Below are positions 1 through 64,000 of a stretch of 64,000 bases of DNA, one piece after another. Numbering within the stretch: position 1 is the first letter of the stretch; each line of letters begins with the position of its first letter. The DNA comes from Staphylococcus schleiferi (GTDB lineage Bacteria; Bacillota; Bacilli; Staphylococcales; Staphylococcaceae), in the NCBI RefSeq assembly GCF_900458895.1, contig NZ_LR962863.1, positions 2,232,001 through 2,296,000 of the forward strand. Direction: 5' to 3'. The translations under genes and the position numbers were made by a program. The notes under the pieces are model-generated. The model did not search any database, had not been told where the DNA came from, and saw only the letters and a list, made by a program, of their open reading frames with translations.

Positions 1-184
1 TATCGTCTTACCCCAAGACACACTTTTTGACCGTAATTCTGTTGTTATAAATAAAAATGGAAAATTCATTAAACGAATAATAAATTATGATAGAATAAAT
101 GAGCAACTTTTAATTGATAAAGGTGTTTTTATTGGAGAAAAAGTTGTTAGAAATCCAAATGCAAATATTTTAGAACCAAGTTAA
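1..184 (+). CDS. 3' end of an unrecognised gene (partial)
   Basis: An open frame runs from the window edge (first full codon at base 2) to TAA at 182-184, giving about 60 C-terminal residues that end in LEPS. The codons look coding (Asn- and Lys-rich, no internal stop). No motif lets me name a family. It lies upstream of sarA on the same strand, separated by about 370 bases that hold the sarA promoters, so it is probably not co-transcribed with sarA as its main message. Confidence 0.5.
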   Translation, partial: IVLPQDTLFDRNSVVINKNGKFIKRIINYDRINEQLLIDKGVFIGEKVVRNPNANILEPS

Positions 185-226
185 ACATGATATTTATCAT
201 TTTTTTACATTTTATTGCAATTTTTA

Positions 227-251
227 GTTATTTAAAGGGAATAGTGGGTAA
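227..251 (+). promoter_or_regulatory. Candidate sigma-B promoter upstream of sarA
   Basis: GTTATT at 227-232 and GGGTAA at 246-251 are separated by 13 bases. This resembles the staphylococcal SigB pattern (GTTTWW, 12-15 bases, GGGTAT). S. aureus sarA is known to have three promoters, one of them SigB-dependent (P3). The assignment here rests on pattern and position only. Confidence 0.4.
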
Positions 252-441
252 AAGAGCATTATATAAGAAGTTATATTGTAGAGAATGAATAAGCGTCATT
301 TCATTTAAGATTGTTCTACAGATATCTTTCTTATTTTACAATTTTGCACCAATTAGATATGCTGTAATAAATAATTGCACGCGAAATAAATTAAATATAA
401 ATTATAATCGCATATTATTATGGTGTAAGATAGACTTTGTT

Positions 442-450
442 TGCTATAAT
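442..450 (+). promoter_or_regulatory. Extended -10 promoter, proximal sarA promoter
   Basis: TGCTATAAT is a perfect extended -10 (TGnTATAAT) about 100 bases upstream of the sarA start. No good -35 is visible at the expected distance, which fits an extended -10 promoter. It would correspond to the strong proximal P1 of S. aureus sarA. The 185-551 interval holds no gene that I can see. Confidence 0.5.
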
Positions 451-551
451 ATAAAGTGAGCACTGGATTAATTCATTGATATTTATAGCATATATGCGTA
501 TTATGATTTGAGTTAATCTTTTAAGGGTTATACAAATGGGAGGTTATGAGA

Positions 552-923
552 ATGGCTGTTACAAGAGTCAAAGATTGTTTTGAATTATTATCCATGGTTA
601 CTTATGCCGATAGATTGAAAAGTGTGATTAAAAAGGAGTTCAAAATTAGTTTTGAAGAATTCGCTGTTTTAACACACTTAAGCTATCGTATTGAAGAGGA
701 ATACTACTTGAAAGATATTATTAACAACTTGAATTACAAACAACCTCAAGTTGTTAAAGCTGTTAAAAATTTATCTCAAGAAGGTTATTTCGATAAGCGT
801 CGTAATGAAAACGATGAGCGTACAGTACTTATATTGATTAATGATGAACAACGCGAAAAAATTAATGCTTTATTAGAACGTGTGAATGAAACAATCAAAT
901 CTACTGATATTAGACCGCAATAA
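552..923 (+). CDS. sarA: Staphylococcal accessory regulator SarA
   Basis: SarA is the founding SarA/MarR-type winged-helix regulator of staphylococcal virulence, biofilm and agr expression. It acts as a dimer on AT-rich DNA. The protein matches S. aureus SarA closely across its length: the [13 protein letters not shown]-terminus, the [10 protein letters not shown] helix, YYLKDIIN, the recognition helix [15 protein letters not shown], and the wing with [10 protein letters not shown]. The track start at 546 (ATG AGA ATG) puts the first ATG only two bases after the GGGAGG Shine-Dalgarno (538-543). The second ATG at 552 has 8-base spacing and gives 123 residues against about 124 in S. aureus, so 552 is preferred. 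It is followed by a strong terminator. Confidence 0.97.
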
Positions 924-1002
924 GAATTTACATCACTGATTTTTCATAGATCATTCATCTTAATATGGGGAAAGTCTCAACACAAATGAGATTAATTAAA
1001 TT

Positions 1003-1062
1003 AAAAACCACTCACAAAATCGACCATTTCTCATATGGTTGTACTTAGGATGAGTGGTTTTT
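1003..1062 (+). terminator. sarA terminator
   Basis: AAAAACCACTCA (1003-1014) pairs with TGAGTGGTTTTT (1051-1062), a perfect 12-bp outer stem ending in a U tract. A smaller ACCAT/ATGGT helix sits inside. It lies 80 bases after the sarA stop. Confidence 0.8.
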
Positions 1063-1176
1063 AGGATACCTATCATCTCGCACTGCTACACTCCATTTTC
1101 CAACTCTCTTTATTACGTGCAGTGCTTATCTATTTCTACCACTTAATTTAAATGAAGCTTCACACAGTCCTCGTTT

Positions 1177-1235
1177 TAAAAAAAGTGAATAAAGCGAATG
1201 AACCGTCACGTTCATTGTTTTACTCACTCTTTTTA
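1177..1235. terminator. Long AT-flanked hairpin, probable bidirectional terminator
   Basis: An A-rich arm with GTGAATAAAGCGAATGAAC (1185-1203) faces an arm beginning GTTCATT (1209-1215) and ending in a T tract near 1229-1234. The stem has a few mismatches. It sits between sarA and the convergent membrane-protein gene that ends at 1290, so it may serve the minus-strand gene. I see no gene in 924-1289. Confidence 0.5.
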
Positions 1236-1289
1236 ATCACTTTTTATGATTTTATCTTTTCCATTTAATACGCGTTAAATATGTGAATC

Positions 1290-2006
1290 TTATGATTTCG
1301 TTCTTGATGATAATTCAATGGTGTAAAAAATAATCAAGACGAGAATCATCACCCATATCGCTATGGAGATTAATTGTGCTGCTTGTCCATCAGAAATAAT
1401 AACATCAATCGTCTTTTGCAGTAATAGTAAACCGATACCAGTGTACTCAAGATGTTTTAAATACAGGCCTATACCCATAATTATTAACCCAATAAAAGCT
1501 ACAGCCATATGTGCATATTGTGTAACGACATGAATACCTAAATTAAAATCGAAGGCATTCATCATAATTAAAACAAACGCAACGAGTGCTAAAACGACGC
1601 CGATATAACTTTCGAATTTATTGCGATATAAATAATTTTTATGCATGATACGCATATAAATAATAATTGAAATGGGTAAAATAATTAAAATATAAACTAG
1701 TGATAAGCCTGTTGCCGCACCAAATGCAACGAGCTGTTTGTCATATAGATATGAAATCAAGATAAAATTGATAATAAAAAACACCACTGGATTAAACTGT
1801 AGTGTAAACAAATTCTTTTGAATAATTAATATAATTTCAGCAGGTGATTTCTGGCGATACTCAATGTAATCTTTATCTTCCGCTTCTGATTTTTGAATAT
1901 CTTTCCTTAAATTTTCTTTTACATCATCAATCAAATGCGGAGAAACACCTTTATGCTTCAAATAATCTTCTACATTCTCTAGCAAAGTACGATTATTGAC
2001 TCTCAT
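1290..2006 (-). CDS. Integral membrane protein, DUF1129-like layout
   Basis: This 238-residue protein has a charged, Lys/Glu-rich cytoplasmic N-terminus (about residues 1-60) resembling the small helical domains of the DUF1129/DUF1700 type. Around seven hydrophobic segments follow to the C-terminus. The function is not recognised. The start at 2006 is supported by GGAGG 5-6 bases upstream. It is convergent with sarA. In S. aureus this position beside sarA also holds a hypothetical membrane protein, but the homology is inferred from position and not checked. Confidence 0.75.
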   Translation of the reverse strand: MRVNNRTLLENVEDYLKHKGVSPHLIDDVKENLRKDIQKSEAEDKDYIEYRQKSPAEIILIIQKNLFTLQFNPVVFFIINFILISYLYDKQLVAFGAATGLSLVYILIILPISIIIYMRIMHKNYLYRNKFESYIGVVLALVAFVLIMMNAFDFNLGIHVVTQYAHMAVAFIGLIIMGIGLYLKHLEYTGIGLLLLQKTIDVIISDGQAAQLISIAIWVMILVLIIFYTIELSSRTKS

Positions 2007-2152
2007 ATAATCCTCCGTCTCACTTAATACATAATCATATTATATTAGAAACCTAACGTATACGCCACCAACAATTTAGTGAAGTCTTATTTGAGTTACT
2101 GTCCTTTTGATCGTTATGCTCAAAAATAATATTGATTACAAAGTCTATAAAA

Positions 2153-2201
2153 TAAAAAGGAACGAGGCAGAAATCATTTTGATTTCATTGCCCCGCCCCG
2201 G
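2153..2201 (-). terminator. Hairpin terminator of the small secreted-protein gene, staphylococcal intergenic repeat type
   Basis: On the minus strand a GC-rich arm (GCCGGGGCGGGGCA, GAAATCA) pairs with TGATTTCTGCCTC and is followed by TTTTTAT. GAAATCA/TGATTTC forms the inner stem. The sequence words resemble hairpins at 6392, 12574 and 14813, so it appears to be a member of a dispersed family as well as a terminator. Confidence 0.6.
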
Positions 2202-2245
2202 CAAGGTCATGTACAAAAGACATCTTTAAAGGATACCTTTTACGA

Positions 2246-2761
2246 TTAAGCTTCTAAATCAATGCGATAAAGTTTTAAGTGCTGATCTTTTGGATTTTCA
2301 GATGCAAATTGATAAGATACTTTACCATCTACCACGTAACCATTATTTCCTGTTACAGAATTATAATGTGCACGTGTAATCGCTTTTTGGCTAACTTCTT
2401 TTTTTACATCCTCATAACTTGGTCCGTTGAGCGCTTGGTAACTCATACTAATTCTTTTTACTTTAGACTGCTCGCTTTGTCCATTTGTAGTTACAATCAT
2501 GAGCCCTTTTTTAGTATGATACTCATAATAATGATCGTGTCCATAGGCTTGTTGCGTATGAATCCCTTTTCCTTTTTCACGAAAAACATCCTTCAAACTT
2601 TGACCAATCGTTACCCCTTCAATTGTTTGATCACCATTTTGTAATGCTTTAACTGACTCCAAATCGTTTCCTGTCATTGCGTTTGCTGTTCCTGTGTACG
2701 TAGTCAACAATGTCACACATGCGATAAGTATTGCACTGACTAGCTTTTTCATAAAGCGCAC
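2246..2761 (-). CDS. Small secreted protein (SA0570-like)
   Basis: The 171-residue product begins with a typical Sec signal peptide: MRFMKK, a hydrophobic core (LVSAILIACVTLLT) and a likely AxA cleavage after TANA at about residue 28. The mature part of about 140 residues is hydrophilic and contains no cysteine or cell-wall anchor, so it is expected to be released. It resembles, from memory, the SA0570 family found next to sarA in S. aureus; the function is unknown. A second ATG three codons in (MKKL) is an alternative start. It ends in a hairpin terminator. Confidence 0.75.
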   Translation of the reverse strand: MRFMKKLVSAILIACVTLLTTYTGTANAMTGNDLESVKALQNGDQTIEGVTIGQSLKDVFREKGKGIHTQQAYGHDHYYEYHTKKGLMIVTTNGQSEQSKVKRISMSYQALNGPSYEDVKKEVSQKAITRAHYNSVTGNNGYVVDGKVSYQFASENPKDQHLKLYRIDLEA

Positions 2762-2838
2762 ACTCCTTTTTTTATGCCGTTATCTTTAGTTATCCATACC
2801 CGTAATCATCATAAAATAACGATTTGATTACAAAAATA

Positions 2839-3639
2839 TTACAACTCCATATGATGCGTTGTTCTTTGCATAAAATCTTTGACTTGTTTAAGAAATTTTT
2901 CTTTTTCTTCTACAAATGGGTAAACACCTGACTTATTGAATAATTCATATGTCGCATTTGGCATTAACTCAGCAACATGCTTTGACTCATTCGGTGTCAC
3001 CCGTTCATTTGCCTGACCTGCAATAATGAGCGTTCTCACATGAATTTCAGGTAAAATCTTTTCCAATCCATTTTCCGTAAATGAATGATCAACAGCTGTT
3101 TTTTCATAATCTGTTAATAGCGCCTCAGAATCATTCACATTTTTAAGAAATTTACGTACTTTTCCTTTAGCATGATATAAATGCTTCTCTAAAAACTTTT
3201 CTTGCTCAGATTCATTACATGTTCGAATTGTTTCTGCGTATTTGCGGAATAATCGCTCATGTGGTAACAAAGTATCATCGACAGTAGGATTAATCAGTAT
3301 TAACTCAGAAACTTTATTTGACGCACTCAAAGTCAGATCTAACGCGACCGTGCTGCCCAACTCATTTCCTATTACTGTCGCACTTTCAATATAAAGAAAG
3401 TCCATGAGCTCTTTTATATCTTGACTATATTCATGAAAATCAATCGCCAACGGTTTATCGGAATAACCATGTCCACGTAAATCGATTAATATAACTTGAA
3501 AATAACGTGCCAATCGTGTGGCAATGTCTTCAAAAACCGTATGGTTCATATATATCGAATGTATCATGACGATAGGATAACCTTTACCCATTGAGCGATA
3601 ATTTAATGCCGTACCATCAGATGTCCTAAATAGTTCCAT
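2839..3639 (-). CDS. Alpha/beta-hydrolase fold protein
   Basis: The 266-residue protein has the alpha/beta-hydrolase layout. There is a HSIYMNHTVFEDI oxyanion-hole region near residue 28, the LIDLRGHGYSDKP signature at about 52-64, and the nucleophile-elbow position in ATVIGNELGSTVAL near 92. The usual G-x-S-x-G elbow reads GNELGS, so the canonical serine is replaced by Glu and the nucleophile is uncertain. A late Asp/His pair is not clear either: the C-terminus carries NKSGVYPF where a His is usual. It may be a catalytically atypical member. Its ATG overlaps the stop of the upstream HAD gene by one base (TAATG), so the two are translationally coupled. Confidence 0.8.
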   Translation of the reverse strand: MELFRTSDGTALNYRSMGKGYPIVMIHSIYMNHTVFEDIATRLARYFQVILIDLRGHGYSDKPLAIDFHEYSQDIKELMDFLYIESATVIGNELGSTVALDLTLSASNKVSELILINPTVDDTLLPHERLFRKYAETIRTCNESEQEKFLEKHLYHAKGKVRKFLKNVNDSEALLTDYEKTAVDHSFTENGLEKILPEIHVRTLIIAGQANERVTPNESKHVAELMPNATYELFNKSGVYPFVEEKEKFLKQVKDFMQRTTHHMEL

Positions 3640-4343
3640 TACTTTTCAGCCTCCCGCTTTACATTTAAAATATCTAACAACTCTTCAAGTGTTGTGATTT
3701 CATAATCCATCTCTGAATCTAGAGGGACGACTTCATCTTCTTGTCCTTCATGACGATACCAAACACTCACCATTCCCATCGCATGCGCCGGCGCAACATC
3801 GTTTAATGCGTCATCCCCGACATAGATAACCTCTTCAGGTTGAACATCTAACTTTTCTAAAATATCTTCATAAATACGTGGGTGTGGTTTGCGGAAGCCG
3901 ACCGTTTCTGAAGTGGATAAATGATTGACGTATTCTTCAATACCCAGTGCATAAACACGATACTGTTTTATTTTAGATTTACCATTTGCAATAACGCCAA
4001 TCTTATATCCCGCTGCTTTCAATCTTTCTAGCGTATAGTTCGTGTCGTAAAATGGGAACACATAACGATAAAAATGCATTTCAAAGTCATGAAATAAGTC
4101 CTTCCAACTTAATCGATCAACGTTGAACTGCTTAATAATTTCTTTGTATAAGTCCGGTTTATCATGGTCTTCATCGTCATCTAATTCAATGAATTTTTTA
4201 CGAAAATCCGAGGCCTGTACACGTACTAAGTAATCATGAAATCGCTCATACTGTTCTTCGATAAATTTATCGCGAGACTTTTTACGATCCAATAAAGTAC
4301 CTTCTAAATCAAATATTATTGCTTTAATTTGTGTTAAGTCCAT
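3639..4343 (-). CDS. HAD-superfamily hydrolase
   Basis: This 234-residue HAD phosphatase-like protein has motif I at IIFDLEGTLLD (about residues 9-19), motif II at VIANGKS, motif III Lys in GFRKPHPRIY and motif IV GDDALND. A helical cap occupies about residues 20-100. Motif I is unusual: the acid two residues after the nucleophile Asp is Glu (DLE) rather than Asp (DxD). It precedes the hydrolase gene with a one-base overlap, which suggests a shared pathway, but the substrate is not evident. Confidence 0.85.
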   Translation of the reverse strand: MDLTQIKAIIFDLEGTLLDRKKSRDKFIEEQYERFHDYLVRVQASDFRKKFIELDDDEDHDKPDLYKEIIKQFNVDRLSWKDLFHDFEMHFYRYVFPFYDTNYTLERLKAAGYKIGVIANGKSKIKQYRVYALGIEEYVNHLSTSETVGFRKPHPRIYEDILEKLDVQPEEVIYVGDDALNDVAPAHAMGMVSVWYRHEGQEDEVVPLDSEMDYEITTLEELLDILNVKREAEK

Positions 4344-4399
4344 TGATTTCCCCTCATTGTCATTCTTGAAAATTACATAACTCTATCATAGTCAATTGC

Positions 4400-5359
4400 C
4401 TATCGCCGTTCAACTATCATGAGATAAAACATTAAAGGAATACCTATTATTGCCAATACAATACTTGCTGGTATTTGAATCGGCGCAAGCAATTGCGCAC
4501 CTAAGACGTCGGCTAATACCATCACGGTTCCCCCAATCACGAGATTAAGCAACAATTTAATCGTAAGGGATTGTTGACTAATACGTTGTACAAATTGAGG
4601 AATCACCATGCCAATAAATCCTATGACGCCAACAAAACCTATAATAACGGTTGAAATCGCCGTCGCCAATAATAAAACGACGATTGATAAACGTTCGACG
4701 TGAAGACCTAAAGCAGCACTCGATAACGTATTCATTTGTAATAGCTTAATTTTAGGAAGACATATCAATATTGCACCTAATGTTAGGGCTAAGACAATAC
4801 TTACATAGGTGACCTCTCGATATTCTGAAGCAGAAAATCCACCGAACATGTACGCCACAATATTTCGTAATTTTGTAGGATTAAATTGCACCATTAAAAA
4901 TAATATCGCGTTTAGTAGAGAACCAATTAATATTCCGGCTAGAATCAGTGAACGCGTGGGATAACCGCGTGTTATGAAATATGCGACAGCAATCACAATG
5001 AAAAGTGAGACCATCCCCATTATCATCGCAAACGGGGCAATCCAACTAAAAGATAGGCCTAAAAGAACAGCGCATGCTGCACCCACTGTCGCACCATTTG
5101 CCAGCCCTAGCGTAAAACTGTCTGCCAGTGGATTGTTCAAAATGATTTGAAACATTTGCCCCGCTAAAGTTAAACCCATACCTGATAAAAGTGCTAATAA
5201 TATGCGTGGGAGTCTGACCTCTAATATCAATGTTGCCGCCAACGGACTCCCCCATTCAATTTGGCTAAGAAGGCCATACGCACAGACAACAATCAGTGCA
5301 ATTATCCAAAGCATTATACTGATTAAGCCACGCAAGGCCTTATTTTTCATATATGGCAT
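4400..5359 (-). CDS. FecCD-type iron-siderophore/cobalamin ABC permease
   Basis: The 319-residue polytopic protein has the FecCD/BtuC signature: VRLPRILLALLSGMGLTLAGQMFQIILNNPLADSFTLG near residues 48-85, and GFVGVIGFIGMVIPQFVQRI near 235-254 (the ATPase-coupling region). About nine transmembrane segments are expected. It overlaps the upstream lipoprotein gene by 20 bases, so the two are translationally coupled. A second ATG three codons in (5350) is possible; no strong Shine-Dalgarno separates the two choices. No ATPase gene is adjacent, so a housekeeping siderophore ATPase such as FhuC would have to be shared. Confidence 0.92.
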   Translation of the reverse strand: MPYMKNKALRGLISIMLWIIALIVVCAYGLLSQIEWGSPLAATLILEVRLPRILLALLSGMGLTLAGQMFQIILNNPLADSFTLGLANGATVGAACAVLLGLSFSWIAPFAMIMGMVSLFIVIAVAYFITRGYPTRSLILAGILIGSLLNAILFLMVQFNPTKLRNIVAYMFGGFSASEYREVTYVSIVLALTLGAILICLPKIKLLQMNTLSSAALGLHVERLSIVVLLLATAISTVIIGFVGVIGFIGMVIPQFVQRISQQSLTIKLLLNLVIGGTVMVLADVLGAQLLAPIQIPASIVLAIIGIPLMFYLMIVERR

Positions 5360-6221
5360 CTCTTAACAATTTCATGGCATCATCTAAGCGTGGTCCAGGT
5401 CGAGACAACATATCATCGTTTAAAGCCACGACGCTCTCTTTTTTCACTGCGCGAATTTGTTCAAAACCACCACGTTGTTTCACGCTTTGTTGATAGTCCT
5501 TTGTTGAGACGCCTGCAGTCGACACCATGACATCAGGGTTTTTCTTTATAATTTGCTCTTTACTCACTTTCGGCCATCCTTCTGTATTATCAAATACATT
5601 TTTAGCGTGCAGTTGTTTAAGCATGTCATTCATAAATGTGCCTTTTCCAGCGGTATAAATTTCTGGTTCTGAAGCAATTTCAATAAATACTTTAGGCTCT
5701 TTTTTCTGTTTTGGAACACTATCTGTTACTTTCTTGATATTTGCTTTTGTCTCATCGATTAAAGATTTTGCTTGTTTTTCTCTACCTGTAAGTTTTCCAA
5801 TTTGTTCAAATGATTCATACATTTCATTAATTGATTGGGCATCTTTTACATATGCCACTTTAATACCACTTTCACTCATATCTTTTAACACTTTTCCTTG
5901 TGTCGCTTTTTGAGATTCATGCGCTAAGATTAAATCTGGTTGCGCTTTAATCAAAGCTTCTTTATTTAAATGCATCGCATCAAATTTTTCTTTTTGCTTT
6001 ACTTCCTTTGGATAATCATCCACTGTAGAAACGCCGGTAACTTTATCACCGATGCCTAATGCATATAATACCTCTGTGTTACTAGGCATCAAAGAAATAA
6101 TGCGCTCTGGTACTCTACTCGTTGATTTTCCCGTATCCTTAGATTGATTTGCATTAAAATTACAGCCAGCAAGCACAACTACAATGAGTAGTAAGGTGCT
6201 TATAAAACTTTTCCCCCTCAT
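5340..6221 (-). CDS. Siderophore/B12-type ABC substrate-binding lipoprotein
   Basis: The 293-residue protein carries a lipoprotein signal peptide with lipobox VLAGC (Cys at about residue 20) and a helical-backbone metal-receptor fold (BtuF/FepB type). The conserved first-strand motif is ERIISLMPSNTEVLYALG, followed by KAQPDLILAH and KKNPDVMVST. It would be anchored outside the membrane and feed the FecCD permease encoded directly downstream. AGGAG lies 7 bases before ATG 6221. The upstream region is AT-rich, but I could not read a convincing Fur box, so iron control is assumed from the family only. Confidence 0.9.
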   Translation of the reverse strand: MRGKSFISTLLLIVVVLAGCNFNANQSKDTGKSTSRVPERIISLMPSNTEVLYALGIGDKVTGVSTVDDYPKEVKQKEKFDAMHLNKEALIKAQPDLILAHESQKATQGKVLKDMSESGIKVAYVKDAQSINEMYESFEQIGKLTGREKQAKSLIDETKANIKKVTDSVPKQKKEPKVFIEIASEPEIYTAGKGTFMNDMLKQLHAKNVFDNTEGWPKVSKEQIIKKNPDVMVSTAGVSTKDYQQSVKQRGGFEQIRAVKKESVVALNDDMLSRPGPRLDDAMKLLRDAIYEK

Positions 6222-6391
6222 GGTTTCACTCCTATTTTAATTATTTCATATATCTTATCATTTTCTAAAGTTTAATGGTTCATAAAAATTATTTTCTATA
6301 ATAAATAATGTAAAATTTGAAGCCCTGTCGCAGTCAGCCCATGCCCCAAAATCAATTTTCATGCATATTCGAAGATTGAATAACCAAAAAG

Positions 6392-6431
6392 AAGGCAGAA
6401 ATCTATGCTTCATTTGCTAGATTTCTACCTT
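6392..6431 (-). terminator. argS terminator
   Basis: AAGGCAGAAATCT (6392-6404) pairs with AGATTTCTACCTT (6419-6431) with one mismatch. On the minus strand a CTTTTT tract follows. It lies between the argS stop and the lipoprotein promoter region. Confidence 0.75.
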
Positions 6432-6466
6432 AATTTACTTTTAATTTTATGATTTACAAACTAATT

Positions 6467-8125
6467 TTACATTTGTTCTGGTGCAGAAACACCAACTAAA
6501 TGTAATGCATTTCGTAATGTGATACGCACTGCATCAACTAATGCGATGTGTGCCTGAGTTTTTGCATCATCTTCTGTTAATACTTTTTCTGCGTTATAAA
6601 ATTTATGGAAATGCGCAGCTAAATCTTGAATATAATTTGTCACACGATGAGGGGCTCTCGCTTCTGCTGCACTTTCAATCATCGGTTCAAATTCAGCGAT
6701 TTTCTTTAATAATTCAATCGCTTTTTCATTTGTGATTGTTTGATAATCTGCACCTTTTTCTACTTGATAACCTTGTGCTTTTGCTTGTCTTAAGATAGAG
6801 CAAATACGTGCATGTGCGTATTGTGCATAATAAACAGGGTTATCTTGTGATTGCTCTTTTGCAAGCGCCATATCAAAGTCAAAATGCGTGTCTGGGCTAC
6901 GCATTGTTAAGAAATAACGCGCTGCATCTACACCGACTTCGTCCATAATTTCTCGTAGTGTAATGGCATTACCTGTACGTTTACTCATTTTGACTTCTTC
7001 ACCATCTTGCATTAAACGTACCATTTGCATAATTTGTATTTCTAAACGATTACTGTCAACGCCAAATGTCTCTAATGAAGCTTTCAGACGATTAATATAG
7101 CCATGATGATCTGCACCGAACAAGTTGATTAGTTTTTGATTGCCGCGTTGAATTTTATCATAATGATACGCAATATCAGGTAAGAAGTACGTATAAGTAC
7201 CATCTTTTTTGATTAATACACGATCTTTATCGTCTTTAAAATCAGTCGTACGTAACCACGTTGCGCCATCTTTTTCATATGTGTAGCCTAATTCATCCAT
7301 TTTAGCGAGAACCGCTTTAATTTCATTTTTCTCATAGAGTGATGTTTCACTAAACCAATGATCAAAATGCGTATTAAAATCAGCAAGATCTTGCTTTAAT
7401 TTTTCCATTTCATAATCTACACCTAGTTTTCTAAACGTTTTTAAACGTTCATCTTCTGATAAATCAACTAGATGCGGTTGTTTTTCTGCTAAATCTGCAC
7501 CTATGTTTTTAATGTCTTGACCGTGGTAACCATCTTGTGGCATTTCCGCATCATGTCCTAATTGTTGTAAATAGCGTGCTTCAATAGATTTGGCTAAGTT
7601 TGTAATTTGATTACCTGCATCATTAATATAATATTCACGTGTTACGTCATAGCCGGCTGCATCAAGTACATTACTTAACGTATCCCCGACTGCAGCGTTA
7701 CGTGCGTGCCCAATATGTAAATCCCCAGTAGGATTGGCTGATACATATTCAACTAGAATCTTTTCGTTTTTAGGTTCAGCTACACGACCAAATGCGAGAT
7801 CTTGTTCTAACGCTTGATCAATCACAACATTGAGATAACTTGGGTCTAAATAAAAATTAATAAACCCTGGTCCAGCGATATCGATAGATTTTACATGTGC
7901 CGCTTCCGTATCTAAATGGTCAACAATAAGTTGCGCAATTTCTCTCGGATTGCGCTTTGCTAATTTTGTTAAAACCATAGCGATATTTGTTGAGTAATCC
8001 CCGTTTTTACTATCTTTTGGGATTTCAATTTTAATATCAGGAATTGTGTCCACGATTTGCGCTTGTTGAATACTATTTTTAATTTCTTGAACTAAAGTGT
8101 CTTTAACTTGATCGATAATATTCAT
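6467..8125 (-). CDS. argS: Arginyl-tRNA synthetase
   Basis: This class I synthetase charges tRNA-Arg. The N-terminal Add-1 domain is followed by the HIGH-type motif ([14 protein letters not shown], near residue 125), the [10 protein letters not shown] loop near 355 and a C-terminal anticodon-binding domain ending in [13 protein letters not shown]. The longest open frame starts at 8218 but adds an unsupported leader. ATG 8125 ([10 protein letters not shown]) has AAGGAG 7 bases upstream and gives 552-553 residues, the usual staphylococcal length. Its Shine-Dalgarno lies inside the last codons of the upstream DUF1934 gene, whose stop is two bases away, so the two are translationally coupled. Confidence 0.97.
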
Positions 8126-8126
8126 C

Positions 8127-8537
8127 TTATATCTCCTTATATTTAATTTCGTATTGATATTTTCCAATTTGTTCATTTCCTTGAAATAAGGCGTAATACA
8201 CTTTAAGTTTCCCACCATTTTCGCTCACAAAATGTAATATACTCATTGTGTGGACGGTTAATACCATTTTACCATGCGGAAACTCATAAAACGTGGTCGT
8301 ATCTTGACCTTCAACAAAATGAAGTGTCATATTGATATCACCTTTACGAATAATCTTGATACTGTCATCCGCTAATTTCACGGTCACATTTACAGCAGCG
8401 TCATCCACTTTTTCATGATATCGAATGAAGTCTGCATCTTTTTTCAACCATTGCCCAGTCGTTTGATGGGAGAAAATGTCCTTCTCTCCATCTTTTTTTA
8501 CAATTTGACGCACATCAACTTTGATATTATGTTCCAC
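8127..8537 (-). CDS. DUF1934 family protein (YwiB-like)
   Basis: This is a small beta-barrel, lipocalin-like protein of the DUF1934 (YwiB) family, found immediately before argS in many Bacillales; its function is unknown. Visible features are alternating beta strands and the conserved end [12 protein letters not shown]. The longest frame begins with GTG at 8549, but that codon overlaps the AAGG of the ribosome-binding site. The next GTG at 8537 ([11 protein letters not shown]) has AAGGTGA 8 bases upstream and is preferred, giving 136 residues. An in-frame stop just before 8549 rules out anything longer. Confidence 0.85.
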
Positions 8538-8602
8538 AGTGTCATTCACCTTACTTTATAGAATAATACAAGCCATTATATCACACAATACAATAAAGAA
8601 AA

Positions 8603-8628
8603 GAGAGCAAGACATCATGTCCGGCTCC
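8603..8628 (-). terminator. ywhD terminator hairpin
   Basis: GAGC..GACAT (8605-8615) pairs with ATGTC..GCTC (8617-8627). On the minus strand TCTTTTCTTT follows. It sits between the ywhD stop and the start of the DUF1934 gene. Confidence 0.5.
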
Positions 8629-8644
8629 CTTTTTCTGGAAAATG

Positions 8645-9163
8645 TTAGTTTGCTTCATCGTTCAACGCTTGATGCAACGTCACATCTGAGTTGCGCCACA
8701 TTTCAGGATGATGCGATTTTAAAAATTCAGCGAGGACTTTACGATTGTCTGCACCAATATGGTCGACAATGACTTTGTGCTTCATCGATTTATCCATCAT
8801 ATTCACATGTTCAGGCATACTTTTATATCCCCGACGAATCGACTTATTAACAAGCATATAAGCTGCAGTCACGCCAGCGTAATAGGGTCCTTGCTCGCCT
8901 CTTTCTGTTGTGACCCAACATAACCAATAGGCTTTTGCGCCATCAACATCAACAACTTCCTTGTCTGTTATCCATTTCACACCACGCTCTACTTTAGCAC
9001 GTGCATGCATCGCACCAATATCTATAAACGCTTCTTGTGCTTCGATATCTATAAAAACAGGTGCCACATTATCTAAACTAATGGAACCTAAATTCGTTCC
9101 TTTATGACCATCTAGCGGGTCTTTTTTAATAATATTAAAATTAAAGCCTTTTTTCTCCGCCAT
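8645..9163 (-). CDS. ywhD: YwhD family protein
   Basis: The 172-residue protein matches my memory of Bacillales YwhD (start MAEKKGFNFNIIKKDPLDGHKG, then the WITDKEVVDVDGAKAYWLCWV core). The family is conserved but of unknown function. The open frame extends upstream to 9274, but the ATG at 9163 is preceded by GGAGGG with 7-base spacing and gives the usual family length. It follows the HD phosphohydrolase gene on the same strand with a gap of about 200 bases. It is cytoplasmic: there is no signal peptide or membrane segment. Confidence 0.85.
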   Translation of the reverse strand: MAEKKGFNFNIIKKDPLDGHKGTNLGSISLDNVAPVFIDIEAQEAFIDIGAMHARAKVERGVKWITDKEVVDVDGAKAYWLCWVTTERGEQGPYYAGVTAAYMLVNKSIRRGYKSMPEHVNMMDKSMKHKVIVDHIGADNRKVLAEFLKSHHPEMWRNSDVTLHQALNDEAN

Positions 9164-9369
9164 TGCATGTCCCTCCATCAAACATAATCTCTCAAATACA
9201 AGTGAAGAATAAAAATTGATTTGAAAGACGCCTTCCCAATCAGTAAGAATGATAAGAAGTAAGACACGCCTCATTCAAAGCGAATGCCCAATCCTATCCT
9301 TAACGGCAACATGATCTTTTGTGCCCTTTCATATGGGCAAGACGCATGGTTCACTCAATCACTAATTGA

Positions 9370-10668
9370 TTAATTTAACTCATTCAAAAGATTAATAATA
9401 GTACTTTTTATCTCGAGATCTTCAATATTAATAATGAGCTCTTTAGGATAATAGAGCTTATAGTCTTCACGTTTAATACCTGTAATACTTGAAATAATGA
9501 GCGATTGGCTACTGATTTCTCGAATACTACCATTATTTTGTAATAAATGTATCGGTTGTCTATTAGATCCAGGTCGGTCATAATCATAAGGTAAGTCTGA
9601 AAATGAATCACTGACAAAATAATAGTCAGGGTCAATACCTGCCTGTTGAAATAAATCGCGCAACTCAGTAATCGTAATGATTGAACCATCAAATGGTAGA
9701 TATTTAAATAAATCACGATTAATAAAGCGACGCGACAAATCACTTAAAATCGGATCGGTTTCTTCCATCCATTCTTTTAAGTAATATGTAACATCTGTTT
9801 CATCTAATTTAATATATTCTTCAACTGTTGCTCTATTCTCAAAAAAAGGCACAAAATCTCTTGGAGAGATTTTAAAAGCGTAGCCTTGTTCATATAAGTA
9901 TTTCGCGCGTTTAAAACAATGATTAAGTAAAACCTCTCCACCCCGACTTACAGGGTGAAAGTAGATTTGCCAATACATTTGATAACGACTCATAATAAAG
10001 TTTTCAACGGCATGCATTCCGCTCTCTTTAATCAGTACCTCATCTTTCGAAGGTCGCATCAATCTTAAAATGCGCTCCATATCAAACATACCATAAGACA
10101 CACCCGTGAAATAAGCATCTCGTTGTAAGTAATCCATTCGATCTGCATCAATTTGTGATGAAATCATTGAAATAACTAACTTATTGTCATGCGTTTTATT
10201 AATCACTTCGGCGACTTCATTTGGAAAAGTATCACTGACACGTTTCAGTACCTTATTGACTTCCGTGTCTCCTACAATAATCGCCTGAGTATATGCTTCA
10301 TGGTCTGTATCAAATATTTTTTCAAAACTATGGGAAAATGGCCCATGTCCTAAGTCGTGTAACAAGGCCGCGCACATCGCTAGTGGTCGATCTGCATCAT
10401 CCCACTCTGGCCGTCCTCTAAACGATTCGTCAATCATGCGTCGAACAATCTCATAAACGCCAAGTGAGTGACCAAAACGGCTATGTTCAGCAGTATGAAA
10501 TGCTAAATTGAGTGTACCGAGCTGTTTAATTCGGCGTAACCTCTGGAATTCTTTCGTTTTGATTAAATCCCAAATCAATTGATCTTGTACGTGTATATAG
10601 CGATGAATTGGATCTTTGAAAACTTTTTCTTCTGGTAATTTACGTGCTGCATAAGTTGATTTCGTCAA
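9370..10668 (-). CDS. ywfO: HD-domain phosphohydrolase (YwfO-like, dGTPase-related)
   Basis: This 432-residue protein belongs to the HD superfamily related to dNTP triphosphohydrolases. The metal-binding residues are visible: His in AEHSRFGHSLG, the HD pair in AALLHDLGHGPFSHSFE (near residues 96-112), and Asp in SSQIDADRMDYLQRDAYFTG. The start codon is TTG at 10668 (TTG ACG AAA), fixed by TAAGGAGG 8 bases upstream. It is annotated as an HD superfamily phosphohydrolase in Bacillales; the nucleotide substrate cannot be told from sequence. Confidence 0.9.
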   Translation of the reverse strand: MTKSTYAARKLPEEKVFKDPIHRYIHVQDQLIWDLIKTKEFQRLRRIKQLGTLNLAFHTAEHSRFGHSLGVYEIVRRMIDESFRGRPEWDDADRPLAMCAALLHDLGHGPFSHSFEKIFDTDHEAYTQAIIVGDTEVNKVLKRVSDTFPNEVAEVINKTHDNKLVISMISSQIDADRMDYLQRDAYFTGVSYGMFDMERILRLMRPSKDEVLIKESGMHAVENFIMSRYQMYWQIYFHPVSRGGEVLLNHCFKRAKYLYEQGYAFKISPRDFVPFFENRATVEEYIKLDETDVTYYLKEWMEETDPILSDLSRRFINRDLFKYLPFDGSIITITELRDLFQQAGIDPDYYFVSDSFSDLPYDYDRPGSNRQPIHLLQNNGSIREISSQSLIISSITGIKREDYKLYYPKELIINIEDLEIKSTIINLLNELN

Positions 10669-10693
10669 TCGAAAATCCTCCTTAATCGCAATT

Positions 10694-11173
10694 TTATCTC
10701 AGTCTTTTTTTCATAAGGGCGAGATGCATCGTTTCACCATACATCACATGTTCATATGTACGTAATACTTCAAAGACTTCTTGTTCATAAAATGCGACAC
10801 CTTTTTCATTTTGCGTATCGACTTCAAGGTAGACAGCATCATATTGACCATCGTAGTGCGAAAGTCCTTTTTCTAACAATAAACGTCCATAACCTTTATT
10901 TTGTGAATGTGGACGCACATAATGCGCTGATAAATAAAGTTCGCTTCCTTGTATAAAGTTAGCGAAACCTACTACTTCTTTATCTTCAATTGCGACAATA
11001 AAGAGTTGGTCTTCTAATCTTTTACGCAAATGCTCTTCGTTATATGAAGCCGCGAGTAATTCGTTCACAGTGGAAGCCGCATAAATATTCAAATACGTAT
11101 TGTACCACGCTTTGGTCGCAACATCGCGGATACCAATGACATCATCAGGTGTAGCAATTCTTACTTCATACAT
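10694..11173 (-). CDS. GNAT family N-acetyltransferase
   Basis: The 159-residue protein has the GNAT fold. IRDVATKAWYNTY lies at the N-terminus, and motif A (acetyl-CoA binding) reads VRPHSQNKGYGRLLLEKGL near residues 87-105, followed by YLEVDTQNEKGVAFYEQEVFEV. It is a cytoplasmic acetyltransferase of unknown acceptor. The start ATG 11173 has GGAG about 11 bases upstream, which is slightly long. It ends 25 bases before the HD phosphohydrolase gene and could be co-transcribed with it. Confidence 0.88.
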   Translation of the reverse strand: MYEVRIATPDDVIGIRDVATKAWYNTYLNIYAASTVNELLAASYNEEHLRKRLEDQLFIVAIEDKEVVGFANFIQGSELYLSAHYVRPHSQNKGYGRLLLEKGLSHYDGQYDAVYLEVDTQNEKGVAFYEQEVFEVLRTYEHVMYGETMHLALMKKRLR

Positions 11174-11261
11174 TCAACATTTCGCTCCTTACTTGCATTA
11201 TAGAATACATACTATTATACCATAAATGCACAATTAAATAGGATTGAAAATATTTATTTCG

Positions 11262-11798
11262 TCACGCGTAAAACTGGTTCCAACGCTTTGCCTCTTTCAT
11301 TGCATAGTTATCATCACGAATATCACCAGGACGTTCTGCATAGCCAATTAAATAATCTTGTAAGTGTGCACCTAAATACTGCAAACTATATTCAATCTGT
11401 TGCACACAAGGTAGCGCTTTAATTCTAGGGCTATCGCCACCCACAATAATTAATCTAAAGTTGATTTTCGCCATTTTTTCTTTAAAATCAACGTAACGCG
11501 GATCTTGTAATGTTTCCGACCAATGGTCAATAAATGATTTTAATGTCGCACTCACACTGTACCAATAAACCGGTGAAGCAAATATCACTTCATCGCTTTG
11601 TAGTACTTTATCAATGACTTCTTGATAGTCATCATTGTAATCCAGTATCGTTTCATGTTGATGTCTGACATCTCTCACTGGATTAAACTTTAATTTTGTC
11701 AAATTAATCCATTCATGGTCGTGCCCGTTTAATGCTTCTTTAACCAGTGCAGCCGTATTGCCGTGATCTCGACTTCCCCCGAATAGCACCGTAATCAT
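11262..11798 (-). CDS. NADPH-dependent FMN reductase / NAD(P)H oxidoreductase
   Basis: The 178-residue flavodoxin-fold protein has the phosphate-binding loop GGSRDHGNTAALV at residues 7-19, and the ASPVYWYSVSATLKSFIDHW segment near 78-97 that contacts the isoalloxazine and dimer partner in this family. It likely reduces flavins or quinones using NAD(P)H in the cytoplasm. It stands alone between two terminator-bounded genes. Confidence 0.88.
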   Translation of the reverse strand: MITVLFGGSRDHGNTAALVKEALNGHDHEWINLTKLKFNPVRDVRHQHETILDYNDDYQEVIDKVLQSDEVIFASPVYWYSVSATLKSFIDHWSETLQDPRYVDFKEKMAKINFRLIIVGGDSPRIKALPCVQQIEYSLQYLGAHLQDYLIGYAERPGDIRDDNYAMKEAKRWNQFYA

Positions 11799-11920
11799 AA
11801 AATATCATCCCTTTTACTTTTTTGAATGTATGAATACTATTCCCATGTAAAGCGCTAAATATGCATGAATTCCTTTATCTTGCATGTGGACAACATTTTC
11901 AAAACCGGCAATAACTCATA

Positions 11921-11957
11921 AAAAAAGGCTAAGACACCATCACGTCTTAACCTTTTT
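11921..11957 (-). terminator. Terminator of the DUF1450 gene
   Basis: AAAAAAGGCTAAGAC (11921-11935) pairs with GTCTTAACCTTTTT (11944-11957), with one mismatch and an 8-base loop. T tracts on both strands allow bidirectional use. The DUF1450 gene ends 122 bases upstream of it. Confidence 0.75.
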
Positions 11958-12078
11958 AAGGATTTAAAATGACATCATTATTTCTAGGTACGCCACACCA
12001 TAAAACAACTTTGTATCCGTACATGCCTGTTGCCATTTCTCTCTTATTTATTTTGAATCAATTCAATGATTTAATCGC

Positions 12079-12411
12079 TTATTGACGTTTAGCGAGTTTT
12101 TCTTTCAGCTTACGATCTTGTTCTTCTTTTCGACGCTTACGCTCCTCATTACGCTTTCTGAGACGTTCTTCTTCCTCTGGATCTCTTGGTTTTTGAAGTT
12201 GTTTCGTCACCTTTTCCATCAATTCTTCCTCAGTTTGCGCAGCGAGTGGTCGATTGTTCACAAACGCAAAAGTTTTACGTCTTCCTGGTCCGCAATATGA
12301 TTGACAGCCCACTTCAATTTCCGCTTCAGGGTCTAACTTTTTAAGCTTTTGCGTCAATGTTTTAATGTTAACCGCTTGGCAATCATCGCAAACCATGAAT
12401 TTATTTTTCAC
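12079..12411 (-). CDS. DUF1450 domain protein (YuzB-like)
   Basis: The 110-residue protein has four cysteines in the pattern CDDC (residues 8-11) and CQSYC (about 37-41), typical of the DUF1450/YuzB thioredoxin-like family. A low-complexity, Lys/Glu/Arg-rich tail follows (about residues 72-110) and probably forms a charged helix. The charged tail is the odd part, as the core family is about 75-80 residues. Function is unknown; the cysteine arrangement suggests metal or Fe-S binding, which is inference. Confidence 0.82.
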
Positions 12412-12573
12412 TTTAGCGTCCCACCTCTCAATTTTTTAGCTCTATCCATTTTACTCTTTTTTCAATATTTTTCAAGTTACAAATCTTTAGAGATATTGAA
12501 CGTCAACCCCTATTTATACGCCACTTAAAAAACTTTATTAAGACCGTCCTTCGCCCAACGTTAAAGTTCCCAT

Positions 12574-12620
12574 AAAAAAGGAGTGGAACAGAAATCGGTT
12601 TAATTTCGTTGTTCCACTCC
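12574..12620 (-). terminator. lipL terminator, repeat-type hairpin
   Basis: GGAGTGGAAC (12580-12589) pairs perfectly with GTTCCACTCC (12611-12620), and the inner words CAGAAAT and ATTTCGTTG also pair partly. On the minus strand TTTTTT follows the stem, so it terminates the lipL transcript. The words resemble the dispersed hairpins at 2153 and 14813. Confidence 0.8.
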
Positions 12621-12768
12621 AGCAAAAATGACTAGAATTGAGTAAAGCCTGCTTTAAGCATATGTGCAATCCAGTCAGTTACTGCTTTTATTTTATTTAA
12701 AACTTTTCGGAGATCGAACTCTCACTATGTCTCATTAATATCGATCATTTGAATCAATACAGCACTAT

Positions 12769-13605
12769 TTATTCCATTTTTGCATTCATTTTCGCGTTAC
12801 GCGCTAACATTCGTTCATAATACCCTTCATAGCGCTCCCATTCAAATGAAGTAATCGGATCCATATTCAGTGTACCGCCCAAATCTTTAATCGCATAAAG
12901 CAATTTAAACATGACCTCTTGTACAGTTAAAGAATGACCTAAAAGTTCTTCCAAAGATGCCATACAATCTGGCTCAATGCTTGGATACGTAAACTTTGTC
13001 TTCTCACCTTGAAGCGCATGTTCGTAAAATGCACGCATTAATTCAGCACGTTCACTGCCTGAGCCTTCAACACAAAGATAAATTTGCACAGCTATTCCAC
13101 CCCGTACACGCCGTTGTGAGATGCCAGCAAACTTTTTATTATTGATACTCAAATCAAACTTACCTGGGCAATAAGAATGTTGAATTTCGTGTGTATCTAT
13201 GTCTACATTTTCGTCTTCAAACATTTTGCTAATTAATAAGTACATCACTGTAAAAGCTTCATCGATAGAGGTTTCCGTTTTACCTTTAAACATCAGTGAA
13301 ATATTTAATACACCCTGATCTAAAACAACACCTAAACCACCTGAATTACGGACAATCGCATTATAACCGCGTGTATCTGTCAAATAACGAATACCGTCTT
13401 GCAAATGAGGGAGTCGCGAATCGTGAATACCTAAAATCACTGTATGTTGATGAACCCATGTTCTTACTACATTCGGAGATAAATCTTTGCCCACACTTTC
13501 CGAAAACGTATCATCAAAAGCAAATGATTGCATAGGCGCTAAACCAGAAGAATGGTCAACATAGCGCCATGTGTGGTCATTAAAATACTTTGATGTTAAG
13601 TCCAT
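12769..13605 (-). CDS. lipL: Lipoyl/octanoyl amidotransferase LipL
   Basis: This 278-residue BPL/LplA/LipB-family protein is taken as LipL because the gene directly follows pta, as in S. aureus. LipL transfers octanoyl or lipoyl groups from GcvH to the E2 subunits of 2-oxoacid dehydrogenases through a thioester on an active-site cysteine. The cysteine is visible at residue 146 in HSYCPGKFDLSI, followed by the lysine region NNKKFAGISQRRVRGG. The substrate loop RNSGGLGVVLDQGVLN spans about residues 87-102. Its start overlaps the pta stop by one base, so the two are translationally coupled. Confidence 0.9.
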   Translation of the reverse strand: MDLTSKYFNDHTWRYVDHSSGLAPMQSFAFDDTFSESVGKDLSPNVVRTWVHQHTVILGIHDSRLPHLQDGIRYLTDTRGYNAIVRNSGGLGVVLDQGVLNISLMFKGKTETSIDEAFTVMYLLISKMFEDENVDIDTHEIQHSYCPGKFDLSINNKKFAGISQRRVRGGIAVQIYLCVEGSGSERAELMRAFYEHALQGEKTKFTYPSIEPDCMASLEELLGHSLTVQEVMFKLLYAIKDLGGTLNMDPITSFEWERYEGYYERMLARNAKMNAKME

Positions 13606-14594
13606 TATTGTAAACTTTGTGCAGCAGTAATAATAGATAAATTATAAACGTCTTCAGTTGAACAGCCGCGTGATAAATCGTTTACTGGTGAATTAAGTCC
13701 TTGAAGTACAGGTCCTACTGCATCGTAGCCACCTAAACGTTGAGCAATTTTATAACCAATATTACCTGCTTCTAAGCTTGGGAATAAGAATACATTTGCA
13801 TCACCTTGAATTTGTGCACCTGGTGCTTTTTTCTTCGCAACTTCTGGTACGATTGCAGCATCGAATTGGAATTCGCCATCAATAACAACGTTAGAAAGTC
13901 CTTCAGAAGCTATTTTTTCTTGAGCAAGTTGAACAGCTTCTACAACTTTTTCTGTATCATCTGATTTTGCTGAACCTTTTGTTGAAAAACTTAACATAGC
14001 TACGCGAGGATCCATACCAAAGCTTTGTGCTGTTTTGGCACTTTCAACCGCGATTTCTGCTAAATCTGATGCGCCTAATTCTGGATTGATGGCACAATCA
14101 CCAAAAATAAATTGTTGATCTTCTTTAATCATAAAGAACACACCAGAAGTTTTAGATACACCTGGTTTTGTTTTAATGATTTGAAGTGCAGGGCGTACTG
14201 TATCTGCAGTCGAATGTGCTGCACCGCTCACTAATCCATCTGCATAACCTGCGTAAACAAGCATTGTACCGAAGTAGTTCACATCGTTTAAGAACGATTG
14301 CGCTTGTTCTTCAGTTGCTTTACCTTTACGTCTTTCCACAAATTTCTCAACTAATTCAGCTTTTAAGTCACTGTTTTCAGGGTGAATAACTTTTAAGCCT
14401 TCAATATTTAAAGATTTGTCAGCTGCTAATGCATTAATTTTGTCTACATCCCCTAAAACGATTGGTGTGACATAATCAGAACCTTGCAATTCTACAGCTG
14501 CTGTTAATACACGCTCATCTTCACCTTCTGGTAATACGATACGCACATTTTTACCAGAAAGTTTGTCTTTTAAAACATCTAATAAACTAGACAT
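13605..14594 (-). CDS. pta: Phosphate acetyltransferase
   Basis: This enzyme interconverts acetyl-CoA and acetyl phosphate in overflow metabolism with acetate kinase. The 329-residue protein is the short, catalytic-domain-only form. Visible family segments are VRIVLPEGEDERVLTAAVEL at the N-terminus, GLVSGAAHSTADTVRPALQIIKT near 130, and the C-terminal VLQGLNSPVNDLSRGCSTEDVYN. AGGAGG lies 7 bases before ATG 14594. It is transcribed divergently from hemQ, with the repeat-rich 14595-14908 interval between them. Confidence 0.96.
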   Translation of the reverse strand: MSSLLDVLKDKLSGKNVRIVLPEGEDERVLTAAVELQGSDYVTPIVLGDVDKINALAADKSLNIEGLKVIHPENSDLKAELVEKFVERRKGKATEEQAQSFLNDVNYFGTMLVYAGYADGLVSGAAHSTADTVRPALQIIKTKPGVSKTSGVFFMIKEDQQFIFGDCAINPELGASDLAEIAVESAKTAQSFGMDPRVAMLSFSTKGSAKSDDTEKVVEAVQLAQEKIASEGLSNVVIDGEFQFDAAIVPEVAKKKAPGAQIQGDANVFLFPSLEAGNIGYKIAQRLGGYDAVGPVLQGLNSPVNDLSRGCSTEDVYNLSIITAAQSLQ

Positions 14595-14689
14595 CGTTGT
14601 CCTCCTCTGCTTTCCTTCTCAATAATTTCCACCTATTATTATACGTTATTTAAACGTAGATTTCCATGCCACTCGCTTGTAAATCTAGG

Positions 14690-14862
14690 GATGAGGCGAC
14701 CTAGTCAAATCTATTTCTGTCCTGCATGTTTATTTTTTCATAAACTCTAGTGAGCGCAGTAGATGGCTCGATTGCGCCTTCGCTTTATCAAGCTTTGCGC
14801 AACCCTAGTCATCTTTGCCGGGGCAGGACGACGAAATCAAATAGATTTCTGTCCTGCTCCCT
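14690..14862. repeat. Compound intergenic repeat in the pta-hemQ divergent region
   Basis: The segment contains ATTTCTGTCCTGC twice (near 14711 and 14848). The second copy forms a hairpin with GCAGGACGACGAAATC (14824-14839) across a short AAAT loop. Between them lies GCGCAGT...ATTGCGC and a further partial copy with GCTTTGCGCAACCCTAGTCATC. It resembles the hairpin family that ends other transcripts here, but this copy lies between divergent starts, where no terminator is needed for pta. No gene is seen in this interval. Confidence 0.6.
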
Positions 14863-14908
14863 TTATGATAAAATTTAATTATAATTCTATTTCTAAGGAG
14901 TGTTCTGA

Positions 14909-15661
14909 ATGAGTCATGCAGCAGAGACTTTAGATGGTTGGTACAGTTTGCATTTATTTTATGCGATAGATTGGGCTTCTTGGCGTTTGGTTCCGGAGGC
15001 GGATCGTGAAGAAATGGTTACTGCTTTCCATCAATTACTCGATCGTTTTGATCAAGCGAAGTCAGATCATAGTGGCGATCAAGTGATTTACAATGTAACA
15101 GGACAAAAGGCTGATTTATTATTATGGTTTTTACGTCCAGAAATGAAGGATTTAACTGAAATTGAAAACGAGATTAATAAGTTAGCCATCGCTGACCATT
15201 TTATTCCTACATATTCATATGTTTCAGTGGTAGAGTTGAGTAATTATTTAGGTGGTGATTCAGAGGAGGATCCTTATGAAAATCCACATGTTAAAGCGCG
15301 ATTATATCCAGAATTACCGCATAAACAATATATTTGTTTCTACCCTATGAACAAACGTCGTAACGAAACATATAACTGGTATATGTTATCTATGGAAGAG
15401 CGTAAAAAGTTAATGTACAATCATGGTTTAATTGGTCGCAAATATGCCGGTAAAATCAAGCAATTTATTACGGGTTCTGTTGGATTCGATGATTTCGAAT
15501 GGGGCGTAACGTTATTTTCTGATGATGTACTACAATTCAAAAAAATTGTTTATGAAATGCGTTTTGATGAAACAACAGCACGCTATGGTGAATTTGGTAG
15601 TTTCTTTGTCGGCCACCATTTAGATAAAGAAGGCATTAATACTTTAATGGCGATTCAATAA
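14909..15661 (+). CDS. hemQ: Coproheme decarboxylase HemQ
   Basis: HemQ (chlorite-dismutase fold) performs the last step of the coproporphyrin-dependent heme pathway, decarboxylating coproheme III to heme b with peroxide. The 250-residue length equals S. aureus HemQ. Key residues fall at the published positions: Tyr145 in [18 protein letters not shown] and the axial His172 in [18 protein letters not shown]. The start [19 protein letters not shown] is preceded by AAGGAG. It is divergent from pta, as in S. aureus. Confidence 0.97.
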
Positions 15662-15686
15662 TATAAGCTTAATAATAACGAGATGA

Positions 15687-15914
15687 ATGTGGCACGGATA
15701 CGCCTTGTATCCCATCATCGTTCACCTTTCATTTCGTGTACTTTTTAAAGCCACTCAACAATTGCTCACATTAAATTTTAATGAGGCTAGCGACATCTTT
15801 GTTCGTGCAACATTAATCGCCGGTGCGATTGCAGTAGGCCTTCTTATATCTGATCAAGTGGCCAAATCTTTTATTCGCAAACCTATTCAAATCTTAAAAT
15901 CACCTCAAAAATAA
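15687..15914 (+). CDS. Small putative membrane protein downstream of hemQ
   Basis: The 75-codon frame begins 26 bases after the hemQ stop and ends just before a strong terminator. The product has two hydrophobic stretches (about residues 8-28 and 40-57) and a basic C-terminus (SFIRKPIQILKSPQK). Codon choice resembles neighbouring genes. The ribosome-binding site is weak. I recognise no family; position suggests it is a real, hemQ-coupled small membrane protein. Confidence 0.55.
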   Translation: MWHGYALYPIIVHLSFRVLFKATQQLLTLNFNEASDIFVRATLIAGAIAVGLLISDQVAKSFIRKPIQILKSPQK

Positions 15915-15929
15915 ACCACGATTTTACAT

Positions 15930-15972
15930 AGCCCTGCAATGAATTGAATGCTATTCGTTTACAGGGCTTTTC
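15930..15972 (+). terminator. hemQ operon terminator
   Basis: AGCCCTG (15930-15936) pairs with CAGGGCT (15962-15968), with additional AT pairing inside, and TTTT follows. It lies 16 bases past the small membrane-protein stop, supporting hemQ and that gene as one transcript. The remaining bases to 16215 hold only the promoter region of the next gene. Confidence 0.75.
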
Positions 15973-16215
15973 CAAGCGCTAATATCTTTTTATGCTCTCT
16001 CACCTTGTTATACGCTATCTGCTTCTATATACTTCCACTTCTAAAATTTTTTTGATTCATACACACTCAAAATATAAAGCGTTTTCATTTTTCGGTTTAA
16101 CTTCGCTGTTTATTGCTGAAACCCTCTAGATACGCCATTAATGAATGTGCTATACTATTTTCAAATATGATACTACTTATGGGATGGTGTATTAAAAACA
16201 AAGGGGGGCAACATC

Positions 16216-17757
16216 ATGAATAACTCTAATGAGTCACGATTGTTGACGTTTTTTACAGAGAAAAAGAAGGATCCTTCTTATACGCTTGCACAGTTAATCG
16301 GGCTAGTATTAGGACCCCTTCTTTTTGCGTTAATTTTACTATTTGTTAGACCTGACGACTTATCTTTTAAAGGCATCTATGTACTCGCTATTACAGCTTG
16401 GATTGCCATTTGGTGGATTACTGAAGCAATTCCTATTCCTGCGACAAGTTTGTTACCTTTAGTTTTATTACCTTTAGGTTATGTCATGGATAGTGCCACG
16501 GTTTCTGCTCAATATGGGAATGATATTATTTATCTCTTTTTAGGTGGCTTTATTCTCGCTATCGCAATGGAACGTTGGGATTTACATACACGGATTGCCT
16601 TAACAATTATTAATAGCATTGGGACAAGTACAGGGCGTATTTTACTTGGTTTTATGTTAGCAACTGGCGGATTATCGATGTTTGTGTCGAATACAGCTGC
16701 CGTGATGATTATGATTCCTATCGGTTTAGCGATTATCAATGAAGCACATGCTTTAAAAACTGAAAATGATAATGAAGAAAGTATTTTAAAATTTGAGCGT
16801 GCACTCGTTTTAGGTATCGGCTATGCGGGAACGATTGGTGGACTCGGAACGCTTATCGGAACTCCACCTCTTATTATTTTAAAAGGCCAATATGCCTCAC
16901 ATTTTGGACAAGAATTAAGTTTTGGGAAATGGATGATTATTGGAATTCCAACTGTCATCTTGCTATTATTTCTTGCTTGGCTCTATTTTAAATTCATCGC
17001 CTTTCGTCATGATATGAAATCATTGCCAGGAGGCCAAAAGGTAATTAAAGATAAACTTGCTGAATTAGGCAAAATTAAATATGAAGAAAAAGTTGTATTT
17101 ATTGTTTTCTTAATTGCGAGCTTCTTGTGGATTTCACGTGAATTTTTACTTTCAAAATGGGGACCAACTCAACTGGTAGCAGATGGTACGATTGCGATGT
17201 TTGTGTCAATTTTACTCTTCTTAATTCCTGCAAAACATAAGCATAAACGTATTTTAGATTGGTCTATCGCAAAAGAATTACCATGGGGCGTGCTCATTCT
17301 ATTTGGCGGGGGCCTCGCACTCGCAAAAGGAATACAAGCAAGTGGACTTGCAAAATGGCTAGGAGAACAAATGACCTTATTGAAAGATGTAAGTCCTATC
17401 GTTATTGTTATCGTCATTACAGTGTTCATCTTATTTTTGACAGAGATTACATCGAATACGGCAACTGCGACGATGATCTTACCGATTCTCGCTACGTTAT
17501 CTGTTGCGATTGATGTACATCCATTATTATTAATGGTACCTGCTGCAATGGCTGCGAACTGTGCCTATATGTTACCAGTAGGCACACCACCAAATGCCAT
17601 TGTTTTTGGTACCGGCAAAATAGAAATTAAAGAAATGGCCGTCAAAGGCTTTATCATGAACTTAATCAGCATTGTTGTAATTATTGTCGTTGTCTATTTC
17701 TTATTACCTATTGTACTAGGTATAGATATTACACAAAGTTTGCCTATTAAAAAATAA
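16216..17757 (+). CDS. sdcS: DASS/SLC13 family sodium:dicarboxylate symporter (SdcS-like)
   Basis: The 513-residue polytopic protein is a member of the divalent anion:Na+ symporter family, the group of S. aureus SdcS that imports succinate, fumarate and malate. The two signature hairpin motifs are present: SNTAAVMIMIPIG near residue 158 and SNTATATMILPI near 413, each followed by its partner (GLGTLIGTPP and LPVGTPPNAIVFG). About 11 transmembrane segments are visible. The start has AAGGGGGG 7-8 bases upstream. It is monocistronic and ends at a strong terminator. The gene name is by similarity; substrate is inferred. Confidence 0.88.
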   Translation: MNNSNESRLLTFFTEKKKDPSYTLAQLIGLVLGPLLFALILLFVRPDDLSFKGIYVLAITAWIAIWWITEAIPIPATSLLPLVLLPLGYVMDSATVSAQYGNDIIYLFLGGFILAIAMERWDLHTRIALTIINSIGTSTGRILLGFMLATGGLSMFVSNTAAVMIMIPIGLAIINEAHALKTENDNEESILKFERALVLGIGYAGTIGGLGTLIGTPPLIILKGQYASHFGQELSFGKWMIIGIPTVILLLFLAWLYFKFIAFRHDMKSLPGGQKVIKDKLAELGKIKYEEKVVFIVFLIASFLWISREFLLSKWGPTQLVADGTIAMFVSILLFLIPAKHKHKRILDWSIAKELPWGVLILFGGGLALAKGIQASGLAKWLGEQMTLLKDVSPIVIVIVITVFILFLTEITSNTATATMILPILATLSVAIDVHPLLLMVPAAMAANCAYMLPVGTPPNAIVFGTGKIEIKEMAVKGFIMNLISIVVIIVVVYFLLPIVLGIDITQSLPIKK

Positions 17758-17801
17758 GACGACTGTTTAATAACTCATATCACTTATATTAAAATTAAAA
17801 A

Positions 17802-17845
17802 TGCCCTACAAAGTGTGCACTATATCTGTGCGACTTTGTAGGGCA
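17802..17845. terminator. Bidirectional terminator between sdcS-like and efflux genes
   Basis: TGCCCTACAAAGT (17802-17814) pairs perfectly with ACTTTGTAGGGCA (17833-17845), with A-rich sequence before the stem. It lies between convergent genes. Confidence 0.85.
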
Positions 17846-17952
17846 ATATCATAAATTTTATGAGGACTGTGATTCACAAAATTAATTAAGTAAAGCACAT
17901 CTCATTGATACACAACCTATCAAATTTTATAAGATAGTCGTTGTGATTATTT

Positions 17953-19719
17953 TTATTCGTGTGAAATATAATGTGATTTCCCTTTTAGGAAAAAGCTTAA
18001 AAATAGTGCTAAACCACTTAATGCAGTCGCGATCCAAAACGCACTATTCACACCATCAACAGATGCTAATTGATTCATAAATCGAATAATCGCAGCCATT
18101 GCATGGTCTTGGCCACCCATTTGTTGTGCCATTTCTTGCAATTCGTCTTTGATTGCTGGGTTCGTACGGTCTAGGTCTTGTTGGAAAGTTGCAAGATGTT
18201 GGTCAGTTTGTTGCGTCATCACTGTAACCAAAATCGCAGTACCAATTGAACCTGCAAGTTGTCTCATTGTATTAACAAGTGCATTACCATGAGAAACGAG
18301 ACGAGATGGCAGTGAGTTAATACCCGCAGTCATGATTGGCATCATTACAAAACTCATACCAAATGAACGAATGATGTAAATCATTAAAATACTGCGATAA
18401 GGTGTATCCATTGTCAGCTGGGTAAGCTCCCAAGTTCCATAGGTCGTAATTGCCAAACCAAGAATGGCAATAGGTTTAACCCCTATCGTATCTAATAACT
18501 TACCAGCGATTGGTCCCATAACCCCCATGATTAGCGCACCTGGTAATAAAAGTAATCCAGAATCTAGTGGTGAAAAACCACGTAAACTTTGGAGGTAAAG
18601 TGGTAATAAAATCATACCGCCAAATAGACTCATTGTAAGTATCATATTGATAATTGCTGTTAATGTGAAGCCAGAATATTTAAGGACTTCAAAACTTAGC
18701 ATTGGTACTTTCATTGTCATCTCACGAACGACAAAGGCAATTGTAAACACTGTACCGATAATGAACATAATCACAATTTTAGGTGATGTCCAACCATCGT
18801 TACCCGCTTCACTAAAGCCATATAATAGCGCACCAAAACCGATTGTACTAAATATGATACCTGGAATATCTGCTCTTGGGTTTGTCGTTCTTTGATAAAT
18901 ACCGAACCAAAGAAAACCAACTAAAAGCGAAATAATACCAATCACAAACATACCTATAAACATAGAGTGCCAATCATAGTTTTCAACAACATAACCTGAT
19001 AATGTAGGTCCAATTGCTGGTGCTAAGATCATTGCAATCCCTAATGTTCCCATAGCCATACCACGTTTTTCAGGTGGGAAGATGGTCATAAATACATTTG
19101 TACCAAGTGGCATTAAGACACCTGCACCCATCGCTTGAAGCACACGTCCAACCATCATAATTGGGAATCCCCATGCAATACCACAGACGAATGAACCAAT
19201 TGTAAATAAAAGCATCGCAATTAAGAATAATCGTCGATAAGAATATTTATTGAATAAAAAGGCACTGATCGGAATTAAAATCCCGTTCACCAACATAAAA
19301 CCGGTCATTAACCATTGTCCTGTTGAAGCGGAAATATTAAAGTCCGTATTAAGTTGTGGCAATGCTGTATTCAATAATGTTTGGTTTAAAATCGCTATAA
19401 ACATACCAAATATCATTGCGACTAATACTTTGCTACGAGTGGTACCTTTTTTGAACACAAAGTCTTGCGTTGCATCTGCAACTTTTTCATTCACAGGTTG
19501 ACGTGGAACATGCGTCTCATGAGAAGCTTGCGCATTTGAATGATCATCGTCTAATGTGAAAGTATGCTGACTTTGATGGGGTTCATTTGATGTTGTCATC
19601 GACTGTGTTGACGATTTGCGATGTTGTTTTTGTGGTTTACGCTTTTTACCACGGACTAAAATCCAGTTAAGTATAATAGTCACAATAAGGGCAAGAATTG
19701 TATAAATCATCACAAACAT
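17953..19719 (-). CDS. MFS drug:H+ antiporter, DHA2 (EmrB/QacA) family
   Basis: The 588-residue protein has the 14-helix DHA2 layout. Motif A-like LFNKYSYRRLFLIAM and the motif C region GIAMILAPAIGPTLSGYVVENY are visible. It has an additional N-terminal hydrophobic helix (residues 3-21), then about 75 polar, His/Gln/Ser-rich residues before the first canonical helix (VAMIFGMFIAILNQTLLNTALPQL). The start at 19719 is supported by GGGGGT upstream. It lies 14 bases after the EmrA-like gene, so the two form an operon and presumably an efflux pump. The S. aureus counterpart is likely the SA2142-type pump. Drug range is unknown. Confidence 0.9.
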   Translation of the reverse strand: MFVMIYTILALIVTIILNWILVRGKKRKPQKQHRKSSTQSMTTSNEPHQSQHTFTLDDDHSNAQASHETHVPRQPVNEKVADATQDFVFKKGTTRSKVLVAMIFGMFIAILNQTLLNTALPQLNTDFNISASTGQWLMTGFMLVNGILIPISAFLFNKYSYRRLFLIAMLLFTIGSFVCGIAWGFPIMMVGRVLQAMGAGVLMPLGTNVFMTIFPPEKRGMAMGTLGIAMILAPAIGPTLSGYVVENYDWHSMFIGMFVIGIISLLVGFLWFGIYQRTTNPRADIPGIIFSTIGFGALLYGFSEAGNDGWTSPKIVIMFIIGTVFTIAFVVREMTMKVPMLSFEVLKYSGFTLTAIINMILTMSLFGGMILLPLYLQSLRGFSPLDSGLLLLPGALIMGVMGPIAGKLLDTIGVKPIAILGLAITTYGTWELTQLTMDTPYRSILMIYIIRSFGMSFVMMPIMTAGINSLPSRLVSHGNALVNTMRQLAGSIGTAILVTVMTQQTDQHLATFQQDLDRTNPAIKDELQEMAQQMGGQDHAMAAIIRFMNQLASVDGVNSAFWIATALSGLALFLSFFLKGKSHYISHE

Positions 19720-19733
19720 TTGATGACCCCCTT

Positions 19734-20381
19734 TTAATTTTTGTGAATACTTACTTCAGCGTTCATACCTGGAACAACACCACTTGATGGTTGATTGTCT
19801 AATTTGATTTTAACTGGAACAACTTGCGTTACTTTTGTGTAATTACCGTCACTATTTGATGAAGGCATTAATGAAAAGCTTGATGCAGTTGCATGACCAA
19901 TTCGGTCAACTTTACCTTTAATTTTAGAGTGTTCGCCATCGATAGAAACATCTACATCTCGACCTTCTTCTACATCTTTAATGTCTGTTTCATCAACATT
20001 TGCAGTGATGTATAAGTCGTCCATGTCATATGCATAAGCAATAGGTTGTCCTGCTTGAGCAATACCTTCGTTTTGCCCATCAAGTTTAGCGATTGTTGCA
20101 GTTTGTGGCATTTTAATTGATACAGATTGTGGAGATCCATTTTCTCCTTTTCCTTGTACTTTAGCCACTGTGTCGCCTTTATCTAGTTTTTGACCTTCGT
20201 GCACGTCCAAGCCATCGATTTTACCTGATACTGGACTTGCGATTTTAATTTGATCGCCATCGACTTTTGCATTATCTGTTTTGATATAACTTACAGATTG
20301 GTTGTAAAAATAAAAGCCGACAACACCAATAATAATTAAAAGAACGATTGTTACAATGTTAATCGTTATTATTTTCTTCAT
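19734..20381 (-). CDS. HlyD/EmrA-like membrane-fusion subunit
   Basis: The 215-residue protein has one N-terminal membrane anchor (about residues 7-27), then a biotinyl-lipoyl-like domain split by a very short hairpin (DGDQIKIASPVSGKIDGLDVHEGQKLDKGDTVAKVQG near 42-78). A beta-barrel domain ends in VVPGMNAEVSIHKN. It partners the downstream DHA2 transporter, as EmrA does EmrB. It is shorter than E. coli EmrA because the coiled-coil hairpin is almost absent, as expected for a Gram-positive cell without an outer membrane. It is divergent from the TetR gene. Confidence 0.9.
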   Translation of the reverse strand: MKKIITINIVTIVLLIIIGVVGFYFYNQSVSYIKTDNAKVDGDQIKIASPVSGKIDGLDVHEGQKLDKGDTVAKVQGKGENGSPQSVSIKMPQTATIAKLDGQNEGIAQAGQPIAYAYDMDDLYITANVDETDIKDVEEGRDVDVSIDGEHSKIKGKVDRIGHATASSFSLMPSSNSDGNYTKVTQVVPVKIKLDNQPSSGVVPGMNAEVSIHKN

Positions 20382-20508
20382 TGTCTTTACTCCCTTTCTC
20401 CAATAAAGTAACTCTTGTATTATAAAATGATTTTTTCATAAAAAATAGAGACAATCTTTTTAAATGTGTCGGATTTGAAAATATATTATAATAACAATTG
20501 GTGATACT

Positions 20509-21072
20509 ATGACTAAATCAAAATCAAAAGCACGGCGTCAAATTATTAAAGCGATGATCCGCTTATTGAAGACTGAACCCCTTGAATCTATTACAATTAA
20601 ACAAATTTGTGCAGAGAGCGATGTCCATCGTTCTACTTTTTATGCGCAGTTCGAAGATAAATATCAATTATTTGAGAAACTCACGACTTATCATATGACA
20701 AAATACGAGCGCCTAATTAATTACGCTGTAGAAGTTGTTGAGAATCATTCACTTCTTGAAGTTAAAACGACTATTTTAAAAATATTCAGATTGGTATTCC
20801 GCTATTTAAAGCGTCATCGTACTTTTTTTACCGCCATTATTGTCACACAACCGCAGCCCGTATTGATACGTAGCTACATCCAGTACACCTTTGGCGCGTA
20901 TGATAAAATGTTGAAACATCTGCCCGAATTACAGCAGACACAATACTTCATCAATTATACGCTTGGCGGACAAATGGCGATTGTTTACAGTTGGCTCTCT
21001 AAAGGGTGTCAAGAATCTCCTGATACAATGGCAGATATCTTGTATTCAAATGTAATTAAAATGAATAGATAA
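20509..21072 (+). CDS. TetR/AcrR family repressor
   Basis: The 187-residue protein has an N-terminal TetR helix-turn-helix (ESITIKQICAESDVHRSTFYAQFEDKYQLFEKL, about residues 25-57) and a helical C-terminal ligand domain. It is transcribed divergently from the EmrA/EmrB-type pair with a 127-base gap, so it most likely represses that pump and itself. I could not pick a clear palindromic operator in the AT-rich gap. The ribosome-binding site (GGTGAT) is weak. Confidence 0.88.
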   Translation: MTKSKSKARRQIIKAMIRLLKTEPLESITIKQICAESDVHRSTFYAQFEDKYQLFEKLTTYHMTKYERLINYAVEVVENHSLLEVKTTILKIFRLVFRYLKRHRTFFTAIIVTQPQPVLIRSYIQYTFGAYDKMLKHLPELQQTQYFINYTLGGQMAIVYSWLSKGCQESPDTMADILYSNVIKMNR

Positions 21073-21249
21073 TTTAATGGATTGATTGAGAGGAAATTGG
21101 AGAAGACACAATCATGTGTCTTTCACAAGGCTAAGCCATATAGCTTTCGTCTAAACAAAGGTTTTAACTTATTAATAGTAGAAACCTGTTTCTCATGATA
21201 TGTTTATGACAAAGCCATAACAGTTAATGTCTGTTTAAATCGCAGTCAA

Positions 21250-21308
21250 ATAGGCCTGTCTCATCACTAACAGTCGCTATGCTATTAATGTGAGCCAGGC
21301 CCTTTATT
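21250..21308 (+). terminator. Terminator downstream of tetR
   Basis: GGCCTG..CTCA (from 21253) pairs with TGAG.CAGGCC (to 21301), extended by ACTAA/TTAAT inside, with CTTTATT after. The rest of 21073-21492 is AT-rich with no gene seen. Confidence 0.6.
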
Positions 21309-21492
21309 GGAGAACTTTTTGAAAATGAAAAACACAAAATGATATGTTTATACTGTTCATATATTTTGCTTAACACTAATGTAACATGTTTTTAAACTTT
21401 TTGGGATAGAAATATTGAAATTTCATTAATTTTTTATGAATTTTTTCAACTTTTTATTTATGTTGTGTGTTGGAAAGGTCGCGAATCGTTTT

Positions 21493-22041
21493 TCATGCAT
21501 AATAATCAGATTTTAAAAGTTCATAGTAATTCATATCTCTATATTGATGATCGATATACTCGTCGTCGCGTTTTACCCCTACCCAACGGAAACCCACTTT
21601 CTCCGCTATGCGATTGCTTCCTTTATTTTCAACATTTGCACGTAATTCCAATTTGTTTAGCGCCAAATCTTCAAATGCAATGTCACACAATTTTTTTACA
21701 ACACGGGTTACAATTCCACGCTTTGTTTTGGCTTCTGCAAGCCAATAGCCTACCTCTGCATTTCGTTTTTCTTTATCAAATGCATGTAAATCTACCATCC
21801 CGATGAATTGATTCTCATCAAAAATCAAATAAAGCAGGGCTTCACCTTTTGCAACTTGTGTTAACATCACTTCTAAAAATTTTCTTTCAACTTCCACTGT
21901 TGTTACTTCGTCCACCCATTTTAAATAGCGTCTTAAATGCCCGCGATTTTGTTGTATAACTTCCAATATTTCTTCTGCATATGCGATATGAGGATAAACG
22001 AGCGCGATATTCCCCTCGATAGGTAATCTAAAATGATGCAT
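21493..22041 (-). CDS. RimJ/RimL-type GNAT acetyltransferase
   Basis: The 182-residue protein is of the ribosomal-protein-acetyltransferase-like GNAT group, with EVGYWLAEAKTKRGIVTRVVKKLCDIAFEDL (acetyl-CoA motif A) and LELRANVENKGSNRIAEKVGFRWVGVKRDDEYIDHQYRDMNYYELL at the end. The frame is open to 22083, but ATG 22041 (MHHFRLPIEGNIALV) has AGAGGTG 5-6 bases upstream and gives the typical length. It is monocistronic. The acceptor substrate is unknown. Confidence 0.88.
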   Translation of the reverse strand: MHHFRLPIEGNIALVYPHIAYAEEILEVIQQNRGHLRRYLKWVDEVTTVEVERKFLEVMLTQVAKGEALLYLIFDENQFIGMVDLHAFDKEKRNAEVGYWLAEAKTKRGIVTRVVKKLCDIAFEDLALNKLELRANVENKGSNRIAEKVGFRWVGVKRDDEYIDHQYRDMNYYELLKSDYYA

Positions 22042-22123
22042 CAACGCACCTCTTATTTTTCTGAAAATTATAACATTAACCAAAAATCTTTACAATCTCT
22101 TTTAATATATAGTCATAAATAAA

Positions 22124-22174
22124 TAGAGCAATGCAAACTTCTAAATCAATTTTTAAAAGTTAAACATTGCTCTA
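22124..22174 (-). terminator. Terminator of the APC permease gene
   Basis: TAGAGCAATG (22124-22133) pairs perfectly with CATTGCTCTA (22165-22174), with an inner AAACTT/AAAGTT helix. It lies 10 bases past the permease stop on the minus strand. Confidence 0.75.
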
Positions 22175-22184
22175 CTATTAATAT

Positions 22185-23636
22185 TTATTCATTTAACATT
22201 TTATCAACATCACGTTTTTTTGTATCTAAAATTAATTGTGTTAACTCATCTTTATCCATACGTTTTAATTTTGGTAAACGAATTAAGAAGAAAATCAGTC
22301 CAAGTATTGTCCATCCACCAAGCGCAATATGAGATGGTAAAGACAACGAAGCCGGTGATATAGGAAGTAACAATAACATTAAGAAAATAAACGCAATCAC
22401 CGAACCGACAATAGCAAATATTTTATAAACCGGACCGTAAGTTCGACTGTTTTTATCAAAACTAAACAATTTAGCAGCGGATAGACAAGTAACAAAATAA
22501 GCGATAGAAACACCAGTAGATGACATATCTACAATCCAAGTTAACGCTGTACGCCCTAACCAAGGTGCAATTAATGTAATCGCCACTAAGAAAATAATCG
22601 CCACATAAGGTGTTTTGTATCGATGATGTAATTTACTAAATACTGAAGGCATAATGCCTGAACGTCCCATTGAGAAGAGCAAGCGACTCGCACTCAATAA
22701 GAAACCATTCAATCCAGTAAAAATCCCCATAACAATAGCGATTGTCAATACACCTAAGCCAATCGTACCGAAAGCTTCACGCGTTACAGATCCTGTTAAC
22801 CAAAGGTCACTGCTTCCCCCTGCTAACCAACCTGTATATAATATCATCATAATGTAAGTCACACTTGCAGCAAGTAAGCTATAAACAATCAATTTGAATG
22901 TTTTATTTGGAGAAAAATTAAATTCCTCTGCGGTTTGTGGAATATTATCAAAACCAACAAATGCCCACGGTGCAACTGCTACAATCATAATAATCGCTTT
23001 AAACCATCCATATTCAGGTCCATTATATGGTTTTAAATTATCAAAAGAAAAATTAGAACCGAAGAAAGAACCTACGAATAATAATGCCACGACAATAACC
23101 ATTGCGACACAAAAGTAGTATTGAAGTGATCCTGAGACACTCGTCCCTTTAATCGCAATCAACATAAAAATAATCAATAATAACGAAGCAATGATTATTT
23201 CAGTAATATAGACGTCCCATCCTGCGATGGTATATAATTTTCCAAATTCAATAACATCTGGCAATAAAAACTTAATTAATAAACTAAATGCCGTCGCATT
23301 CAATGCAACTACACATATGTAACCGAATGTTAAAAACCATGCTGAGAAAAAGCTCACATAGCGTCCAAATCCTAAAAAGCTGAACGCAAAGCCACCACCT
23401 GATACTGGGAATCGTTCTACTAATGCACCGTAACTGACCGCAATAATAATCATTAATAACGCACCGATAAAGATACCGATAGATGCTGCAATCGGTCCTG
23501 AAGATTTAATCCAATCCCCTGGAAGAATAAATGAGCCCCATCCTATACACGACCCATAAGCAATCGCCCACACAAACTTTTCAGATAAGTTTTGTTGGAG
23601 GTCTCCACGATCAGGTTTTCCGTTCTTTGTATTCAT
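22185..23636 (-). CDS. APC superfamily amino-acid permease
   Basis: The 483-residue polytopic protein is an amino acid-polyamine-organocation transporter with about 12 helices. The substrate-binding loop of helix 1 is visible in IAYGSCIGWGSFILPG (near 22-37), and helix 6 in VAVAPWAFVGFDNIPQTAEEF near 220. A longer frame to 23702 exists, but the ATG at 23636 (MNTKNGKPD) has AGGGGTG 8 bases upstream, while the ATG at 23642 would be too close. The substrate is not known; S. aureus has a permease of this type near ung. Confidence 0.9.
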   Translation of the reverse strand: MNTKNGKPDRGDLQQNLSEKFVWAIAYGSCIGWGSFILPGDWIKSSGPIAASIGIFIGALLMIIIAVSYGALVERFPVSGGGFAFSFLGFGRYVSFFSAWFLTFGYICVVALNATAFSLLIKFLLPDVIEFGKLYTIAGWDVYITEIIIASLLLIIFMLIAIKGTSVSGSLQYYFCVAMVIVVALLFVGSFFGSNFSFDNLKPYNGPEYGWFKAIIMIVAVAPWAFVGFDNIPQTAEEFNFSPNKTFKLIVYSLLAASVTYIMMILYTGWLAGGSSDLWLTGSVTREAFGTIGLGVLTIAIVMGIFTGLNGFLLSASRLLFSMGRSGIMPSVFSKLHHRYKTPYVAIIFLVAITLIAPWLGRTALTWIVDMSSTGVSIAYFVTCLSAAKLFSFDKNSRTYGPVYKIFAIVGSVIAFIFLMLLLLPISPASLSLPSHIALGGWTILGLIFFLIRLPKLKRMDKDELTQLILDTKKRDVDKMLNE

Positions 23637-23867
23637 TATCATTTCACCCCTGAGTGTTATTATACCCCTGTTATAAATTTTTATAACAATTATTTTTGGC
23701 ATATTAAAAATAAATCATACCTTAAAATTTAAAAAAGTGCGATAAAAAAAGGCGCTCTATTTATTGTCAAACTTTTACAAAAATATGCATTATTTTTCGA
23801 ATCATGGCGCATTTCCTTTTGTGACAATTAGATTTAATATCCATCTTTACATCTAGCAATAAAAAAA

Positions 23868-23906
23868 CGTTACCTTAAATGTATAATAATTACACTCTAG
23901 GTAACG
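23868..23906. terminator. Hairpin between APC permease and DUF423 genes
   Basis: CGTTACCT (23868-23875) pairs with AGGTAACG (23899-23906). A seven-A run precedes and CTTTTA follows, so it can work on both strands; it would serve the DUF423-ywdI-ung transcript. The rest of 23637-24028 shows no gene. Confidence 0.7.
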
Positions 23907-24028
23907 CTTTTATAAAATTGATTAAGCTATTCTTTTAATAAATATTAAAATGACTAAATAGCTCTGTACGTAAATATACATTGCCATCAAATGAATTTCT
24001 CTACTTGATACTTTTAAACAATATCATC

Positions 24029-24391
24029 TTACAGTTTAAAAGCGGCAATGGCTAACATCAGCCAACTTATTACAAAGAGAACGCCACCGATTGGAGTAAT
24101 CGCGCCGAGAATACTCACTTGCGTTAAGGATAAAATATAAAGAGAGCCGCTGAAGCAAACGATACCGATGAACATTAACCAGCCGGCCCAGCCAACATTA
24201 AGATGTAAAGCGCCACCAATAATGCCTATCAATATTAAACCTAAACCATGATACATTTGATACATCGTTGCTTTTTCCCATACTGACATGTAGTGCTCTG
24301 ATAACTTGCCATCCAATGCGTGTGCACCAAATGCACCTGTACCTACTGCTATTAAGGCGTTCAATGCGCCTAATATGATAAATACTTTCAT
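24029..24391 (-). CDS. DUF423 small membrane protein
   Basis: The 120-residue protein has four hydrophobic helices and the DUF423 N-terminal signature [16 protein letters not shown], followed by [15 protein letters not shown]. The function is unknown. It is the last gene of a ung-ywdI-DUF423 run also known in other Bacillales (ywdK/ywdI/ung area), with a 15-base gap to ywdI. Confidence 0.9.
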
Positions 24392-24406
24392 TTTATTTCC
24401 TCCTCA

Positions 24407-24733
24407 CTAAAAATCAAATATAGATGCGCCGTTCCCCACTTCATCATCTGTTACCATGCGTTGATTTGAATCTAATTGTTGTGGAGACGAGGACACCTTA
24501 CCGCCCATCATTTTGATTTCTTCGTCAGTCACCTCAGATGAACGTGACGTATGACGATTTTTGTTTGTTTCTGATAAATTATGCTTTGAAAACTTTGGTG
24601 TTTCCTCATCAACATATAAAGATGTCAATGTGTGTATCGCATAAATGTGTTTATGAAATGCTTCATCTGTTGTTGCTGCATCCGCTTGCACTAATTCCTG
24701 TTCCAACAATTGAATCAGTTTTTCTTTATTCAT
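24407..24733 (-). CDS. YwdI family protein
   Basis: The 108-residue hydrophilic protein begins [17 protein letters not shown] with AAGGAG 7 bases upstream of ATG 24733. The seven-residue upstream extension lacks a ribosome-binding site. The N-terminal half is helical and the C-terminal half is Ser/Asn/Asp-rich and probably disordered, ending in the hydrophobic SIFDF. Its start lies inside the 3' end of ung (8-base overlap), so it is translationally coupled. Function is unknown. Confidence 0.85.
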
Positions 24734-25394
24734 CGAATTTCTCCTTACCTTCACACCAATGGATTGGCTTTAATCCTTGTGATTCTAAATATTGATTTGC
24801 TCTTGAATAAGGTTTTGAACCAAAGAAGCCTCGATGTGCAGACAATGGACTTGGATGGGGCGACTTGATGACATGATGTTTTGTAGTATCGATTAAACGC
24901 TCTTTTTGTTGCGCCGGTTTACCCCAAAGGATAAAAACAACGCCTTCTTTACCTTCAGATACTGCTTTAATAATTTCATCTGTAAAGACTTCCCAACCAA
25001 TATCACGATGTGAGTGTGCCTGTCCTTGTCGAACCGTTAAGACTGTGTTCAATAAGAGAACGCCTTCCCTTGCCCAATCTTGTAAATGAGGGGAAGTTCG
25101 TTGACATCCGATATCATCTGCAAGCTCTTGATACATATTACGCAATGATGGTGGAAACTTTGCGTTAGGCTGTACAGAAAAAGCTAACCCATGGGCTTGA
25201 TTCGGACCATGATAAGGATCTTGACCTAATATCACAACTTTAACATTTTCAAAAGGCGTTAAATCAAATGCCTGATAAATATTTTTTCTGTCTGGATATA
25301 CAATTTGCGTAGAATATTCTTTCTCTAAAAAATCGTGCATAGCCTGAAAGTCATGTTTTGTTGTAATTTCATGAAATATTGTTGACCAATCCAT
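24726..25394 (-). CDS. ung: Uracil-DNA glycosylase
   Basis: Family 1 UDG removes uracil from DNA. The catalytic water-activating motif [18 protein letters not shown] (near residues 62-79) and the DNA-intercalation loop [18 protein letters not shown] (near 184-201) are intact. The frame opens at a GTG at 25403, but ATG 25394 (MDWSTIFHE) has GAGGTGA at the right distance and matches S. aureus Ung. The product is 222 residues. It is the first gene of ung-ywdI-DUF423. Confidence 0.96.
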
Positions 25395-25589
25395 CTTTTT
25401 CACCTCGTTGACATTTTACCATAATTCGTCATGAATCGTGTTCTTTCATTTTAGATCCAAACATTCCATATGCATAGGATAGGCGACCATGATAAGATAG
25501 TATGTAACTAAATAACTATGGAGACGTATTGATATGCGAATTTTGTCGGTCCAATATCAATAAGTTAGATTTAAAGGAGTGCGTATATT

Positions 25590-26420
25590 ATGGCTTAAAA
25601 AAAAGTATTAACAATTGCAGGTTCAGATACAAGTGCTGGTGCAGGCATGCAAGCAGATTTAAAAACTTTCCAAGAACTAGACACATACGGCATGGTCGCA
25701 TTAGCTGCAATCGTAACAATGGATAAAGAAACATGGTCTCATGATGTCACACCGATTCCATTTGACGTTTTTAATAAACAACTAGAAACTGTGATTTGTA
25801 TCGGACCTGACGCAGTCAAAACAGGTATGCTCGGCACAGAAGAAATTATTCAGCGCGCAGGCGAAGCCTTTACTGAATCAGGTGCCAAATATTTTGTCGT
25901 CGACCCTGTGATGGTATGTAAAGGGGAAAATGAGGTCCTTAACCCGGGAAATACTGAAGCAATGATTCAATATTTATTACCTAAAGCAACAGTAACAACA
26001 CCTAACCTTTTTGAAGCGGGTCAATTGTCAGGTTTAGGCACATTGAAATCGATTGAAGATATGAAAAAAGCAGCACAAATCATTTACGAGCAAGGTGCGC
26101 AACATGTCGTAATCAAAGGCGGTAAAGCATTAGATCAAGATAAATCTTATGACCTTTACTATGATGGTCAAACTTTTTATCAATTAACAACGGATATGTT
26201 CCAACAAAGTTATAACCATGGTGCAGGCTGTACTTTTGCAGCGGCGACAACTGCAAACTTAGCGAACGGTCAAACACCAAAAGAAGCAGTCGTTAATGCA
26301 AAAGCATTCGTCGCTTCTGCGATTAAAAACGGTTGGAAAATGAATGAATTTGTTGGCCCAGTCGATCACGGTGCAGCCAATCGTATCGAACAAATTGAAG
26401 TTGAAGTAACAGAAGTATAA
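25590..26420 (+). CDS. pdxK: Pyridoxine/HMP-pyrimidine kinase PdxK with stop at codon 3
   Basis: This ribokinase-fold vitamin kinase matches S. aureus PdxK (older annotation thiD) over the full 276 codons, with dual cysteines in VMVCKGENEVLNPG and NHGAGCTFAAAT. The expected start (MALKKVLTIAGSDTSAGAG) is at ATG 25590 with AAAGGAG upstream, but codon 3 reads TAA (25596-25598) where TTA is expected. The change preserves length (T2A8 instead of T3A7). The next ATG is codon 20 (25647), which would remove the first beta strand and the AGSDTSAGAG substrate loop and has no Shine-Dalgarno. The gene is either a null allele or this base is wrong. The rest of the frame is intact. Confidence 0.85.
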
Positions 26421-26456
26421 TCATTGGGCTATCAATATATTTAAGAAACAGAACGG

Positions 26457-26502
26457 CTAGGGGTGTACGAACTTGAAAGCAACATACACCCCTAGTCTTT
26501 TT
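26457..26502 (+). terminator. pdxK terminator
   Basis: CTAGGGGTGTA (26457-26467) pairs perfectly with TACACCCCTAG (26485-26495), followed by TCTTTTT. Confidence 0.9.
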
Positions 26503-26594
26503 GCATTGATTAAGATACTATCTCCCCCATCCTCTATAATGCCTAGTTCAAGCCACTTCTAAACCAAGCGCTTTACATATATTGAAAGATTAAT

Positions 26595-26755
26595 TTAGTT
26601 TGCAACTTTGATTAACTTTCGCATATGACGTATCTCCATTTGCTCATCAATCAATATGGCCTCTTGATTACCCTATACACCTAAGGTTGCCATTTCAATA
26701 CGTATCATACCTGTTCTACTACTCATTGACCGAGACTGACCATTATGAACATTGA
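26595..26755 (-). pseudogene. Possible decayed gene fragment next to ISL3-type element
   Basis: On the minus strand a protein-like frame ends at TAA 26595-26597. It reads ...MSSRTGMIRIEMATLGV, then an in-frame TAG, then GNQEAILIDEQMEIRHMRKLI and VAN. The composition looks coding. I recognise no family. Its upstream part would run into the 8-base target duplication of the ISL3-type element, so it may have been cut by that insertion. This is a weak call. Confidence 0.3.
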
Positions 26756-26763
26756 CTTTTTAA

Positions 26764-27202
26764 GGCTGTACACTTTATATGGTGGTTATGTGTCTATAAT
26801 AATTAAGTCACAAACCCTACATTTAAAACGTTGTTTTAACAGATTTAAATACACTGCTATCTCTTGGAATCTTAAAAAAGTAATTCACGATAAACGTTTT
26901 CCGTGTTTGTGTATTCGGTTTGGATTCGTATGATAACAGTGAGGACAAGTCATAGGCTTGTATGAAAGGGTACCAAAGATGACGATAGATTTCTTACCTC
27001 TAATAACTACATCTTCTTCAACTTTAGTGATTTTAATATTATTATCTTTAATTTTTAGTAACTTTAATATATCATTACACATAGGCGCAATATGTCTCCT
27101 TTATTTTTGGTTTAGTCACTTAAAATGATAGAGGCATTTGCGCTATTTTTGTACAAAAAAGCAGGATGACTTATGTCATCCCACCATAAAAAATGAAGAA
27201 TC
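26764..27202 (-). mobile_element. 439-bp internally deleted ISL3-type element with target duplication
   Basis: The element is bounded by an 8-base direct repeat CTTTTTAA (26756-26763 and 27203-27210), the duplication length known for ISL3. Its ends are imperfect 22-base inverted repeats: GGCTGTAC...ATATGGTGG at 26764 and, reading inward from 27202 on the minus strand, GATTCTTC...TATGGTGG. Inside are the transposase 5' part (minus strand) and, after a deletion, the last 45 or so bases of the right end. Full ISL3 elements are about 1.2-1.6 kb. The same ends occur at 45966-46755. Confidence 0.85.
26885..27082 (-). pseudogene. Truncated ISL3-family transposase N-terminus
   Basis: The 65-codon fragment begins MCNDILKLLKIKDNNIKITK and contains the zinc-finger start CPHCYHTNPNRIHKHGKR typical of ISL3-family transposases. 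It ends at TGA, where the copy at 46087 has CGA (Arg). Similarity to that copy continues past the stop for about 25 codons, to the deletion junction at GGTTTGTG/ACTTAATT. It is not functional. Confidence 0.85.
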
Positions 27203-27335
27203 CTTTTTAATATATGAAATTGATTTTCTATACGTCCGTTCTATACATAATTTCGATGGCTGTCATGGCACGCCTTATAATCTAAAGCTTAATTCATTTC
27301 GATAACAATTGATGACGATTTATGCACTTTGATAT

Positions 27336-27368
27336 CAAAAAAAGGCTGGGGTATTTCCCAACCTTTTT
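27336..27368 (-). terminator. gpmA terminator
   Basis: AAAAAAAGGCTGGG pairs with CCCAACCTTTTT around a short TATTT loop, with T-rich sequence on both strands. It lies 32 bases past the gpmA stop on the minus strand. Confidence 0.75.
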
Positions 27369-27399
27369 AAGTCGCTTATTCTTTATAGCGATAACATCT

Positions 27400-28086
27400 T
27401 TATAAGTAGTATTTATCAATGACTTTTAGATCATCTGATAATTCATAAATAAGTGGTGCACCTGTTTTAATTTCATAACCGACAATATCTTCATCAGATA
27501 CGCCTTCTAAGTATTTAATCAAGGCACGTAAAGAATTACCATGTGCAGACACAAGAACAGTTTTGCCAGCTAATAATTCTTGTGAAATGTGATCATTCCA
27601 ATATGGAATTACACGTACCAATGTATCTTTTAAACTTTCAGATTCAGGCATCACGCGTTTATCTAACAATTCATATTTACAATCTTTTAAATAACTTTCG
27701 CGTTGTGCTTCATCTTGCGCTGGAGGTGGTGTATCGTAAGAACGTCTCCAAATATGTACTTGATCTTCACCAAATTGTTTACGCGCTTCGTCTTTGTTTA
27801 ATCCTTGCAATCCACCGTAATGACGTTCGTTCAAGCGCCATGATTTAACAACAGGAACATACAGTTGATCTGATTCATTTAATAAATGAAATGTTGTTTT
27901 GATGGCACGTTTCAATAATGATGTAAACGCGATATCAACATTAATTCCTTGTTCTTTCATTTTTTTACCCGAAGTTATGGCTTCATTATGTCCTTGTTCA
28001 GATAAATCAACGTCTGCCCATCCTGTAAATAAATTTTCAGCATTCCAAACGCTTTGGCCATGTCTACATAAAATAAGTTTTGGCAT
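27400..28086 (-). CDS. gpmA: 2,3-bisphosphoglycerate-dependent phosphoglycerate mutase
   Basis: The 228-residue enzyme interconverts 3- and 2-phosphoglycerate. The phosphohistidine motif is at residues 5-13 (LCRHGQSVWN), with NERHYGGLQGLNKDEA near 85 and the second catalytic His in VLVSAHGNSLRALIKYLEG near 178. It is co-factor-dependent PGM, paralogous to the essential GpmI. It stands alone in the variable region between an ISL3-type element and the ntd cluster. A perfect inverted repeat ACGTGAACG / CGTTCACGT lies just upstream (28106-28154). Confidence 0.95.
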   Translation of the reverse strand: MPKLILCRHGQSVWNAENLFTGWADVDLSEQGHNEAITSGKKMKEQGINVDIAFTSLLKRAIKTTFHLLNESDQLYVPVVKSWRLNERHYGGLQGLNKDEARKQFGEDQVHIWRRSYDTPPPAQDEAQRESYLKDCKYELLDKRVMPESESLKDTLVRVIPYWNDHISQELLAGKTVLVSAHGNSLRALIKYLEGVSDEDIVGYEIKTGAPLIYELSDDLKVIDKYYL

Positions 28087-28105
28087 ATTTTACCTTCTTT
28101 CTATT

Positions 28106-28154
28106 ACGTGAACGCCAATCGCATTAAATGTTAATCAAAAATAAACGTTCACGT
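28106..28154. promoter_or_regulatory. Inverted repeat upstream of gpmA
   Basis: ACGTGAACG (28106-28114) and CGTTCACGT (28146-28154) are perfect inverted copies 31 bases apart, centred about 45 bases before the gpmA start. They could be a paired operator or an RNA stem in the leader. No U tract follows on the minus strand, so a plain terminator is less likely. Confidence 0.4.
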
Positions 28155-28905
28155 GCTAATCAATGTATTAACAAATGCGATTTATTTATTATATAAATTG
28201 ATTATAACAAGTTTTTTGATGCTTTTACATGATTTACACTTGATAAAATATGAATATATTGTTTCATTTCCTAGCTTACTTATTTGTGCAAGTTTAATAG
28301 AACAAAATTATTATTGTAAGGTTACCTTTGGGTTGAAGCGTTACTAGTGAAATTTCTGTTTCAGTTGGTTTTTAAGAGTCTCATCCATTTGGACAATCTT
28401 GTTCGATATTTAAGAAAAGAGGTCAAGTTCAGTATAATTCACCACTTTGTTTAGTCGAAAAGTTATATCGCAACACCTTCTACTTACGAGAATACTACCA
28501 ACTCCTTTTTGCAGCTGACAAAATCATTTGAAAAGTAATGGGACAAAGTCTATAAAAATTCATTATAAACTTCAACAAGCGGCTTGCGATGGTTTCAATA
28601 TTTATTATATACATAACTTGGATATATGAATTATCAAACTATAGATATTTAGGTCAATGCGCTTCGTTTATAATTTTATTAACACTTTTATATCTAGTAT
28701 ATATTTCATTAGTTTATGTCTGCTTGCACAACGAAATCTATTACTTTTTGCTTTCCGCTAAATAAAATCTTCAACTAAATCTATGGGAATTTTATTATAC
28801 CAATATGAAAATTCATGTGTGCGGAGCCCCCTTTATACATATTCACAATTCTTAACGCTTATAGTAAACCTTATAAATATATGCAGTTTATCCATGCTTT
28901 ATATT
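28155..28905. other. 750-base AT-rich interval without a recognised gene
   Basis: No open frame longer than about 60 codons looks coding on either strand, and I see no RNA gene or clear repeat. Composition is AT-rich like the adjacent ntd cluster, so this may be the left margin of that imported segment. Words such as CTTGTTCGATATTTAAG could be decayed coding sequence, but I cannot support it. Confidence 0.5.
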
Positions 28906-29859
28906 TTATTCACTTACAATTTCATATGAATATATCTTGTTCATTACTTCATTATTATTTTTTGTTAACCGTTCAATCATATGGTTACATATATCTTTAG
29001 CCATATTTTCTATAGGCAAAGATATACTAGGTAATTGGGGGCTGGTGATTTTACATATGTCATGATTGTCTGTGCCTATTAGAAATATCTCATCTCCTAA
29101 TACTTTTTTCACTCCTGCTGAAACGAAATCATTTCCAGTGTATACACCCTGAATATCTTTATACTTTTCTCTAATTTTCATCCCTATTTTGATGCCATCA
29201 TTGATTGTAAATGCCGAAGAAAATAGATAATCTTTTCTAAAAGAGATTTTATTTTTTGAGAGCGCTTTTTTATATCCATCTAATCTCAACTTTTGAGCGC
29301 CATTAAAAGGATTATCAATACATATTGCTATATTTTTTATTCCTTTTTCCAATAAATATTCTGTAGCTGCTTTCGCGATATTATACTCGTCAAAATGAAA
29401 ATTAGATACACTTTTAGTTTGGTTTGTATCATTACAAGAAATAATTAATCCACTCTTAGAATACTCTTCAATGACATCGGCGCTATTTTCTATAGAACAC
29501 AGAACAACTGCATCAATTTCGTTTTTTTCTAACGACATTAGTACTTCTTCTTCTTTGCTCGGTGAGCAAAATGTTTGATGAATAAACGATTTATAACCTT
29601 TTTCATTAAAATTTTTGGTTAATTCATATGATATTTTAGAAAAAAATGGATGATCGATATAAGGAATCGATATGGCTACAGACTTTGTCGTCCTATTTCT
29701 AAAATATATAGCAATATTATTAGGGACGTAATTATTTTCTTTTATATATTGCAATACTCTGTTTCTTTTTTCTTCATTAACGTATGGATGATTATTTAAC
29801 ACTCTAGATACTGTAGATTTTGAGACATTGCACGCTTTTGCCACATCAAAAATATTCAT
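28906..29859 (-). CDS. ntdR: LacI-family regulator, NtdR homologue
   Basis: The 317-residue protein has the N-terminal LacI helix-turn-helix (MNIFDVAKACNVSKSTVSRVLNNHPYV) and a periplasmic-binding-protein-like effector domain (FNGAQKLRLDGYKKAL, GVYTGNDFVSAGVKKVLGDEIFLIGTDNHDIC). Its start is ATG 29859 with GGGGGAA upstream; the longer frame to 29901 crosses the operator and is rejected. It is transcribed divergently from the ntdA-like gene, the arrangement of ntdR-ntdABC in Bacillus subtilis, where NtdR responds to the pathway product. The name is by homology and context. It is AT-rich, with many AGA/ATA codons, unlike the housekeeping neighbours. Confidence 0.8.
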   Translation of the reverse strand: MNIFDVAKACNVSKSTVSRVLNNHPYVNEEKRNRVLQYIKENNYVPNNIAIYFRNRTTKSVAISIPYIDHPFFSKISYELTKNFNEKGYKSFIHQTFCSPSKEEEVLMSLEKNEIDAVVLCSIENSADVIEEYSKSGLIISCNDTNQTKSVSNFHFDEYNIAKAATEYLLEKGIKNIAICIDNPFNGAQKLRLDGYKKALSKNKISFRKDYLFSSAFTINDGIKIGMKIREKYKDIQGVYTGNDFVSAGVKKVLGDEIFLIGTDNHDICKITSPQLPSISLPIENMAKDICNHMIERLTKNNNEVMNKIYSYEIVSE

Positions 29860-29874
29860 CAAATTCCCCCGAAA

Positions 29875-29909
29875 ATTATATTGACATGGGAATGTTCCCA
29901 CAATTTAAT
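29875..29909. promoter_or_regulatory. Back-to-back promoters with LacI-type operator between ntdR and ntdA
   Basis: For the plus strand, TTGACA (29881-29886), a 17-base spacer and TTTAAT (29904-29909) form a near-consensus SigA promoter. The spacer contains TGGGAATGTTCCCA (29887-29900), two perfect six-base arms with a two-base centre, the usual shape of a LacI-family operator. On the minus strand TTGTGG (29903-29898), 17 bases and TATAAT (29880-29875) form a facing promoter through the same operator. The predicted ntdR start site would fall very near its Shine-Dalgarno, so the minus-strand promoter is the less certain of the two. Confidence 0.75.
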
Positions 29910-29940
29910 ATGAGTTTATCACAAATAAGGCGGTGCTTCT

Positions 29941-31183
29941 ATGGATTTAAAATCAAATAGTATTTTTAAATTTCGTAAAAACATTCAAAAATTAAAAAGT
30001 TATAATGAAATTCATGCTAATAAATATCTTTCCAGTAAATTGGTTATTGAAAAACCCAAAAATTTATCTAATAAGCCCATTCAAAAAGTAGAATTTATGC
30101 CGGTAGATCGTTTAATAAAGGAAGATGAGTCAGAAAGAATCATAAAAGCATTAAAAAATTTTTTTGCCAACCGGTAAATATACAAGTGGTAAATACATTT
30201 ATGAATGTGAACAATATCTAGTTGAATATTTATCTATTAACCATGTGATAGCGTTATCAAGCGGAACTTCAGCCTTAACAATCGGATTGATAGCCCTAGG
30301 GGTTAAAAATGGCGACGAAGTTATTCTACCTTCAAATAGTTTTGCTGCCACAGAAAATGCAGTTTTATCAATAGGGGCAATTCCAGTTTATGCTGATGTT
30401 AAAGATGATTTTACTATTTGTCCTAGATCAATTGAAGACCGAATCACTTCAAAAAAAAAAGCTATTCTACCCGTGCATTTATATGGTCGATTTTGTGACA
30501 TGATAAAAATTAAAGAGATTGCAGAAAAATATAACATTAAGGTGATAGAAGATGCTTGTCAAGCAATAGGATTAAATGGTGTAGGTACTTACTCTAATCT
30601 AGCAGTGCTGAGTTTTAATCCATATAAAAATTTAGGGGTTTGTGGGAAAGCTGGCGCTATTATAACAAATGATACTGAATTAGATTATAAATGTAGACTA
30701 ATTAGTTATCATGGATTTGATTTGAAAGAAAAAAATAAGAAACTCATGAACTTTGGATTTAACTCTAAAATTGATAACACACAAGCACTAATAGGCATCA
30801 TTAGAATGGAATATTTAACTTTTAATCAATATAAAAGATTAAAAATTGCAGAAAAATATCACGAAGAATTATCAAATATTGAAAATTTAATCCTACCTGC
30901 ATTAGACAACAAGTCAGTATGGCATCTATATCCTGTCAGAATTGGCAATAATAAGAGAGACTTTGTAAAGTCTGAACTTGAAAGTGTTGGCGTGAAAACT
31001 GAAATATACTATCCATACCTAAGTCATAAACAAATTTCTTATAAAACAAATCTTTCGCTTCCAAACACGGAAAGATTACATAAAGAGTTGTTACGTTTGC
31101 CTTTATATCCTAGTTTGATGGAAGAAGAACAAGATTATGCTATTAATGCAATCAAAAATATACTGGGAGGAGGAGTAAAATGA
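29941..31183 (+). pseudogene. ntdA: NtdA-like PLP aminotransferase, frame broken in a T7 run
   Basis: This is a DegT/DnrJ/EryC1-family aminotransferase matching B. subtilis NtdA (3-oxo-glucose-6-phosphate aminotransferase). The first part (29941-30177, 78 codons) holds the NtdA-type N-terminus ending VDRLIKEDESERIIKALKNF. The second (to 31183) continues LPTGKYTSGKYIYECEQYL. Removing one T from the run at 30159-30165 joins them into a 413-residue protein. The PLP lysine is in SFNPYKNLGVCGKAGA (about residue 229 of the joined protein) and the Asp in VIEDACQAIG. AAGGCGGTG lies 5 bases before the start. A TTG at 30164 could begin the second part but has no ribosome-binding site. The 3' end overlaps ntdB by four bases (ATGA). 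Confidence 0.85.
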
Positions 31184-31992
31184 GCCAAAGTTTAATATTA
31201 CTCGATTTTGACGAAACATATTATAAACATAACACTAATAACAACGATTTATACTACTTAAAAGAAATGGAAGCGTTACTAGAAAAAATATCAAATAAAA
31301 ATAGTGTCATCACAGCGATATTAACAGGAAGCACTATAAATAGTGTCTTGGAAAAAATGAAAAAAGTTGATATGTCATACAAACCAAAACACATTTTCTC
31401 TGACCTAAGTTCCAAAATGTTTACATGGAACAATAATGAATATGTTGAATCAGATGAATATAGAGAAGAAGTATTAACAGAACGTTTTTTATTAGAGGAT
31501 ATATTAGAAATATTAAACACTATTTCATTAAAACATAAAGTTGAATTTATTCCACAAAGAATATTTAGAGAAAACGAAACCCTGTACAATTTTTACTTCT
31601 ATTCTACAGGTAATACAGAATTGGACGTGAAAATCTTAAAGAATCTCATAGATTATTCTAAAACAAAAAATTATATGCCCAAATTTAATCGTTGTAACCC
31701 GTTAGCCGGGGATCCTGAGAATGCCTATGATGTGGATTTTACTCCTAAAAATGCCGGCAAGTTATATGCGACAAAGTTTTTAATGAAAAAATATAACATT
31801 TCAAAAAAGTCAATTATTGGATTTGGTGATAGTGGCAATGATGAAGAGTTTCTTAGCTACTTAAAGCATGCGTTTATTATGTCTAACAGCAAGGATGAAG
31901 AAATAAAGAAAAAGTTTCCAAATACAAAATATCCTTATTACAAAGGGATATATAAACATGTCAGTGAATTCATAGGAGGGAAATATGATTAA
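31180..31992 (+). CDS. ntdB: NtdB-like HAD phosphatase (kanosamine-6-phosphate phosphatase)
   Basis: The 270-residue Cof-type HAD enzyme has motif [10 protein letters not shown] (Asp at about residue 9), motif II LTGST near 50, motif III Lys in [14 protein letters not shown] near 190 and motif [13 protein letters not shown] near 213. The large C2-type cap lies between motifs II and III. In B. subtilis NtdB dephosphorylates kanosamine-6-phosphate. Length (282 in B. subtilis) and position between ntdA and ntdC fit. Start and stop overlap the neighbours by 4 and 8 bases, so translation is coupled. Confidence 0.85.
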
Positions 31993-33031
31993 ATACGGAA
32001 TTATTGGCACGGGGGGTATTGCGAAAGTACACGCTGAAATTATAAATAACCTCTCAGGTGTATGCCTTTATGGAGCTCACGATATAGTTGATTCAAACTT
32101 AGAAAAATTCTGCTTAGATTTTAATACAACTGCTTATAGGGACATCCACGATATGTTATCAAAAGTAGATACTGTTATAATATGTTCCCCTAATTTTTGT
32201 CATGTAGATCACATAGTTAAATCGTTAGATTATAGCTGTGATGTATTATGTGAAAAACCCTTAACAGTTAACCTTACTGAATCAAATATAATTAGATCTT
32301 ACAACAACAAGACAAATAATATAAAAAGTATAAATCTAAACTATAGAAATCTGGCGGTTATTAAAAAAATTATCACATTAATAGAAAATGATAAAATTGG
32401 TGAAATAATATCTATTCATATGTCATTTTTAAAAAATAGTGCTTATCGAAGAAAAAACTTTACTTGGAGAGATGATGGTACTTCAAAATTAAGTAGTGGG
32501 GCTTTAGGTGATTTAGGGGTACATCTTCTTGACTTGGCTACTTATATTACAAATAGTCAAGTGAAGGTAGAAACAATTAAAACTAAAATGATGACCAAAG
32601 TAAAACATAAAAGCAATAACCTGGTTCAAGTTGATGACCATTCAGAGACGTTCTTTATAACTAATCACGGTCAACACATTCATATAGAGACTTCAAAAGC
32701 ATGTGAAAAGGAATTATGCGGATTCCATATTAATATATCAGGATATAATGGCGAAATAAAGTTTTCATCTAAAAAGGGCGGGGTAATTATTGTAAGCAAT
32801 AATAATGTTCAAGAAATCATTCCATTAGAAGATAGGATATACATTGACCCTGAAAATGAGTTTTACGGGTGGAAAGATAGTTTTTACTACACACATTTAA
32901 ATCTATTAGAAGCTATCAAGAATAAAAAAGAAACTTCTATTTCAACTTTCGAGGATGGTTTGAGAGCACAAGAAGTTTTAGAACATTGTATTAATAGTCA
33001 TAAACAAAAGCAATACATTAAACAAAAATGA
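31985..33031 (+). CDS. ntdC: NtdC-like Gfo/Idh/MocA dehydrogenase
   Basis: The 348-residue NAD-dependent dehydrogenase has the Rossmann start [16 protein letters not shown], the CEKPLTVN motif near residue 92 and a substrate-side [17 protein letters not shown] segment near 170 with the catalytic Asp/His pair of this family. B. subtilis NtdC (350 residues) oxidises glucose-6-phosphate at C3, the first step to kanosamine. GGAGGG lies in the end of ntdB before its ATG, and the frames overlap by 8 bases; its own stop overlaps the transporter start by 4. Confidence 0.87.
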
Positions 33032-34155
33032 CTAAAAATCACATCCTCTATTTTTCTTTAATGTATTTTCTTATTGGCTTGATACACACTTTTGTCGGTT
33101 CATTTAATCAATACTTAAAAATAGAATTTAATATGAATCAATCAGATGTGTCAAATTTAATAAGTATTCAGTTCACGACATTTATGATCGGAGTATTTTA
33201 CTCTATTTTATCATTTAGTAAAAGTATAAAAAATACGCTTAAAGTAATTCATTTGTTAATTTTAATAATCGTTACTGCCTTTGTTTTTTTCGAAAATTTC
33301 TTACTTCTTTACTTTCTCATAGCTATACTTGGATTTTGTGCTGGTTTAATAGAATCATCTATAGCATCATATATATTTAACAATAAATTCAATTCTGCTA
33401 AAGTCTTTGGATATATTGAATCATTCTTTGCTATAGGGGCACTATTGCTTCCTATTATTGTATGGTTGTTCGAGTCATACTCAAATACAAAATTCTCAGT
33501 TCTCTTTATACTTATAGTAAATATTTTTTCGCTTTGGATAGTAAGTTCACTGACATTCGAAATAGATAATAAGAAGAAAAGTAACCTCACTAATGTCTTT
33601 ACTAATAAAAAGTTTATGATAATTATAATTATCTTGATATGGTGCTTCTTTTATATTAGTATAGAAACTAATTTTTCAAATTTACTGCCATATATGAATT
33701 TAGTTTCTGATAATTTAAGTTATATCACTGTCAGTATATTTTGGTTTGGAATAATTATAGGGAGATTACTGTATGCTATTATATTGTCAAAAATAAAAAT
33801 AAGATTAGAGAGTCTACTATTATTATATACAATCATCTCACTACTTTTATACATTATATTAATATATTCAGATACAGCAGATTTGTTTAAGTTAATATTA
33901 TTATTTTTACTAACATTATTCTTTGCACCAATGTTCCCGTTAGGCGCTAGTATAATCAATAGATTTAGTAGTAATAAAAATTTGTTAACTAGTATTTTCA
34001 TTGCTGTAGCCGGTATTGGAGGAGCAATTGGTGCTACAATTATTAGAACAGCTTTAACTTTAAATATCCCTGCACATGTAACTATTTTGTCGATATTATT
34101 AATTTGTTTATTCTTAAGTATTATTATAACAAAAATTACTAGAATTAATGTTTAA
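33028..34155 (+). CDS. MFS sugar transporter, GlcP-like, last gene of the ntd cluster
   Basis: The 375-residue protein has about 12 hydrophobic helices. The segment SIETNFSNLLPYMN...YITVSIFWFGIIIGRLLY resembles B. subtilis GlcP, the hexose:H+ symporter encoded just after ntdC. That shared order supports homology of the whole locus. It might import glucose for the pathway, or export the amino-sugar product; sequence alone does not decide. The ATGA overlap with ntdC indicates coupling. No clear intrinsic terminator follows before the IS remnants. Confidence 0.82.
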   Translation: MTKNHILYFSLMYFLIGLIHTFVGSFNQYLKIEFNMNQSDVSNLISIQFTTFMIGVFYSILSFSKSIKNTLKVIHLLILIIVTAFVFFENFLLLYFLIAILGFCAGLIESSIASYIFNNKFNSAKVFGYIESFFAIGALLLPIIVWLFESYSNTKFSVLFILIVNIFSLWIVSSLTFEIDNKKKSNLTNVFTNKKFMIIIIILIWCFFYISIETNFSNLLPYMNLVSDNLSYITVSIFWFGIIIGRLLYAIILSKIKIRLESLLLLYTIISLLLYIILIYSDTADLFKLILLFLLTLFFAPMFPLGASIINRFSSNKNLLTSIFIAVAGIGGAIGATIIRTALTLNIPAHVTILSILLICLFLSIIITKITRINV

Positions 34156-34296
34156 TATATAGCAATAATGTTATATAATACTTCTGGATTTATGTCAAGA
34201 ATACGGACACAAAAAAAAGAGAATTCTACCGCGCTTCGCTTGCTAGCCTAGCCCATCATGTACTTTTAAAAATCAAAAAGTACATTCTGAGCTAGG

Positions 34297-34574
34297 TTAT
34301 TTTGTTGCGTATTTCTTCTTAAATGCAATGGGACTCATATAATTTAACGTTGAATGTGCGATTTTAGAATTGTAAAAAGTAAGGATATATTCCACAATGC
34401 TAAACATCGCTTCATTCCTAGTTTTATAGTTCTGATGATGTATCAATTCCTTTTTTGATGATACTATGAAAAAGATTCTATACATGCGTTGTCGTAACAG
34501 TTTCCTTTACGACTCATACTGCTCTAAATCCCTTTTTCACGTAGTAAATTTTGATACTCTATTGAGGCATATCG
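34297..34574 (-). pseudogene. Decayed IS3-family (IS150-type) transposase C-terminus
   Basis: On the minus strand the remnant reads RYASIEYQNLLREKGFRA, then in another frame MSRKGNCYDNACIESF, then SIIKKELIHHQNYKTRNEA and IVEYILTFYNSKIAHSTLNYMSPIAFKKKY. This is the rve C-terminal half of an IS150-type OrfB, including the catalytic-Glu region (ESF). At least two small indels (near 34525 and 34470) break the frame, and the 5' half is missing. It is not functional. Confidence 0.8.
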
Positions 34575-34589
34575 ATATCAAAAGTCGAT

Positions 34590-34894
34590 TCTTAAAGAAC
34601 GAAATAGTTATTCTAAAACGGATCATGATGCCACGTTTATGAGAATGAAAGACGATCAAAGGTGACATATTCAACACACAAAACTGGCCATATGCGGAAA
34701 TTAACGATGAGTTTATTTGTCCCAATCATAAACGTCTAGGATTTAAAAGGTATGCTTATCGACATGACCGTTATGGATTTAAAAGAGATTTTAAATTATA
34801 TGAATGTGATGACTGTTCAGCTTGTCCACTTCGAAATCAGTGTATGAAATCTAATTCAAAAGTAAATAAAAAAATCATGAGAAATTATACTTAA
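34590..34894 (+). pseudogene. Decayed IS1182-type transposase fragments
   Basis: Two plus-strand pieces are readable: LKERNSYSKTDHDATFMRMKDD, followed by a stop, and later CPNHKRLGFKRYAYRHDRYG then YECDDCSACPLRNQCMKS, ending at TAA 34892-34894. The DATFM.MK motif and the cysteine cluster CxxCxxCPLRxxC are typical of IS1182-family transposases. The pieces are separated by a large internal deletion compared with an intact gene. Confidence 0.78.
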
Positions 34895-34927
34895 TACTTT
34901 AACCCCGTCACCCTCGATGTATCACTC

Positions 34928-35612
34928 TTATTCAGACTTATTATCGAAATTACGTCCCTCGAGTCCTGCAAGTTCTTCTTTCGTTGCTGCTGGTGCTTTC
35001 ATTTCAAAAATTTGATCGACAACTGTGTAATCATAGTAACCTAGACGCGCAATAGGACGGATAGACTTAATATCTAACTTTCCATTATCCATAATGACAT
35101 TATCATCAATATGTACTTGCGCTACACGACCAATAACAATATCTACCGCCGAAACAGGGTCGCCAGTTGGAATGCGAATTGTTTGGACATACTCACATTC
35201 AAAATGCACGGGTGACTCTTTGACACGGTAACCCGGCGCTTCGATACATGCTTCTTTTGTCACACCTGCAAATTCAAAACTCATCTTCCTCGGGTGGTAA
35301 CGCTTTAGACGACAAGTTTACAGCTTCTCGCAATTCATATGTTGCCATGTTCCACACAAACCAACCTGTCTCTTCAGCGTTTTTCACCGTATCTTTACGC
35401 TCATGATTTCCTAATACTGATTGATTCGCCGCAAACATCACCATTGGTGGATCCCACGTTAAATTTTGGTACTGGCTATAAGGCGCTAAATTGTCTTTCC
35501 CATCTTTTGAAACCGTTGAAATACAACCAATCGGACGTGGTACCGTACTACTTTTAAATGGATCATGAGGTAAACCATGACTTCTAATCCCTTGTTTTGG
35601 TGAATACTCCAT
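34928..35612 (-). pseudogene. Flavin reductase-like protein, frameshifted
   Basis: Two overlapping frames together give one flavin-reductase-like FMN-binding protein of about 227 residues. The N-terminal part (to 35274) has TVPRPIGCISTVSKDGKDNLAPYSQYQNL and ends PPEEDEF; the C-terminal part (from 35284) continues EFAGVTKEACIEAPGYRV. Between them GAGTTTTGAA carries four T; three would restore the frame (DEFEFAG). Only this single +1 change separates it from an intact gene. Role: probable cytoplasmic flavin reductase or DIM6/NTAB-type protein. It marks the right edge of the variable region. Confidence 0.8.
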
Positions 35613-35813
35613 AACATTTCCTCCTTGATAGATGACTTTGCTTTAATCTAACAAATCGTGTAATCAGTTTCTAATACATAAATTCTATTAAATTATAAGG
35701 AAATTCTATTAATCGAGTGTGTCATGCGGATGAGACATCGCTGCACTTAATCTAAAAAAGAATTTAAAGCTGAAAGCAAGCCATGCAAATTCCTCTCAAC
35801 GTATTAACATTTT

Positions 35814-35857
35814 CAAAAAAAGCTAGTTCCACATCACTTCTGTAGAAACTAGCTTTT
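35814..35857 (-). terminator. hxlB terminator
   Basis: AAAAAAAGCTAGTT (35814-35827) pairs with AACTAGCTTTT (35847-35857). A and T runs on both sides make it usable in either direction; it ends the hxlAB transcript. Confidence 0.8.
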
Positions 35858-35894
35858 CCCTCAATTTCAAATCATCGATCTATTTTTGATGATA

Positions 35895-36443
35895 CTATTC
35901 TAAATTAGCATGGTTATTTTGCATGGTTGTCTCGTTTATATCTAATGCGGACATTAAATCTAATACGACACCATCTAACATCAACTGTGCACTTTGCTCG
36001 AATAAACTGCCGAGCGGTTGAGCAGAGCCTTCAGATTGATGTTTCGTACCTGCAGGAAGGACAAGCGTCACTTCTGCACGTTCACCTATCTTAGAATCAG
36101 CTTTTGTTGTTACTAAAGCAATTGTTGCACCTACTTCATGCGCTTTGTCGGCTAATAATTTTAAATGTGTCGTCGAACCTGAACCTGAAATGACAACGAG
36201 CAAATCCCCTTTTTGAATAGAGGGTGTTGTCGTTTCGCCGACGACATGCGCCTTTTGGCCAAGTTGGTTCAAACGCATCGCAAAACCATTTGCGACAAAA
36301 CCCGAACGTCCTTTACCTGTCACAAACACCGCTTCTGCATTTAACACAGCTTGTTCAAATTGTCGGATGGCTTCTTCATCGACTTGAGACAACGTCTGTT
36401 CAAGCTCACGATGAATGAGTTCAAATTGCTGTTGAATAGCCAT
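35895..36443 (-). CDS. hxlB: 6-phospho-3-hexuloisomerase
   Basis: This SIS-domain isomerase converts hexulose-6-phosphate to fructose-6-phosphate in the ribulose monophosphate (formaldehyde-fixing) pathway. Sugar-phosphate-binding motifs are VFVTGKGRSGFVANGFAMRL near 34-53 and LLVVISGSGSTTHLK near 80. The frame is open to 36518, but ATG 36443 (MAIQQQFELIHREL) has GAAGGT inside the end of hxlA and gives the 182-residue length of S. aureus HxlB. The start follows the hxlA stop by one base. Confidence 0.94.
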   Translation of the reverse strand: MAIQQQFELIHRELEQTLSQVDEEAIRQFEQAVLNAEAVFVTGKGRSGFVANGFAMRLNQLGQKAHVVGETTTPSIQKGDLLVVISGSGSTTHLKLLADKAHEVGATIALVTTKADSKIGERAEVTLVLPAGTKHQSEGSAQPLGSLFEQSAQLMLDGVVLDLMSALDINETTMQNNHANLE

Positions 36444-36444
36444 T

Positions 36445-37083
36445 TTATTTACCTTCAATCGCTTCACGAATTTGTTTTGCTGCTTCACGTGGATCGTCAG
36501 CATTTGCGATACCGCCACCTACGATAATTAAGTCTGGTGATTCTGCAGCCACTTCTTTAACAGTTTCAGGTTTAATACCACCTGCAACTGCAACTTTTGC
36601 ATTTTTAATGACAGATTTAACTTTCTTCAAGCTTTCTAGTGGTGATTGACCTTGTGCTTGTAAGTCATAACCTGTATGAACGGCAATATAGTCCGCACCA
36701 AGCGCATCAATTTCTTTTGCACGTTTTTCTAAATCTTGTACTGCAATTAAGTCTACCAACAATTGTTTACCATGTTTGTGTGCTTCTTCTACAGCATTTT
36801 TAATAGATGCGTCTTCTGCCACACCTAAAATTGTAACAACATCCGCACCAAATTTAACAGCTTGACTCACTTCATAGTCAGCTGCATCCATAATTTTCAA
36901 GTCTGCTAAAACTTTGACATCTTCATCTTTTACATTTTCTTTTAAATGTTGAACGGCAGGTAAGCCCTCATTAATTACGATAGGTGTTCCGATTTCTACA
37001 ATATCTACATAATCAGTTACCTTTTTAGCAAGTTCTGCTGCCTCTTCTTTATTTAGTAAGTCTATAGCTAATTGTAATTCCAT
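36445..37083 (-). CDS. hxlA: 3-hexulose-6-phosphate synthase
   Basis: The 212-residue OMP-decarboxylase-fold enzyme condenses formaldehyde with ribulose-5-phosphate. Signature segments are LQLAIDLLNKEEA at the start, KVLADLKIMDAADYE with the catalytic Asp-Lys-Asp array near 60, and VAVAGGIKPETVKEV near 165. AGGAGGATTGATG-type spacing supports ATG 37083. It heads hxlA-hxlB. Confidence 0.95.
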   Translation of the reverse strand: MELQLAIDLLNKEEAAELAKKVTDYVDIVEIGTPIVINEGLPAVQHLKENVKDEDVKVLADLKIMDAADYEVSQAVKFGADVVTILGVAEDASIKNAVEEAHKHGKQLLVDLIAVQDLEKRAKEIDALGADYIAVHTGYDLQAQGQSPLESLKKVKSVIKNAKVAVAGGIKPETVKEVAAESPDLIIVGGGIANADDPREAAKQIREAIEGK

Positions 37084-37193
37084 GATTTCATCAATCCTCC
37101 GTCTAATTTGTAACTCTCATGATAACATATTTACCCAACATATAAGAGATTAAACAAATCGGATATCGAGGAGATACTGGAAAGCCTTATCGA

Positions 37194-37916
37194 TTAAGGC
37201 ATCGCAGCATCATCCACAAACACTTCGACATGTGGATGACGGTATAATATTGACGCCGGTACTTCAGTTGTAATGGTTTTTGTCATTAATTGACGCATTG
37301 CCTCTCTTTTTTGCTCACCAAAGGCAAGCAAAATAATACGTTTTGCTTTCATAATTGAATGCAATCCCATTGAAATCGCCTGTTTAGGCACATCATCAAT
37401 CGTTTCAAAATAACGGCTATTCGCTTGAATTGTACTTTCAGTCAAGTTGACACAATGCGTTAGGCTATCAAAAGAGGTACCTGGTTCATTAAAGCCGATA
37501 TGCCCATTTTGACCGATACCTAATATTTGAATGTCCACTGCGCCACCTGTTTCTAATAACGCTTCATAACGTTTTGCTTCTGCTTGGATATCCTGTGCAA
37601 TCCCATTTGGGAGATGGATACGCTCTGGATCAAAATGTGGGTAAGCGCTAAAAAGTACTTTTTGCATATATTGATAATAACTTTCTTCATGATTTGCAGC
37701 TAAGCCAACATATTCATCTAAATTAAAAGTTTCAATATGTGAAACGTCTAATTGATTTTTTTGTAGTAGCTCGACTAAATATTCATACACTTTTACCATT
37801 GTACCGCCTGTCGCCAATCCTAAGAGACTCTCTTTTTGATATAACATTTGCTTGTAAAGTTCACACGCTACATGGAATGAGGCATGTGCTTCTGTCCCTA
37901 AATTGATAATTTTCAT
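37194..37916 (-). CDS. nagB: Glucosamine-6-phosphate deaminase
   Basis: The 240-residue enzyme converts GlcN-6-P to fructose-6-P and ammonia. It has GLATGGTMVKVYEYL near residue 35, ETFNLDEYVGL near 62 with the catalytic Asp, and GIGQNGHIGFNEPG with the catalytic His near 130. It follows nanE with a 9-base gap, so both are read from one promoter and together finish sialic acid/ManNAc breakdown. Confidence 0.95.
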   Translation of the reverse strand: MKIINLGTEAHASFHVACELYKQMLYQKESLLGLATGGTMVKVYEYLVELLQKNQLDVSHIETFNLDEYVGLAANHEESYYQYMQKVLFSAYPHFDPERIHLPNGIAQDIQAEAKRYEALLETGGAVDIQILGIGQNGHIGFNEPGTSFDSLTHCVNLTESTIQANSRYFETIDDVPKQAISMGLHSIMKAKRIILLAFGEQKREAMRQLMTKTITTEVPASILYRHPHVEVFVDDAAMP

Positions 37917-37925
37917 CTTCGCATC

Positions 37926-38597
37926 CTACTCCTCAATCATTTTTACAAATCGTCTTGTAATGTCTCGAGGTCTTGTAATTGCACCGCCTACTACTGCAGC
38001 ATATACCCCTTTTTCAAATACCGTTTTCAACATTTCCGGTGTGATCACATTACCTTCAGCTATCACTTTCTGTTGTACAACTGACAAAACATCTGTTAAA
38101 AATTTAAAGTCTTGATCATACAAGACTTGTCCTTGTGTTTCTTCTGTATAGCCTCTCAAAGTAGTTCCTATATAATCAAAGCCTAGACGATCCGCATTTT
38201 TAGCCTCTTCAATCGTCGCAATATCTGCCATAATTTCAACCTGTGGCGCTTTTTCTCTTATATATGTCACTAGTGTTTCTAAATCTTGCTCTGGACGTTC
38301 TCGCAATGTGGCATCTAATGCTATCACTTCACAACTACTCTCAATTAATTCATCCACTTCTTTTTGGGTCGCAGTGATAAAAACAGAGGAATTAGGATAG
38401 TCGCGTTTTACAATGCCTATAATAGGCAAGTCTACTTCTTTTTGAATTGCCATAATATCTGCTTTTGTATTTGCTCTTATCCCTACCGCGCCGCCTTCTT
38501 TGGCTGCTAAAGCCATTTTGCTCATAATCCAAGATGAATGCAACGGTTCATCTGGTAATGCTTGACACGATACGACCAAGCCTTGAGGTATTTTCAT
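37926..38597 (-). CDS. nanE: N-acetylmannosamine-6-phosphate 2-epimerase
   Basis: This TIM-barrel epimerase converts ManNAc-6-P to GlcNAc-6-P. It closely matches staphylococcal NanE ([63 protein letters not shown]). The first ATG (38609) abuts AAAGGA with no spacing, so the ATG four codons later at 38597 (MKIPQGL) is preferred; the choice is not certain. nanA and nanK are not nearby. It is transcribed with nagB and divergently from an RpiR-type regulator. Confidence 0.93.
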
Positions 38598-38931
38598 ATC
38601 ATTCCACATTCCTTTCGTTGTCTGTTCCTTTGTATTAGCCTGTATGGCATAGGTTTACGCTTCGATTCAGCTATTTTTATCCGTCATATGACTACTTTTC
38701 ATTTTATTAAAGTAGATCTATTCATTGTCTACGCCATATCTCTTTAAAAATCTGTCTATATTTATGATTTCAATGATGCTTCATTCAATTTAAATCGTTC
38801 TGCGCAACATCTTTCGCAGTTGAAAACGTACGTCTAAAAAATATTTCATTTTTAAAGTACAGTACAAGGTGCATAACTATACGCTTATGCTTTGTGTTTC
38901 AATGCATCATCTGTCCACTTTCAATATATCA

Positions 38932-38982
38932 TTTTGAAAATATCCGTCAATAAAATACATTGTTTTGAAAAATCTTTTCAAA
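38932..38982. promoter_or_regulatory. Paired TTTTGAAAA boxes upstream of rpiR-type gene
   Basis: TTTTGAAAA occurs at 38932-38940 and again at 38963-38971, 31 bases apart (three helical turns). The second copy is part of the palindrome TTTGAAAA-ATC-TTTTCAAA (38964-38982). RpiR-family regulators bind such inverted repeats. The site lies 27 bases before the regulator start and is a candidate autoregulatory and nanE-nagB operator. I see no gene in the 38598-38931 remainder. Confidence 0.5.
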
Positions 38983-39008
38983 TACAATGAGATTAAAGGA
39001 GAATTGCT

Positions 39009-39854
39009 ATGAAAATTGAAAATCGTATTCAACAATATCAACATCTTTTCACAAAAGTGGATCGACAAATTGCAAATTATATTTTAAATATTGATTATCA
39101 AATGGATATTGGTGCCATAAATAATTTAGCTGATGTGATTGGAGTCTCGCCTTCAAGTGTGACACGCTTTGCTTATAAACTACAATATGATAGTTTTCAA
39201 TCTTTTCGATTCGCTATTCAACATGAATTGCAAGTGAAGCCGATTCATAATAGTCCGTCTATACAAATTTTGCACCAACACTATCGTTCAATTATGGATC
39301 ATACTGGAGAATTTTTAGTTGAGTCAGATTTGCTCTACCTCGTAAATACGATTAAAAATAGTGAAAAAACAATTTTTATCGGTATTGGTAGTTCTGGACT
39401 GAGCGCGCAAGAACTTTATTTTCGTACTGCTCGTATGGGGTTTAATACGCTTGCGATTACTGATGCCCATTTAATGACTGTCGTCGGGCATATGTGCAAT
39501 AACAAAACAACCATTGTTGCTTTTACCAATAGTGGTGCGACGCAAGAAATTATTGATAGCATTTATCATGGATACCAAAATGGAGCGACGATTATTGCTA
39601 TTTCTCATTTGCGCACTCCTGCACTTGAAAGTTATTGTGACCGTATCATTATCACTGCCGATCGTAGTCGTACGCATGATGCGTATTTTATTAATTCACA
39701 ATTAGCCAATCACTTTATTATTGACCTACTCAGCTATCATCTTTTACAAGATCAAGAGCGTCTTGACTATTTTACAGAAAGTTATCAACAGCTCGTGATG
39801 AGAAGACAACCCACACCTCAATTAAGTAAATATTTGCTTTTATTTGAGGATTAA
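39009..39854 (+). CDS. RpiR-family (MurR/NanR-like) transcriptional regulator
   Basis: The 281-residue protein has an N-terminal RpiR helix-turn-helix (NLADVIGVSPSSVTRFAYKLQYDSFQSFR, about 38-66) and a C-terminal SIS sugar-phosphate domain (TIFIGIGSSGLSAQELYFRTARMG near 118, TIVAFTNSGATQEI near 165). It is divergent from nanE-nagB, so control of amino-sugar catabolism in response to a sugar phosphate is the natural inference, as for S. aureus NanR. AAAGGAG lies 8 bases before the ATG. Confidence 0.9.
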   Translation: MKIENRIQQYQHLFTKVDRQIANYILNIDYQMDIGAINNLADVIGVSPSSVTRFAYKLQYDSFQSFRFAIQHELQVKPIHNSPSIQILHQHYRSIMDHTGEFLVESDLLYLVNTIKNSEKTIFIGIGSSGLSAQELYFRTARMGFNTLAITDAHLMTVVGHMCNNKTTIVAFTNSGATQEIIDSIYHGYQNGATIIAISHLRTPALESYCDRIIITADRSRTHDAYFINSQLANHFIIDLLSYHLLQDQERLDYFTESYQQLVMRRQPTPQLSKYLLLFED

Positions 39855-39924
39855 AATGAGCAGAGCTATATTAATTTTCTTTCTTTTTTAGTAAAATGGA
39901 CAGATAACCATAATCAGGAAGGCA

Positions 39925-40293
39925 GTGAATTTTTTGCAACCGATTACAGAAACGACTGTTCAAAAATTATTTGATCACTATGCCAATGAACCTGTCTATA
40001 TCCACGTTGAGACAACAAATGGCGCTTATGCGAACCATTTTGATCAGCGTGTATTCAACGCAGGCACATTTTTAAGAAATATACAGCTGACTTATCAGCA
40101 CGCCCAACTTAAAGGGGGCGGCAAGGATCCTTATCGCGTAGGTTTAAAGCTCGACAACAGCGGTTGGGTTTACGTTCAAGGCTTAACACACTACGAAGTG
40201 AACGATGATGAGGAGTTCTTATTAGCAGGATTTAATTATGAAGGTCAACTTGCGGCAGCACTTGAAATTAGTCGCAAACCTTTTAAGGCGTAG
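39925..40293 (+). CDS. yojF: YojF family protein (DUF1806)
   Basis: The 122-residue protein is a DUF1806/YojF homologue (YANEPVYIHVETTNGAYA, KDPYRVGLKLDNSGWVYVQGLTHYE). In Bacillales it is encoded just before bshB2, as here with an 18-base gap. Function unknown, presumed linked to bacillithiol synthesis. The start is GTG 39925 near AGGAAGG; a TTG three codons on (39934) has more usual spacing and is possible. Confidence 0.85.
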   Translation: MNFLQPITETTVQKLFDHYANEPVYIHVETTNGAYANHFDQRVFNAGTFLRNIQLTYQHAQLKGGGKDPYRVGLKLDNSGWVYVQGLTHYEVNDDEEFLLAGFNYEGQLAAALEISRKPFKA

Positions 40294-40311
40294 AAAGGAG
40301 TACGAATACAA

Positions 40312-40989
40312 ATGACGATTGAAAAACATATTCTTGTCATCTTTCCTCATCCTGACGATGAGACATTCTCCTCAGCTGGTACACTTGCACGTTATATCAA
40401 CGACGGTGTGCCAGTTACTTATGCTTGTCTGACACTTGGTCAAATGGCACGTAATTTAGGAAATCCCCCTATCGCGACACGCGAATCACTGCCTGATATT
40501 CGTGAACGCGAACTTGAAGATGCTGCAAAGGCAATCGGGATTACAGATTTACGTAAAATGGGACTACGCGACAAAACGGTTGAATTTGAACCCCATGAAG
40601 AAATGGATGCAATGGTTCAAAAATTAATCGATGAGACGCAACCTACAACCATTATTTCTTTCTATCCTGGGCATGCGGTTCACCCAGACCATGAAGCGAC
40701 TGCTGAAGCTGTTGTAAGAACAGTAGGTCGAATGGAAGAAAGTCGTCGTCCAAGACTACAACTTGTAGCATTTAGTAACGACGCCATCGACGTGCTCGGT
40801 GAACCTGATATCATCAATGACATTTCAGACTATAGAGACCAAAAATTTGCTGCTTTTGAGGCGCATCGTTCACAAACAGGTCCGTTTTTAGAACAACTTG
40901 CGAATCCTCAAGGACAAGCATCGGGTGTACCTAAAGATGCAGCAGCTTATTTAACAACAGAAACATTTTGGACTTATCAATTTAAATAA
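40312..40989 (+). CDS. bshB2: Bacillithiol biosynthesis deacetylase BshB2
   Basis: This LmbE-family zinc deacetylase removes acetyl from GlcNAc-malate in bacillithiol synthesis. The zinc motif PHPDDE is at residues 13-18 and the second site HAVHPDHEAT near 122. The 225-residue length and the yojF neighbour point to BshB2 rather than BshB1. AAAGGAG lies upstream. Confidence 0.93.
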   Translation: MTIEKHILVIFPHPDDETFSSAGTLARYINDGVPVTYACLTLGQMARNLGNPPIATRESLPDIRERELEDAAKAIGITDLRKMGLRDKTVEFEPHEEMDAMVQKLIDETQPTTIISFYPGHAVHPDHEATAEAVVRTVGRMEESRRPRLQLVAFSNDAIDVLGEPDIINDISDYRDQKFAAFEAHRSQTGPFLEQLANPQGQASGVPKDAAAYLTTETFWTYQFK

Positions 40990-41036
40990 ATGGTATGACA
41001 TTCGTATTACTGTGAAAATTTAGTGGAGGAAGATAC

Positions 41037-41918
41037 ATGACTGAATTTGATTTATCAACGCGTGAAGGTCGTTGGAGACATTTCGGTTCGGTTGATCCCG
41101 TTAACGGAAGTAAGCCGACAACAAAATCTGAAATGCCCGACCTTCAAAGTACGCATAAAAATTTCTTATTTGAAATAGAAGAAGTAGGAATTAAAAATCT
41201 CGTTTACCCTGCTTGGATTGATCAATACCAAACGGCTGGTAATTTTAGCTTTTCGACAAGCCTGACGCAAGATGAAAAAGGCATTAACATGAGTCGTATA
41301 TTAGAATCTGTCGAAGCGGAGTATGACAACGGGATCCGACTTGAATTTGAAGCATTAACACAATTGATGAATCGTCTCAAAACAAGTATGAAACAACGAA
41401 GTGCGGGTGTAGACGTGAGCGGAAAGTGGTTTTTTGATCGCTTGAGCCCAGTTACTCAAATTAAAGCAATTGGCCATGCAGATGTCACATATGGTTTAGC
41501 TGTCGATAATGATCAAGTTACACGTAAAGAATTGACGATTGAAGCTGCAGTGACAACGCTTTGTCCATGTTCTAAGGAAATCAGCGAATACTCTGCACAC
41601 AATCAACGCGGCATAATTACTGTCAAAACGTATATCGACAAAAACGCAACATTACCTGAAAACTATAAAGAGATTATTTTAGATGCAATGGAAGCCAATG
41701 CGAGCTCAATGCTTTATCCCATCTTAAAAAGACCTGATGAAAAGAGAGTAACAGAGCGCGCTTACGAAAACCCACGCTTTGTAGAAGATTTAATACGCTT
41801 GATTGCTGCTGACTTAGTAGAGGTCAACTGGATAGAAGGCTTCGACATTGAATGTCGCAACGAGGAATCTATCCATCAGCATGATGCGTTTGCAAAATTA
41901 AAATATAGAAAATCATAG
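41037..41918 (+). CDS. folE2: GTP cyclohydrolase FolE2
   Basis: The 293-residue type IB GTP cyclohydrolase makes dihydroneopterin triphosphate for folate synthesis. It is the metal-flexible alternative to FolE. The active-site cysteine lies in [20 protein letters not shown] (about residues 177-196), with the conserved MSRILE near 85. GGAGGA lies before ATG 41037. Confidence 0.95.
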
Positions 41919-41981
41919 TTTACTTTCATAAAATTATCTTTTTTGAGGCAAACTCATCATAATCTTAATGATTTAGAAGGG

Positions 41982-42016
41982 ACTCTAGATTAAACCAATA
42001 ATCTAGGGTTCTTTTT
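41982..42016 (+). terminator. folE2 terminator
   Basis: CTAGATTA (41985-41992) pairs with TAATCTAG (41999-42006), followed by GGTTCTTTTT. Confidence 0.7.
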
Positions 42017-42085
42017 AATGTTTTATAAATGAGTCTTTGAAACTAGACAATTTACCGTCGTGATAGTGATCCTCTATTTTTATTC

Positions 42086-42135
42086 ATAAAAAAATCGGAA
42101 AGGCAAAATTGAAATATCATTTCACCAATCCGATT
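42086..42135 (-). terminator. Cof-phosphatase gene terminator
   Basis: AATCGGA (42093-42099) pairs with TCCGATT (42129-42135), with GAAATATCATTTC inside. On the minus strand TTTTTTATG follows the stem. Confidence 0.7.
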
Positions 42136-42221
42136 GATACAAAATCCATCATGCTAGATGGATTATTTTACACGCTACAATATAGTTAAAAGACAATATG
42201 CCATATCACACTTAAGCCAAT

Positions 42222-43088
42222 TTAATTATCCTCACCTAAAACACGATAGATTGCTTTTGCAACACCGCTCTCTTCATTCGAAGCTGTTACAAAAGTGGCA
42301 TTTTCTTTTAATTCAGGTAAAGCATTGTCCATTGCCACAGCAATACCTGCACGGTCTAACATTGATTTATCGTTCAAATTGTCACCGATTGCCATGGTAT
42401 CTTTCATATCAATGCCTAATTTTTCAGCAATCGTACATAATGCTAACCCTTTTTGTGCATCTATGTGCGTAATTTCTAGATTACCTTTAGAAGAAGAAGA
42501 CACCGCTAAATTACTACTCTCTGACAATTCAGCCTTCACTCGGGCAATTTTATCTAAATCTGTATCATGTGCAAGGACTTTCATGATTAACTCTCCTGTT
42601 ACGGATTCTATATTGTCATAGTTGTCTACTACTTTTAATGTTCCAATTTCAATACGATGATTAATATGTTGACGTATTTTTTCAACATCCGGTTGTTGTC
42701 CTGAGTATTTAGCAATGTCCAAATAAATTGCTAAGTCACGCTCAGGATCTTCAGTATAAATACCAAAATTGGTATAAATTTGGTAATAGACATTTTCACG
42801 AACGAGCACGTTTCGAATACGTTGATAAAGTTCATGATTTAGACTTGATGTATGGACAATATCAAAGCTTTCATCACGAACTTCTGCGCCATTCAAACAA
42901 ATATATGGGACTTTTAATCCTGTTGGTTTAATCGGATCATTCGCTTCATAAAACGCTCGGCCTGTCGCAATTGTTACTGTAACACCGCGTGATTGTGCGT
43001 ATTGAATGGCTTCAATATTTTCTTGTGAAACTTCATGTGCAGCGTTTAGCAACGTGCCGTCCATATCTGTGGCAATAAGTTTTACCAT
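42222..43088 (-). CDS. Cof-type HAD phosphatase (YidA-like)
   Basis: The 288-residue class IIB HAD enzyme has motif I LIATDMDGTLLN at the N-terminus, motif II TIATGRAFYEA near 40, motif III Lys in HIDAQKGLALCTIAEK near 213 and motif IV AIGDNLNDKSML near 236. It is a cytoplasmic sugar-phosphate or flavin-phosphate phosphatase of broad specificity. It stands alone. Confidence 0.92.
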   Translation of the reverse strand: MVKLIATDMDGTLLNAAHEVSQENIEAIQYAQSRGVTVTIATGRAFYEANDPIKPTGLKVPYICLNGAEVRDESFDIVHTSSLNHELYQRIRNVLVRENVYYQIYTNFGIYTEDPERDLAIYLDIAKYSGQQPDVEKIRQHINHRIEIGTLKVVDNYDNIESVTGELIMKVLAHDTDLDKIARVKAELSESSNLAVSSSSKGNLEITHIDAQKGLALCTIAEKLGIDMKDTMAIGDNLNDKSMLDRAGIAVAMDNALPELKENATFVTASNEESGVAKAIYRVLGEDN

Positions 43089-43312
43089 CTTTATACCTCT
43101 CTCTTTTATGTTTTAAATATAAAATGACTGTCTCAAATACAGTCTCATTCTATCAAAATTATGACAATAAGTATTGTCCAAACATTTTCATCTATTTAAA
43201 ACGAACGAAAGGATTATCTGTCCAACGCTGTGTCATTCAGTCAGGTATTTGTTATTTGACACTCGGCACCCACTTATATTATTTTTTCATGCCTCAATCC
43301 CTTAATTAAAGC

Positions 43313-43804
<492 letters not shown>

Positions 43805-43862
43805 TCACTTGTGTTAAAATTTGTAATACTGGTTCAATAAAATTTTTTATGGAGAGAAAAAT

Positions 43863-44471
43863 ATGAAAAAACCGTTTATCGCAATCGAAGGACCGATAGG
43901 CGTTGGCAAATCTTCATTAGCGCATAAGTTGAGTCAATCTTATCACTTTTATGAAGCAAAAGAAATTGTCGGCGAAAATCCTTATCTATCAGATTTTTAT
44001 ACAGATATTTCCAAATGGAGTTTTCAAACGGAAATGTTTTTCCTATGTCATCGTTACAAAGCTTATCAATATTTAGCTGAATACGATGGTGGCATTGTCA
44101 GCGACTATCATATTTATAAAAACAAAATTTTTGCGCGTAATACTTTAAATGATAAAGAATATGATAAATTTTCCAGAATTTATGACATTTTGACAGAAGA
44201 TCTGATTTCTCCAGACTTCACTGTTATTTTAGATGCAGATTTAAGTATACTTAAAGCCCGTATCGCCAAACGAGACCGTGATTTCGAAGCGAATATCCAA
44301 GATGATTATTTATTAAAACTTAAAGAAGATTATGCAAATTACTATCAATCATTAAAAAATGATGGTCATCATGTTTTATGGATAGACACAACAAAAATTG
44401 ACTTTGTTGAAAAACCTGATGACTATGCGTATGTATTGGAACAAATTAACGAACTAATCGGAGGCAAATGA
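43863..44471 (+). CDS. dgk: Deoxyguanosine kinase
   Basis: The 202-residue deoxynucleoside kinase has the P-loop GPIGVGKSSLAHKL at residues 10-23, the DYHIYKN (DRS-equivalent) region near 79 and the lid AKRDRDFE near 137. It is the shorter, Dgk-like partner of the B. subtilis dgk-dck pair, phosphorylating deoxyguanosine for salvage. It ends one base before dck begins, with GGAGG inside its 3' end. Confidence 0.9.
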   Translation: MKKPFIAIEGPIGVGKSSLAHKLSQSYHFYEAKEIVGENPYLSDFYTDISKWSFQTEMFFLCHRYKAYQYLAEYDGGIVSDYHIYKNKIFARNTLNDKEYDKFSRIYDILTEDLISPDFTVILDADLSILKARIAKRDRDFEANIQDDYLLKLKEDYANYYQSLKNDGHHVLWIDTTKIDFVEKPDDYAYVLEQINELIGGK

Positions 44472-44472
44472 A

Positions 44473-45138
44473 ATGAATCAATATAACATTCCTTCCAATG
44501 CTATTATTACGATAGCTGGAACCGTTGGTGTTGGGAAATCATCATTAACGCAAGCTTTAGCTGAGAAGCTTAACTTTCGAACTTCTTATGAAAATGTAGA
44601 AAATAATCCTTACCTCGATAAATTTTATCAAGATTTCAATCGATGGAGTTTCCACCTTCAAATTTACTTTTTAGCAGAGCGTTTCAAAGAACAAAAACGT
44701 ATGTTTGAATATGGCGGTGGTTTTGTACAAGATCGTTCTATTTATGAAGATGTCGATATTTTTGCGAAAATGCATGAAGAACAAGGTACAATGTCTGAAG
44801 AAGATTTCCAGACCTACTCAAACCTTTTCGAAGCAATGGTATTAACACCTTACTTTCCTAAGCCGGATGTCCTTATTTATCTCGAATCTGATTATGACAC
44901 TGTGATTGAACGTATTCAAACACGTGGCCGTCAAATGGAAATCGAAACAGATCCAGAATATTGGAAAATGTTGTTTAAACGTTATGACGATTGGATTAAT
45001 CAATTTAACGCTTGTCCAGTTGTTCGTGTCAATATTAAAGAATACGACTTATATGAAAACCCTGAGTCGATTGATATCGTGCTCAAGAAAATCGAACATG
45101 TGATTCATACATATAGACAAGTGGATTCGCGTTCATAA
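44473..45138 (+). CDS. dck: Deoxyadenosine/deoxycytidine kinase
   Basis: The 221-residue kinase has P-loop GTVGVGKSSLTQAL (residues 15-28), FVQDRSIYEDVDIF (DRS motif near 87) and lid IQTRGRQME near 152. It matches B. subtilis Dck closely (RWSFHLQIYFLAERFKEQK). Together with the adjacent kinase it salvages deoxynucleosides, and may form a heteromeric enzyme as in lactobacilli (inference). Confidence 0.92.
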   Translation: MNQYNIPSNAIITIAGTVGVGKSSLTQALAEKLNFRTSYENVENNPYLDKFYQDFNRWSFHLQIYFLAERFKEQKRMFEYGGGFVQDRSIYEDVDIFAKMHEEQGTMSEEDFQTYSNLFEAMVLTPYFPKPDVLIYLESDYDTVIERIQTRGRQMEIETDPEYWKMLFKRYDDWINQFNACPVVRVNIKEYDLYENPESIDIVLKKIEHVIHTYRQVDSRS

Positions 45139-45203
45139 TCCGTATCTTTTCAAGATTAATGCGCTAATTTTAAAGCAGGTTAAAGAAGAAACAACGCACG
45201 TTG

Positions 45204-45914
45204 TTAACTTCTTTGATCTGCTTTTTTATCTAATACCGACAGTAATTGACTGACGTCATCAATGACCACATCTGCCGCTTCAAATGTCGCTTCTTGCCCT
45301 AATCCTGTTCTTACACCTACATTTAAAGCACTACCTGCATTTTTTCCAGTCAACATATCGTTATCTGTATCTCCCACCATGACAAGCGCTTCACCTTGAA
45401 CGCCCATGTCCCACAAAGGTTGAAGTAACCGTGCATCTGGCTTTTCATATTGATCACCCTCTGTAGAAATCAATAAGTCAAAAACCTGCTCCAATTGTGT
45501 GGTTTTGATAAATTTGTCTACCCCTACCGCATTATCACTTGTCACTAGACCTAACTGATAGGACTGTTGTTTTAGTTCATAAAGCAATGTCTGCACACCT
45601 TCATACAACTCAATTTCAGGTTGTCTTTGACGTATTAGTTGCTGACTTCTTTCCGAAACCCATTTTGTAGTTTCCACATCTGTAAAAGCGTTAAATACAT
45701 TGATCATATCTTTTAACGTTCCTGATGCCATGATACTTCCTTTCACAAATTGATGATCACGTATACCTAATTTGTGATACACTTCAATCCGATTATCAAT
45801 TTTATAATGTGCACAGACTTCATCAACTAATTGTATGCCTATCTTGGTCCAACTCTGATCAAAATGTATCAGTGTGCCATCTTTATCGAATAATATCCAT
45901 TGTTGATTTGTCAT
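45204..45914 (-). CDS. HAD-superfamily phosphatase
   Basis: The 236-residue protein has HAD motif I ILFDKDGTLIHFD, motif II LVTSDN near 107, motif III Lys in EKPDARLLQPL near 145 and motif IV MVGDTDNDMLTG near 165. It is phosphoglycolate phosphatase-like. The frame is open to 45959, but ATG 45914 (MTNQQWILFDKDG) has GAGGTG upstream. The ISL3-type element begins 52 bases upstream of the start, so its promoter may be displaced. Confidence 0.88.
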   Translation of the reverse strand: MTNQQWILFDKDGTLIHFDQSWTKIGIQLVDEVCAHYKIDNRIEVYHKLGIRDHQFVKGSIMASGTLKDMINVFNAFTDVETTKWVSERSQQLIRQRQPEIELYEGVQTLLYELKQQSYQLGLVTSDNAVGVDKFIKTTQLEQVFDLLISTEGDQYEKPDARLLQPLWDMGVQGEALVMVGDTDNDMLTGKNAGSALNVGVRTGLGQEATFEAADVVIDDVSQLLSVLDKKADQRS

Positions 45915-45965
45915 TTTTTCACACCTCATCTGTTTTGCGTTACGTTTATCATACCTCAAAATAAA

Positions 45966-46755
45966 GGTTCTTCATTTTTTATGGTGGGGTGACATAAGTC
46001 ATCCTGCTTTTTTTGTACAAAAATAGCGCAAATGCCTCTATAATTTTAAGTGACTAAATCAAAAATAAAGGAGACATATTGCGCCTATGTGTAATGATAT
46101 ATTAAAGTTACTAAAAATTAAAGATAATAATATTAAAATCACTAAAGTTGAAGAAGATGTAGTTATTAGAGGTAAGAAATCTAACGTCATCTTTGGTACC
46201 CTTTCATACAAGCCTATGACTTGTCCTCACTGTTATCATACGAATCCAAACCGAATACACAAACACGGAAAACGTTTATCGCGAATTACTTTTTTAAGAT
46301 TCCAAGAGATAGCAGTGTATTTAAATCTGTTAAAACAACGTTTTAAATGTATGGTTTGTGGTCGGACTTTTATTTCTAAAACAAATGTTGTTGAGGATAA
46401 CTGTTTTATCTCAAACCATGTTCAGAAAGCTATTATAGATAAAGCAACACAAGTTCGCTCAGAAACTGATATCGCAAGTGATTGTAACGTTTCTGCATCT
46501 TCTCTAAAACGTGTGATTCATAAAGTAAGCAATGCCACTTTTCAATAGTGAAATTGCTTAAATAGATTGCGTACCGAGTCGAGACTCCCGAGGCATAGAG
46601 CCGAAACCGAAAATCCATTTTGGCTTCTTATGAGCTACAATAAAAGCCAAAATTAGTTGAGGTAAGGCGCCTGGGAAAGCGAGACTCAAAGAAGCAATCG
46701 GAAGTTTGCGACTTAATTATTATAGACACATAACCACCATATAAAGTGTACAGCC
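45966..46755 (+). mobile_element. 790-bp internally deleted ISL3-type element with target duplication
   Basis: An 8-base direct repeat AAAATAAA flanks the element (45958-45965 and 46756-46763). Ends are 22-base imperfect inverted repeats: GGTTCTTC...TATGGTGG from 45966 and CCACCATAT...GTACAGCC to 46755. Inside are the transposase 5' part (46087-46548) and then about 150 bases unlike a transposase before the last 45 bases common to the copy at 26764. Both copies therefore lost the C-terminal half of the transposase but kept transposition ends. Confidence 0.87.
46087..46548 (+). pseudogene. Truncated ISL3-family transposase
   Basis: The 153-codon fragment has the N-terminal zinc finger (CPHCYHTNPNRIHKHGKR and CMVCGRTF) and the following helix-turn-helix region (KAIIDKATQVRSETDIASDCNVSASSLKRVIHKV) of an ISL3 transposase. 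The DDE catalytic domain is absent; it ends TFQ then TAG. Full-length relatives are about 400-440 residues. It might still bind the ends, but cannot catalyse transposition. Confidence 0.88.
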
Positions 46756-46832
46756 AAAATAAAAAGCGTCCAAAATTGAACAACGCAATTTTGACGCTTT
46801 CTTTTTTCAAATTTAACAATGATCCAGATGTC

Positions 46833-47915
46833 TTATCTTTCGTAATGTGGTACAACTACACGCCATCCTTTAGGATCGTCTAATTTTCCACTTTGAATAC
46901 CTGTGTAGTGATCATAAAGTTCTTGTGTAATAGGGCCTGTTTGATTATCATTAATTACAATCTGTTGATCTTTAAATTGTAATGTTCCTACAGGTGAGAT
47001 AACTGCTGCTGTGCCGGTACCGAACACTTCTTGTAAAGCGCCTTCTTTATGAAGATCAAATAATTCATCAATCGAAATACGACGCTCTTCGACTTCATAT
47101 CCTAATGTTTGTGCCAATTCAAGCACCGTTTTTCTCGTAATCCCTGGTAAAATACTACCGTTTAATTGTGGCGTAACCACTTTGCCATTAATGACAAAAA
47201 AGATGTTCATACTTCCTACTTCTTCAACATACTTTTGTTCTACACCATCTAACCATAGCACTTGATCAAAACCGAGTTCATTTGCATTTGCTTGGGCAAG
47301 TAAACTTGCAGCGTAGTTTCCTGCTACTTTCGCGAATCCAACGCCTCCACGCACAGCACGTACGTATTCATCTTCAACATAAATTTTAGTTGGGCGTAAT
47401 GAATCACCGCCATAATATGAACCCGATGGTGATAAAATAATTAACAAGCGATATTCGTGGGACGGGTGAACACCTAACACACCTTCTGTCGCAAATACAG
47501 TCGGTCGAATGTAAAGAGACTGACCTTCTCCATCTGGTACCCAATCACGATCAATATCTACGAGCTGTTTTAATCCTTCTAACAATAATGCTTCGTCAAT
47601 TTCCGGCATTTTTAAACGTGCCAACGACTGATTGATACGTTTAAAGTTTTCCTCAGGTCTAAACAAAACAACCTCGCCGTTATGTTTGTATGCTTTTAAC
47701 CCTTCAAATACTGATTGGCCATAGTGAATACTCTGTGCTGACGGTGAAAGTTCAATTGGACCATAAGGAATAATCTTTAAATCGTGCCATCCTTTTTCTA
47801 ATGAGTACTCAAAGCTTAACATGTAATCAGTGAAGACTTCACCGAAAGTAAGCGATGCATTGTCGGGCTTTTCTTTGAGTGATTTTCTGGCATCAAGTTT
47901 AATGAGTTCTGACAT
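46833..47915 (-). CDS. ilvE: Branched-chain amino acid aminotransferase
   Basis: The 360-residue fold-type IV PLP enzyme performs the last step of Leu/Ile/Val synthesis and the first of their degradation. Visible are [12 protein letters not shown] near 72, the PLP lysine region [16 protein letters not shown] near 200, and [10 protein letters not shown] near 245. The frame is open to 47975, but ATG 47915 ([12 protein letters not shown]) has AGGAGG 6 bases upstream and fits S. aureus IlvE. Confidence 0.95.
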
Positions 47916-48201
47916 GATTATTCCTCCTAAATATGTAAATGTAATATATGCATTATAACAATGACAGTCATACAATTCAATGAGAATTCTGAAAATTAAA
48001 ACAACTTATAGATTTTATTTTAATTTTTGTGAGATATTTCTGCCATTTCAAAAAGATAGCGCTATTTCGATTAACCTATACGAAACAACTATATTATCAT
48101 CTATCTTACTTTCTAACTGATTGAACTTCAATTGATTTGATATATGCGTCGGCCCTCATATTGTTGTTAAATCCTGAAATGACACGATAACAAGTAAAAA
48201 A

Positions 48202-48261
48202 CAGTAAAGTTATTGAAATGCTGAATTTCCTTCAGCCACATACTTTTCAACAACTTTACTG
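48202..48261 (-). terminator. tdh-like gene terminator
   Basis: CAGTAAAGTT (48202-48211) pairs perfectly with AACTTTACTG (48252-48261), with an inner CTGAA/TTCAG stem. On the minus strand TTTTTT follows. The rest of 47916-48278 is the ilvE promoter region with no gene seen. Confidence 0.75.
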
Positions 48262-48278
48262 CTTTATTTCATATTTAT

Positions 48279-49238
48279 TTAGGCTTTATGACTTTCTTTT
48301 TCGCGAATACCTTCTAACATACGTGTGGTCATCGCTTCTAAATCATATTTAGGGTTAAAGCCCCATTCGCCACGTGCACAACTCGTATCAATATTATCTG
48401 GCCAACTTTCAGCAATATCTTGACGTACAGGATCTACATTATAATCTAACGTAAATTCAGGCATATGCTCTTGAATTGCTGCCTTTACCATTTCTGGTTC
48501 TATACTCATTGCACTTAAGTTATATGCATTACGATGAATCAGTTTACCGCCGTCCGCTTCCATTAATTGAATAATCGCTTGTATCGCATCATCCATAAAC
48601 ATCATATCCATATATGTGTTTTTATCAATGTAGCTTGTGTACTTACCTTCTCGAACCGCTTGGAAATAAATATCAACGGCATAATCCGTTGTACCGCCAC
48701 CGGGCTCTTTAACATAAGAAATCAAACCAAGGAAACGAACACTGCGCGTATCCACACCAAATTTAGTAAAATAGTAATCGCACAATAATTCCCCAGAAAC
48801 TTTATTTACACCGTACATCGTATTTGGTCTTTGAATTGTAACTTGTGGTGTATTTTTCTTAGGTGTGTTGGGTCCAAATGCACCGATAGAACTTGGGGTG
48901 AAAAATTGTAAGTTTAAGTGACGCGCTGTTTCTAACGCATTTACAAGTCCACCCATATTCAAATTCCATGCCAATAAAGGCTTTTGTTCAGCAGTTGCAG
49001 ACAATAGCGCAGCCATATGCATCAAAGTGTCAGGCTTAAATGATTCTGCAATTTGCATCATTTTATCTGCATCTGTCACATCTAATATTTCAAAAGGACC
49101 TTCCGCAACTATAGAACCTGCTTCTGGCTCACGAATATCAGTAGCAAGCACATTTTCAGTCCCATAAACTTCACGGCATTTTGCGACAAGCTCCGTCCCA
49201 ATTTGTCCTAACGCACCGGTAACCATAATTCTTTTCAT
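48279..49238 (-). CDS. SDR-type L-threonine 3-dehydrogenase / NAD-dependent epimerase family
   Basis: The 319-residue extended short-chain dehydrogenase has the NAD motif [12 protein letters not shown] (GxxGxxG, residues 6-17), [16 protein letters not shown] near 70 and the YxxxK catalytic pair in [14 protein letters not shown] near 140. This group is the UDP-galactose epimerase-like L-threonine dehydrogenase, oxidising threonine to 2-amino-3-ketobutyrate. The kbl gene upstream on the same strand completes threonine to glycine plus acetyl-CoA. ATG 49238 ([12 protein letters not shown]) is preferred over the upstream frame to 49295, although its GGAG is about 12 bases away. Confidence 0.85.
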
Positions 49239-49605
49239 AACGTCATCCATCTCCATTCTGTGTTTCTCCTGAGGACACATGTGTTTTATGTACAATCATT
49301 TTCTGTAAAATATAGTACAATTATAACATTTAAGCGTTTTCTTGTATATGCATGATATACATAGAAATACACATTGATTTCAAATTCTAACTTTATCGTA
49401 ATTTTAAATATCAAAGATACCTTAATGCTAAATCGGTTTGAGCTATAAGCATATTTTAAGCTAAAGATAAAGTTATAGACAAATAAAGGAAATCACCCAC
49501 TAGATTTGTATTCGTTTATAACCATTTTTACGCAAATGCAGTTATCTTTACCAAGGTTTCACAACAAAATTAATTCTCTATCCTGATACGATAGACGCAT
49601 AAATC

Positions 49606-49661
49606 AAAAAAGGGCAAGGTAAAATCATTACACTGCTATGTTAAGTGTACACCTTGCTCTT
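49606..49661 (-). terminator. kbl terminator
   Basis: GGGCAAGGT (49612-49620) pairs with ACCTTGCTC (49651-49659), and on the minus strand CTTTTTT follows. ACACT/AGTGT forms an inner helix. It separates kbl from the tdh-like gene, so they are probably distinct transcripts. No gene is seen in the remaining 49239-49605. Confidence 0.75.
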
Positions 49662-49727
49662 TAAAGATGACTCGAAATATTGCCCTTTACTAGCTCAAAT
49701 AACGAATCTTAATATATAATTTTTAAG

Positions 49728-50917
49728 TTAAATGACTTCTAATTCTTTACCCACACGTTCATACACTGCTAATGCTTCATCTAACATTTCTTTTGTGTGT
49801 GCAGCTGTTGGCATATTACGTACACGTCCTGTACCACGTGGCACAGTTGGGAATACGATAGACTTAACATAAATGCCTTCATCCATTAAACGTTTACTAA
49901 ATTGTTGTGTTTTCTTTTCGTCTCCAATAATTACAGGCGTAATCGGTGTTTCAGATTTGCCTGTATTAAATCCTAAACGGTTAAGACCTTCTTTTAAGTA
50001 ATGCGCATTGTCCCATAGGCGATCATGAAGTTCAGTGGATGCCATTAATTTATTGACCGCTTCAGTAATAGCTTTTGTATCCCCAGGTGCCAATGAAGTA
50101 GAGAATAAGAACGGACGTGATTGTACTTTCAACCAGTCAATTAATTTTTGTGAGCCCGCAACATAGGCCACCCACAACACCAATTGCTTTAGATAATGTT
50201 CCGATTTGGAAATCAACTTTGTCTTTGTAAGCCGAAATGTTTAACTGTACCTGCACCTTTACCCATCACACCTGAACCGTGTGCATCATCCACGTAAACC
50301 ATGATACCGTATTCTTCACAAATTTCGACAATTTCAGGTAATTTAGCAACATCACCATCCATACTGAAAACACCGTCAGTAATGTACATCACTTTATTGT
50401 ATTGTCCAGATTCTACAGCTTCTTTTGCTTTTTGACGTAAATCATCCATATCTGAATGGTTAACACGAATAATTTTCGCTTTTGATAAACGGCAGCCATC
50501 AATAATTGAGGCATGGTTTAATTCATCAGAAAGAATAGCATCGTTTTTATTCATAACCGCTGAAATCGCAGCCATATTACAATTGAAACCTGATTGGTAA
50601 GCAATTGCCGCTTCTGTACCTTTAAATTTCGCCAAAGTCGCTTCAAGTTCATCATGTAAATCTAATGTACCATTAATAGTACGTACTGCCCCTGCACCTA
50701 CACCATGAGAATCAATGGCACTTTTAGCTGCCTTTTTCAAATCTTCGTTTGTTGCTAAGCCTAAATAGTTATTTGAAGAAAGGTTAATGTATTTTTTGCC
50801 ATTAATTTTAATTTCAGGACCGTTTGCACCTTCAATTGTATCAATTTCATTATAAAGACCATTATCTTTTAAATAACTAATATTTTCTTCAAGAAAGTCA
50901 TTTAACTTTTGTACCAT
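49728..50917 (-). pseudogene. kbl: Glycine C-acetyltransferase (KBL), two frameshifts
   Basis: Read with two single-base corrections this is a 395-residue 2-amino-3-ketobutyrate CoA ligase, the usual staphylococcal length. The first part runs from [13 protein letters not shown] to HFGLQ; an extra A in CAAAGAC (near 50220 on the plus strand) throws the frame. An extra C in GGTGGCCTATG (near 50170) moves it again, after which [23 protein letters not shown] continues. The PLP lysine of [12 protein letters not shown] lies between the two errors, so neither piece alone could work. See the pattern of +1 gains elsewhere in the window, which suggests sequence error. Confidence 0.85.
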
Positions 50918-51026
50918 GGTTAAGTTCCCCTTTCAATTTTCATACACTTTAATCATAACGTATTTTGTACAAACTTAAAAGCAAGTGTATAATAAATGAA
51001 ATAACTGCGAGTAAGGAGGGAGCATC

Positions 51027-52194
51027 GTGACTGATCGGTTCCAATTGGCTTATGAAAAAGAACAGGATATGATTGAAACACGCCGTTACCTTCATCAATA
51101 TCCCGAATTGTCTTTTCAAGAAAAACATACCCATGATTATATTGTAGAGCGTCTCCAAAAATTAAACTTTCAAATTGATGCGCATGTAGGACAAAACGGT
51201 ATATTAGCGCGTATATCAGGCGAAGAGCCCGGTCCTACAATTGCTTTGCGTGCTGATTTCGATGCACTACCTATCGAAGATTTAAAAGACGTCCCTTATC
51301 GTTCTAAAGTACCAGGTGTTATGCATGCCTGTGGTCATGATGGCCATACGTCTATATTATTAACCGTTGCGGAACTATTACACGCGCATCAATCGGAGTT
51401 AAAAGGAACGGTCGTTCTGATATTTCAATATGGCGAGGAATTAACACCGGGCGGCGCTCAAGAAATGATTGCAGACAATGCATTAATGGGCGTCGATAAA
51501 ATCTATGGTAACCATTTGTGGACAGGCTACCCTACCGGCACGATTCATACACGACCCCGGGCCTATGATGGCACAGCCAGATGAATTTCATATTACGCTC
51601 TTTGGTAAAGGTGGTCATGGCGCGAAACCTCATGAAACCATCGACCCCATCGTTATTTTGGCAGAATTCATTTTAAGTGCTCAAAAAATCGTCTCAAGAA
51701 CGATAGACCCCGTCAAACAAGCAGTACTCTCTTTCGGTAAGATTGAAGCAGGAAACGCCGATAGCGTTATTCCTGATACGGCCACTTGCCAAGGCACTGT
51801 TCGAACTTTTGATTCTGAAGTTCAAACACACATCTATCATAAAATGGATAAGCTGCTTCAAGGACTCGCATTAGCAAACGATATCACTTATTCATTTGAT
51901 TATATTAAAGGTTATTTACCTGTCTATAATCATGAAGCATCAGCAGAAACCGTTAAAAAGGCAGCCAATGCATTGAACTTTCGATACCATGACTCTGATC
52001 TCATGATGGTTGGAGAAGATTTCTCTTTTTATTTAAAAGCCAGACCCGGTGCTTTTTTCTTTACGGGTTGCGGTAACCCACAAAAAGAAACCGATTGGCC
52101 CCATCATAGTCCACACTTTGATATTGATGAAAGTGCGATGAAGTACGCCGTAAGTACATTCATGAAAATATTAGAACTTGAAGGCAACTTTTAG
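51027..52194 (+). pseudogene. M20-family amidohydrolase, frameshifted
   Basis: The two overlapping frames form one 388-residue M20D peptidase/N-acyl-amino-acid amidohydrolase. Metal ligands are visible in MHACGHDGHTS (near 102), YGEELTPGGAQ (near 140) and NHLWTGYPTG. The frame breaks after THTRP-type residues because CCCC GGG has four C; three would give RPGPMMAQPDEFHITLFGKGGHGAKPH. The start is GTG 51027 with AAGGAGG upstream. It is divergent from kbl. In S. aureus the same family sits beside kbl. Confidence 0.85.
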
Positions 52195-52338
52195 TTAAAG
52201 TTTCAAGTTGAGAGTATAAGCAATATAGAAAATCTTTTTGATAATGTTGTTACTTCTCAAACAACTAATCCAGGTGCACTATCGTACATTAATGGACAAT
52301 TTCATATTTATAATGAGTTAGAAAGAAGAGGACAGTAA
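52195..52338 (+). pseudogene. Orphan C-terminal coding remnant after the M20 gene
   Basis: After the TAG of the M20 frame, the same frame stays open for 47 codons to TAA 52336-52338. It contains ESISNIENLFDNVVTSQ, then TTNPGALSYINGQ, then HIYNELERRGQ, which looks like a protein C-terminus. There is no start codon or ribosome-binding site. I do not recognise the family. It is followed directly by a strong terminator, so it looks like the tail of a gene whose body was deleted. Confidence 0.45.
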
Positions 52339-52360
52339 TGATTTGATTGTCCTCTTTTTT
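52328..52360 (+). terminator. Strong intrinsic terminator
   Basis: GAGGACA (52328-52334) pairs perfectly with TGTCCTC (52348-52354), followed by six T. The remaining bases to 52709 are AT-rich promoter-like sequence before alsS with no gene seen. Confidence 0.85.
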
Positions 52361-52709
52361 ACGTTTTATTCCCTCGTTAAAATGAACTTACTTTTATATC
52401 AAACTCCCTTTTACTTCATTTATTATTCTATATTTTTATTGTTGAAAAATTGATATTATCCAATAGCCAAAATTCATGTAACCGCTTAATACAAGTCATA
52501 TCAACGACTTAATAAATTGATATTTTTAAAGTAACTATTTTCATCTAAATAATAAAAACATTGTTTTTGATTAAATTAGTTTTGTGTTCTAGACTTAAAA
52601 TAGGCGTAAGTCATATGAGTGATCTATTTGATGCCTTGCTTATATATTTTAGGTATGAATCGTTCACTGATACTGACTTATCTTACATTATAAGGAAGGA
52701 ATTGATAAC

Positions 52710-54374
52710 ATGACTCATCAAAACTATTCAGCTGCAGATATGGTGATTGATACTTTAAAACATCACGGTATTGACTATGTATTTGGTATACCGGGTGCAA
52801 AAATAGATTTTCTTTTTAATGCATTAAAAGATGATGGCCCTGAACTCATTGTTACGCGTCATGAGCAAAATGCTGCCATGATTGCTCAAGGAATTGGCCG
52901 ATTAACTGGAAAGCCAGGGGTTGCCCTTGTAACAAGTGGACCAGGGGTGAGCAATCTTACTACTGGCCTTCTCACTGCAACTTCTGAAGGTGACCCTGTG
53001 CTTGCTATTGGTGGACAAGTTAAGCGTAATGACTTACTTCGTTTAACCCATCAAAGTGTGGACAATGCATCATTATTGAGATCTTCTACAAAATTCAGTG
53101 CGGAAGTTCAAGATCCTGAATCATTATCAGAAGTGATGACAAATGCGATTCGAGAAGCAACTTCTGGAAAAAATGGTGCAAGTTTTATCAGTATTCCACA
53201 AGACGTTATTAGTGCGCCAGTTCAAACAGAAGCAATCGCTGTTCCTCAAAAACCAAAATTAGGTGTTCCTGCAGAGGAAGACATTAAAAATATTGTCGAA
53301 GATTTAAAATCTGCACAATCACCTGTATTATTAGTGGGAATGCGTAGTTCTAGTGAAGCTGAGACACATGCGATTCGTCAACTTGTTGAAAAATCAAAAT
53401 TACCTGTTGTTGAAACATTCCAAGGTGCAGGTGTCATTAGTCGTGAATTGGAGTCACACTTCTTTGGAAGAATAGGTTTATTTAGAAACCAAGTGGGTGA
53501 TGAGCTTCTTAGAAAAAGTGATTTAGTTATCACAATTGGTTATGACCCAATTGAGTATGAAGCAAGTAACTGGAATAAAGAATTAGAGACTGAAATTATC
53601 AATATTGATGAAGTTCCTGCAGAAATCACAAACCATATGCAACCTAAAGCTGAATTGATTGGTAATATATCAGAAACAATTCAACTTATTTCTGAACATA
53701 TTGATCATCCGATCTTAGACGAAGAAAAGTTACAAAAGCTCGATTCACTTAGAGATAATATATCTGAAGCAACAGGGATTAAAGCAACACATGTTGAAGG
53801 TGTCCTTCACCCTATCGAAATTATCGATGCGATGCAAAAAACAATTAGTGACGATTCAACAGTGACTGTCGATGTAGGAAGTCATTATATTTGGATGGCT
53901 AGAAAATTTAGAAGCTATAAACCACGTCATTTATTGTTCAGTAATGGGATGCAAACATTAGGTGTCGCTTTACCTTGGGCAATTGCTGCTGCACTCGTTA
54001 GACCTCATGAACGTGTAATCTCAGTTGCTGGAGATGGTGGCTTCCTATTTTCTGGTCAAGAACTTGAAACAGCAGTTCGTAAAAACCTTAATATTACACA
54101 ATTGATTTGGAATGACGGACGTTATAATATGGTTGAATTCCAAGAGGAAATGAAATATCAACGTTCTGCAGGTGTTGAATTCGGGGAAGTTGACTTTGTC
54201 AAATACGCAGAGTCATTCGGAGCAAAAGGCGTTCGCGTCACTACACCAGCAGAATTAGAGCAAGCAATTAAAGAAAGTTATACGACAGAAGGACCTGTTT
54301 TAATTGATATTCCGGTCAATTATGCCGATAACATAAAATTATCAACAAATGTACTACCCGATGCATTAAATTAA
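52710..54374 (+). CDS. alsS: Catabolic acetolactate synthase
   Basis: The 554-residue thiamine-diphosphate enzyme condenses two pyruvate to alpha-acetolactate for acetoin formation. Visible are the ThDP catalytic Glu region [15 protein letters not shown] near 48, the central domain [10 protein letters not shown], and the ThDP/Mg motif [33 protein letters not shown] near 437-470. No FAD-regulatory subunit gene is adjacent, and alsD follows by 31 bases, which marks the catabolic (AlsS/BudB) type. AAGGAAGG lies upstream of the ATG. Confidence 0.95.
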
Positions 54375-54405
54375 ACAGAAAAGAAAGCAAAGGAGTAATT
54401 CGAGT

Positions 54406-55110
54406 ATGGCACACACATTATATCAACACGGTACTTTAGGTACGTTAATGGCGGGATTATTAGAAGGCACTATGAGTGTAAAAGAAGTACTGGAACATGG
54501 TGATTCTGGACTTGCAACATTAACAGGATCCGACGGTGAAGTGATTTTTCTAAATGGAGAAGCTTATCATGCAAATGAACATAAAGAGTTCGTTAAATTA
54601 AAAGGCGATGAAATGACGCCTTATGCAACAATTACACGCTTTTCTGCTGATGAAACTTACCAAACAGAAAATAAATCTTCTGAAGACGTGTTAGAAGAAG
54701 TGAAAACGCATATGCTAAGTGCAAATATGTTTTCATCTGTAAGAATTACAGGAACATTTAAAAAAATGCATGTGCGTATGATGCCTGGCCAAGAGCCACC
54801 TTATACACGTTTAATCAATTCTGCGCGTAGACAGCCAGAACAAACAGAAGAAAATATTCAAGGAACGCTTATTGGCTTTTTTACACCTGAACTCTTTCAT
54901 GGGATAGGTTCTGGAGGATTTCATATCCATTTTGCTGATGATGCCCGTCAGTTTGGTGGACATGTCCTCGATTTTGAAGTCGACCATGTTACAGTTGAAA
55001 TTCAAAACTTCGAAAATTTTGAGCAACATTTCCCAGTTCATAATCGTACATTTACAGAAACTGAAATAGATTATAACGATATTGCTGATGAAATTAGAGA
55101 AGCTGAATAA
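54406..55110 (+). CDS. alsD: Alpha-acetolactate decarboxylase
   Basis: The 234-residue zinc enzyme converts acetolactate to acetoin. The metal ligands are in GGFHIHFADDARQFGGHVLDF (three His, near 172-190). The N-terminus LYQHGTLGTLMAGLLEGTMSV is typical of the family. AAAGGAG precedes the ATG. It forms an operon with alsS and helps limit acidification during overflow metabolism. Confidence 0.95.
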   Translation: MAHTLYQHGTLGTLMAGLLEGTMSVKEVLEHGDSGLATLTGSDGEVIFLNGEAYHANEHKEFVKLKGDEMTPYATITRFSADETYQTENKSSEDVLEEVKTHMLSANMFSSVRITGTFKKMHVRMMPGQEPPYTRLINSARRQPEQTEENIQGTLIGFFTPELFHGIGSGGFHIHFADDARQFGGHVLDFEVDHVTVEIQNFENFEQHFPVHNRTFTETEIDYNDIADEIREAE

Positions 55111-55212
55111 ACCCTAAAAGTGGCTTATTCATTTAAATCTAATTAACCATAGAAGACGAGACTGAGCATTGTATTTAAACAGTATGTTGCTCGATCTTCG
55201 TCATCCTTACTT

Positions 55213-55305
55213 AAAGAGGGGATGAAATATCATCATATTCATATGTGCTCACTCGCGCTAGGCTTGGGAGACTGTTAGTGATTGAATATGATACCCCTCT
55301 TTTTT
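55213..55305 (+). terminator. alsSD terminator
   Basis: AAAGAGGGG (55213-55221) pairs with CCCCTCTTTTTT (55294-55305), extended by ATATCAT/ATGAT and CATATTCA/TGAATATG inside, making a long stem. A smaller hairpin (near 55150-55192) precedes it. Confidence 0.75.
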
Positions 55306-55368
55306 ATAAATGATTAAAAGTTATATGCACTGTTTTTTGTAATCTATTTTAAGCCAATTACAAATGAT

Positions 55369-55408
55369 TAAGGAGGCAGACTTCAACGTCTTGCCTTCTT
55401 ATTTTTTA
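55369..55408. terminator. Second hairpin terminator between alsD and PTS IIC gene
   Basis: AAGGAGGCAGAC pairs with GTCTTGCCTTCTT around a TTCAAC loop, followed on the plus strand by ATTTTTTA. On the minus strand a weaker T run follows, so it may also serve the PTS IIC-like gene. Confidence 0.65.
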
Positions 55409-55503
55409 TAAGTTAAAACCAATGTCCCCTCCTCCCTTTTTATATTTTATTGTATAGGTTGAAACGATTTTCAATTGATTAGGTCAGTTCTTCAGCTAAT
55501 ACT

Positions 55504-56553
55504 TTAAATATTCAAACGATAATCTTCAGGTTTCACAATAGGGACCACACGCATAAAGAGATATTTAAATAAGAAATTGAATCCAACCGGCGCAATAATA
55601 AAAGCAACTAACATTTTTATAAAATTAGTTATATTCCAACCACCGTCTACTAAATTTAAGTAATTAATGGGTCCAACTAAGCCACTAAATCCAAAACCTG
55701 CACTCATAGGTGTGCCAATAATATTTAATAGAGAGGCAATCAGACCGCAACAAGCCGCTGTACATACAATGGGTAGTAAAATAATGGGCTTTTGCGCTGC
55801 ATTCGCCATCGACATTTTAGGCGATCCAATAAAATGTGCCACACTTGTTCCTTTCGTATTAACTGACCAACCTAATATCGCAAATCCAAAACCAGCTGCA
55901 CAAATACCAATATTTGCTGCACCTGCACCAATGCCTGAAATTGAAATCGCAAGCGAAATACCTACAGTTGTAATCGGCGACACAATCATTATGCTAAATA
56001 TCACTGCTATGATGATACACATTACGACTGCCTGAAGGCTCAACAGGGCTGCGACGCCATGTCCAATCCATGTGGTGATTTGCATGACATACGGCAACAT
56101 CAAGCGTCCAATAAAGCCAACACCTACGAGTAATATAAGTGGTATCACTAAAATCGTATAGGCTTTTAACTTATCACCAATAAACAAAATCACAGCCGCT
56201 CCTAATGCTGCTGTCAGTCCCATATTGATCACATCACCCGTACCTTTAAGGATAATCATACCTTCTTTTCCAAATTGTGCTGCACCTGATGCAAACATCG
56301 TCGCTAATCCTAATGCTGTAGCTTGTATTGGATTAAATTTAAAATTTAAGCCGGTTAATACACCTACAACAAGTCCCATCATTGCATTAGACAATGCTAA
56401 AGCCCCTACAATAGGTTTCAAAAATGGCAGAACAGGCACTAATACTTTCATTAACTCCCCTAGTAATGCACCTGGAATAAGTACAACGACGACACCAATA
56501 GCCATGCCATTCAAAATATTCATTACAAATTGCTTTGCTGTCAAATTCTCCAT
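55504..56553 (-). CDS. PTS EIIC-like membrane protein (PTS_EIIC_2 / PfoR type)
   Basis: The 349-residue polytopic protein is of the EIIC_2 family, with about nine glycine-rich helices and a conserved STNTKG-like element (GWSVNTKGTSVAHFIGSPKMS). The start ATG 56553 (MENLTAKQFVMNILNG) is preferred over the TTG at 56571. No EIIA or EIIB gene is adjacent, so phosphotransfer, if any, needs partners elsewhere, and the substrate is unknown. Confidence 0.85.
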   Translation of the reverse strand: MENLTAKQFVMNILNGMAIGVVVVLIPGALLGELMKVLVPVLPFLKPIVGALALSNAMMGLVVGVLTGLNFKFNPIQATALGLATMFASGAAQFGKEGMIILKGTGDVINMGLTAALGAAVILFIGDKLKAYTILVIPLILLVGVGFIGRLMLPYVMQITTWIGHGVAALLSLQAVVMCIIIAVIFSIMIVSPITTVGISLAISISGIGAGAANIGICAAGFGFAILGWSVNTKGTSVAHFIGSPKMSMANAAQKPIILLPIVCTAACCGLIASLLNIIGTPMSAGFGFSGLVGPINYLNLVDGGWNITNFIKMLVAFIIAPVGFNFLFKYLFMRVVPIVKPEDYRLNI

Positions 56554-56933
56554 GGTTTTCCCACTTTCCAATTCAAATTAAATAGTTCAATTTATCCCAT
56601 CTTATACACAACACACTCAACGGAGTCATATCCCGCAATCAAAAGTGAAGTGGGAATATTTAGATAATTTCCATCATACACGCTTTAACGCTTAAAAGCA
56701 ATAAATTTCGGGCAAAAGTGTACTTTTGAATTAATAGAATACTTTTACCAATAAGATGCCATTGATCTTTCAATTCAACGCAAAGCAGTAGACACTTATA
56801 TATCATCAAGAAAAAATAGTTATTTTTAGCATTACTCTCTAGATAAGCTAGCTTTTTATTGTTTTACTTCTATAAATAGTTTAGTAGTGCATTGTAACAT
56901 TTTATGTATGAATCATTTTGAAACGCAACAAAA

Positions 56934-56968
56934 AAGAGATTAAGTAACGCGATGCTACTTAACCTCTT
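56934..56968. terminator. Hairpin downstream of the tuf operon
   Basis: AAGAGATTAAGTA (56934-56946) pairs with TACTTAACCTCTT (to 56968) with one mismatch, flanked by A and T tracts. I see no gene in 56554-56933. Confidence 0.6.
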
Positions 56969-57006
56969 TATTTTGCTTATCAATCCGATTTGACAGAGCG
57001 CCAATA

Positions 57007-57040
57007 TAAAAGAGCTAACCCAACAGGGCTAGCTCTTTTA
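57007..57040 (-). terminator. tuf terminator
   Basis: TAAAAGAGCTA (57007-57017) pairs perfectly with TAGCTCTTTTA (57030-57040), with CCC/GGG closing the inside. It lies 19 bases after the tuf stop on the minus strand. Confidence 0.8.
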
Positions 57041-57058
57041 TCTCATCAAATAGATGAA

Positions 57059-58246
57059 TTATTTTTCGATTTCAGTAACAACGCCTGATCCTACAGTACG
57101 TCCACCTTCACGAATTGAGAAACGAGTACCGTCTTCGATAGCGATTGGTGAAATTAATTCAACTTCCATTTCAACGTTATCGCCAGGCATAACCATTTCA
57201 GTACCTTCTGGTAAGTGAACAACGCCAGTTACGTCAGTAGTACGGAAATAGAATTGTGGGCGGTAGTTAGAGAAGAATGGTGTGTGACGACCACCTTCGT
57301 CTTTAGATAATACGTAAACTTCTGCTTTAAACTTTGTGTGTGGTGTAATTGAACCAGGAGCAGCTAATACTTGACCACGGTTGATGTCTTCACGTGCAAC
57401 ACCACGTAATAAAGCACCAATGTTGTCACCAGCTTCAGCGTAGTCTAATAATTTACGGAACATTTCTACACCAGTAACAGTTGTTTTAGAAGATTCTTCA
57501 GCTAAACCGATGATTTCAACTTCTTCACCAACTTTGATTTGACCACGTTCAACACGACCAGTAGCAACTGTACCACGACCAGTGATTGAGAATACGTCCT
57601 CAACTGGCATCATGAATGGTTTGTCTGAGTCACGTTCTGGAGTTGGAATGTAATCATCAACAGCTTGCATTAATTCTAAGATTTTTTCTTCGTATTCTGG
57701 TTCGCCTTCTAAAGCTTTTAATGCTGAACCAGCGATTACAGGTACATCATCACCTGGGAAGTCGTATTCAGATAATAAGTCACGAACTTCCATTTCAACT
57801 AATTCTAATAATTCTTCATCGTCAACCATGTCAACTTTGTTTAAGAATACAACTAATGCTGGTACACCAACGTTACGTGATAAAAGGATGTGTTCACGAG
57901 TTTGTGGCATTGGACCGTCAGCAGCAGATACTACTAAGATACCACCGTCCATTTGAGCAGCACCAGTGATCATGTTTTTAACATAGTCAGCGTGTCCAGG
58001 ACAGTCAACGTGTGCATAGTGACGTTTGTCTGTTTGGTATTCGATGTGTGAAGTATTGATTGTGATACCACGTTCTTTTTCTTCTGGTGCGTTGTCAATC
58101 ATGTCGTATGATTGTGCAACAGAGTCACCATTTTTAGCTAATACAGTTGCGATAGCAGCTGTTAAAGTAGTTTTACCATGGTCAACGTGACCGATAGTAC
58201 CAATATTGGCATGTTCTTTTGAGCGATCGAATTTTTCTTTTGCCAT
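57059..58246 (-). CDS. tuf: Elongation factor Tu
   Basis: The 395-residue GTPase delivers aminoacyl-tRNA to the ribosome. It has the P-loop [11 protein letters not shown] (near 19-29), [12 protein letters not shown] (G3) and [11 protein letters not shown] (G4), then the two beta-barrel domains ending [11 protein letters not shown]. Highly codon-biased, as expected. It follows fusA with a gap of about 180 bases that may hold its own promoter. Confidence 0.99.
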
Positions 58247-58429
58247 TATGAAATCTCTCCTCTTTGAATAAGAATTAATATTTTAAATATCTCTCATGAA
58301 AGTTACTCACCAACATGAGATAGATAATGATATTTCCTTTATAAATCATTTTACTGAAAAAATCAATTTATAAACAAGGCTTGCCCTTAGTCATATTAAC
58401 ATGATTCGCGCTAATTTGTAATGATTGAA

Positions 58430-60511
58430 TTACTCGCCTTTGTTCTTTTTGATGATTTCTTCAGAGATTGATTTTGGCACCTCTGCATAGTGATCGAAGT
58501 ACATTGTATAAGTACCGCGACCTTGCGTGTTAGAACGTAATGAAGTTGCGTAACCGAACATTTCTGAAAGTGGTACATAAGCGTTTACCACTTGTGCGTT
58601 ACCACGTGGTTCCATACCATCTACACGTCCACGACGCGCAGTAACGTCACCCATGATATCACCCATGTATTCTTCAGGCATTTCGATAGTTACTTTCATC
58701 ATTGGTTCTAAGATAACTGGATCACATTTTTTAGCAGCTTCTTTAAGCGCTAAAGATGCAGCAATTTTGAAGGCCATTTCAGATGAGTCGACATCGTGGT
58801 ATGAACCGTCAAATAATTTTGCTTTAACATCGATTAATGGGTAACCAGCTAAGACACCATTTTCCATAGCATCTTTAAGACCTTGTTCAACTGATGGAAT
58901 GTATTCACGAGGAACTACACCACCAACGATAGCATTTTCGAATTCGAAACCTGCACCTGTTTCGTTTGGTGTGAATTCAATGTGTACATCACCGTATTGA
59001 CCACGACCACCAGATTGACGAGAGAATTTACCTTGAACTGCAGCAGATTGTCTGAATGTCTCACGGTAAGACACCATTGGCGCACCTACGTTAGCTTCAA
59101 CGTTAAATTCTTTTTTCATACGGTCAACAATGATGTCAAGGTGAAGTTCACCCATACCACCAATGATAACTTGACCTGTTTCTTCATCTGTATGCGCTTT
59201 GAAAGTTGGGTCTTCTTCTTGAAGTTTCACAAGCGCTTGAGTCATTTTATCTTGGTCAGCTTTAGATTTTGGTTCAACTGATAAGTGGATAACTGGCTCT
59301 GGGAATTCCATTGACTCAAGGATGATGTCATTTTTCTCTCCACAAAGCGTGTCACCTGTACCAGTATCTTTAAGACCTACAGCAGCTGCGATATCACCAG
59401 AATATACAGTGCTGATTTCTTGACGTGAGTTTGCGTGCATTTGAAGGATACGACCTACACGTTCACGTTTGTCTTTTGTTGAGTTTTTAACATAAGAACC
59501 TGAAGTTAAAGTACCTGAGTATACGCGGAAGAATGTTAACTTACCAACGTATGGGTCAGTCATAACTTTAAATGCAAGTGCAGCGAAGTCAGCATCGTCG
59601 TCTGCTTTCGCAATCACTTCTTCATCAGGATCGTCCGCACGATGACCAATGATTGGTTTAACATCTAACGGAGAAGGAAGGTAGTCAATAACAGCATCAA
59701 GCATTAATTGAACACCTTTGTTTTTGAACGCTGTACCACATAATACAGGGTAGAATTCAACGTCTGTTGTTGCTTTACGAATCGCGTCTTTAAGTTCGTC
59801 AACAGTGATTTCTTCTTCACTGAAGATTTTTTCCATTAAGTCGTCGTTTGTTTCAGCAACAGCTTCGATTAATGTTTCACGTGCTTCTTCTGCACGTTCA
59901 CGGTAGTCTTCAGGAATTTCAGTTTCTTCAATTTCTGTTCCTAAATCATTTGTGTATTTGAAACATTTCATTGTAACTAAGTCGATGATGGCATTGAAGT
60001 CATCTTCTGCACCAATTGGTAATTGGATTGGTGCTGCGTTTGCTTGTAAACGATCATGTAAAGTGCTTACTGCATAATCAAAGTTAGCACCTAATTTGTC
60101 CATTTTGTTTACGAATACGATACGTGGTACGCCGTATGTTGTTGCTTGACGCCAAACTGTTTCAGTTTGAGGTTCAACACCTGATTGCGCATCTAATACT
60201 GTCACTGCACCATCAAGTACACGTAAAGAACGTTCAACTTCAACAGTGAAGTCTACGTGTCCTGGTGTGTCGATGATGTTAACACGGTGACCATTCCATG
60301 CTGCAGTTGTAGCGGCTGAAGTAATCGTAATACCACGGTCTTGTTCTTGTTCCATCCAGTCCATTTGTGAAGCACCTTCATGTGTTTCACCAATTTTGTG
60401 GATACGTCCAGTGTAATAAAGAATACGTTCAGTAGTAGTCGTTTTACCCGCATCAATGTGTGCCATGATACCGATATTACGCGTGTTTTTCAAAGAAAAT
60501 TCTCTTCCCAT
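58430..60511 (-). CDS. fusA: Elongation factor G
   Basis: The 693-residue translocase GTPase has [18 protein letters not shown] (P-loop), [12 protein letters not shown] (G3) and NKMDKLG (G4), and domains IV-V ending IIKKNKGE. Length is standard for staphylococci. Fusidic-acid resistance positions were not compared base by base. It lies between rpsG and tuf. Confidence 0.99.
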
Positions 60512-60652
60512 GGGTATTCTTTCTCCTTCCAGAATAATAGGATAATATATTTAGATATAGCTTTACCCTAAGCACGTACAGCTCTCTCAAACAAGCAAAA
60601 TGCAAGTTGATTGTTACTGATACTGGAATTGCTCAGGGAATTAGCACATATC

Positions 60653-61124
60653 TTACCAGCGATAGTGAGCGAATGCTTTGTTCGCTTCAGCCATTTTGTG
60701 AGTGTCCTCACGTTTCTTAACTGCACCACCAGTATTGTTTGCTGCGTCTAAGATTTCGTTAGCTAAACGCTCTTCCATCGTTTTTTCACCACGAAGGCGC
60801 GCATAGTTTACTAACCAACGTAAACCTAAAGTTGTACGACGCTCTGGACGAACCTCTACAGGCACTTGATAGTTTGAACCACCTACACGGCGAGCTTTAA
60901 CTTCAAGTACTGGCATAATATTGTTAATTGCTTCATCGAAAACTTCCATAGCATCGCGACCTGAACGTTCTTGAACTAGGTCGAACGCTGAATAAAGAAT
61001 ACGTTGAGCAGTTCCACGTTTACCATCTAACATAATCTTGTTGATTAATTTTGTTACTAACTTAGAGTTGTGAATTGGATCCGGTAACACATCTCTTTTT
61101 AGGTACTGATCCTTTACGAGGCAT
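60653..61124 (-). CDS. rpsG: 30S ribosomal protein S7 (apparent frameshift near the start)
   Basis: S7 nucleates 30S head assembly. From [19 protein letters not shown] to KAFAHYRW the protein is intact. The normal start [12 protein letters not shown] is visible at ATG 61124 with AGGAGG upstream, but the sequence reads CCT AAAAA GAGAT where one A fewer is needed to join VPKRDVLPD. As written, 11 codons are out of frame, and only a GTG at 61090 without ribosome-binding site would start the remaining 145 residues. S7 is essential, so this is most likely a homopolymer error in the sequence. The corrected length of 156 residues is standard. Confidence 0.95.
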
Positions 61125-61206
61125 AATACAAGTCCTCCCTTCCTATTATAGTATATTTATATTCTATCAGTCATGATTAAAAGGCTGATTTTACAATCTT
61201 TTAACC

Positions 61207-61620
61207 TTATTTTTTAGGTTTTTTAGTACCGTATAATGAACGGCTTTGCATACGACCATCAACACCAGATGTATCTAACGCACCACGTACGATATGGTAA
61301 CGCACACCAGGTAAGTCTTTTACACGTCCACCACGTACAAGTACAACACTGTGCTCTTGTAAGTTGTGTCCGATACCAGGGATGTATGCGTTGATTTCAA
61401 TGTTGTTTGATAAACGCACACGTGCATATTTACGTAACGCTGAGTTAGGTTTTTTAGGTGTCATAGTACCCACACGTGTACATACGCCACGTTTTTGTGG
61501 AGAATTCAATTTAGTGAATTGTTTCTTTTGACTATTGAAACCTCTATTTAAAGCTGGTGAGTCTGATTTTTGAGTTTTGCTTTTTCTTGGTTTACGTACT
61601 AATTGGTTAATAGTAGGCAT
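61207..61620 (-). CDS. rpsL: 30S ribosomal protein S12
   Basis: The 137-residue decoding-centre protein starts [15 protein letters not shown] at 61620; the frame extending to 61656 is not used because AGGAGG lies directly before 61620. The streptomycin-determining segments [11 protein letters not shown] and [12 protein letters not shown] keep the wild-type lysines. It is part of the str operon. Confidence 0.98.
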
Positions 61621-61715
61621 TTCAAGTTTCCTCCTCTCTTCATTTCTTAATCCCACACATCCAGGTGGTTCATTTTTAGGTTAAATAAAATTTAGTAAGC
61701 AAAAACTTACTAATC

Positions 61716-61970
61716 TCATTTGAGCAAAGCAACAACCGTTGCTTTTACATTTATACCAACATATTCTCCCAATGCTTTGCGGCTTGGAAAGAATTCGATA
61801 GGTATCTTATTTTGATTGGCAAAGCATAACACGCGTGCTAAGAGATGCACATTAACATCTTCACCGATAATCAATGTTTTTACACGTTGTTTTTGAAGCG
61901 CTTTTAGCGTTTCTTTTAAACCAACAACGTAGGCTTGTTTGTTTAAGCGTGTGACTTTTTCATTAGACAT
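61716..61970 (-). CDS. L7Ae/L30e-family ribosomal protein (YbxF-like)
   Basis: The 84-residue protein is the kink-turn-binding L7Ae-like protein encoded between rpoC and rpsL in Firmicutes (B. subtilis YbxF). It has [22 protein letters not shown], then [29 protein letters not shown]. Its cellular role is unclear; association with the ribosome is reported for the family. GGAGG lies before ATG 61970. Confidence 0.93.
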
Positions 61971-62229
61971 TTACATATCCTCCAAAGTACTTGCTTGCAT
62001 CAACCTTTACTATATTATCATTTTCATAAATGCTTCGTCAACTGTTATTCACAATAAATATTGATTTTTAGAGACTTATGAATACCTGTCAATCTTATAT
62101 TGGGGATGCAGGCAGTCTGATTTCAATATTGTATACACGATATCGAAATCAGCCCCTACCTTTTATTTCTGTCAATACAGATCATATATTGACATATCCC
62201 AATATTACAACTTACTTCAATGATTCTAA

Positions 62230-64000
62230 TTAGTCGATAATGACTTGCTCTTCAAGGCCTTGTTGTGGCGCTTCATCTTTTTCAATATCAACTTTACTGT
62301 AGCGTTTCATACCCGTACCTGCAGGAATTAATTTACCAATGATAACATTTTCTTTAAGTCCGAGTAAGTCATCACGTTTACCTTTAATCGCAGCATCTGT
62401 AAGAACACGTGTTGTTTCTTGGAAGGATGCCGCTGACAAGAAGCTTTCTGTTTCAAGAGAAGCTTTTGTAATACCTAATAAGACTGGTTTCGCAGTCGCA
62501 GGACGCTTACGTTCTTTAAAGGCTTCGCGGTTCGCATCTGTAAAGTTATGGATATCAACAAGTGATCCTGGTAATAATTTCGTGTCACCCGCTTCAATGA
62601 TACGAACTTTACGTAACATTTGACGTACCATGACCTCAACGTGTTTATCGTCGATTTCTACACCTTGCATACGATAAACTTTTTGAACTTCTTTAAGCAA
62701 GTATTCTTCTGTCGCTGTTAAACCAGCAACTGCAAGGAAGTTTTTCGGCTCAATTGAACCTTCCGTTAATACTTCACCACGTTCTACGGATTGGCCAATT
62801 TCTACTTTCAAGCGTGATGTACCAGAGGCAAGATATGAGCGTGTTTCGTTCGCACCTTTAACAACGATTTCTTGTTGTCTATCTTTGCCAACTGTGATGT
62901 TATCAATCACACCTTCAATTTCAGTAATAACGGCTTGACCTTTAGGATTACGCGCTTCGAAAATCTCTTGGATACGTGGTAAACCTTGTGTAATATCACT
63001 ACCAGCAACCCCGCCTGTGTGGAATGTACGCATTGTTAATTGTGTACCAGGTTCACCGATAGATTGTGCAGCGATTGTACCTACTGCTTCACCAACTTCG
63101 ACTTTTTCACCTGTTGCCAAGTTTTTACCATAACATTTTTCACAGACACCATGTCTTGTGTTACATGTAAATGCAGAGCGGATATACATTTCTTCAATAC
63201 CAGCATCCGTAATTTCTTTAGCGATTTCTGGTGTAATTAATTCGTCTGGACGAATGATAATTTTATCTGTCTCAGGATGACGTACAGTTTCTTTTGAATA
63301 ACGACCTTCGATACGTTCAATAAATGGTTCGATCATTTCAGTACCTTCTTTAATATCTGAAACGAGTAAGCCACGGTCTGTACCACAGTCTTCTTCACGA
63401 ACAATGACATCTTGTGCAACGTCAACAAGACGACGTGTCAAGTAACCAGAGTCAGCAGTTTTCAGTGCTGTATCGGCAAGACCTTTACGCGCACCGTGAG
63501 TAGAGATAAAGTACTCTAATACCGTTAAACCTTCACGGAATGATGAAGTGATTGGAAGTTCGATGATTTTACCAGATGGTGCGGCCATTAAACCACGCAT
63601 ACCTGCAAGTTGCGTAAAGTTAGATGCGTTACCACGGGCACCTGAGTCACTCATCATGAAGATTGGGTTCGTTTTATCAAGTGATTTCATCAATTTAGCT
63701 TGGATTTTATCTTTTGCATTTGTCCAAATTTCAATAACCGCATTATAACGTTCTTCTTCTGTTAATAAACCACGGTTGAATTGTTTTTGAACGCGCTCAA
63801 CTAATTTTTCTGATTCATCCAAGATTTCTTGTTTATCTGGTAATACAACAATGTCTGCTACACCTACTGTAATACCTGCTTTTGATGAATACTTAAATCC
63901 TAAGTCTTTCATCAAGTCAAGCATCATAGACGTATCTGTAATGCTAAAGCGATTGAACACTTCTGCGATAATATTACCCAAGAATTTTTTGTTGAATGGT
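62230..64000 (-). CDS. rpoC: RNA polymerase beta' subunit, C-terminal part (cut by window edge)
   Basis: The frame is open to the right window edge: codons before 63981 read [18 protein letters not shown], so the apparent start at 63981 is only an internal TTG. Visible are [23 protein letters not shown] (bridge helix region), [21 protein letters not shown] (second zinc site), [16 protein letters not shown] (trigger loop) and the C-terminal lid. About 590 C-terminal residues of roughly 1200 are included. Confidence 0.98.

Follow-up and report, generated by a model that had tools for sequence, protein, structure and literature searches.

We examined if a five-gene cluster at positions 28906-34155 of a 64,000-nucleotide stretch of the Staphylococcus schleiferi genome (the window, by which the whole stretch analysed is meant) could direct synthesis of the amino sugar kanosamine, as does the Bacillus ntdR-ntdABC-glcP operon (kanosamine / 3,3'-neotrehalosadiamine), and how it came to be there. 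The answer we consider probable is that this is an ntd-type kanosamine biosynthesis cluster that was horizontally transferred into the staphylococcal lineage, with kanosamine as the predicted product and with a break in ntdA that is likely an assembly error. Among papers combining kanosamine and staphylococci, no title or abstract opening announced a staphylococcal kanosamine cluster; kanosamine in the portion seen of PMC6325168 concerns B. cereus.

The cluster comprises a divergent LacI-type regulator, homologues of NtdA, NtdB and NtdC, and an MFS transporter. The regulator gene ntdR (28906..29859, minus strand; 317 aa; Pfam LacI and Peripla_BP_1) was taken to start at the ATG at 29859; the listed ORF begins at a GTG, 29901. 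The remaining genes are on the plus strand: ntdA in two pieces, the first of 78 aa ending in a stop, with no Pfam match alone (29941..30177), and the second of 339 aa in a different frame, a DegT/DnrJ/EryC1 aminotransferase (30164..31183; Pfam 1.1e-96; NtdA structure 4k2b, 4.8e-109); ntdB, a HAD-IIB phosphatase of 270 aa (31180..31992); ntdC, a Gfo/Idh/MocA dehydrogenase of 348 aa by Pfam (31985..33031); and at the glcP position an MFS transporter of 375 aa (33028..34155; Pfam MFS_1). The ORF list and Pfam bore out the gene content, order and divergent regulator that a sequence-only reading had likened to the Bacillus operon; the frame overlaps, which that reading gave as 4-8 bases, are of 4, 8 and 4 bases (31180-31183, 31985-31992 and 33028-33031), and the NtdA landmark strings it named are present in the translated sequence. 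Of 45 non-staphylococcal loci, 25 contain this set of five genes, so the arrangement is beyond chance.

The ntd assignment held in the tree that had been proposed as its test: the C-terminal piece of the window NtdA falls within the Ntd clade (49 rows, support 100/99), inside its Bacillota part (30 rows, 99/97), and apart from the outgroup of 26 DegT proteins of viral contigs. These were the first 26 of the best 80 of 238 confirmed viral-contig relatives, and all 26 are present in the tree, which omits loci L062 and L063 (one distant, one partial) and L018 (a duplicate of L016); identity of the window NtdA to the viral-contig relatives was at most 39% among the best 80 of the 238. Against solved structures, NtdA scored 368-376 bits to B. 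subtilis NtdA and to 7kz3, its top PDB match, which we take to be KabA, and 211 to the next aminotransferase. The tree and these scores rule out a generic nucleotide-sugar aminotransferase; matches to NCBIfam aminotransferase models (PseC, ArnB-type and others) all fell under the model cut-offs. For NtdB the best PDB match was NtdB 3gyg at 2e-37, with the next at 6.4e-05, and the HAD motifs [13 protein letters not shown] and GDSGND are kept. NtdC keeps the motifs EKP, TWRD and the GDLG-H stretch and matched only generic oxidoreductases in the PDB, where the MFS protein had no solved relative at E<=1; these two assignments draw also on identity to the NtdC and the fifth gene of Bacillus-type loci. 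Values of dN/dS for ntdR, ntdA, ntdB and ntdC were 0.07-0.14, which is rough, since dS to other staphylococci is 0.9-1.8, near saturation.

By homology to these enzymes, NtdC is predicted to oxidise C3 of glucose-6-phosphate and NtdA to aminate the resulting 3-oxo sugar by transamination from glutamate; dephosphorylation by NtdB would then yield kanosamine, with the MFS protein perhaps moving sugar or product across the membrane. We infer these activities, the product and its transport; the glucose-6-phosphate chemistry is carried over from NtdABC and KabABC, whose enzymes have been characterised (excerpted text of PMC8788734), where the kabABC genes of Bacillus cereus UW85 provide, by homology, three like reactions. 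The five genes, their order, the divergent regulator, the promoter layout and the NtdA clade are all shared with the Bacillus operon, and identities to the 25 Bacillus-type loci are 46-52% for NtdA, 30-33% for NtdB, 35-40% for NtdC and 26-33% for the MFS protein; the differences are the operator sequence, the split of ntdA in the window copy, and the lack, in the window NtdB, of an N-terminal extension that the Bacillus-type sequences compared with it possess. Actinomycete and proteobacterial ntdABC-like sets, those of E. coli plasmids included, contain an NtdA homologue, mostly with NtdB and NtdC homologues; the 20 non-Bacillus-type loci and the E. coli plasmid are without a divergent NtdR or an MFS match, and NtdA identity is 37-46% in 18 of the 20, one of the others being distant (27%) and one matching over 75 aa only. 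Instead of free kanosamine, the enzymes could yield another 3-amino sugar, or a precursor of some larger molecule, since NtdB and NtdC are only moderately identical to the Bacillus-type enzymes and a distantly related NtdABC set, carried by an E. coli plasmid, has as neighbours a SemiSWEET transporter and a FAD-dependent oxidoreductase. We think this quite improbable: the cluster genes include no glycosyltransferase or nucleotidyltransferase, the phosphatase favours a free sugar, and regulator, order and promoter layout are as in Bacillus.

The sequence-only reading had missed that the aminotransferase gene is split: ntdA is not one open frame, and its two frames meet at an A/T tract (30153-30165). 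This may represent an error of the assembly, or it could be a real mutation at the tract in a decaying cluster, leaving the strain without kanosamine. The break is present in the sequence as given, and all five frames are open in only two of the five staphylococcal copies; one (G045) has both ntdR and ntdC shortened and the MFS gene in pieces, and another (G037) is broken in ntdR beside unknown bases, although both may be assembly faults. Against decay, ntdA is whole in four related staphylococci, and the 12 split partners found in 464 kb of the same assembly correspond to 11 distinct other conserved genes, rpoC included, whereas the reverse comparison gave 0 split genes, which makes assembly error likelier than decay. 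A flavin reductase gene next to the cluster is also split here but whole in the closest relative; the four remaining genes of the cluster have open frames; and the ntdA piece has the same dN/dS (0.09-0.14) as is seen between relatives with intact copies (0.08-0.12), although a break of very recent date would not show in this measure. Decay thus appears unlikely, and an assembly error is the most likely cause of the frame break. Given an error-prone assembly, the failure of NtdA to form one frame concerns function in this strain and not family membership. The suggestion that this staphylococcus could make an antimicrobial amino sugar accordingly requires that the split be an artefact, as is likely, or that it be bypassed. 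A single-contig, 99.98%-complete assembly, it should be cautioned, can mimic a pseudogene.

Horizontal acquisition, also proposed from the sequence, gained support from patchy presence, identity contrast and low GC. NtdA was found in 5 of the 84 species examined of the genus (which includes S. intermedius) and is missing from the closest relative, G016. In three species the cluster genes share 90-96% DNA identity whereas two housekeeping regions share 75-83%, which indicates that the cluster moves between staphylococci. The AT-richness that had been remarked upon was confirmed: GC is 28.5% in the cluster vs 36.4% in the rest of the window, and equally low GC occurred in only 2 of 918 overlapping windows of cluster size over 464 kb. 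The claimed IS remnants are present on the right flank, as an rve_2 transposase remnant (34297..34485, minus strand; Pfam 8.7e-09) and a DDE_Tnp_1_6 remnant (34685..34891, plus strand; Pfam 2.7e-09), in stretches that recur elsewhere in the genome at 97% and 98%, respectively; the left flank (28284-28905) has no second copy in the genome. No clean excision footprint was found against G016, which has about 360 non-aligning bases between the shared flanks. Searches by tblastn with the C-terminal piece of NtdA (E limit 1e-60 for plasmids, 1e-40 for phages) returned 60 plasmid records (Escherichia, Salmonella, Klebsiella, Rahnella, Erwinia) and 6 phage records, all below 60% identity, which rejects plasmid or phage carriage of this version among them.

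The ntdA promoter and putative operator lie at 29881..29911 (plus strand): TTGACA at 29881-29886, a 19-bp spacer containing a dyad at 29887-29900, and TAATAT at 29906-29911. The layout TTG-N22-TAnnAT, with a 19-bp spacer and an internal dyad, is common to all 30 ntdR/ntdA gaps (15 distinct sequences, 7 groups), and this shared layout is a new observation. In the nine B. pumilus-group rows, score-based anchoring was misplaced, and alignment puts them at 19 bp. TAnnAT at 14-18 or 20-23 bp occurred in none of the 30 gaps, for which the mean match to TATAAT was 4.37 at 19 bp vs 3.27 at 17 bp. A consensus scan gave no excess over shuffles (38 promoter-like sites vs 44.7, 2 terminator-like vs 1.8), so it is conservation that carries the promoter claim. 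From Bacillus/Paenibacillus to Staphylococcus the 19-bp geometry has been kept, although the operator differs in sequence. Staphylococci have a full dyad (6 of 6 pairs) and the other groups only part of it (group means 3.2-5.0 of 6), and the exact staphylococcal form occurs once in each of the five carrier genomes and in none of the 79 others. NtdR itself shares 79-82% identity with its counterparts in four other staphylococci and 33-41% with the divergent regulator of the 25 Bacillus-type loci.

LacI-family proteins are mostly repressors, and NtdR could be an ordinary one that blocks RNA polymerase at the spacer operator, with the working -10 at normal spacing; in the window TTTAAT at 17 bp matches TATAAT at 5 of 6 positions, and TAATAT at 19 bp at only 4 of 6. 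We hold this possible but doubtful, given that TAnnAT stands at 19 bp in every gap and at no other spacing tried, and that NtdR of B. subtilis is listed as an activator of ntdABC-glcP in the portion seen of PMC5730154. NtdR thus probably controls the operon from the dyad in the promoter spacer, as an activator. An over-long 19-bp spacer with a putative operator dyad inside it is also the arrangement of MerR-type activation, a likeness of mechanism only; a literature search for a LacI-family activator with a 19-bp spacer and a MerR-like mode found none. More tentatively, a mobile kanosamine module may circulate among staphylococci as a weapon of competition, with its dedicated regulator NtdR a MerR-like LacI-family activator that binds the dyad and realigns the -35 and -10.

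The conserved 19-bp spacer would give a concrete explanation for activation by a LacI-family protein, and fits the report, from the part seen of PMC3536979, that the pathway, dormant in Bacillus, is awakened by a mutation in RNA polymerase. Kanosamine is reported (excerpt of PMC9272926) to act on fungi through uptake, phosphorylation and inhibition of glucosamine-6-phosphate synthase. If the intact copies work, some staphylococci, perhaps S. intermedius too, can make an amino-sugar antibiotic; this would be a small, diffusible product, and the titles and abstract openings searched hold no report of such a one from the genus.

The window carries a real ntd cluster. Five genes, recognised from their reading frames and families, lie at 28906-34155 in the order LacI-family regulator (ntdR), DegT aminotransferase (ntdA), HAD-IIB phosphatase (ntdB), Gfo/Idh/MocA dehydrogenase (ntdC) and MFS transporter, with the regulator divergent from the other four; the host genome is a single contig of 2.52 Mb, of which the window is 2232001-2296000. 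This five-gene content, proposed in the sequence-only reading, was confirmed, but that reading had overlooked that the aminotransferase gene is split. Against PDB, the C-terminal piece of NtdA scored 376 bits to 7kz3 and 368 bits to B. subtilis NtdA (4k2b), with the next aminotransferase at 211; NtdB matched NtdB (3gyg) at 2e-37 (runner-up 6.4e-05), and NtdC gave generic oxidoreductases only (best 5.7e-16). The NtdB and NtdC motifs were retained in the rows compared. The placement of the aminotransferase with NtdA, also claimed earlier, held in a tree of 75 rows, where the five staphylococcal NtdA proteins formed one clade (100/100) within the Bacillota Ntd clade (99/97); their sister was Geomicrobium, with weak support (90/47), and the DegT proteins of viral contigs (n = 26) fell outside the Ntd clade, in a tree where long branches meet (including a proteobacterial group and the viral rows) and several rows have odd composition. 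A scan of genome contigs gave 46 loci, one of them S. intermedius; all five genes in the same arrangement were found in 25 of the 45 others (Bacillus, Paenibacillus, Virgibacillus and Geomicrobium) and the arrangement was absent from 20. A distant NtdA-NtdB-NtdC set lies on an E. coli plasmid (L017:7782-10850) near colicin V and colicin M genes, and 60 records of enterobacterial plasmids held NtdA-like matches. No report of an ntd cluster in the genus Staphylococcus was found in the literature searched. The reported target of kanosamine, once it has been taken up and phosphorylated, is glucosamine-6-phosphate synthase (PMC9272926).

The ntdA gene of the window is read in two pieces, the first (29941-30177) holding 78 codons followed by a stop and the second (30164-31183) the remainder in a different frame; the frames meet in an A/T tract (30153-30165). 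In four other staphylococci ntdA is uninterrupted (412 or 416 aa). Split genes were counted by comparing 464 kb of the window's genome with 420 kb of a related staphylococcal genome, G022, in both directions. For 295 G022 frames matching the window's genome, 238 partners were full-length and 12 were split between two frames, the remaining 45 (low identity or partial) being left unscored; two of the 12 were opposite strands of one site, which leaves 11 distinct split genes. The reverse comparison (295 frames with a match) gave 258 full length, none split and 37 unscored. NCBIfam families on 10 of the 12 split partners included rpoC (RNA polymerase beta'), lipoteichoic acid synthase, IspF and a Clp-type ATPase. 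The rpoC gene, which shares 98% identity with its G022 counterpart, is broken just past the window's right edge (about 2294233-2297851 of contig G000:C1, from window 62230). Its division between two frames points to frequent indel errors in this assembly; a truncated rpoC in a living cell is not credible, and the assembly therefore has frame errors, in about 4% of scored genes, so that one case among the five cluster genes is unsurprising. The ntdA break is most likely an assembly artefact. The flavin reductase gene a little downstream of the cluster is also split (35612-35274 and 35284-34928). In G016, the closest relative, it forms a single frame of 228 aa; the split at 34928-35612 is probably a further assembly error. 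Adjacent genes for a BioF/Kbl-type acyltransferase and an amidohydrolase (49731-52191) are likewise split relative to G022.

The cluster is horizontally mobile. Its GC content is 28.5%, compared with 36.4% in the remainder of the window, as the earlier remark on its AT-richness had it, and GC as low was found in only 2 of 918 overlapping same-size windows across 464 kb. Three other carriers (G015, G070 and G045) likewise have a cluster richer in A+T than the DNA around it, and so does B. spizizenii, whose ntd operon (L019:6784-12240) has 34.5% GC against 45.2% outside, as if it too had been acquired. NtdA was detected at E<=1e-60 in 5 of 84 species of the genus, counting the window's own, and at E<=1e-90 in 6 of 398 genomes sampled class-wide (three of them staphylococci, the other three belonging to a single further genus). 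G016, with 94-97% DNA identity over aligned stretches, gave no match when searched for ntdA, and has about 360 bases in place of the window's 6.6 kb. The DNA identity of ntdR, A, B and C was 94-96% for G045 and 90-93% for G015, each against the carrier G037, compared with 82-83% for thiD and 75-80% for hxl in best-matching stretches among these three; this excess over two housekeeping regions indicates transfer between staphylococcal species. The hxl genes directly flank the window's cluster, lie about 9 kb from that of G015 (L013:8638-13903) and are far from it in G045 and G070; insertion sites differ between carriers, and the vicinity of hxl is possibly a preferred one. About 400 bases at 26808-27208, probably an IS end, have two further copies in the genome at 99% identity, and the protein start there (MCNDILK...) resembles one beside the G070 cluster (L014:6067-6372). 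Between the window and the other staphylococci, dN/dS was 0.19 for the MFS gene and 0.07-0.14 for the other four cluster genes, at a dS of 0.9-1.8, near saturation. Five open frames were present in two of the five staphylococcal copies (G015 and G070); G045 has shortened ntdR and ntdC and a fragmented MFS gene, and the G037 contig has a break in ntdR beside unknown bases and ends within ntdC. The cluster is probably functional in carriers with intact copies.

The divergent ntdR/ntdA gaps were compared in 30 loci, 25 of the Bacillus type and 5 from staphylococci, which represent 15 different sequences and fall into 7 groups. All 30 had a -35 TTG and a spacer of exactly 19 bp followed by TAnnAT, an effective number nearer 7 since the rows are related, and TAnnAT occurred in none of the 30 at spacings of 14-18 or 20-23 bp. 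Spacer positions 1-14 hold a dyad, TGGGAATGTTCCCA in 5/5 staphylococci and TGGGATTGTTCCCA in Geomicrobium; in the remaining rows it is imperfect and has CG at its centre. The staphylococci and Geomicrobium also have SKSTVSR in common in the NtdR recognition region, which differs in the other rows shown. The exact staphylococcal dyad occurred once per carrier (5/5), in the ntdR/ntdA gap, and was absent from the 79 other genomes of the set; a reversed control gave no matches. An operator placed inside a 19-bp spacer is the arrangement of MerR, and we infer that NtdR may work on its spacer in the MerR manner. In the window taken alone, TTTAAT at 17 bp agrees with TATAAT in one position more (5 of 6) than the TAATAT found at 19 bp (4 of 6); this counts against the 19-bp layout and would fit NtdR as a plain repressor, a reading that we consider possible if somewhat doubtful beside the 19-bp spacing found in every gap compared. 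For B. subtilis, PMC5730154 gives NtdR as an activator. The promoter geometry conserved across the gaps is the most interesting new point of the analysis.
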